Of a DNA stretch of 64,000 bases, positions 1 through 64,000 are shown piece by piece. The position numbers and the translations under genes were made by a program. Origin of the DNA: Epinephelus fuscoguttatus (taxonomy: Eukaryota > Chordata > Actinopteri > Perciformes > Serranidae). The notes beneath the pieces are model-generated. The model worked only from the letters and a program-made list of their open reading frames with translations, was not told the origin of the DNA and ran no database searches. The stretch lies in NCBI RefSeq assembly GCF_011397635.1, contig NC_064753.1, positions 42,156,322 to 42,220,321 of the forward strand, in the 5' to 3' direction. Each line of letters begins with the position of its first letter. Within the stretch, counting starts at the first letter, position 1.

Positions 1-39
1 GAAGCAGAGAGACAGAGGCGCCTTTAAACCGGAGTAAAG

Positions 40-15931
<15,892 letters not shown>

Positions 15932-16656
15932 CACCAAACACTGTGAGTGACTGTGAACGCAACAGAACATATCCGAGGTTTCAGTTCACTTCTACTCAAC
16001 TGTAAATACTGAGAACTGAGCCCTTGACAGAGCTTCGTGTTACCCACAGCATGACCTGTTTACATATTCACTCAGTGAATATACTGTGATTGTTCTGAAT
16101 TCGGGGTCAGAGAAAATGATGGTTGTAGACCTGTAAATGAAATGGTGAAAATGTAAAATATTTGTTTTTGTTCTTCTTTTTAATGCATGCAGCGAACACC
16201 TGCTGGCACACCTCATCTCTGTACACAAAGGGCTTTTCAGCATATTACTACAGCTTATCATACAGCTTAATATAATGTAATGCCTGCTTCTTCTTCTTAA
16301 AGTTCCTCTTTCTAAAAACTGCATTGCGTGTTGTGAGGGGCGGTTAAAGTGTGTTTTCAGTCTGCATTTATTCAGCCCTACTGTGGGGAAGTTTGATCAG
16401 AGTGAAAGGGAAGTAGATTGGAGGGAGACTCGAGAAACATTCTCAGTTTTTGTATCAGTGACTGAAACAGTCACCCAACTTTTAACACGACAGCTGAAAG
16501 CACGTGTGTAACAAAAATGTAAAACCACCAACAACCGTGGCTTAATCTAGGAAAACTCACTTTAGGGCATGATCACGGACACAGCTATGTGGTGCTATTA
16601 CACTCAAGGTAAATCTCACGACGCAGTATTGACCTTCACTACGTTAAGAATCATGT

Positions 16657-17052
16657 AGTCTCGCTCACCAGACCTTTCTAAAGAAAAGAAAGGTCTGGCT
16701 GGGCCGACTCTCATTTTAAGATTGGAGAAAAAAACGCCCCGTCTGCTTGTATTTCTTTCAACCAATCACAATCGTTCTGGGAGGTGCCACAGCAACGGTG
16801 CGCTTGCAAAAATATTGCCGGGGGGAAACAGGTTTTGTAACACGCCCACAAAAATATCGCCTACAGGATGCGAACCATGGCAGAAAAATGGCTACATCCC
16901 CGCAAGATCAAACACCGCAAAAGTTAGTAAAGGACGTGTTGAAAATGGTTGAAAACTGCTACACAACCGAAGGTGGTAGTTGGACTTCAGCGGGTGGCTT
17001 GTTCCGCCCAATGAGAGGCTGATCTATGCAGCGAACTTCCACCCACTCAGAC
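16657..17052. mobile_element. Non-autonomous DNA element with 12-bp flanking repeats
   Basis: A 396-bp unit is bounded by the direct repeat TAAGAATCATGT at 16645-16656 and 17053-17064, which fits a target-site duplication. Near its left end is a strong hairpin, CCAGACCTTTCT / AGAAAGGTCTGG, at about 16669-16699. No transposase frame is present. The superfamily is not resolved; a duplication of 9-12 bp would fit Mutator- or Merlin-like transposition better than Tc1 (TA) or hAT (8 bp). Confidence 0.6.
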
Positions 17053-17605
17053 TAAGAATCATGTGACAACAAGGCCTTGTCATTAAGGCCATGTCCACAT
17101 GTGTGTGGATATTTCATACGATATTTTCCCTTTCCATTATTTATGACCATTTCTGAGATCCATTCTTGAAACAGTGGGCCTTCTACAGCTTTCCACTTTC
17201 TCATTAACATCTGTTCACCGATCAGAATAATTGTCTGTATCCAATTTGCGAGGGGTTTTACACTTTGGTGAGTGGGTTGAGGATTTCCAAGTATGTATAT
17301 ATTTTCCCCTTTCACTTAAAAAAGAAATCTGTCTACTCAACAGTCATTCTACAAAACATTTCAGTCAACACTACAATGCAAAAATGACTCCAAACGCTCG
17401 CCGGGCTAGTAAGACGGACGACGGCTACATCAGTGATAAGTCAGATACAAGAAGAATGATGCAAAACGTTGTTTCTGGTGGATTTTAATCTGCAGACATT
17501 GAGGTGGACAAAATAGCACCTTCTTTTTTTTCATGAAGAGGTTCAGCAATACTAAGATGTAAAGTAGTCATTAGACCAAGCAGTGCAAGGAAAATGTAAA
17601 AGAAC

Positions 17606-18329
17606 TAGGGATGCTCGATAATATTGGCATGTCATCGGTGTCGGCCGATATTGGCTTTAAGATGAAATATCGGAATTGGCCAGCATGCTTTTAAAAATGT
17701 ACGTGAATTCCACCAGAGATAAAAACTCATAATTGTACCATTTTCATATGGTTCTAAGAAAACTCTGCGTCCTGGCTGTCTTCCCCACATGGAGGCCTCC
17801 TACTGACGTAACGGCTTGCCTAACATCCCCCCTAATGTAACATAGGCTATAACGTTATATATGACAACACAGCATCCAGTCGCTAATGGCTAACATTAGC
17901 CTACTGTAGCATAGCCTCTGAAACATTAACGTTATCTTCCTTGTGCGTTTCCACTTAGTAGTAACCTTAACGCTACTATCTAACTTTAGCACTGTAACCT
18001 TATTCTAAAACTCATCAGTCATCACCGACTCAGGTTGAGTTTTAAAACTCCGGGGTTGCGTTTGACTGTCTTGGTTGTAATGTTACACTTGCTCTCCTCT
18101 TCTGTGTATCTTACGTTACCATGCCAACGCCTGTGTCTATCATAGATGTAATGAGGACGTAATGGAGGAGGGGGGAGTAGGCCTTTGGAGGGAGGCGGGA
18201 GTTGTGGATGTTCAGATTTTTTCTAAGTGCTGTGTTAAATGCAGGAAAGGTAAGAGTAGCTTTAAATGAGTTGTTACGCATTAGCAAATATTGGCATATT
18301 AGCAAATTATCCAATATCGTGCATCCCTA
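17606..18329. mobile_element. hAT-like non-autonomous element
   Basis: The left end TAGGGATGCTCGATAATATT is an imperfect inverted match to the right end AATATCGTGCATCCCTA. The adjacent 8-mers (AAAAGAAC and AAACAAAC) match at 6 of 8 positions, compatible with an old 8-bp hAT target duplication. CGGTGTCGGCCGATATTGG near the left end is typical of fish elements of this type. No intact coding region is present. Confidence 0.6.
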
Positions 18330-18443
18330 AAACAAACCAGTGGTCCACCATTGTTGTTTTTTGCACATGCTCATTACACAAAGCAACAGTGGGCATGTGC
18401 GAACTGAGGAGATGGCATTTATTATTTTTCTTTTATTTTTTTT

Positions 18444-18620
18444 CTGGGGTGCCAGTTAGGTTTTACCTGAAGTCGTTTTTTTGACATTCTTCTTGTTTTT
18501 GAGTGGTTGTTAAGTTTTATGCTTACTCATCCTTTGTGTGGGTTTTGAAGTGAGAGAAAACGTGTGACTTGACTCAAACAAAAAGACTTTTTGTCAGGCA
18601 AAACCTGACTGGCACCCTAG
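18444..18620. mobile_element. 177-bp MITE with inverted ends
   Basis: The left end CTGGGGTGCCAGTTAGGTTT(T)ACCTGA pairs with the right end TCAGGCAAAACCTGACTGGCACCCTAG as imperfect terminal inverted repeats of about 27 bp. It is flanked by T-rich sequence on the left and A-rich sequence on the right. It is too short to encode a protein. Confidence 0.7.
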
Positions 18621-19643
18621 AAAAAAAACAAAATAAAAATAATAAAATAAAATAAATAACTAAATAAAGTCTCTCTGACTAAAGGAAATAAAACTGTCAC
18701 ACATTGTGTCCCCAACACCCTGTTTTACACGTCCACATGGACCCAAAGTATTGACGAGATTTAAAAAATGTGCACCTTAGAAGGTGTTTTCAAAAATCTC
18801 TTTTTTAGTCATTTAAAACTTCCTTTGTGTGTGGACGAGAGCCCAAAACATTGAGGAAAATATCAGTTTTTCAGAATATCTGTACACATGTAGGCAGGGC
18901 CTGAGGGTTGGTTTGTGCTCCTTCAAACTTAGTTCTTACAAAGTCTTGTCTGACCACGTCGTAAATCAAAGGTGTTTGTAGTTGTTCCAAACAGCTACGC
19001 TGTGTCTCTGACTGTTTCATTCATCTTTGTGATGTTTGCGTCAGGGCAGTGCTATATGAATAAATATCACCAGGCAGAGTGGCGACACCAGCCACACTCT
19101 GCGGCAGCTCTCACACATTGAACACACTGTAGACAGTTATGACTGAATCATGTCACCACAGAAGCACATGGACATTTCCAGATAAACTTACCAGCATCTT
19201 TGTTAGTATTACTATTGTTGTTGTTACACACTGATGTCAAGTCTTACACTGTTGTGGCTCCACAGCAGCAGTCCTTTCTGTCCTGCGGGGAACTTCAGGC
19301 TCTGCACTTTCTGTTTCTGTGGCCTTAAAAAAATCTCTTTATAACCTGAGAGTTACATCCAGTTTAGGCCATAACTGGTTGCAGAGAGAGAGCATACTGC
19401 ATTCCATCAGGCCTAGTGACATCAGCAGATCGACCTCAGTTTAGTCCTCAGTTTAACCCAGTTATCTAAAGCACAGTTTGGAGGGCAAACCTTTAACCTA
19501 TTGCTCTTACCACACTCGTGCATACATATTGTAGACTGTGTAAATGGTGCACTGAGTTTAACAGAAATGATTAGAATGGACATTTTGAGTGTGTTTGCCT
19601 TTGTGTTTTAAATCAGTGGTTCGCCACCTGAAGCTCTTTAAGG

Positions 19644-19907
19644 CAGTGGATCCCAACTGGTCCAGCCACAGGGTCCAGATTTCTCCTTAGTCTTCTTAGT
19701 TCAAGGTCCACACAATCTTTTCTTGTAAGTTCCTGGATAACGTGTCTAACTTCTTCTGGACTCTAAAACCTACTTGAATAATATGGGAAAGAGCCATTTG
19801 GCTGATCTGTGTATAACTCATAAACATATGCAACAGCTGGTGATCGCTCACAAGTAGTTACATGCTTTATTTTGAAGGGTCATCAGCCAAAAATTTGGAA
19901 AGCACTG
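19644..19907. mobile_element. hAT-type MITE, older copy
   Basis: It starts CAGTGGATCCCAACTGGTCC, ends TTTGGAAAGCACTG, and shares GGTCCAGATTTCTCCTTAGT and TTCAAGGTCCACACA with the element at 29697. The flanking 8-mers no longer match. Confidence 0.6.
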
Positions 19908-20474
19908 TTCAAGATAAAGTAACTGGGTTAAACTGGGCAACTGTTTTACTGGTGTGTAAAATGATACAGGACATGGGAATGATGAGCAGAACCATGAAAA
20001 TAAAATCGAGCTTATGAAAAGAATTTAAGGAATTGTATGTGTGTGTATTTATAAGCGTTCTTTTGTTTCTGCTGTAATCATATTTATGAATATGGACTGG
20101 ACTGATGCACTTAAATTTGACTGTTTTGTTTTTGGTGACACTAAATATGTATTTTAATGCCAGGTGTAAATAGGGTTAATGCTGTATAAAATAACTGCCA
20201 TTTTTGCATGAAGTGAACACATACTGTACTTTCACACAGTAATGACGTCAGTTTTTGTAACTATTTGTATTATTATACATCTGATGGTTTTATAGTCCTG
20301 TATCATGGTATCCCAACATAAATGCCCAAACGAACAGCCAGAATAAATGTTGGCTTTTGACATTTCTGCAAACTAGAGACAACCATTTCATTTCAATCAG
20401 GAGAGACTCGTTCTGAGAAAAAGAATATTTATTTACATCTGCACATAAGAAATGTGGAAAGTCTTTCGAGCCCC

Positions 20475-20640
20475 CATGGAGTCTAGATGCTGGTGGTGGT
20501 GATGAGATGAGATGAAGAGAGAGCTGAGGATCTGGGTCTGTCCCAAACTCCCTGTTTTTGTTGGTCTTGAACAGTTGTCTCTGATGTCGTCTGCTGCTTG
20601 ACAGCTGTCTCGCCTCAGTATCACACCATCACCTCCTTCT
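20475..20640. repeat. Dispersed repeat, second copy
   Basis: GAGTCTAGATGCTGGTGGTG and a following GATGAGATGAGATGA run resemble 6290-6340 in ankdd1a intron 3. It is probably part of a fish transposon; the family is not identified. Confidence 0.4.
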
Positions 20641-21202
20641 CCTGATTGGACATTCGGCTCATTTACATGTAATCTGAACTACATCACTTCAGACATGTTG
20701 ATATGATTTGTATGGAACGTGCAAATGCAGCACATCTTTGGTTGATGGAAACGTACAATGCCAACATTTTACTCTGGCGACTGAATGCACCTTGTATGTT
20801 AAGAGTTTTGTTGTCAAGCAGCTGAGTTTTAAATCAAATGTGTAGGAAGAGTATAAATATGAGCTGTGTTTGCATGAGTTGAAAACATTTTCTGCGCAGA
20901 CACCTTTTTAAAAGCGCAGCTGGTCCTTGAACCCCTCACAAGATGAGTGATTGTTGTGTAAAGATTGCTTTTTCAAGATCAATGCAATAACTACATTTTC
21001 TGCACCAATGCAAATTTCTTATTATTCATGTATAAACTTTCAATGCAGCTGTGTACATAACATGATCAATAAAAACTCCACTTTGAAAACAAATGTCCTC
21101 ATTGCCATTTTTACCCACAAATCTGGACCTTCAGCGACGTTCACTAAAAACAAACAGAAATGTTCTGATAGGTCTGCTGTTGATTTAATTTGCACCTTTG
21201 AC

Positions 21203-21567
21203 AAAAAAAAGTCACAGTAGTATGTTGTCAAAAATCAAGTAAAAAAGTAAAAGAGTACTGACTTTTTCATGATTTTTGTTGGCATACTATACTATGACTT
21301 TCTTTTTTAGTAGTTTTTGACAACACTATACTATGAGGTTTTTCATGGTTTTTGTCGACATACTTTTTTCATGATTTTTGACGACATACTATACTATGAC
21401 TTTTTTCATGATTTCTGATGACATACTATACTATGACTTTTTTTAACGTGATTTTAGATGACATACTATACTATGACTTTTTTTCATGATTTTTGATGAC
21501 ATACTATACTATGACTTTTTTTCAGGATTTTTGACGACATACTATACTATGACTTTTTTTTTTACGT
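21203..21567. repeat. AT-rich minisatellite array, left part
   Basis: About eight units of 37-40 bp share the core GACATACTATACTATGAC followed by a T run and CATGATTTTTGA or ACGTGATTTTAGA. The first unit (21203-21249) is in inverted orientation relative to the rest. The array runs directly into the LINE insertion at 21568. Confidence 0.92.
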
Positions 21568-21601
21568 TTACACGGTAACAGACATTGGAACGGACACGAC
21601 T

Positions 21602-24600
21602 ATGACTTGGATCTGTGACTCAGTGAAGGATAGGGGCACGGACCTATCCACCAGTGCTAGAATTAGCAGCAGTCAGGGCAAGGTGAGCGCATCTGTAGAG
21701 GATAAAAGTAGCACAGTTGAGAACAAGATGCTTCAGGTTTGTCCTTGCGGCTGGCAGAAAGTAACATCAGTGAGAGGCCTCAGAACTCATCAGGGAAAGA
21801 AGAAGTGTGTGGCAAAGAAAGGGCAGAGTAGCCGCATTGATCAGTACTTCCTAAGAAGTCAGTCGAGTCAGTCGGATGAAGTCCAGCGGCAGGTAGAAAA
21901 CCACAGTTCGCAGGATATCAGTAACGCTGCCACTGAGGAGGAGGGGGTAGTAAGAGAAGATGCAGGTGACACTGAGGCCAGTATGCTAGCCAGAGAGAGA
22001 ACCATGGAGCAAAAGGTTAGAGTTAGATGGCCTAGAGCAAATGACAGTAAAGAATGGGAGATAGTTAATAGAGATTTGTCAGTAATCTTGAGTAGGCTTA
22101 GAGGAAATGCAATGGAAAGGTTAGAAAAGATGGGAGATATAATGTATTCATATGGTGTAGAGAGGTTTGGGGTGCATGAGAGAAAGAGGAGTGAGAGGGT
22201 ACAGTCAGGTAAGTCTAGGCGGCAGAGAGAAATAGAGAAGTTAGGAGACAGTTAAGAAAGCAGTGGAAAAAGGCTACAGAAGAAGAAAGGGAGGGAATTA
22301 AGGTGTTGCAAGAGGAGTTGAGAAGCAGGCTAGCAGTTCTTAGAAGGGCAGAGCATCTCAGGAAAAAGAGGAGGAAGAAGGAATATGCTAGGACAGGTTT
22401 TTTCAGGGACCCTTTTAAGTTTGTTAAAGGATTGTTCAGCCAGGAAAAGGGAGGGCAGCTTAAAGCAGAAAGGCTAGAGGTTGAAGAATATTTGAGAAAC
22501 ACATATTCAGATTTGGAGAAGAATAGGATAGTAGGTTTCCCACCTGATATCCCTCCATTAGGAGGGATAGAGCATGAGATGGATGTCAGGCCACCTAGGT
22601 GGAAGGAAGTTCAGGAGGTGGTCAGGCGTGCAAAGGCTTCTTCGGCCCCAGGGCCTAATGGAGTCCCCTACCGGGTTTATAAAAGTGCGCCTGATACCCT
22701 TAAATTTTTGTGGAAACAGCTAAGAATAGTTTGGGAAAAACAAATTATACCAAGAGCATGGCGTAGGGCAGGGGGTGTCCTCATTCCTAAGGAGAAGGAG
22801 TCTGTGGACCTTAGCCAGTTCCGGATGATTTCTCTCTTGAATTTGGAGGGAAGATTTTCTTTAGTGTAGTAGCGCAGAGACTAGCTAGTTACTTAGAAAG
22901 GAATAGCTTAATAGATACCATGGTGCAGAAGGCAGGAATACCAGGTTTTTCAGGGTGTTTAGAGCATACTAGCATGATCTGGCACCAGATTCAGGCAGCG
23001 AAGATTAACAAAAGGGACCTACACGTAGTATTTTTAGATCTTGCAAATGCATTTGGTTCAGTTCCGCACAGCCTCATTTGGAGTGCGTTTGACTACTTCA
23101 GAGTGCCACAGGTAGTTGTTAACTTAGTGAAAGCATACTTTCAGGATATTAGGTTGTGTCTAAGTACAGCAGGTTTCACAACAGGTTGGCAGAGGCTAGA
23201 AATAGGCATCATGGCAGGGTGTACAATTTCTCCGTTAGCATTTACTATGGCAATGGAAGTAATCATCAGGGCTTCTAAGTGGGTGGTAGGTGGGGAGAGA
23301 TGGCAGAATGGGTTGCATCTTCCACCAGTTAGGGCTTACATGGATGACATGACACTGGTGACCACAACAATGCCATGTACAAAGAGGCTACTAGAGAAGG
23401 TAAATAAGAACCTCAAGTGGGCCAGCATGAAAATCAAGCCTAGTAAATCTAGAAGCATCTCGATATGTAGAGGGAAATTAAGTGATAGGAAGTTTGTCAT
23501 AGATGACGAGGACATCCCAACAATTAGGGAAAAGTCAGTAAAGAGCTTAGGTAGGTTGTACAATGTAGAGTTGAATGATAAGGAACAGGTGGTGAAATTT
23601 AGAAAGATGTGGCTGAAGGATTGGATAGAATAGATAAATCAGAACTTCCAGGAAAGTTGAAGTTGTGGTGTTTGCAATTTGGGCTATATCCTAGGTTAAT
23701 ATGGCCACTGTCAATTTATGAAATTCCAATAACTGTTGTGGAGAGAATTGAAAGGTTGGTTAGCTCCTACATTAGGAAGTGGTTGGGCGCTCCTAGATGC
23801 CTAAATAGTGTTGCATTGTATGGAAAAGGGATACTTCAGCTGCCAGTAACTAGTTTAACAGAGGAATTTAAATGTACCAAGGTCAGGACAGAGCTCTTGT
23901 TAGCTGGGAGTAAGGATGTGGTAGTTAGGAGTGTGGTTCCAAATCCAACCAAGGAGGAAGTGGAACCCAAGATCGGCAGTTCAGGAGGCAGAGGCAGCTC
24001 TTAGACATGCAGAGATTGTAGGTAATGTTCAGTTTGGCCGGGGAGGCCTGGGGCTTGGCTCAGGTAAACCGGTATGGAATACAGCAGGCCTCAAAGATAA
24101 AAGAAAGCTGGTTGTAGAACAGATACGCAGACAGGAAGAGATAGTAAGGGGTGCAAAGGTAGTGGCCCAGGCTAAACAGGGACAGTGGTTGAATTGGGAA
24201 AGTGTAGAGAAGAGGAAGCTTAGTTGGAGGGACCTGTGGAGTATGGAGGAGAATCGTATTAGATTCCTGATAGGGGCTACATACGATGTCTTACCAACCC
24301 CCCAGAACCTAAAACTGTGGGTAAATGAGGACCCGTCATGCCCATTGTGTTCACCGCAACTTTAAAGCATATTTTGTCAGGTTGCAAAGTTAGCTTGTCA
24401 CAAGGCCGATATACATGGCGACATAATCAGGTGTTGAAATGTTTAGCTGCAGGCATTGAAGGGAAAGCGAAGACAGGTGAATTCAGAAGGTGTTAAGGAT
24501 AGGAGTTTAGTAATTCAGTTTGTCCGTGAGGGAGAGAAATACAGAAGGGATAAGTTAGTGAGGAGGCAAGGGTGTGGCCGCCTAGAAGGTGCTTGTGATT

Positions 24601-25010
24601 GGGAAATGCAAGTAGATTTAGGGGGAAAGCTTGTTGTTCCTCAGGAAATAGTCTGTACCAGGCAGAGGCCTGACTTAGTGTTGTGGTCAGTGAGTCAACA
24701 GATAGTTTATTTCATCGAGCTGACAGTTCCTTGGGAAGACTCAGTGGAAGAAGCATATGAAAGAAAAAAGCTTAGATATGCAGACTTAGGAGCAGAAGCT
24801 GAGCAGCGAGGATGGAAGACTAGGATTTGTCCAGTGGAAGTGGGGTGTAGGGGATTCATAGCAAGATCAACTGTCTCACTCCTGGGAACTGGAGTGGGGA
24901 CAGAGTTTGAGGAAGACAGTGAGGAAATGTCAGATGAAGCAATTAAATGCAGCCAGTTTATCTATTACAGAAGAAATAATGTCAGCTGGGGCCAGCAGGG
25001 GAACTACTAA
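21602..25010 (+). pseudogene. LINE polyprotein (zinc finger, RT, RLE endonuclease), frameshifted
   Basis: Residues about 42-64 of the first block form a C-x-C-x13-H-x5-C type finger (CPCGWQKVTSVRGLRTHQGKKKC). Reverse transcriptase motifs follow: APGPNGVPYRVYK (22650), FLDLANAFGSVPH (23030), MAGCTISPLAF (23210) and YMDD at 23337-23348, so both catalytic Asp regions are kept. Then comes the SLGRLYNVEL region, a CCHC knuckle (CPLC at about 24340, HILSGC at about 24370) and an endonuclease core RPDLVLW-x-VYFIELTVPWE with RKKLRY. The reading frame is broken near 22230, 22850, 23610, 23970, 24360 and 24450, at least six lesions. The protein is therefore not expressed intact from this copy. The copy must once have been active because every domain is recognisable. 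Confidence 0.88.
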
Positions 25011-25063
25011 GCAGGGCACATAACTCCTTGAGATCAGGTGGAGAGATCCACTTCCTGTCAGGA

Positions 25064-25632
25064 GAAATCCAGGAAGAGGAAGTATTTAAGTGTGGGAGTG
25101 GCCTATTGGAATCCATTTTGTTTGAGGCCATGCGGCAAGGTGAGTGTGCTTGCTGATCCTGTAAGTCCAGTTAGCTCCTTTAACTTTAGCTTATATTGTA
25201 GTTATGCTATGTAGTGTGTGAAATAGAGTATGGTGAATGTGACAGGAAAGCTAGTATCAGCATTGCTTCTGCCTGGAGCTCATGTATGGAGCCTGGGTTT
25301 GGTTGAAGATGGCAGTGCTGTTTGGGCTGAGAAAGCCATGTGTATGTAAGGAGGAAATCCAGGAAGAGGAAGGTTATTTAAGTGTGGGAGTGGCCTATCT
25401 GAATCCATTTTGTTTGAGACCATGCTGCAAAGTGAGTGTGTTTGCTGATCCTGTGAGTTCATTTATCTCCTTTAACTTTAGCTTACATTGTAGTTATGCT
25501 ATGTAGCGTGTGAAATAGAGTATGGTGAATGTGCTAGTAAAGGTAGTATCAGCATTGCTTCTGCCTGGAGCTCGCATAAACGGAGCCTGGGTTTGGTTGA
25601 AGGTGGCAGTGCTGTTCTGTTTGGGCTGAGAT
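25064..25632 (+). repeat. Tandem duplication in LINE 3' region
   Basis: GAAATCCAGGAAGAGGAAG starts at 25064 and again at 25354, and similarity continues through TTCTGCCTGGAGCTC and TGGGTTTGGTTGAAG, so two copies of about 290 bp lie in tandem. Beyond it, AGATCACTGTCTAGCCTCCT occurs at 25629 and 25848. Confidence 0.85.
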
Positions 25633-26108
25633 CACTGTCTAGCCTCCTGGAGGTGTCATTGTTGTGAGGGCTCGTCTTGGGAGGTAGACTGTACAGCCTA
25701 ACCCGGCGGGGGAGTGTGATAGCCTAACAAGGCTTCCCTCCCTGGGTCTACCTCCTCTGTGGTAATATAGGTAAGGTAAAGGAGGTTGTTCGGTTAGTGT
25801 GGGGAGCAGTGAGACCTGGCATTAGGGGAGTGTCTCTGGGACGCCAGAGATCACTGTCTAGCCTCCTGGAGGTGTCGTGGGACCAACTAGACGAAACACC
25901 GGTGAAAGGAGGTTCCCACCCGATGACCCCAAAGACATGTTAGTTATCACTGCTCATTGGTCTGTATAGTTAAGCCTTGCCATAATAGTTTGTCGTAGGG
26001 CTTAGGAGGTTATTCACTGAGTGCTGATCCCTTCTTATTTATTTATTTATTTACTTATTTATTTATTTTTTTTTTTTTTTAGAGCACAAACTTCTTGTGT
26101 TTATTTGA

Positions 26109-27617
26109 ATGACTTTTTTTTTTACGTGATTTTAGATGACATACTATACTATGACTTTTTTTCATGATTTTTGACGACATACTATACTATGACTTTTTTC
26201 ATGATTTTTGATGACATACTATACTATGACTTTTTTTCATGGTTTTTGACGACATGCTATACTATGACTTTTTCATGATTTTTGACGACATACTATACTA
26301 TGACTTTTTTTTACGTGATTTTAGACGACATACTATACTATGACATTTTTTCATGATTTTTGACGACATGCTATACTATGACTTTTTTCATGATTTTTGA
26401 CGACATACTATACTATGACTTTTTTTTACGTGATTTTAGATGACATACTATACTATGACATTTTTTCATGATTTTTGACGACATACAATACTATGACTTT
26501 TTTTCATGATTTTTGACGACATGCTATACTATGACTTTTTTTCATGATTTTTGACGACATACTATACTATGACTTTTTTTTTTACGTGATTTTAGATGAC
26601 ATACTATACTATGACTTTTTTTCATGGTTTTTGACAACATGCTATACTATGACTTTTTCATGATTTTTGACGACATACTATACTATGACTTTTTTTTACG
26701 TGATTTTAGACGACATACTATACTATGACTTTTTCATGATTTTTGACGACATGCTATACTATGACTTTTTTTCATGATTTTTGACGACATACTATACTAT
26801 GACATTTTTTCATGATTTTTGACGACATACTATACTATGACTTTTTTTTACGTGATTTTAGATGACATACTATACTATGACATTTTTTCATGGTTTTTGA
26901 CGACATGCTATACTATGACTTTTTCATGATTTTTGACGACATACTATACTATGACTTTTTTTTTTATGTGATTTTAGATGACATACTATGCTATGACTTT
27001 TTCATGATTTTTGACGACATGCTATACTATGACTTTTTTTTTTTTACGTGATTTTAGATGACATACTATACTATGACTTTTTCATGATTTTTGACAACAT
27101 ACTATACTATGACATTTTTTCATGGTTTTTGACGACATGCTATACTATGACTTTTTCATGATTTTTGACGACATACTATACTATGACTTTTTTTTTACGT
27201 GATTTTAGATGACATACTATACTATGACTTTTTTTCATGGTTTTTGACGACATGCTATACTATCTTTTTCATGATTTTTGACAACATACTATACTATGAC
27301 TTTTTTTTTTACGTGATTTTAGATGACATACTATACTATGACATTTTTCCATGGTTTTTGACGACATACTATACTATGACTTTTTTTTTATGTGATTTTA
27401 GATGACATACTATACTATGACTTTTTCATGATTTTTAACGACATACTATACTATGACATTTTTTCATGGTTTTTGACGACATGCTATACTATGACTTTTT
27501 TCCTCATTTTTGGCGACATACTATACTATGACATTTTTTTTACGTGATTTTAGATGACATACTATACTATGACTTTTTTTCATGATTTCTGACGACATGC
27601 TATACTATGACATTTTT
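26109..27617. repeat. AT-rich minisatellite array, right part
   Basis: Roughly 40 units of 37-40 bp. Two unit types are interspersed: type A (CATGATTTTTGACGACAT) and type B (ACGTGATTTTAGATGACAT), both joined to ACTATACTATGAC and a T run of 5-12. Variation among units is mostly in T-run length, GATG/GACG, and CATACT/CATGCT. Confidence 0.93.
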
Positions 27618-27716
27618 TCAAAAATCAGGAAAAAAGTCATAGCATAATATGTCGTCAAAAATCAGGAAAAAAGTAATAGTATAGTATGTCATCAAAAATC
27701 ATGTAAAAAGTCATAG
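27618..27716. repeat. Inverted terminal units of the minisatellite
   Basis: The array switches strand at 27618: three copies of CAAAAATCAxG-x-AAAAAGT-x-ATAG are the reverse complement of the preceding units. The junction makes a palindrome that could extrude a hairpin. Confidence 0.9.
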
Positions 27717-28631
27717 AACCGACTTGATATATTGTTTGAGTTCAAATTCAAAAATTAAAAAGGAGAGTTAATGATTGGTAAATGTTTATTCGTGAATGTG
27801 TGATTTTGTAAGTAATAGAATCAAATTGATGATATAATATTGATTTGCCTTGGCAGAGGAATAAGTAAAAACGCCAAACTATACACTTTCATGAAGAAGG
27901 TAAACTGGGAAATGAAAGAACAGACATCTTGTCAGAAAATACAGGAGAGTGGAGACACGACCAAAATAGACGGTATACATCTGGAATCAGTTGACAAAAT
28001 GAGTCCACAACAATGTCCTTCTTATATCTTTGGAGAAATAACTTGGTGGGATAAAAATGGCGAAACATCTTAAAGTCACTTCCTTCACCTTATTTGTAAT
28101 AAGGTTTTTAGAAAGTAGGCACCAGATTTTCTTCCAGTCCAGGTCTGAAGTGAGGTTGTTCCTGTAGAAACAACATTTGGAACAGAGACGTTTTAATTTT
28201 ATTTTATAATTTTTTTTAAAAAAAATAAAGCACGTATAGCGCTTTTATTATTTATCTTTATAGAGGAGACACAGGTCTGCCCAACACCAGCAACAGGATC
28301 CAGATGTAGAACTGCAGGGTTTTTAGGAAGCAACGTCAAGCGAAGATTTCCTACCCGGAAGTTATTATTAAATAAAAATTGTGATTCGGTCTATCCACCT
28401 TATTTTTTGACGAATCACTGGAGCTAGGAATGAGGTTTACAAAAAAGACAAAAGGACAAGAACAGTTAGTTTAAAGTGTCTTTAAAATGTTTTATTTTCT
28501 ATTTAAAAATAAACGGAAATACTTGTATGAGTCGCATTGCATTCTGGTTCTTGTAGTCCGTTTCTTGATATCCGTTATTGTTGTCGTTTCTACAGACCGC
28601 AGAGCCCAACTGCTCTGCTATTGTTCCAGCG
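27717..28631. other. Intergenic stretch upstream of znf414
   Basis: The 77-codon open frame at 27840-28073 has no recognisable domain and no splice context, so I do not call it a gene. The last 150 bp hold the znf414 promoter region. Confidence 0.4.
28532..28558 (-). promoter_or_regulatory. ZNF143/Staf-like site in znf414 promoter
   Basis: On the minus strand the sequence reads ACTACAAGAACCAGAATGC followed by AATGCGA. This resembles the extended vertebrate ZNF143/THAP11 element (ACTACAAnTCCCAGmATGC) with mismatches in the central triplet. It lies about 75 bp upstream of the znf414 start codon, where such elements are typically found. Inferred from motif and position only. Confidence 0.5.
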
Positions 28632-29137
28632 ATGGCTTCGGGCACAACAGTCATACCGAAAGTTGAATCTGAAGACGGAGGTCTGTTATTTATCCCAAAC
28701 ACAGAACTCGTTTCGTTTTTAGCCCATTGTGCTGAAAGACACCAGCTATGCGACTAATCTAGCCAGTCAGCTAGCTAGCTAACGTTAGCATGATAACTTG
28801 CTGAAGTTCTGTCGCTAGATTACTGACGTTGTTCGGAATATTTGTGCTACATAACTGAAAAATTCATGTAAGGTTTTGTTGATCTGTTTCAGGGAGTAAG
28901 AGGACACCGTGTCCGATGTACGGCTGCAGGCGGGTGTACACAGATACAACCTCTCTGGAAAGCCACATCAAGGACCATGAGCTCTCAGCTCAGTCTCTTC
29001 CAGGTGAGCTCACAGGTCTGGAGCATGGGGTTACAGTGAAGGAGATATGTCACCAGGCACTGGGCCAGTGCGGTGTAACGTTAATAACATCTGCATTGTA
29101 GAGAGGGACAATCCTGCAGGCTTACACACACAGACAC

Positions 29138-29172
<35 letters not shown>

Positions 29173-31839
29173 CACACACACAAGTTGAGTCTCCTCAGGT
29201 TATAATGTTGATGAATGACTTCTGATGTTTGTCCATTGGAGAATGTGTTGACTGGAGCTGTGGAGCAACACACCTTAATTACCTAAAAATGAAGTGACAT
29301 ACAAAACATATTGTGACATGTATTTCCTTTTCATGCATACATTTACTGTCATAATTTAAACATAAAACATGCACACTGTAAACCTCAATTCATCCATGAC
29401 ACACAATTTTAATGTGAAGTTGACACAAATGCCCTGGATTGTCAAAATGACATAAAAACTCATCCCTTGTGAGCATAGTGTTTTTATGGTAAGTCAACAC
29501 TTTTTGAGTTAATTTGACTTAAATTTATAAAGCTGATTTGGCCTAATCTTTGTTTAAAGCCAATAAACTGCAATATCATTGTGCACTTAACATATTGTGA
29601 CATGTTGGGGGCTAAATAGGTGGAGTTTCCCAGCATGCCGTGAGACAATGTGTTTAAGGCCATAAGCCGAAAAAATAAATAAATAATGTTCTAAATCAGT
29701 GGTACCCAACTGGTCCAGCCACGGGGTCCAGATTTCTCCTTAGTCCTTAGTTCAAGGTCCACACAGTTTATTATATTCAGCGTCACACTTGCGTTTGGCC
29801 ATGTTGTCGGCACTTCAAATGTGCCAGAAATTCACTGCACTTCAAAATAAAGTGTGCTTTTTTTTTCTATTTGCACAATCTGGACACATTGAGAGTCACT
29901 TGCGGTCTATTCAGAATGTACCAGCGACCCTCCAGTTGGGAACCACTGTTCTAAATCACTCACCTTACTCGTCATTCAGTGATTAATATTTATGTATTTC
30001 ACAACGGTTGTAATGTGTTACGGTTAACGTTGTGGTAAAAGACATTTAGCACCATGGGTTTAATCGTATACACAGTTAGTGACCTCCCGCCTGTGTGGAA
30101 ATTAATGTGTCAAACGTAAACTTGTGCTTAAGTGAAATAATGAGCACTTCCTGGTTCAAAAGTCAACTCTTCTGAACCAGGAAGTGGAAGTATATATTTT
30201 TTTTTATAGTTTAATGAAATTTTAGAAAAATGTTAAGTTGAAATGAATAATTTTGCATGTGACATGAAGTTTCCATGTGATGTGTCCTCTGCTTGACAAC
30301 CCTGCAATTCAATACAAAAAAATGGTAAAGGCAACACAGCCTCAGGCATTAAAAAAGTAGTTTTATGAATACAGAAATAAATGTCCAACCTAGTTGTAAG
30401 TTTCAGATTTGGTATGATTTGTGTTGGAAATGAGAAGAGAGGGGGTTACGTGAAAAACTGTGCCATCATGTAAACACTGTCCTCTCCTCAGGAAAGGTCC
30501 TGCTGTGCTCCACCGTCGGATGCAGCGGTTCCTTCCCCAACATGCAGAAGCTTATGGAACATATGAGGCATCATCACAAACCCAACATATTCTTCTTGTG
30601 AGTTGGTCTTTATTTTATTTAACTGTATAAAATGTTTCATCCTGTGTATTCAGTTGTCAGTGAAAGTATTTTGAGTAGTGAATCGTTACCTCTATTTTGA
30701 AGGTGTGAGAGCTGTCGCACAAAGCTGCGATCCTACCGTGGCCTCCTGACTCACCTGCACACCTGCTCCAAAGTGCCACGAAGCAAAGCAAAGCAGACTG
30801 AACCGGCGGCCCCGCCGCCTGCTGCTGTGACCAACCCAAATGTGACCCCCATGGACGTGGAACAGAAGCCCCCACTGCTGGACTCAATGACTACACCCCA
30901 GCAACCACCCTCTCAAATCCCGAACCCAGATGGCTCCCTCCCCGCTGCTGCTCTTCAGCTGGATTCGGCTGCCCCCCCTGTCCTCGGCCCCCCCTTCTTG
31001 CCTAAAACAGAGTTCTCCCCTCAACAGCTTGGTCCTCCACAGCTCACAGAGGTAGCTCCCCTGCCTCAGGTCATGGCTGAAGCCCCTGCTCTCTCTGCAC
31101 CTTCAAACCTGGATGGCCCAGCAGCAGCGGCTCCTGACCCCCCTGATATCCAGAGTCAGCAGCACTTGACACAGACCAGGTCTCCTGAACCTGTGCACCC
31201 TGCTCCAGCACCAGCTCCTCGTTCTCCTCCTGGGTCCACCGCTGTCTGGAAGAAAAATCAAGGTAAGCCTCTCCTCACACTAGAGCACACAGCTGTAACC
31301 TGCCAGATGAGGCTCCACATGATGAAACTATTGGTGCTAAACAGGTCGTTTAAACCACAGGAAGCTGCAGATACTGATCAGTTATCCTTAGACCATCACT
31401 TCAGATAAGGAAGAACTCAAGCTCACATTTGACTTCCTCTGTATAGGCAGCTGCGTGACCCTTTACAAAGAATGTCAGTGTAGTTTTTTGATGCTTTGTA
31501 AACACCCCATGCAGTACAGAGTTCCTACACAGTATGAAAAAGCATCTTAAAAATGTTCACCGCTTTGTTAGAGAGTGTGAGGCCAGTGCAGGCGTGATGT
31601 CATCATATTTTGAATTGGGTGTCTGCAGGTCCTTTTGTTTAAATATTAATTTGTCCTTTCATCCATCAGGTTTATCCTGCAACAGACGTGTCCTTTGGGA
31701 GCACACCAGAGGGCGCTACACATGCGTGCAGTGTGGACACATAGTGACCAACCGTAAGGACATGACACAACACATCAGCACTAAACATGGCAGTAACAAA
31801 CCTGCAGAAGACGCAGCGAGCTCAGCCAAGAACATATAG
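28632..31839 (+). CDS. znf414: Zinc finger protein 414
   Basis: Five exons join in frame to 331 aa: 28632-28680, 28893-29003, 30492-30597, 30703-31262, 31670-31839. Zinc fingers lie at residues 23-45 (CPMYGC...HIKDH), 59-82 (CSTVGC...HMRHHH), 90-110 (CESC...HLHTC, a C2HC variant) and 294-315 (CVQCGH...HISTKH). Residues about 120-260 are rich in Pro and Ala. Human ZNF414 has the same arrangement, including KPN-x-FFxCExC after finger two, a proline-rich middle and a conserved AVWKK-x-QG just before the last junction, which supports orthology. It is probably a nuclear DNA-binding factor; targets are unknown. The exon 1 donor is weak (GTCTGT). The gene is transcribed toward mtch2; an AATAAA at 34633 may mark its 3' end. 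Confidence 0.9.
29125..29182. repeat. (CA)n microsatellite
   Basis: Interrupted CA repeats of about 58 bp in znf414 intron 2. Confidence 0.9.
29697..29948. mobile_element. hAT-type MITE with intact 8-bp target duplication
   Basis: A 252-bp element begins CAGTGGTACCCAACTGG and ends CCAGTTGGGAACCACTG, so it has clean terminal inverted repeats of about 17 bp. It is flanked by perfect 8-bp duplications TTCTAAAT (29689-29696 and 29949-29956), as expected for hAT transposition. It lies in znf414 intron 2 and is non-coding. Confidence 0.85.
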
Positions 31840-34632
31840 TGTAGGACACACTGACTGAATGATGCTTTGTAGAAGCAAATGCTGCCTTTTTGTTTTCCTC
31901 AAGGACTCTGCCTCTGTCGAGTGATGTTTCTATCAAGGGCTTACATATAATACACCTGTATACTGAGTGAAAAGCCTGAAGCAGTGAGTTAGAAACTGAT
32001 TATTTGGTAAGGTATTTGGCATTTCTACAAAGCACTTAATGAATGTGTGTTTGCGTGTGTGTGTCTGGGCACACACACAATGACTTATGATTAAATTTCA
32101 GACTGCTGGGTCACTCGCTGCAACATGTGTCTGGCTGTAAGATGCTTTTAACCAGATATAAGTGCTGAAATCATTGGCTCTGAACACAGTTGCAGATGCC
32201 AGGTGAAGACTCGATTTAAGTTTCAGAGTCTTACATGAATAGAAATCAAAGCACTTAATGCTGTTGTCAGTAGACTAGACTACAGGGGTGGTCTAAAACT
32301 GGATGTGCATAGTAGTGTCGAGTCCAGTTTATAACATTTGGGTATTGATATGCTAAAGCCCTTGATGTTAATACCTCTTAGACATGGCAAAAAATTGTCC
32401 TGTAATTTTGTTTTTTACGCTGTAAATAGCCACTGCCACACTACAAGTTAGTCTGATATAGACGATTGTGCATTGTAGAGTGCTGTTATCAATGAAATGG
32501 GCACATAAACATTTGACACCGATTGTATGTATTGGCTCTGGGCTGAACAGGTGTTGTGTAACTGTTGCTTTACTTGTGTACACTGTGTCTTTGGCTTTTG
32601 TACCCTGCCAGTCGAGGATCAGTCTGGTTTTATTATAGACTTTTTGTGTCAACAAATCCAATGAAAAGACTCTCAGTTTGAAACCATTGGTACCTGCTGT
32701 ATATCTTTAAAAACAACTCACACATATAGTTTATTTTCATAAAGGGATCAGTAATTGCCCAAAACAGCTGATCACTGTAGCTTTTATCAAACAGAAGGAA
32801 ATGGTGTGTTTGTTTGGGACAATTTTCAGTGGTGGATTAATCCATATTTGTTGCTCTAGTGAGTATTTGTGGCAACTGGACAGTGTATGTGGGATTTAGT
32901 CCAAAGAAACTACAGTTTGTGTGTTCACTGTAATTAAGGAACATGAGTGAAAAGATAAATCAGGCTTGAAGACACACAATACACACAAGATGGGGATGGG
33001 TATTTTAAGCCAATGCAGACACAAAGAGTATAGAAGATGATCAAGAGACAGACCCGCCCGCCTCTTTTTCTCGCCCAAACTCGTATCGAAATCCAATGAA
33101 ATGGTAAAACTAGGCAGCCCCGATCAAATGTAAAACAAGATTCTGTTACTGAGTTGCCTTTTCCTCTCCTCTCCTTTTCAGAAATATGTTTTAGTGTACT
33201 GTTTAACTGTAATACGAGATTGTTTCTTGCCATTGTTTCAAACCGACATGTTTGCATGACATCGCCTTCCAGCATGAGCATTTGTTGATCTGGTGTGGCG
33301 CAGTGCATTCTGGAAGTTCTAGGTTTTCTCCCTCTTGAGCAAAAGCGTCTGGTAGTATGAGTACTTGCAAAAAGATTTAATGTTAGAATAAGAATGTAAA
33401 TGATTTGAAATTCATTTAATGAACATTTAGGCTTCAGTTAGCCCAAAATATAAATAAATTCAAAGCTAACGTTAGAAATAAAATAGCAAACTTTAAGTTG
33501 CTACAGTTACATAGGTTAGACGTGGTGCTGGGGAATCATCTTCGGAGCCGCTCTCCTTGCAGTTAGTTCAATGTCTGCCCGGTCAGCACAAGCTAACAAA
33601 CAGTCCCGACAAAGCAGCTCTACTGTTTGCTAAACCTGTCAGTATCTGCTAGGTGACGTTAGCTGTGTGATGCTAACAGTTAGCCCTGTCATGTGCGAGC
33701 AGACCCTCACCGACTTTCCCGTAACCGAGCTCGCACTCTGGCAGCAGTAGGCTCGTCCCCTGGTGTGTCATGATAAGCAGAGAGTGAACGTGGGACAAGG
33801 AGGCGATGAGCGAAGCAGTCTAATTCACACAGCTCTAAAATTAAATATTAGCCATTTTAAATAGAAAAAAATAAGTTAGCTGTTGAACAAATACTGATTC
33901 CCAGATTGAGTATGGTTTGGTCTTTTCATGGGATGAGTTGACCATAAGGAACATTGAGCCACCAGTGCCAGCCCTTTTCTCTAAGCTGTATAACTCTCTG
34001 ATGCCATACCTTGCTTGTGTGCCAGATCCTTTTTCCTTCAAGCGCCTGGAGCATTTCACCTAAACTCTACACAAACACCTTTACAAGGAAGACAAGGTCA
34101 AAAAAAGCTGTTTTTATTTGGGTCAGTCAGGATGAGTTGATACAAGCATTCGGTCGCTCAGAGCGCCCCAGAGACATTGGTCAGCTCAGGCTAGCCTCCA
34201 TGCCTCTGTACATCCATACATGCTCCTGAACAACCATCACCTCTGAGTCCTTTCCGTCCTCTTCACTAGCATTACACGCCCGCCAAGCAGTGAGCTTTAT
34301 GATAATTAACACATCAAGACAATACCACATGACAAGAGGTCCCACTTGATCACTAACGTGAATTATTAGACATTACCACATGCAGACTGAAGTGCTGTTT
34401 TCGAACAAATCCCATCACGTGGATGAAGGGGAGTCATTGTCAATAATCTATATTTAAAAAAAAAACAAAAAAAAAAACATGGGGAGGGCTTTGACATTGG
34501 TCATTCATAACACAGACAGGTTTGACAGCACAAGCCGTCCTTCCATCACATTTTGTACATGTGGGTCTTAAAAAGATTTCTGCTCATCTCATGTTCTCAC
34601 GACCCTGCAGTTTTAATTTGTAAATTTCTGTT
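31840..34632. other. znf414 3' UTR and intergenic sequence
   Basis: No further gene is seen. Bases about 33760-33900 (GAGAGTGAACGTGGGACAAG and following) resemble 41655-41720, indicating a dispersed repeat. A GCATTCTGGAAGTTCT motif near 33305 is similar to the ZNF143-like site at 28532 but lacks the ACTACA half. Confidence 0.4.
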
Positions 34633-34638
34633 AATAAA
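34633..34638 (+). terminator. Polyadenylation signal, candidate for znf414
   Basis: AATAAA on the plus strand, about 2.8 kb downstream of the znf414 stop and about 220 bp before the convergent mtch2 stop. An earlier ATTAAA at about 32090 is an alternative. Confidence 0.4.
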
Positions 34639-34813
34639 ACAAAACCTGCTGGAAATTAACTGGAAATTAGTGTGTTTTTATTTCACGTGATGGCAAGTTG
34701 TCAAGAAGAAGAAAAAAACCCTCATAGTAAACAAGTGCATACAAAAAAGAAAAAAGAGATTAAGTGCCGACTGTCCAACCCCCAGATCAGGCAATGTTGA
34801 TTCTTTTTTTTGT

Positions 34814-34819
34814 TTTATT
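34814..34819 (-). terminator. Polyadenylation signal, candidate for mtch2
   Basis: AATAAA on the minus strand, 36 nt after the mtch2 stop codon. It would give a very short 3' UTR. Confidence 0.5.
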
Positions 34820-34854
34820 ATCACAACTATGTTCAGCTCAGTCCTCTTGAGGCT

Positions 34855-37800
34855 TTAAAAAAATCTCTTCTGGTCCATCGCGTACATCTTTCCTGCCGGA
34901 ATCTTCCGGAAAAATAAACTGTTGCCTCTGCTCATGTTGCCCTGGAATGAAGAGGAGACAGAAGTGTTTCAGTAAACGTGTGACCAAAAGGCAAACTGTT
35001 TTCAGTACTGTAGACTGGAATATAGACGTAAAAAAGAATTGCTTAAAGAAAACGTCACCCACAAAATGGCCGTACTTCTTAAACACATGCATTTTCTAAT
35101 TAAAACTGAACTTCCTGTAAAGGGCCAAACACATGCTGCATTTTTTGTGCCCTCACATTCATTGATTTTAATGTAGATGCACAGGAGGCGCACTCAAATG
35201 CCAGAGCGACATATTTACGAGCACTTATTTTTTGGGGTGCAATGGTTGTGCCCTAAACTGAGTTCAACTTTTGGAATGCAGCAGCACACACCCCATGGCA
35301 TGTGAGGAGGAACAACCAATCACGACAACAGATATCTTTCCCTTCATGTGTAAATTTCAGTCTGTGATAAATATGAAGTAGAAGTTGATTGTGTTCGTGC
35401 AGAGCTGCCAGAGCTTTTCATCTGTCCCACAGACAACAGGACTACACACTTAAGAACCTGGAAGAAGATCAGCTCTGCGCTCAGGATTTCAGGTAAATAG
35501 GCAATACAATGCTTATTGAGGTTGCTTAGCAACCTCAGACACAACCTGCCACCACACTCTTGAAAGCTGGCACAGAAAAGGCACAAGAGTAGTTGTCAAG
35601 TATTCCATCCGGTTAAAGACGTGGCATGTGTCGGCCCCTAAAACTTGTCTATGCTCTGTTTAAAGCCAAATTCTAGATTTTTAGTGCATGTATGTGAAGT
35701 CCTGAACACATGACTGGATAAATGATAATTGGATTATACTGCACACATTTTGGGAGAGTCTGTAAACTGATGTTTTAACACAGGTTTTCTGTATTAAAAC
35801 ATCAATCAATCAATAAATCATATGTTTGCTGTTTTCTGTGGATGCATGTGAGAAAAATAAAGGTTTCCTAATGAGTTCAAGGTAACATGGCTAACTGATT
35901 TACAAATGTTCATTTTGTGGGCGATGTATCCCTTTATTCCTCAAGCCATTACTGTCTTCTCTGGTGTCACAAAGAGCGCACGAACAAACAGTTTTATCAT
36001 TTTCATAGCTTGAGTCAAAGGCAAAAATATCTTTGTCTAGTTAACCTTTTGAAAACTGGAGCGACATTTTTCTTGGGCTGCTTTCAGACACCTTTCACAA
36101 GTATTTAAACCTTTGAACCCTGAGCACATTGGTGAGATTTCTTTCAAACACATGGGAAAAAAGGCGACAAGCAACTTGGTAAGAAATCTCCGCAAATTAA
36201 AAAATAATAATAATAATAATAATAAAAAAGGAAAAGAAAAAATGTAGGAAAAAAACTACAGTATATTTATTATTATTATTTATTATTTATGTCACTGAAT
36301 TATTATAATTTTTTAAGCACCAGCACCACCACCAACTCAATAGAAATGTGCTGCTTATATATATCACATGCACGGTTGTCACTTTTTATTCTATATTAAA
36401 ACTTTTATCCTCAAAGCAATTAAATCTATTCAATTTAAAATAACTGTGCACAGAGTAAAATACATGCTGTGATCCATGGAATGGTTACTGATGATTAGAC
36501 TGACGGTGGTAAAACCTCTGCATCCTGACACCGTAGCACTTAATGTAACATCAGTATTTATCCAGTGAACACAGCATCTGCACAGTTTGGTGTTTGGTGT
36601 TTTTACCTCTCTGCTTAGATGCCTCCAGCAGTCCACCCAGGTGGGATATACTGATGCATAGGGAGGCAGGCCTCCAGCAAGCCTGCGAGAGCAGGGAAAA
36701 TATGAGTCTGATCGATTAAACACTTGGGAGGATTTACAACCGCAAATAAGCTGCTGCCAACTCACCCGCAGTTATTGACAGCCATGAGGTTTGACACCAA
36801 GACAAAAGGGTATGTAAGCATACTGGCGAAGAACTGGAAGAGAAGAGAAGAGGAGCAACGTGATCTAACTACGAGCTACAAACAGACAAACCAGTGTGCT
36901 GCTGCATTTCTGTCATACTTACCCCGGTCACAGCCTGAGAGCAGTTCTTGATTTCTCCTGTGTGACTCATCTGTGCAGATAAACAGATTAACAGAGAATG
37001 TGAAAATGTGTGGAATGGTGCTGAAATGTCATAATTTCATACATGGTGTTATTAGTTTAACAGGCGTATAGAGGATATATGACTGGGCTGAGGCATCAAA
37101 AAAATCAGTTTAAAGATTATTTGGCTTTAGTTCTGTCTATAAAGCCCTGTTTGCTTGGGTCGAGTACAGGGGGTCAGCAACCTGTATGATCCAAAGAGCC
37201 ATTTTTGACTAAAAGCAATATAAAAAATATCTGACTGCAGCCACAAAACACAGATAACGGAGCCTTTATAGTCGAAATTAGCCCATCAGCGTTACTAATA
37301 AGTCAAAGAATCCATTAACATGTTCTTCCACAAAGTGGCTCCTCTGCAGTGGGCTATTCTTGATTATTTGGTACTTTAACTTTGTAGCATTGGTAATGAA
37401 AGCAAATTAATCTGTCCACACACTATTCAATTTTGCAATTGGTCTCCAAGAGTTTTTATTTGGAATCCAGAGCCTAGTTACAGAGACTCAAAGCTAGCCG
37501 CTGCAATTTAGTCTGGGCAAAATTTAGAGGAAAATGTTCCAGCGATCATCAGATGTGCAGAAGACCAGTGCACTAACAGGTATAAAGTTTGCATAAAGAC
37601 TATTTCTGTAGATTTATACTGGACTTACAATGCTGCCTGACAGGGCCTTAAACCAACACATACAGAATACTGAGCTAAGCAGGGATTAAAGAGAGGTATA
37701 CCGAGTCATCGATGGCGTATGTATTGATGAGATGAGCCAGCAGGTTACAAATCCACAGAGACAGGACATCACCAAGCAGGCGAGGGATCAACCCACTGAA

Positions 37801-39596
37801 AACAAACACACACACATAAAAAATAATCATTTCTGACTTAAAAAATATGAGGAAAAATGATCATTATCTGTTTAAGTCCACCTTTTTTTTTTAAATGTGT
37901 CTTCATACTGTTTAAAACTAGTATTTCTGTTGCAGATAAAGATTAGGCTGCACTACTATTATTAGTATTACACTATTTGTGGAATGTGTTTGCTTTTTTG
38001 TCACATGGCCGCGACCAACGCTTGTGGTAGTCTCTGTAGACACCGGCAAATTTAACATGGATTCATTAACTGAATAATTTTACTTCACTGAGAACTTTTA
38101 ATTTTGCCAGTTTTAGATGTGAAACAGTATTTTGTCTTTCTGTTTTATCAGAAAATCTGAAACTTATTATCTGTAGCCTGTTCAGCATTCAGAAGCATTC
38201 AGCACTAAGGCAAACAACCTATGGGGGCATTTTGCCTTTAAGTGATGAGAACGTACTGGAAATATTCAAAGTTGACCATCAAGGCAATGCAACAAAACCT
38301 GGTGTATTCAAAATCAAAATAAAAAGGAGAGTCAAACTCACGCAAAGAAGCCCAGTATGCCTTCTTCTCTGTAGACTGTGACGATAGAGTCAAACACCCC
38401 ACTGAGAACAGAACAAAATAAATATATTTTTCATTTAAATTTAGCCATTTTCATGGCTCTTCTCATTGACGTTTGTGTCTAAAACATAAAAACCGTACCT
38501 GTATTTTGTTTCTCTCCCAATAAACTGGACCATACATCGCAAAGTAATCACTGAAAAACAAGGAAAACATACATGACATGCCGACGACTGTCTCCACACA
38601 CAGATTTGCCACATCCAGAGCGTTCAAATAAAAAACAAGAGAAGCAATTTCAAAGCTCGACTACACCCTTTGGTGTCACATGCACACTGCTGGAGTTAGC
38701 TGGTTAAAGCCAACTGAAAGAGTCGAGCAGTCGCAGACATTAATGACGTACCATGAAAGGGATGTGTGACAATGGTGGCGCAGGAACGAGCTATCATCTC
38801 TTTGGTTGTCTGTAGAAAAGACAGAAAACAATCAACTGAAATGTTAACATGAAACATATCATATACATTTAAGTAGACATGACCATTAAGTACATCTCTT
38901 GAAACTTAAGTCTGTACACATGCCTGGTTTGTTCCTCAAAAGAAAAATAAAGACGAACTGAACCGACCACAATGAGAGAAGTGAAATTTGTGGGACGACT
39001 CTGTTGAGCTACAATTTATTCTGATGAACAGTTCATCAGTCAGTTCATAAAACATCTATTTAAAACAGCGGTTCCCAACTGGTGGGTCGCAGTCCAAAAT
39101 TGGCCATTCTGAATGGACCGCAAGTGACTCGCAAACATGTCAAGTTTGTAAAAAACACCCTCAATTTTAAGTACAGTGAATTTCTACAGTGGTTTCCTCC
39201 AGGTACTCCAGGTTCCTCCCACAGTCCAAAGACATGCAGGTTAATTGGTGACTCTAAATTGTCCGTAGGTGTGAATGTGAGTGTGAATGGTTGTCTGTCT
39301 CTATGTGTCAGCCCTATGATAGTCTGGTGACCTGTCCAGGGTGTACCCTGCCTCTCGCCCAATGTCAGCTGGGATAGGCTCCAGCCCCCCAGTGACCCCC
39401 AACAGGATAAGCAGTTACGAAAAATGAATGAGTGAATTACATTTAATAAAAATGACTGAAATCCTGGAGAAATGCAAAATGAAAAAGAGCTGGTTTACAT
39501 AAAGATACCATGTCAGCCGTGTGGGGCCAGTACAGGGCAAAACAAAGCTGAATGTAAACAGTCAGAAAGCAGTGTAGTGTATAACAGCCTCTACAG

Positions 39597-39644
<48 letters not shown>

Positions 39645-42600
39645 GCACTCAGGACGGGCAGGCGAGCGGCATGTCAGTCAAACCATGAATGTAACAGGGA
39701 ATGTTCATTGTGAGCTTCAGTTTGTCAGAAACACTAAACTAATGAAGCTGTTTTTTGCAGCAAGAAGAGAAATTGGCTCGCAAGTTTTGTGTCATCTGAT
39801 GGGCCCACAAACTATTTAAAATGATATGGGGTGATAACCATCAGTGGCCAATCAATCAGACCCTTATCTGAGTGTGTTCAATGTATACAATCCCTGCTTG
39901 CCCTCAACAAGCAGAGACAGTGAGTTAACTGCATATAGGGAGATTTTTATAGCAGTGGTGCTAATTGTTTAGCCGTAGCGCAGAGTGTGCTAAACATAGT
40001 GTGCCTGGCTGTGGTAAACTAGCACTATGTCGACCAGTGAAAGAGTGTAATACATGTTAACAGACACTTCTGTGGAGTTTGCTCTTGTTTGGTATGTTTT
40101 TGACAGTCCTTGATGATAACTGTACAGGTGTCTCACCTCGTTAACAACGTATTGTAGGGAGCCCTCCGCAGCCTTCTGCTGACCTCCCATAACCTGGACA
40201 ACAGAAACAAATCTCAGCATCTTCTAACCTTAGAGAAATGTTTGTAATGACACGAACAATAAATCAGGCAAAAAGGCTCTTACCTGAAGTGTGCCTTGTT
40301 CCTGACATTTCTGTAAGAAACTAGAGGTTAACATGATAAAACTTGTCCTTGTGAATAAAGACATTTACATTCTGTCAAACAATAGCTTGTCTTTCTTTCA
40401 AAGTTATGCACTTCACCTGTCAGTTGTTTTAATTTGGCTGATTGGTGTATTTCTATAAATCATTACATTCTTTCTTCTGTTAAAAAAAAAAAAGCTGTAG
40501 GTGTGAAACATCCTTTTATGGTGCACTTAAACTCTTCAGGCTCACCTGCACAACTCTGCTGTGCACAATGGTGCCGATGGAGCCAGCACAGAGCCGTGGA
40601 CCGAGCCCGTTGAAGAGACCTGCTTTTCCGTCGATCTTGATGATGTGTTTTGCTGAAACATTCAGAGAATAAACAGCAGGATAAGTTATAAAAGGCCTTA
40701 AAAAAAGAAAAAAGTATGATGTTTCTTGGACTGTACCAGTGGTTTTGCTTAGTAAATACTATGTGCCCAGACCTTCCTTTACCAGCAACCATGTTCCATT
40801 TCATGCAAGCGCTATAATTTTTAAATGCATTTTTCCAACCTTGAAACTTCCTGAACACAGCTAATGCATCACAACGAAACACGCCCGCACTGCACTTCCT
40901 TAAACTTAGTTATTTTTGGAGATGTAATTGAGTTAAAATAGAGAAGTGGTCTGTGAATCCTTCGGGGTGGTGCAATCAAATGCTAAAGTGAGGGTCTGAC
41001 GACATTTCAGCTGCCACAGAGCCCTTATAAAGGTATGATGTTTGGAAACTCAGCAGGGAATACAATTAATTAACAGACATGACTGTCATGGGGGTGCGGA
41101 CACAAAGGCTTTGTCCTTGATGGAGCAGCCGCGGGTTCAATTCCAACCTCTGGCCCATGGGGTAGGCAGTTTAATTTTGGCATTATTGGGCAACAATCCC
41201 ACAATAAACTTTGAGCATATTCAAGCTTCAAGTTCCTGTTTATGTGGCTGATAATAGCTAGAGCCTCGAGTCACAGTGTCCTCAGCGTCACTCCTCACCG
41301 CAACATACCACCTTGCTAGGAGGAGAGCAGGCCACAGCTCCAGAGACAGAGCCCCGGTCAGCAGCTGCTCCAGTCCAAATCTAACCCCAAACCCAGAGTA
41401 CCAAAAAGCCCCGACTCCCTGCCAGATGAGCAAACTTTCTGTTGCTGCTGTCACACAGTTAAGACCTGCTGTGACAACTGGTGCTGGGGGGTTTTGCACT
41501 TGTTGAATTTGAGCCACTACAGCTGCGAACTGAAGATCTGTCTCCCAAACTGTTGCCCGCCTGCCCACCTCCACAGTGGCAGGGAGTGAGGCAGAAGGAC
41601 CATGTGGTGGCTAGCAGCTAATTCTTGTCTCATTTATGGACTGATAAACAGAGAGAGTGGGACAAGGAGAGGCTGAGCAAATGAGCTGCGGGCAACCCTA
41701 CAATTAAATAAGATTAAATAAGGAAACACCTGGCTACTATATTAGGCATGTACATACGACTGGTATGGTCTTTAAAGGAACCCTGTGGAGTCTTTGACCC
41801 CAACTACTTCTATGGAGCTGTGTTTTTATGAGCGGGTCCCTGTTTCATTAGTTAAGTATGCATGCAGGCAGCAGGTTGGTTTCACGCTATTCCACTGATG
41901 GACAGTGCGTGAAAGCAACATGCTGATAAATAAAGCAGTGCACCAACAAAGGTAAAGAAGACACAGACTGCTAGCGAGTAAAGAAGGGTCTAAACAACGC
42001 ACATTTTTAAAATACTTCCTTTGCAAATGTTCTGTGAGGACAAAAACACACTCAAACTGTGTGTTTGACCTCATTGGTCAAACACACAGGTTGCATTTAG
42101 CCGAGAAACACTGTATGTAAACATAACTATAAGAAAACACTCAGGAAAATTACACCTCAAGACTTGCCTTCTTTTGTCATTACTGTTTTAAGTACAAAGA
42201 CATTTAGAGGCCTTATACTCCTACTGACAAGCACAAACGCTGCTGTCACAGTCCCACAGAATATCAGAAGTGAAAAACTGATTTTAAAAAATGGCATCTG
42301 AAAGCCCCATCATAAAGCAACCAAACTGTGACTGCTGTCATGTTTGAATGAACCCCCCAGTCACGTTTTGTTAAAGTCAAAATGGAATCTGACTCGATCG
42401 AATGTCATACAAAAACAACATCACACTTCCAAGCTCACAAGGTTAAATGCTTCATGGAGAGACACTGAAAGCATACCTCTGTCTGTAATACATATTATAA
42501 ATTCCATTTCTGAACAAAGCTAACTCACCATAAGCAAACAGTCCAGGGAGCTGGTAGACTTGTCTGCCAAACAGGTTCCTGCCCAGGGTTGGGGGGAGCG

Positions 42601-45600
42601 GCTCATGTCCTACCTAAAACACACACAATATAAAGTGATGAACATCTGCACTGTAACTGTACATAGTCTGATTATCAGGGTATCTACTGCCAACAGATAC
42701 TTAAATTTGGTTTAAATTATTTTGAAATGGTCTTAAACAGCATTAAATTTAAGACAGATTTTTGGACAGATTGTCTTTTTCTTCTACAAGCATTGCAGCT
42801 AAGTGTAAAGGCAAGTCGTGTATGGTCCTGTGCAGGTAGGTTTTATGTAGGAATATAGTTATTAGAGTGACTTAGGTCAATCTATAGTTATGATGCCACC
42901 ATGCGTGACTGTTAGATATAACGGTCTTTGGGTTAAAGGCCTCGCCTTCAAACATATCTCTGGTAGCTTTATTTTTCTTTCATGTTGCCTCTAAAAAGCC
43001 TTTTCTTTGTCCAAGTGATCAGCAGCAAAACTTCAGCTGAGCCTGAAGGTGCCGCTTCTGGAGCTTCCTTCTTGTGCAGCAGCTTTCCAGCCTATGGGGA
43101 TGTTAAACAGGCTTGAATGTGGACACTGACACCTTCGATCCAGCAGCTTCTCATTCATCACAGACCTGCTTTTCGGTGGTTCTTGTTGACTCTTAACCAC
43201 CTTGACCAACTTCCTCTCAGCTGCAGATGATAGCTTGCAATTACTTCCTCACCGTGGCAGTTACACAACTGTGTCATGCACTCTAGACTTACAAACAACT
43301 GCACAGTTGATGTTTGGATGTGTAGCTGCTTTGAAATGGCTCCAAGTTACTTTCCTGACTAGTTCAAATCAATGATCTGCTTTTTCAGATCCACACTGAA
43401 CTCTTTAGACTTCTGTCTCTCGCTGAGTCTAAGAAGTGTATCAAACAAGGCCAATAAAACTGACTCAGAAGTCATCAGCTGCAGTCAATCAAAATCACTC
43501 ACAAAAAGTTTAGAGGCCGTGCAACAAAAAACTTTCTACATCACCAAAATTGGATTCAAGTTGCTGTATCACATGGATATCACATGGACAGACAAAAGGC
43601 CTTTTGAAATATGTTTGGAGAGGAGAAGGTGAGGCATTTAACCCAAAGACCATCATGTCTAACAGTTAAGTATGGATGTGGCAGTGTTATGCTCTGGGCC
43701 TGTTATGCTAACAGTGGAACTGCTGCTTTACACAAAGTGAATAGAATAATCAAGAAGGATTATCTTCAGGAAAACATAAAATCACCAGCCAGACGGTTGG
43801 GTCTCAGACGCAGTTAGACGACAACCCCAAACACACATCAAAAGTGGTAAAGGACTAGGTAAAGCATGCTAAAATTAAGAGCATGGAAAGGCCTTCCCAA
43901 AGTCATGACTTAATTAAATCCCATCAAGAACATGTGGACTGGGGGGGTCGGTGGCTTAGTGGATGTTGCCACAGCGGCCCGGGTTCAACTCCTGTCTGTG
44001 TCTGCGTCTGTCTCTCTGTGTCTGTCCCTCTGTGTCTGTGTGTGTCTCTCTCAGCTGTCCTATCAATTAGAAGGCAAAAACACCCCAAAAAAATCTTAAA
44101 AAAACAGAACATGTGGACTGTGTTGAAGAAACAAGTCCAGAAAGTAAACGTATTAAGTTGAACTGCACCGACTCTGTCAAGAAGAGCGGTCAAACACTTA
44201 ATCAGAGGCTTGTAGATTGCTGCTAAAAGCACCAAACTGAGGCGAATACAGCCAAGAGACATTTAACCAAATCTTAGTATTGCTGTATGTACCCCCCCCC
44301 CCCCAGCAGATTTGGTTTCATTTTCAAGAGACCCATACTTTATATGAACGCACCTGCTCATTCTCTTCACCTGCTGGACAGTGTGTATCACTGGGTTCTG
44401 AGATTTATTATGAACTGTGCTTCTCTCACTCATCACTTCACTGTGTTCTCTACAGTTAAGTAAACTGGTCATCATTATCTGCTCGTCACTTCAGTCACTG
44501 GTATATCTTCATTTACAAAGCAATTTTGGACAGACTTCACTCTTATTCAGGTTCACTACTGACCTGGAAACAAGGAAGTCACAATCTCCGCTCGATGGAC
44601 ATTTTAAAACTGGTTGTTCCAAAGATAAGGACTGAATTAGGAAAGAAATCATTTAGGTTTTCAGCTCCTGATGTTTGGAACAAGCTTCAGTCTGAACTAC
44701 ATTTACACACACTGATTCATTTGACTGATTTAAAGAGAGGGTGAAATCTTTGGAGTCTAGGCTTTCAGTCTGTAAATGTTTTATCCGATTGTACGAGTGT
44801 TTGTAAATGTTTTTCTAATTATTGTCAACATGGCCAGGTCTCCTTTGTAAAAGAGATCCCCCATCTCAATGGGACAAACCGGGTTAAATAAAATAATACT
44901 TTCATAAAAGAACCAAACTTCAAGAATTACTTTTGTGACAAAGTAGTATAAACTCAAATTATTCCATCACAGAAGATTAGCGTTGTAGAAATCATTACAA
45001 AATCAAGACTGCCATGACATACATGTTACGTACAGGTCTGTGAAAACTTCTGATCACAACCGTACACCCAGTTTACCAACATGTAACTACAAATATAAAG
45101 TAAAAAGACAGTCTTGGATTCAGTGGTGGGTTGTTTATGGCAATTAAGACCTCACAAATTCAACTTTAGGACTATTGAATGACTTTTAAGGCCCAATACC
45201 TGCAGACAGTCTGCATTACAGTGTCTCAGCACCAAACTGTGGCCCTCCAACACTTCCTAGTTTCGTTTTGACACTTTTTGTCCACTTGTTGTCATATTTG
45301 TCTCAATGTTTACTTTCTCACTTTGTCAGCTCAATTAATTTAGTCTTCACACGATGTAAAAGTCTCCCTATTCGCAATTTATTTTGTCGTTGAAACAACT
45401 TTGACTGCAAAGCTAAAGAAGTAAGCTTCCTGATTAACATTGACTTTAGCTTGTTAGCAACCGCTAGCTTACGAGCTACTTCAGTGGGCCAAAGGACACC
45501 GGTCAGTGCAGGTCACAAGTCCCCGGATACTGTGCTCACAATGCGGGCATTACATGTTACAAATATGTTACTCATGACACATGTGAGCTAACAGAGCCGA

Positions 45601-46431
45601 GTGCTGTGAAACAAACAGTAAGCAGCATGTCAACGCTAAGACATGTTAGCTCGCCCCTGACCTTTTACTGTTAAACAGGTCAACACCGCCGCTGTGTGTG
45701 AATCTGTTAGAAACTGGAAATCACTTTTACACTTTGGCAAACAGTTAATAAGCAGCAACAAAGAAGGTGTAACGTTTGACAGCAGAGCTGAGCGGTTTGG
45801 CTGATAGCTAACTAGCTGCTATCTGTAGCACTTCAACTACAGCAGCTTTGTTAGAAAACATGACTTTTATATTTGAAGGTATGCAACACGAAGATTAAAT
45901 GCTCTTGCACGTTATTTGTATAGAAACGAGTGAAGGAGCACTGCATATTAACACAGTATGAACTTTAAGAATTGGTTCACACACCTCACTTCCGCCTACA
46001 ACAGTGTATTTTGGAAACAGAAGGTCATAGGGACAACAGACGGAACAACAGTGTAGTTGATAATGTTACCGGATATTTAGCTGCTATGTGTATAAAATGT
46101 AAGCCGAATTAAAGAGACCGTGATACTGGTTCACGATACAACTTAACTCATACATATTCAATTACTTACAAGCAACGCCACGTCAAACAGCGCTTTTTTC
46201 AATGGACTTTGGCAGTTTCCTCTCCAGGCTAACTCCTAGCTAGTTGAGTTCTGCAGTAATTCCTAATGTTAGCTAACTGTGGTAAAAGAAGCTCCTGAAG
46301 CGGAAACATCCTACAAACGTCCGCGTGAAAACTTCTCCTCTTACCTGGATCAGGACTTTAATGTACATCAGAGGGTGGGAGAGGACGGTGAGCCCTGATC
46401 CCAGCAATACTTGGCCACACGTGTCCGCCAT
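34855..46431 (-). CDS. mtch2: Mitochondrial carrier homologue 2
   Basis: Thirteen minus-strand exons join in frame to 301 aa: 46345-46431, 42529-42613, 40546-40652, 40284-40310, 40137-40193, 38752-38809, 38499-38550, 38342-38401, 37702-37795, 36923-36970, 36766-36833, 36607-36682, 34855-34941. Human MTCH2 is 303 aa and matches throughout: [31 protein letters not shown] at the start, RGLF-x-GL-x-PRLC-type repeat at 77-105, THPFHVITLR, GILGFFAGLxPRLLGD, and [10 protein letters not shown] near the end. The family is a degenerate SLC25 carrier in the mitochondrial outer membrane, known as a tBID receptor and as an insertase for alpha-helical outer-membrane proteins. The degenerate carrier signatures are consistent with loss of transport. 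The C-terminus ends KRFF, slightly different from mammals. The gene is tail-to-tail with znf414. Confidence 0.95.
34942..36606. repeat. mtch2 last intron with dispersed repeat
   Basis: Two blocks, 35325-35400 and 35680-35810, resemble 57190-57260 and 57808-57920 inside or near astacin B (shared ACAGATATCTTTC-x-CTTC, GACTGGATAAAT and GTAAACTGATGTTTT). This indicates an unclassified dispersed element. AAT and TAT microsatellites occur at 36205-36290. Confidence 0.5.
39068..39430. mobile_element. hAT-end fragment followed by RTE-like LINE/SINE 3' tail
   Basis: CAGCGGTTCCCAACTGG at 39067 is a hAT-type terminus like that at 29697. From about 39190 the sequence (TCCTCCCACAGTCCAAAGAC, TTAATTGGTGACTCTAAATT, ACCTGTCCAGGGTGTACCC, GGATAAGCAGTTACGAAAAA) matches the well-known 3' region of fish RTE-type retroelements ending in an AATG-type tail. 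It lies in mtch2 intron 5. Confidence 0.65.
39600..39642. repeat. (GT)n microsatellite
   Basis: About 21 uninterrupted GT dinucleotides in mtch2 intron 5. Confidence 0.95.
40404..40452. mobile_element. Solo Tc1-like terminal sequence
   Basis: CACTTCACCTGTCAGTTGTT followed by TTAATTTGGCTGATTGGTGTA is the same end sequence as at 13768-13808. No transposase is attached, so this is a solo end or a very short relic in mtch2 intron 3. Confidence 0.6.
41080..41165 (+). repeat. tRNA-derived SINE fragment
   Basis: GGCTTTGTCCTTGATGGAGC then GCCGCGGGTTCAATTCCAAC carries a pol III B-box-like GGTTCAATTCC. This block is the central part of a common fish tRNA-derived SINE. The A box is absent, so the copy is truncated. 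It is not a functional tRNA gene. Confidence 0.6.
41260..42528. other. Rest of mtch2 intron 2
   Basis: Bases 41650-41720 resemble the repeat near 33770-33880 (shared GAGAGxGxGGGACAAGGAG and a following CAATTAAAT-type segment). Open frames on both strands at 41220-41570 have no recognisable motif and no splice support. Nothing else is seen. Confidence 0.4.
43470..44285 (+). mobile_element. Tc1-like transposon relic in mtch2 intron 1
   Basis: Plus-strand blocks include [21 protein letters not shown] (43670), a [13 protein letters not shown]-type segment (43818, after a frameshift) and [14 protein letters not shown] around the SINE insertion. These are the middle and end of a Tc1-like DDE transposase. 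Several stops and shifts show it is dead. It is split by a SINE at 43942-44105 and ends near a run of about 14 C at 44291. Confidence 0.72.
43942..44105 (+). mobile_element. tRNA-derived SINE with target-site duplication
   Basis: The 164-bp insert has an A-box-like TGGCTTAGTGG and a B-box-like GGTTCAACTCC near its start, a CT/GT-rich middle, and an A-rich end (CACCCCAAAAAAATCTTAAA). It is flanked by AGAACATGTGGACTG (43927-43941 and 44106-44120), a 15-bp target-site duplication in the Tc1-like relic. Removing one copy restores continuity of the surrounding transposase sequence, showing that this insertion is younger. Confidence 0.85.
44340..44895 (+). mobile_element. LINE 3' end fragment in mtch2 intron 1
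   Basis: Translation gives the C-terminal tail of a LINE polyprotein ([20 protein letters not shown], then [21 protein letters not shown]) in one frame, followed by a 3' end with GTAAAAGAGATCC-x-CATCTCAATGGGACAAAC and GGTTAAATAAAAT. It is truncated at the 5' side, as is usual for LINE insertions. Confidence 0.68.
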
Positions 46432-48830
46432 TTTTGGAGAGACAGTGGAGATAGGAAGTCCTTCGTCTTGCGTCACAGGAGGCGATGGCGCTCATATTAT
46501 ATGGCATTATAACGGTACCGCCATCTAGTGGTCATGTGGAGTATGGTAACTTTTATTTAGTATTTTATACATCTCATTAATTTTTTTTTAGCTTGTTATT
46601 TTCTGTTCTCTATCCTTTTAATTATAATTTTTAAATTACAAAATAATTTTAATTTTGATCAGTTACAGTTTCTGTGAAAAATAAGCAATTAAAGTACAGT
46701 TACCAATCAAAATGTTGGTGATAACAAAGAGGTTACACCCTTTCTTTTTTAAATGACATGATACTGAGAAGGTGGTAGGATTGTGTTAATGTAAACTTCT
46801 TCCTGCTCCTTTTCAAGCATGTATGTTGATGTTTTGTTTGTTTTTATTTTTGTTTTGCTCAAAATAAAGTCATTCATTCATTCAAAATTTACACATTCTG
46901 TTGCTTTGCATCTTCTTGCCAGGCATTTGACTGGACATTTTTCAGCTTCATTGCCCGGTTTAAATCATTTGTTAGAAAAGAAATCCAAAAGTAATCATCT
47001 TTATTACTTTAAGTAATTAAAATAGTTGCATTACTTATTACATTTCATCAGGGTAACTAGTAATCTGTAGCCCGTTACATTTCAAAAGTAACCTTTCAGA
47101 CACTGACTACAAGACATTGATGGTTTCTCAATATTTAACCCTTTGAAACCTGAGCAAATTGGTTTGATTTCTCTCAAAAAAAAAAAAGCATCGGGAAGGA
47201 TGCAATGAGCAACAAAAGAAATGAACCAAAAAATTGCCAGAAATTAGTAAAAAGAAAAATTTAAAAACAAGAAAATTACTAAAAAAAAAGAAAAAAAAGT
47301 TGAAAACAAACAAAGGTGCTTAAAAATTACAAAAATTCTGTATAATGATTTTAATTATGTAATAATAATTCTACACATATTTTTTCCCTAGCTTTTTTCA
47401 TTTTTATATTATATTTCTATATTTTATATGTTTACTTATTTATTTTCTTGCAGTTTGTGGGACATTTCTTATCAAGTTGCTCTTTGTTTTTAAAAGAAAA
47501 CGCACCAATTTGCTGAGAGCTTAAATACAAGACATTGACATTGTAAAAGTTTGAGGAATTTGTCAATATTTTATAATGTTATCATGTACTTTGTTGACTT
47601 TCCCTTTAAATATCACAAAAAACTGTACACCGATATAACTGTAAAATAACTATGATTTATTTATTTATTTTTTATCTTAATTTATTACAGCAACCCTTCT
47701 TTTATTTCAATGCTCCATTGCTCTTGCCCCACTTCTGCTTTACTCTAAATTACGACCCTGTAGTAAATGCAAAGGAATTAAAAATAATTCTAATAGTTCT
47801 GAGTTTCATTAAGGTAGTTAACAAGGAAACAGTAGGTCAGGGGATAAAACAAGACATCATTCCATGGTACTTTGACTAAAATTAGGGACTTTTGGGATTC
47901 TTTTAGAACCATCTAAAGGTACAAAAACAAATTTTATATTTAGCTCGGAGTTCATTATTCTTAATATGTGAATGTGTAACTTTCTGAGAAGTTTGCTTGA
48001 ATCGTCCAGTAAAGAGTTTCCACTGTCATTCTGCAAAAACATTTCTATTTGTTCAAAGACAACAGTGAAGCTAAGTAGAGACGTCTCTCCAGAAGATGGC
48101 AGAGTGGGAACATTTAAAGAAACTGCACCAAATATTCCTCCTCATTATTACAGAATACTCAGTCTTTACTTTAAATATGTTTACTAATATGTATGTGTTG
48201 CACAGATAATATCCTAGTATCATCTCAAAATGTATTTCATCAACTGTTTTTGAAATTCAAAGTCTAGAGGAACAATGTGTTTAAAGGACACTGTTTACTA
48301 AAGTATTTTCTGTGTGTTACAATTTTTCTTTACAGAATATATTTTATTTTTTGACTGTGAGGCCTGGGACAATAAGAGAGAATCTCTTCAGTGAGTTAAT
48401 TTCATTTAGGAGATGTGTATTATCATCATTTTAAGACCTCTGTCTAACACGCTATTATATTGATTGATGATCTCTTTAACAGTTGATTTACAGTTCCTTC
48501 TCTGCCCATGTTCTCCTGTTTGCATTTTCCTAAGAAAAACACGTCCCTTTGAATTATTCACTTCAGTTTGATGGATTATTATGGCTGTGATTAAAAAGAA
48601 CACACTGTAGAACATCTAAATTTAAGCTCTTCTGCGTTCTTTTTAATATTAACTCTATAACTCTGGGACATTATAATGTCATCATTACACTTGACATCAC
48701 AGCAGGTGAGCAAACAGCTGCTTACTCTGAATAAATAAATGACTGCATGAATATTCTAAGTTAACCTTTAAGAAAAGAAGCAATGATGTGATAAAGAATG
48801 AAAATACAGCGATGTTTTTCACTCAGAGTA
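46432..48830. other. Intergenic region between mtch2 and astacin A
   Basis: The first 100 bp are the mtch2 promoter; on the minus strand it shows a TGACGCAA motif (ATF/CRE-like, 46471-46478) and ACTTCC (ETS-like). The remainder is AT-rich with TTTATT/TTTA runs and no recognisable gene. No obvious element end was found. Confidence 0.45.
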
Positions 48831-48935
48831 ACTTTATAGTTTGATCATGACTGGTGTGCTGATGAGTTGAAGTCCGCAGCTTCTGTTGTTCAGTCTTCCC
48901 TCTGATCTGTCTGTCAGCACATCTGAACGGGCTTC

Positions 48936-51622
<2,687 letters not shown>

Positions 51623-51646
51623 GTGCAGCCGAGGTTTCACTCCAGG

Positions 51647-51655
51647 TTTTTATAT
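51647..51655 (-). promoter_or_regulatory. TATA box of astacin A
   Basis: TATATAAAA on the minus strand, about 35 bp upstream of where the non-coding first exon should begin (about 51620). A GTGAGT donor at 51600 and an acceptor at 51469 frame a 5' UTR intron. Confidence 0.65.
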
Positions 51656-51659
51656 ACGT

Positions 51660-53104
51660 TCAACTGCATCAGCGAGCCCAAATATGGATTATCTGGGTAC
51701 TAAGAAAGCCCAGAATCAGCTAAACTCACAGACTTATCAGTCACATATGGTTTGAACGCGTGTATAGATAGAAACATCTCAATACCACTGTGGGTGGGAA
51801 AAAAGATACTTGATGCCTTTACCACTATACAGGGACAGAAACATATGAATTAATGTGAAAATGTCACTGTTTCATGGCCTGTATTCATTTAACACTGGGT
51901 TGCTAAAAAGTGTGATGAGTGTCAGTTGACCTCTGCTATTTTAGTAAATTAGAAATGAAACCATATTTATGAGTTTTGATTATAAAGACGAGGTTAGCAT
52001 ATGACACCTCACACATGCAGAGGTGTCAACAACAAAAGCAGCACCTGTGCAGTGTAATGAAACACACCTTCTGTCATTTTGTCCACCTCATGTACTAAAT
52101 AAGGATGGATGAAATAAAAGGAACACTTCGCAATTACAAAATGACAACAAATGGCCGAATGTTTGAATGACATGGGATATGGGATAGTAACTTATTACAG
52201 AGTTGTATTTATTTTGTCCACCTTACATCTTTGTAGAATTAAAAGGTGACTTGTTCCTACTGGGGTGTTTAAGAGTGGACATGTGTGTACGTGCTGAGTC
52301 TGGCATTCAGACCAAGGCCATAAACAGGCTTATCAACTACAGTATGTGCTACGTTTTAACACCTGTATGTGTTTATGAAGCAGCTTCACTGGGCTCTGTT
52401 CATGAAGGCCAGAATCACTGAAAATGTGAATATTGAGTTCTGCTGCTATATAAAAGATAAAAATCTTTTGTCATGGTTACACTGGAACGACACTTTCTTA
52501 TTTCTTTTCAGGTCAAAATATGTCACAAACAGACACAGGCTCAGGTTAAGATTTGCTGATATGCATTTTTATTCTTTATTAATATTCAGGAAAGCTCATA
52601 AGCAGTTATTCATGTATGTGTGATGTCATTGGACACTTTTCATTAGTCATTACTTAGGATGGCGCAAGAGCTCATTCAGTCAAATTATGAATTAAATGAT
52701 ATTCATTAAGCGCAAGATGCATTTTTGGTTTTGCTTGTTGATGAAAAGCTGCGTCAATCTGCCTCATTTCCTCTTGATTTCCTGTTGGAAAAAGAGGGAA
52801 TTTGTCAGAAAAATATTGAATGAATATGACACCACACAGATGGGCGTGCACAAGCAGTGACACATTTAAAGTTTTAGAGTAACAGGTGTGTTGACTGTGT
52901 TTCCTGTCTGGATCTGTCATTATCTTGATTCAGCAACATGCCAGAAATACAACAACATGTATGATTAAAAGAATGAATCAGTACATTTAAGCTGAGAGAC
53001 AGAATGTACAGTTAGGTTCAGCTAAAACATTACATCACATTGATGATAGTGTGTGCATAGCAAGTTCTGAAAAACAGCCAAACCCACAACCCACTTACTT
53101 TGAT
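51660..53104. other. Region between astacin A promoter and astacin B last coding exon
   Basis: AT-rich with no recognised gene. Minus strand CCAACAG at about 52790 could be the acceptor of a 3' UTR exon of astacin B, since a consensus donor (GTAAGTGGG) occurs 7 nt after the astacin B stop codon. Confidence 0.4.
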
Positions 53105-56100
53105 TTAGAAGAAATGGTTTCTTTTCATGGGTTTCAGGCGGCGTCCGGAAGCGGTGGTATCTGACATGAATTAAAAAAGACGGCAAAATCTGTAAATGCT
53201 GCTTGATTTTTTTTATGGTGCAACTACAATGTACATGAACATATGTAGTATTTGACTTAACACCTTGTTTCCAAATAGCTCTGTGTACGTATGTGAGTCA
53301 ACTCCAAGTCTGTTCATTCCCTTGGTACCTCCATGATCTTATTTGTGTTTGCAAAACGCCTGCTTACATTTTTTATTTCCTCAGACCAAAATTTACTTGA
53401 ACTATTTACTTAAAAAATGTAACTTCTGCAGCAGATTCCAGACAGACTGTGCACACAGTGCCACAGGAAACTAGCATATAAACAAGTTAGCAAACTAATG
53501 AATGCAACTCAGCTCTATTTATACTTAGAAACATTCTGTTTAAATACTTTAGATTATTTCACCTAGAAATAAGCTAAGCAATGTACTGCCATGGAGGAGG
53601 CCACAGCAGAACATATTTAAACTACCTATAAAGACCCACCCAAAACAATCAATATCAGTGTAAGTGTACACTATATTTAAATATTTTCTCTGCTTTACCT
53701 TACACACTAACCAATCGAAGCCGCAGTAGACCAGCAACTCACTGTTCTGCTTAGTAAAATTACACTTTTGTCAGTGGAGTCTGGTGGCTTTGATATAACG
53801 GCTTCAATTCTCAGTTGGAAAAGGCTGTCTGACAGCAAGGTAAAGCAGTGAAAATATTCTAAATAAAGTGTACACCGCAACTGATATGGATTTTTTGCGA
53901 GCCTTTTTGTAGGTGGCTAAAGGGAAACTAATTGAGGCAGCGTTTGCACGGGGCCGTTTGATTTTAATGTATGTTACACAAGGGTTTTCTATCCAGAAGT
54001 TATTTAGACACACATTGTGATTCAGTCGATATGGAAATGCAAATATTAAACAAAACTGTGTGGAAACAAGGCTTTTTAAAGATCTATCATCCAGTAAAAA
54101 CCATTATACACAGAAACCTTGATGCGTTGTGTTGTTCTATTTTGTTTGTTGTAATTTGCAGTACGAGGCAAAATTTAAACACTCGTTTGCTCCCTGCGCC
54201 TCTCCTCTTGAGGTACCTCCCTGGCTGTCGCCGGTCTCTGGCGGTGTCTTGCATTTGGCACTGCGGTTACCAGTGTTATGAAATGATACTGTGCGGCCAT
54301 TAAATTGCACTCTGCTACAAGCATCATCTTTGCTGTTGTGCATTTCTGGATGGCCAAATGTAACTTCTCTTTGTTGAGGAAGATTTCAAGAAAGGTATTG
54401 CTTCCTGGCTCCCTGTCCACTTCTACCCTGTTCTTTTCTCTTGTTGTGGATGTATGTCTCATACGTTACGCCACATTTTCTTCACTGCTTTTTGGTCAAA
54501 CAACTGTTTTGAGGGATGCAAGTAAATGAGGAAATCCAGCCTGTTCTGAATACTTTAATGACGGACAAAAGTTTCAGAGTCAGTGTGTAAACATGACTGA
54601 CACATTGTAAGATTTTTAAATGTGTGACGTAAGAAAAATACAGTTTTGGTGTGCAAAGACCTTTATAATGTCACTTTTGTCAGTAGGTATGAGAGAGTAC
54701 TGCTAGTAGGGGGTGGGCAGGTACATAGGGAGATGGACAGGTGAGAATGTGTTCTTAAAAAGGTACTTACTGCAGTTATAAAGGCGGTTCACCCGAAGGA
54801 TGTCAGTAGGATTCATCTGGGTGGCCCTACCAATGGACACATTTTCATCGGGAATGGGAACGATGGTTGGCTGTCTGTTACTGGAGAAAGCATACCTATG
54901 GTGCATATACACAGCAGTGATGAGAAGTTTAAACTGTACACCTGTACTGTAGAGTGACCACTGACAGCTGAAATATGGACAGCCTGCAAGCTTAAAGCTG
55001 CATTTTAGAGTCTTTGGCCACTTGGGGGCAGAGGAACTCAACGACAGTCTGAAAACATTTAATCTGATATGTAACACTTTATTAAGCTGTTACAGGTAAA
55101 CCATTGTCTAGGCACAGGTCCACATTATTGTTTTAGGGCAGAAGGAAATAATCTGAAGCCAACCTGTAAAAATGCCTAGATGTCATGTCATAAATGCACA
55201 GTAACATGGTATGTTATTATTAAGTTCAGTGAGTGAACTGAGACACTACCTTGGATAGTGCATGACAGAGTTGTAGTCGTAGGGAGTGCCAAGGTTCCTT
55301 GTCTCGAACTTCTCAAAATTGTATTCAAGCCCTGCAGGGGATCACACAGCTCAATCAAATGTTGTCTCTGTTTTATCACAGTTCGACAGTCAAAATACCT
55401 GAAAAGTTCAGTGAATAGTTATATCTGTGCAAAACTACGCTGTTTCTGCACATACGGTTGCTCAGTCTAATTCACACCCATAGCTACTGTATACCTCCTA
55501 AAATGATCTGGTAAAGTCAAATCATATTTTTATTTTTTATCTGTTTCTATACTAAACAGTTTTTACTTGAGGTCAGTTGTATTTAAAGAATACTTCACCC
55601 AAAAAATGATGATTTGTATACCAGTTGTTCATTGCGTGTTACTTTGAATTTGTGAAGAAAACATTTCTTTTTTTGCATGTAGGGCTGCACCTTAATAGTT
55701 ACCAAACGTTAGTCGACCATAATAGCTTATTAGTCTGCAAGATTTCATTAGTTGCTTAGTCAGAGAAAAAAAAATTGGTCCACGCTTTTGTTACCTCAAG
55801 GCTGGATTACTGTAACTCTCTATTATCAGGTAGCTCTAGTAAGTCCTTAAAAACTCTCCAGCTAATTCAGAATGCAGCAGCACGTGTACTAACAGTAACT
55901 AAGAAACGTGATCATATTTCTCCTGTTCTGTTTCTCCTGTTCTGTCATATTTCTGTTCTCTGCACTGGCTCCCTGTAAAATCCAGAATTGAATTTAAAAT
56001 CCTACTGTTAACTTATAAAGCTCTAAATGGTCAAGCTCCATCATATCTTAGAGAGCTCATAGTGCCATATTATCCCACCAGAACACTGCGCTCTGAGAAC

Positions 56101-56370
56101 GCAGGGTTACTCGTGGTCCCTAAAGTCTCCAAAAGTAGATCAGGAGCCAGAGCCTTCAGCTATCAGGCTCCTCTCCTGTGGAATCATCTTCCTGTTACGG
56201 TCCGGGAGGCAGACACCGTCTCCACATTTAAAACTAGACTTAAGACTTTCCTCTTTGATAAAGCTTATAGTTAGGGCTGGCTCAGGCTTGCCCTGTACCA
56301 GCCCCTAGTTAGGCTGACTTAGGCCTAGTCTGCCAGAGGACCCCCCTATAATACACCGGGCACCCTCTCT

Positions 56371-56412
<42 letters not shown>

Positions 56413-56768
56413 TCCTATTACTGCATCTTGCTAACTCGGCCATTCTGGATGTCACTAACTCGACTTCTTCTCCGGAGCCTTTGTGCTCCACTGTCTCTCA
56501 GGTTAACTCTTATTGCAGCGGTGCCTGGACAGCATGACGTGTGTGGTTGTGCTGCTGCCGTGGTCCTGCCAGATACCTCCTGCTGCTGCTGCTGCCATCA
56601 TTAGTCATTAGTCATACTTCTACTGTTATTATACACATATGACTATTGTCACACATGTATACTGCCAGATATTAATACATACTTTCAACATATTGTACCG
56701 CAGTAGCCAGAACTATAACTATAATATTATTACTTTCAATAATGTTGTTGTAAGCTACTGTCATTACC

Positions 56769-56820
<52 letters not shown>

Positions 56821-59815
56821 ATTGTGTCATATGGATTACTGTTAATTTATTATGCTGATCTGTTCTGTACGACATCTATTGCACGTCTGTCCGTCCTGGA
56901 AGAGGGATCCCTCCTCAGTTGCTCTTCCTGAGGTTTCTACTGTTTTTTTTCCCCGTTAAAGGGTTTTTTGGGGAGTTTTTCCTTATCCGCTGTGAGGGTC
57001 CTAAGGACAGAGGGATGTCGTATGCTGTAAAGCCCTGTGAGGCAAATTGTGATTTGTGATATTGGGCTTTATAAATAAAATTGATTGATTGATTGAAAAG
57101 TGAAACTCTATCAGTAGCTGCACCTTGTCAAAATAAATCAAAACCTATATGACTGGACCATGTGGTAAATTAAGCAATCACAGCCGACAGATATCTTTCA
57201 CTTCTTCTGTAAATATTCAGTCTGATGAATACGGAAAAGTTGATCATTTTAGTGCAGAACTACCCAGAGCCAAACCCATCTTCATTCGTCGACTACAAAC
57301 ATGACATGCCATCTGAAACATGTAAGTAGCTACATGCCCATTAGCCACTTAGCACAATCATTACTGCTTTGCCAACAGCGTCATTAACAGGTGGCTCGCT
57401 CAGTGTGTGACGTGCACTTGTAGATAAAATATAGGCCTATGTTAATGAAAGTTCATTAGTACGGTTTTGTATTTCTCTGTAATGTAGCACAGTGTTAACA
57501 ATGTTACTGATACTATTCTTTCTCACACCTTCAACTCAAACCACCAAAATATATATATCATTTAATGATTTACAGAATTTAATATCGTAAACATGCAGCC
57601 ACCTAGTCGACTAATGGCTCTAAATGACGACTATTGGTCGACTAGGAAAATTCTTAGTCTTAGACATTACACTATAAAACACTTTCACCTTCGAGTAGGG
57701 CACCCCGATCGTACCTGAGCATGCATGTGTGTATGAGGTTCACTTGAGCGTAGTTTAAACACGAGACTCTTTGTTCTGACGAGTTTTATACAGTAGTGTT
57801 TTACCAAAAATGTATGTGTTTGGAAACTACTGAATGTAAGACTGGATAAATACAGTATACTGCACGAATTGTGTGAGAGTTTGTAAACTGATGTTTTGAT
57901 ATAATTTTGCTGATATTAAATGTGGACCCCAATGACCCCAACTCATCAAGAGTGTTTGCCTCAGGTGAACTCTCCTTTAACTGTGCAGGCACTCAAAAAG
58001 TTTCCTAAACGAAATTCGAGATAACGCCGTAAGTCATTGATATTCAGATGGTCATTTTGCAGATGAATCATTCCTTTAAGTGGAAGACCCCATTTTGGTT
58101 GTTTATATCTTCTGTAAAAGCATTACAAAGGTTTCCCCTGTATTCTACATAATGAAAGTCTGTAACTGGACCAACCACGAATGATATTTTCCCATATGAT
58201 GCGAACATGATCGTCTCTGTCGGACCGGGTCTGCTCATGGTTGAAGCCCAGGGCATGGAGCAACTCATGTTGGATGATCCCCAGGAAAATACAGCCCTGG
58301 CGCATCAGAGACACTACCTGGCCTCTACCACGACGCCCAACATATGAATAACACCTGAAAGAGAGAAGTAAATAACACTTTGACTCTTGAGTGTATTCAT
58401 GCATGCTCTTGTGGGATGTACATTGTGTGGTCCGTACCCTGAGCGTGACTGAATATCCAGGAAGTCCTCCTGTCTGTCCAAGGGAGTGAAGCGGATGCAG
58501 GTGGACTCAGCAAATGACCGCAGGCCTTGGATGATGGCACGTGTCTCTCTTCGGGCTTGACAGTAAAAACAAAAACATTTATTATCATACTCCTACCACT
58601 AGATCTGCAACTGCTACTGCTATTGCTACGACTATGACACCTTCTGCAACTAGGCAACTATTTACTGCTCCTACCAGTCAATTAGCACTGCTAACACAAA
58701 TAAAAAACAAAATGAAAGCCCAGACTTCAGTACTTACAGAATTGGTTGGAGATACGGTAGGGTACGTAGACATTGCCATCGGTGGCTTTAGGCCACAGGC
58801 AGCCTCGTGCTGGTGCTGTGCAGGGATCAGCGTTCTGGAAACCGTCTGGCACTGCTATGTCTCCTAACACCAGAGGTTCATCAATGTTCTTTCCTGGAAA
58901 ATGACATGATGATCAAGACAGTTGAACTGTAACGCCAGCTTTATGTATTATTTCTAATGTTTTAATGAATTATTTTCTTCTGTATTTAAGTTTAGATTAT
59001 CAATACAGTACATTTGCGCTGAATGATAATTTCACCAGAGGGACTGAATAAAGCAGTTGCAGTGGAGATGAACATACCAACATCAACATTGGCCTTCTCT
59101 ATCAGGGAAAAGACACTGAATTCATCATCATCAATGTTGTTGCCTGTGGAATAGAAAAAGTTCATGTATTTATGTATCAGTCACATGATGTACGACTATA
59201 TATTTACAGAATCTTACAGTCTGAAAAGCAACCATGTCTCACCAGAGTACTCCTCACTCTTTTCAAAAAAACCCTGTAATAAGACACAAAGTAAAAGTTG
59301 TAAAAATATGGTTGAATTAAAAATGTGAAAATTTGCTTCTATTCAGACAGAGTGAAGTTCCATCAGAAATTTGATTTCAGTTTACGACTACTGTATTTGG
59401 TCCTGTAGAGACAGCATACAAGGGAAAGCAAACTTTGAAAAATGAATATTTCTGTTTTCAAAATTCAAAAATACATCTTTTGAGGCAGAGAGCAAAATGC
59501 CAGCATCAAATTTTGCTTTTTGCAATTAACCAAATTATCTCTGTTAAGAAACAGTTTCCATGTCAGTCTCCCAACAATTAAATACAAAAGCCCCCCTTTT
59601 TTGTGAGCAGTCAGTCAATATCAAGATCATTGTATGTCATTGAAGAAAAACTGAATTTTGGGCTATACAGAAAACTGCAAGTATTCATGTAATCATTAAA
59701 AAAGTAAGTCTCTGTCTGTTCGTATTAATGTAAAGTGTGTGCAGATGCTTACCGGTATAGTAAAACTGTGCACAAAGCAAAAGAGGACACTGAGCACAGC
59801 AGCCTGGAGGGTCAT
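53105..59815 (-). CDS. Six-cysteine astacin metalloprotease, copy B (nephrosin/c6ast-like)
   Basis: Nine minus-strand coding exons give 291 aa: 59753-59815, 59243-59273, 59078-59143, 58738-58893, 58438-58555, 58176-58354, 55250-55331, 54771-54895, 53105-53160. A signal peptide occupies about residues 1-20. The propeptide carries LVLGD (D65), the likely zymogen aspartate switch, and the mature enzyme starts near NAD at 74-76. Zinc ligands are H174, H178 and H184 with catalytic E175 in [17 protein letters not shown]; the Met-turn is SVMHY at 226-230. Mature cysteines are 78, 85, 125, 146, 166 and 273, exactly six, which defines the teleost six-cysteine astacins (nephrosin, patristacin, c6ast). 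After C273 there is an 18-residue basic tail ending KRNHFF. A 2.8-kb intron (55332-58175) houses nested retroelements. The donor of the zinc-motif exon is weak (GTTGGT). Confidence 0.92.
55765..57095 (+). mobile_element. LINE 3' half (L2/Rex1-like) nested in the hAT relic
   Basis: Plus-strand blocks read [56 protein letters not shown], then [20 protein letters not shown] and [16 protein letters not shown]. This is the C-terminal half of a LINE reverse transcriptase protein with one frameshift. The long 3' region contains two CT microsatellites and ends in TTTATAAATAAAATTGATTG repeats. It is antisense to the host astacin gene. Confidence 0.78.
56371..56409. repeat. (TC)n microsatellite in LINE 3' region
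   Basis: About 19 uninterrupted CT dinucleotides. A second CT tract follows at 56772-56814. Confidence 0.92.
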
Positions 59816-59867
59816 GGCTGTTACTGGACGGTGGCAGCAGACTGAGACAAAGTGAGAGGTGTTCCAA

Positions 59868-59875
59868 CTTATATA
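59868..59875 (-). promoter_or_regulatory. TATA box of astacin B
   Basis: TATATAAG on the minus strand, 53 bp upstream of the start codon. A start site about 30 bp downstream would give a 5' UTR of about 25 nt. The same promoter type occurs at astacin A. Confidence 0.65.
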
Positions 59876-60319
59876 GGTGAGAATGCCAACTTACTTTCAT
59901 CCTAATATGGCATACTGCTTACCAAAGACTCGTTGGCAAATTAATCTACACTAGAAGTGGCAGTTATTACTTAAAATGCACTGTGGTTTGCGCAAGATGT
60001 GGGCTTTGTTTTTTTTTTTTATTCTACAGTTTGTGCCCAGGCAGGAGCAGATTACACATTTTAGCAGTCAGTCAATTAATAAGTGAAAACACTTACCTCA
60101 TTTTAGACTCCAACATGAAACTCATACCTTAATTTAGTATTCTCAAGCAATGCAGTATTTCTATAATATATTGGTATTCAAATATGCCATTTTGCACTGG
60201 AGCTGTATTTGTGGAAATAAATAGTATTTTGCCACAAAGTCACAGTCATTGCGTCGAAAACAAACGTTTTTGGTGATAACGGTACAAGTTGCAAGTGCTA
60301 ATCAATTAACCATCAGTAA
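59876..60319. other. Upstream region of astacin B
   Basis: No gene or clear element seen. It leads into a tandem repeat block at about 60320. Confidence 0.4.
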
Positions 60320-61135
60320 CCAGTGATGGTAGTGTCAGCAGCCGAAATCAGGCCAGTTGATTTGGTTCGATCCTGAGACATCATTCATCCTGAGTCTCAG
60401 CCAAGTCAGGCAACTGCACGCGGCCCAACTTACTTCTTCCAGCATATCAAGTTTTGGCGGATGCTGGGCCAGGTCATTTTTATAGTAGCCCAGTAACAGC
60501 AGTGTTGGCAGCCAAAATCAGGACAGTTTATTTGGTTTGATTCTGGGGCATCATTCATCCTGAGTCTCAGCCAAGTCAGGCAACTGCACCTGGCCCAAAT
60601 TACTTCTACTTCTTCTCTTCCAGCGTATCGAGTTTGGACTGATGATGGGCAGGGTCATTTTTATAACAGCCCAGTTATGGCAGTGTTGACAGCTGGAATT
60701 GGGACAGTTATTTGGTCCAATTCTGGGGCATCATTCATCCTGAGTCGCAGTCGAGTCGGGCAACTTTAGGCGGCCCAACTTATTTCCTCTGGCGCTGATA
60801 CTGGGCCAGGTCATTTTTGATGATGGCCAAGTGATCGCAGTGTCGGCAGCCAGAATTGGGACATTATATTTTGTCCCATTCTGGGGCTTCATTGACCTGA
60901 GTCTCAGCTGAGTCGGGCAACCGGATGCTGCCCAACCTATTTGTGTTGGCAGTGTTGGTAGCTGAAGCTGGGACAGTTTATTTGGTCCAATTCTGGGGCA
61001 TCATTCATCCCAGGTCTCAGCCGAGTTGGGCAATCAGTTGCAACCTGACTTCTTTCAACTGGCGTGATGAGTTTTGGCTGATGCTGGGCCAGGTCATTTT
61101 GGATATCTGGGCAATATTAGTTATCATAGTTAATA
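60320..61135. repeat. Tandem repeat, about 170-bp unit, five copies
   Basis: The anchor CATCATTCATCCTGAGTCTC recurs at about 60379, 60549, 60729 (TCGC variant) and 60999, with a shortened form (CTTCATTGACCTGAGTCTC) near 60887. Each unit also contains GTGTTGGCAGC or a variant, a GGACAGTTTATTTGGT segment, and GCTGGGCCAGGTCATTTT. Spacings are about 170, 180, 159 and 111 bp, so the last copies are shortened. No coding potential. It may be the internal repeat of a larger transposon or a small satellite block. Confidence 0.85.
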
Positions 61136-62318
61136 CTGTGGGCCCAAACGACGCATAGTGCGTCCAAATTCACACCTGCTCTTCTCTACTGATTTTCTCC
61201 GTGACTGTGTGTCATAGCAAGAAGCCACACACATCACATGAAACAGCGGAATCGTAGCTTTCTGACAAGACCAACTTGTCGGTAGTCCAATGTTTTCACA
61301 GTGAAAAAAAATGATAAAGTTACACTAAAGTCATGAATAACAGAGCTTTCATGCAGCTTTGCACACACATTACTCTTGGATGGATTACTCGCGAATGCAG
61401 GCTCGCACAGAAATGCCACACATTTCACATGAAAGTACAGGACTACAGCTTTCCAGTGATACCACACACATCATTGTGCTGTCATCCCATCATGCTATAA
61501 ATACAGATTGATTGTCAATCCATCTTGTTATCAGTCACTTCATATAGTGAGGAATATCGTATCTTACCACGTCTTACGCTTGCGTGTGTTTCTCCCTGTC
61601 TATCCACATTTGTAGTCCAGCTTTCAAGATGCAAATATCTCCATATTGTCCAGTTGACACTCGTCAAACTTTGTATGACAAGACAAGCGCACTTCACCTT
61701 TGCGCACCCAGACAACTGTAGCCTAATTATGCATGTGTGACAGGGCCGTAGTCACTATATACATTGAGGGGGACATGCCCCCCCCAGCTCAAAATGTCCC
61801 CCCAATATATAACTGAAGCTGAAAAACAACAACAAACTTTGTTTACTGCAAACAAAGTGGCAAATATTATCTTGGAGGACATCATTGCACTTGGTTGACT
61901 ATTTTTCTATGATCTTAAATGTAAATATTGCATGTTTCTTTCAGATAAAACACATTTTTGACTTGTGAATGAGTCAATGGAATTTCTTGCAATAATGAAA
62001 ACATACTGGCAATCATGTCCGCCTAGCACAAACCACATGTTTTGGACAGCTGTGAAGTGACAGAATGTCCCACCATCATCAAAAAAACAAGATATAGCAT
62101 GTGTATGTAGCCTTTATAATGACTGTGATATGAGCTTAAAAGTAAAGGCAGTAAAAATACCCCAAAAACCCCTAGGGCCCATAGGGTTAAGTTATATGCA
62201 GTTACTGTAATTAGCCAGACATTTACCCAGTGACACACAAGTCCCCTCAGCAGATTTGGTCCCCTGGCTGTGGCCTTGTTCTCAGGGTATAAAAGGCAAA
62301 AAGGCACGTTTTTATAAC
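61136..62318. other. Repeat-derived intergenic sequence
   Basis: Two related sub-blocks (GCCACACACATCACATGAAA at 61223 and GCCACACATTTCACATGAAA at 61416) suggest an internal direct repeat. A CCCCCCCAGCTCAAAATGTC segment at about 61780 looks like a transposon end. No gene. Confidence 0.45.
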
Positions 62319-62322
62319 TTAA

Positions 62323-63173
62323 AGGTGTAGACACACCAAACCGACATCAAAGAACTAGTGGCAATGAAAGCCAACTGTTGCGTTGTCTACAGCGCCTCAC
62401 GTCACCCTGAGTCCGTTGCATTTGAACACACTACACGGACTACATCCAATGGCCAAGTGGCACGTACGTTCTGCGCCTGCGTGAGAGAGAGCGGAGTGAG
62501 AGAGTTGTACATCCTGTCAGCTGAGGGGTCTCCTATCTGTGCAGCCGAGCACCGCAGCACTTCCACAGACTATTACATCCAGACGGTCCCGGTGTTTCCT
62601 CCGCAGGCTCCACTTCACTCAGCTGCCCAATAAACCCGCTGCTTCTTCCCACTTTAACCTGAATAACAAACCAGGGCTCAGTGCTCAGCTAGCTGCTCCC
62701 AGCTAGCCCCGGCTCTCCGTTTGGATTCAAACGGAGAGCTGGGGCTTGCTCGGAGGCTAGTGGAAGCTAACTGGCCGTGCTTCCCTCCAGTCATGCTGCG
62801 GCTAACGCTCCACCAGCCGCTCCCAGCTAGCCGCTCCCAGCTAGCCCCGATTTGTTATTCAGGTTAAAGTGGGAAGAAGCAGCGGATTTGTCATGCAGCT
62901 GAGTGAAGTGGAGCCTGAGGAGGAAGCACAGGTTAGCCCCGGTTTCACTACAGGCAGATTCACTCACTAGGGATAGGGAAATAAAACAGCCAATCGGAGT
63001 GATCTCTCTCACCGACAAGCTCCGCCACGATTCAACATGTTCAATCAGTCGAAAAGCCGCCGACGCCGAAGTGCAGACGGTGCGGGACACACCGCAAAAA
63101 CTAGGGAAACAGACGCTCACCGACGGCCCGACTTTGGTCGACGGCCGACCGTTGGCTTGGCATGTCAGGGCCT
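62323..63173. mobile_element. TTAA-flanked DNA element with internal palindrome
   Basis: An 851-bp segment sits between TTAA tetranucleotides (62319-62322 and 63174-63177). The ends AGGTGTAGACACACCAAACC and, inverted, AGGCCCTGACATGCCAAGCC match at about two thirds of positions. A TTAA target is expected for piggyBac and Kolobok elements. The interior contains a large palindrome (62598-62923). No transposase frame is apparent; the short open frames have no known motif. Confidence 0.55.
62598..62923. repeat. Palindrome with 73-bp arms
   Basis: The left arm 62598-62670 is the imperfect reverse complement of the right arm 62851-62923; best blocks are CTCCACTTCACTCAGCTGC / GCAGCTGAGTGAAGTGGAG and GCTTCTTCCCACTTTAACCT with its complement. 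The 180-bp loop contains a smaller perfect hairpin (GCTCTCCGTTTG-GATT-CAAACGGAGAGC, 62712-62739) and a short tandem CTCCCAGCTAGCC repeat. Confidence 0.85.
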
Positions 63174-63177
63174 TTAA

Positions 63178-64000
63178 AGAAAAAGTAACTTCCATTGAAA
63201 TAAGATGCCATGCTTTTTTTAATGGCTGCAACACTACACTATATAAAATGTATCTGACATGTCTTATGCATCACTTCATACACATTTTCTCAAAATTCAG
63301 CCAGACACACAGATATGTTTGGATCATTTGCTCTCCTCTCAAGTTATGAGGAAACTCTCTGGGTTGAAATCGTCTGGCAAGACACCATAGAAATAGCAGC
63401 GATGGGGTCACGGGAGGATCTGGCAGGACTGGAAAGACCATAGAAGTTTAGTATAAAATAAATGTGATAAATAACTCACAATGCATTAAATCAAAACACT
63501 TCTTGATAATGGAATTATGCTTGGAGAGGAAAGAGACCCCAATGATTTATGTTTTAATGCATCACTTCACTGTAGTATTGCTTCATATGTGTTAATTTTA
63601 CATGATCTTCAGTGAGGTGAGAACTTGGTGAGTGGTGAGAAAAAAAAAGTTAATAAGTTTGTTAAACAACATCAAATTAAAGCTAATGACAACTCCTGTA
63701 ATATAATAGACTTCCCAAATCCCATATCTTCAGGGTTTCTGTTATGTGCTGATGAATAATTGACAATGAGTTACACGTCTCATGATGTTTTACAGAAAAT
63801 ATTATAGTTCAGACATGTAGACGATTTTCATTTGAAAGGATGGTATGGTGTTACAAAAGCCTTTTTTGTGTTTATATGACTTCTCCAAATTGTGGGCACA
63901 GTTGCAATATGTTTTAGGTTTATACACAGTATTGCATAGTCTTGCAAAAATAGGACTAAAGCAATGGACCCTTTTCACATGCCCACACCACACAACCTCT
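63178..64000. other. Unannotated right end of window
   Basis: AT-rich sequence without splice-flanked exons, protein motifs or clear repeat structure. Confidence 0.4.

Follow-up and report, generated by a model that had tools for sequence, protein, structure and literature searches.

A 5′-truncated LINE in a minisatellite of Epinephelus fuscoguttatus and the head-to-tail chains of its dispersed family

Within the window, a stretch of 64,000 bp of DNA from Epinephelus fuscoguttatus, a 4,542-bp LINE copy at 21568-26109 interrupts a 38-bp-type minisatellite (Table 1). An earlier note on this DNA had described a LINE of the restriction-like endonuclease (RLE) type inside a pre-existing minisatellite, and this description was supported for a LINE with a C-terminal RLE-like signature, the signature being a motif match. 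The element had also been called near-complete: the start codon of its frame (21602) is still there, whereas the copy lacks approximately 247 bp at the start of a unit of 4,797 bp and the frame lies in six pieces. In one other fetched insertion (L038), the frame is open over 1070 amino acids. In other copies, the 3′ UTR duplication gives 272-bp self-matches (~90%).

Table 1 Features of the LINE insertion and of the minisatellite that it interrupts, in window coordinates.
Feature	Position	Strand	Basis
Minisatellite, left part (38-bp-type, host DNA)	21285..21567 (start approximate)	+	sequence, motif spacing, TRF rows within 21314-21560
19-mer ATGAC-T10-ACGT, left copy	21549..21567	+	sequence
LINE insertion, 5′-truncated, ~248-4797 of unit	21568..26109	+	boundaries by comparison with other copies
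Single-ORF remains, first ATG 21602, six pieces in window copy	21602..25010	+	translation
N-terminal Cys/His motif CxC-x12-H-x4-C, zinc-finger-like	21740..21808	+	by eye; no zinc-finger profile match
Reverse transcriptase domain, Pfam RVT_1	22956..23552	+	E 7.8e-19; PDB matches to R2 and L1 proteins
C-terminal part, PD...E...K...Y signature, putative restriction-like endonuclease	24447..25007	+	motif only
3′ UTR with imperfect direct duplication, ~270 bp	25040..25650	+	by eye
Candidate promoter, with TAATATA at 25763, that would serve the following unit of an array	25763..25789	+	inferred
LINE 3′ end TAGAGCACAAACTTCTTGTGTTTATTTGAA	26080..26109	+	436 exact copies genome-wide
19-mer, right copy; its first A is shared with the LINE end	26109..26127	+	sequence
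Minisatellite, right part	26110..27620 (end approximate)	+	TRF
Inverted minisatellite units	27618-27716		as for right part

The identical 19-mers reported to border the LINE, with array on both sides, were confirmed. The right-hand array had been said to take up the left-hand unit at the exact point of interruption; instead, 18 bp are repeated after the final GAA of the LINE, and the one further base of the right-hand 19-mer, its first, is the A of that GAA. Because many junction pairs in such an array (period mostly 36–44 bp) would give the same repeat, the 19-mer alone is no proof of a target-site duplication, and it may reflect the register of the array. T10 occurs in both of the B-type units that flank the LINE and, with these two included, in five of 12 B-type units overall. 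B-type units are spaced at least 78 bp apart in the right-hand array; this tips the balance slightly towards one duplicated unit, or towards the loss of some tens of bp, and away from a plain small deletion.

A LINE/R2-type reverse transcriptase domain, which marks non-LTR retrotransposons, is present in the window copy and in the L038 frame, where RVT_1 (E 1.3e-22) was the sole domain matched; the 10 PDB matches to the reverse transcriptase include L1 ORF2 and R2 proteins. The copies also have the second hallmark of a LINE, namely a fixed 3′ end (...TTTGAA(T), with 34 distinct flanks behind it) together with 5′ ends that are variably truncated in the other copies read. Reading by eye, we found a knuckle and a PD...E...K pattern in the L038 frame. 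A Pfam search of the window pieces and the L038 frame gave no match to an APE or RLE profile, and the C-terminal part had no endonuclease match among solved structures; an AlphaFold prediction for the C-terminal 279 residues of L038 was discarded (mean pLDDT 33). The family is thus assigned to the RLE group putatively, from motifs. A Penelope-like element was considered and rejected, as RVT_1 stood by itself in the L038 frame, with no GIY-YIG domain, and the reverse transcriptase matches L1 and R2 proteins.

The earlier note had suggested a site-specific LINE, the RLE of which would recognise the ACTATACTATGAC minisatellite and make a 19-bp target-site duplication. The insertion does sit in the array between identical 19-mers, and RLE LINEs are often target-specific, microsatellites included (passages of PMC4640811). 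By contrast, 33 of 34 distinct LINE 3′ flanks read consist of other DNA without the exact array motif, and the sole minisatellite flank is that of the window. The exact motif occurred at two loci among 77, and both represent the window copy; a genome-wide pattern search, which covered the same orientation and the majority of phases, found TATACTATGA 12–42 bp behind a LINE end in the window only. One array-adjacent 3′ end (in one orientation) therefore stands against 436 exact LINE 3′ ends in the genome and 2,504 motif matches of a widely dispersed minisatellite. None of 14 further copies that were read at both ends showed a convincing target-site duplication; in this search the left flanks of L031, L038 and L042 were less than 1 kb long. 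Within this genome, then, other copies lie in unrelated flanking DNA, which is what the earlier note had itself set against its proposal. Within those limits of orientation and phase, the site-specific reading is refuted for the 3′ flank, and we give it next to no credence as a whole; the insertion in the window is an ordinary chance landing in a dispersed minisatellite. At the 3′ junction, a weak bias in the local sequence was noted post hoc (T in 32/34, TTCA in 5/34 and TGAA in 5/34).

The family is perhaps HERO-like, with HERO a candidate for its closest relative. Like many HERO members it inserts without a specific target, the weak 3′-junction preference remaining. The fish elements of the HERO clade (HEROFr, HEROTn and HERODr) are likewise RLE LINEs, many of them without a specific target, and the sections seen of PMC3636483 and PMC4640811 make no mention of head-to-tail chains, which are present here. 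Among solved structures, the relatives of the family's reverse transcriptase are R2 and L1 proteins, and the L038 knuckle (CX2CX7HX4C) fits the CX2-3CX7-8HX4C form described in PMC5678591 (in part). R2 inserts into 28S rDNA, whereas the present family is dispersed.

The full unit of the family spans ~4,797 bp. Its first 36 bases have 34 exact copies in the genome, every one of which lies directly behind the 3′ end of another unit and inside a match that begins 26–470 bp upstream in element sequence. The junction between units, TTTGAAT/TCAGAACTAG, has one form throughout: among 24 junctions read, 23 were identical over 22 bases and one kept the same register with substitutions, with no added bases. 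When the scored best 40 of 1,182 first-look candidate places were grouped by us into 35 insertions, 22 crossed a unit junction (one of them, on C10, with a downstream unit that was not read to its end), a proportion that is no genome-wide rate because these copies are the best-scoring ones. Junction-bearing insertions are in fact a minority, given 436 exact 3′ ends and 34 exact unit starts. At some loci, between two and four junctions follow one another; C13 has four, ~4.8 kb apart, and C12 spans 13.2 kb, with a third, incomplete unit besides two full ones.

The best-scoring copies are 99–100% identical over the 3′ region, which points to recent movement of the family. The three C12 units carry different variants, each common to other loci, and the two L033 units have diverged to very different degrees (56 variants in 4,785 bp versus 2 in 1,675), so that the chains are not simply local duplicates. 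A long target-site duplication was rejected as the origin of a 250-bp spacer between tandem copies, the spacer being element sequence. A self-cleaving ribozyme at the junction was also rejected, since L041 gave five weak Rfam matches (E up to 5), none to a ribozyme; a hammerhead core with its partner was absent from the one unit checked, and a diverged HDV-like fold could still be present. Among the open PMC papers found for tandem or head-to-tail RLE LINEs, judged by title and abstract opening, none reported such chains at dispersed sites.

These observations are probably best explained if the window holds a young, 5′-truncated copy of a dispersed, non-targeting LINE that landed in the minisatellite by chance, and if the family is copied from RNA begun in, or running through, the preceding unit. 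Target-primed reverse transcription would copy this template. A possible RNA start lies ~320 bp before the unit end, which would place 3′ UTR sequence at both ends of the RNA, and truncation would then yield a mix of sub-unit, unit-plus and multi-unit insertions. The 5′ ends read fall before and after the unit boundary and none on it; among 15 insertions read at both ends, eight have a 5′ end between −342 and +300 of the boundary, an interval that makes up 13% of the unit and was picked after seeing the data (P 0.0003 for clustering). In a set of 40 matches, 11 begin 25–342 bp before a junction; L036, L043, L048 and L049 are common to these 11 and to the eight, and the 5′ ends of the other seven were not read. 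For L048, the 5′ end falls at 25789, which is 320 bp short of the unit end. Together, the 5′-end positions and a TATA-like string suggest a HeT-A-like promoter in the upstream 3′ UTR as a candidate. Upstream parts reaching beyond −342 were observed in L031, L033, L037, L038, L042, L046, C12 and others, and these need a longer RNA than one begun at −320, or another process.

The chains could instead arise by template jumping, in which a monomer RNA is copied to its 5′ end and the enzyme jumps to the 3′ end of another, an origin that would allow different shared variants among the units of one insertion. R2 proteins do jump in vitro, giving longer products, and with an endonuclease-dead protein head-to-tail tandems were the major class of 3′ junction (parts of PMC11371274). 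A monomer template predicts many insertions that end at the unit start, however, and none of the 34 exact starts is such an end, nor is any of the 5′ ends read. Junctions made by template jumping are expected to vary, whereas all but one of the 24 junctions here were identical and none had gained bases. We therefore consider template jumping an unlikely source of the chains. We also think it unlikely that the chains grew locally, from copies with a partial 3′ repeat at the 5′ end that expanded after insertion by unequal exchange or replication slippage. Neighbouring units are mutual closest relatives in L038 and L046, those of L046 share a variant found in no other unit, and C12.2 is close to C12.1 (one of 13 units elsewhere being closer). 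Against this, nine of 12 units elsewhere are nearer to C12.3 than C12.2 is, the variants by which the C12 units differ are those common to other loci, and L033 has 20 comparable units elsewhere, every one of them closer, a result partly due to the unusual divergence of L033.1; local growth leaves the first junction without an origin.

That the chains are an artefact of assembling repeated DNA is very improbable. Most comparisons with the window copy contain more gap openings than mismatches, a pattern suggestive of imperfect base accuracy; the junctions nevertheless occur at 33 separate loci on many contigs, the outer flanks differ where read, and the units differ from one another.

Copying from RNA that begins in or passes through the preceding unit would give an RLE-like LINE a cycle resembling that of Penelope or HeT-A. 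Penelope-like elements are likewise organised in tandem in genomes, with a full unit behind a partial one, and carry a hammerhead motif as well as a GIY-YIG endonuclease (excerpts of PMC11167929), whereas the present family has an RLE-like C-terminus, no ribozyme match (in L041, the copy searched) and no hammerhead core in the one unit checked. HeT-A and TAHRE form head-to-tail arrays in which a sense promoter in the 3′ UTR serves the next element (PMC5537684, in part), the arrangement proposed here; HeT-A chains are built by successive additions at chromosome ends, whereas those of the family are found at many places within contigs. Occasional tandem insertion is described for Utopia, an RLE LINE that targets U2 snRNA (Utopia-1_NVit; passages of PMC4640811), but its tandem copies lie at their common U2 target, and no common target was found for the family.

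More tentatively, and with somewhat less than an even chance of being right, the family may be an RLE-type LINE with a terminally redundant working genome. Its RNA would run from the upstream 3′ UTR across the junction to the next 3′ end, and full-length insertions would be born as head-to-tail partial or full multimers at random sites, carrying their own promoter, a pseudo-LTR cycle independent of those of Penelope, HeT-A and LTR elements. With none of the 34 exact unit starts free, the family is of greater interest than the insertion in the window. If the terminal redundancy of the RNA is true, this LINE solves the problem of the lost promoter as Penelope and HeT-A do, and would offer a system for asking how pseudo-LTRs arise.

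A 4,542-bp insertion, with the 3′ terminus ...TTTATTTGAA, separates two parts of the 38-bp-type minisatellite (the array) in the window. The earlier note had observed a LINE inside a minisatellite between identical 19-mers (ATGAC-T10-ACGT), and this holds, both 19-mers being present. By contrast, its proposal that the minisatellite is the target of the LINE was not borne out. A first genome search with a 431-base 3′ query gave 40 places covering nearly the whole query at 99–100% identity, the best scoring of 1,182 first-look candidates, and these were grouped by position into 35 insertions. Among these best-scoring copies, 34 distinct 3′ flanks were readable, of which 33 were other DNA and one (the window) minisatellite; of 77 fetched loci, two had exact array motifs, and each of these contains the window copy. 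Genome-wide, the last 30 bases of the LINE have 436 exact copies, whereas a LINE end followed 12–42 bp on by TATACTATGA was found at a single place, the window, using an exact, same-orientation pattern that spans most, not all, array phases. The array itself is a dispersed 38-bp minisatellite, with 2,504 matches at no more than 3 mismatches, spread over many contigs. Crudely scaled from the window, it occupies ~0.1% of the genome; chance alone would then place ~0.5 of the 436 insertions in it, close to the single one found. Judged by these flanks and this same-orientation pattern, the LINE is not aimed at the minisatellite.

Features of the LINE insertion and of neighbouring repeats (window positions)
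Feature	Position	Basis
LINE insertion	21568–26109	window sequence
Left 19-mer	21549–21567	window sequence
Right 19-mer	26109–26127	window sequence
First ATG of LINE frame	21602	window copy
N-terminal Cys/His motif	in window insertion	translation
Reverse transcriptase	in window insertion	profile match
C-terminal part with PD...E...K signature	in window insertion	translation
3′ UTR imperfect direct duplication, ~270 bp, copies ~90% alike	25040–25650	
Inverted minisatellite units, array right end	27618–27716	
Tandem repeat rows, 181-bp and 157-bp periods, ~two copies each	60435–60942	

The matching 19-mers may be a target-site duplication, but with an array period of mostly 36–44 bp they could equally stem from loss of the right length of DNA. 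A true target-site duplication is mildly favoured, because of the spacing of B-type units in the right-hand array (78 bp or more) and the shared T10. No convincing direct repeat, short or long, was seen at the edges of any of the 14 other insertions for which both ends were available; the best was 5 bp (locus L043), and the left flank was short in some. After GAA, T follows in 32 of 34 LINE 3′ flanks, and flanks starting TTCA (the start of the next unit) or TGAA (5/34 each) are both commoner than in nearby flank DNA. At another locus, L050, the flanks are inverted (164 bp, 77% alike), as if the LINE had landed in a palindromic, MITE-like element.

The coding content of the window insertion falls into six frame pieces. 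Gap openings relative to the window copy exceed mismatches in most fetched copies (L031–L050; the reverse in L033 and L038, even in L034), so some of its frame breaks may be assembly base errors; the excess suggests either such errors or unusual indel decay. Among 18 fetched insertions, one (L038) carries a 1070-aa open frame, followed by in-element frames of 623 (L046), 541 (C12) and 438 aa (L036). A 563-aa frame of L039 lies outside the element. Searched against solved sequences, the L038 protein had ten matches, L1 ORF2 and R2 proteins among these. Because profile and structure tools gave no restriction-like endonuclease (RLE) support for the C-terminal part of this frame, that part of the LINE is assigned as a putative RLE by motif only.

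Copy alignment revealed ~248 bp more element sequence upstream of the window copy's 5′ end, beginning TCAGAACTAGCCCAG. Aligned copies that reach this unit start are always preceded by another copy's 3′ end, so that the repeating unit measures 4,797 bp. The first 36 bases of the unit have 34 exact copies genome-wide, all inside matches that start 26–470 bp further upstream, in the 3′ end of the unit before (upstream query stretch, 466 bases); together with six matches having an altered unit start, these represent 33 loci. Base-by-base reading of 24 junctions showed an identical GTTTATTTGAATTCAGAACTAG in 23; the remaining one, in L055, keeps the register but carries substitutions. Three junction matches, at 89–93% identity, suggest that the head-to-tail arrangement is not entirely recent.

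The lengths of the insertions whose two ends were both read are 532, 1,748, 2,472, 3,055, 4,542 (window), 4,603, 4,721, 4,884, 5,010, 5,089, 5,111, 5,520, 6,062, 6,182 and 13,193 bp. A unit junction is crossed in 22 of 35 insertions (including C10, whose downstream unit was read short of its end), although this best-scoring sample overstates junction-bearing insertions. Of the 13 without a junction, both ends were read in seven, the 5′ end falls shortly after the unit start in two (L051, L064), and in four the stretch read around the expected unit start contained no element sequence. Given 436 exact 3′ ends versus 34 exact unit starts, most insertions genome-wide stop short of the unit start or carry altered starts. 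The read 5′ ends spread to both sides of the unit boundary, with 8 of 15 between −342 and +300 bp (P = 0.0003 for this interval, picked post hoc). Of the 40 matches across the unit start (34 exact, six altered), 11 start 25–342 bp before the junction; four belong to those eight, and seven are known as alignment starts only. The most upstream read end of this group (L048) lies 320 bp before the unit end, with a TAATATA string 20–26 bp upstream of it.

A monomer template predicts many ends at the unit start; none of the 34 exact unit starts ends an insertion. Together with the scatter of 5′ ends around the boundary and the L048 end after TAATATA, this leads us to favour RNA that would start in the 3′ UTR of the upstream unit, with longer read-through RNA giving rise to larger chains. 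Head-to-tail chains could also arise by template jumping, which is known from R2 proteins (PMC11371274), but the jumps would have to be near-obligate and base-exact. Local growth, in which multi-unit insertions expand in place, fits some loci: neighbouring units are each other's closest in L038 and L046, and C12.2 is nearly closest to C12.1 (closer units elsewhere, 1/13). Against this, 9 of 12 units elsewhere are closer in the comparison of C12.3 with C12.2, and 20 of 20 are closer for L033, although L033.1 is unusually diverged; L031 (7/21), L037 (4/14) and L042 (2/23, 12 equal) are less clear misfits. The C12 units carry different variants, common to other loci, and units of one insertion diverge (4.3 substitutions per kb, 11 pairs) almost as much as those of different insertions (5.1). 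The two L033 units differ greatly in their load of variants (56 in 4,785 bp versus 2 in 1,675 bp), as if their sources differed in age.

The window sequence agrees with a fish host, as the earlier note had stated. Among fish RLE LINEs, HEROFr, HEROTn and HERODr are described as having no specific target (PMC3636483 and PMC4640811), and no shared target was found for the window LINE family. Copies arranged in tandem or partial tandem characterize Penelope-like elements (PMC11167929), HeT-A combines a 3′ promoter with head-to-tail arrays at telomeres (PMC5537684), and Utopia-1_NVit is reported to insert in tandem on occasion (PMC4640811). Searches of titles and abstract openings in the open PMC library did not find the combination seen here, in which an RLE-like LINE forms chains at unrelated sites and none of the unit starts found is free. 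The window insertion itself is ordinary, and the architecture of the LINE family is a moderately interesting variant.
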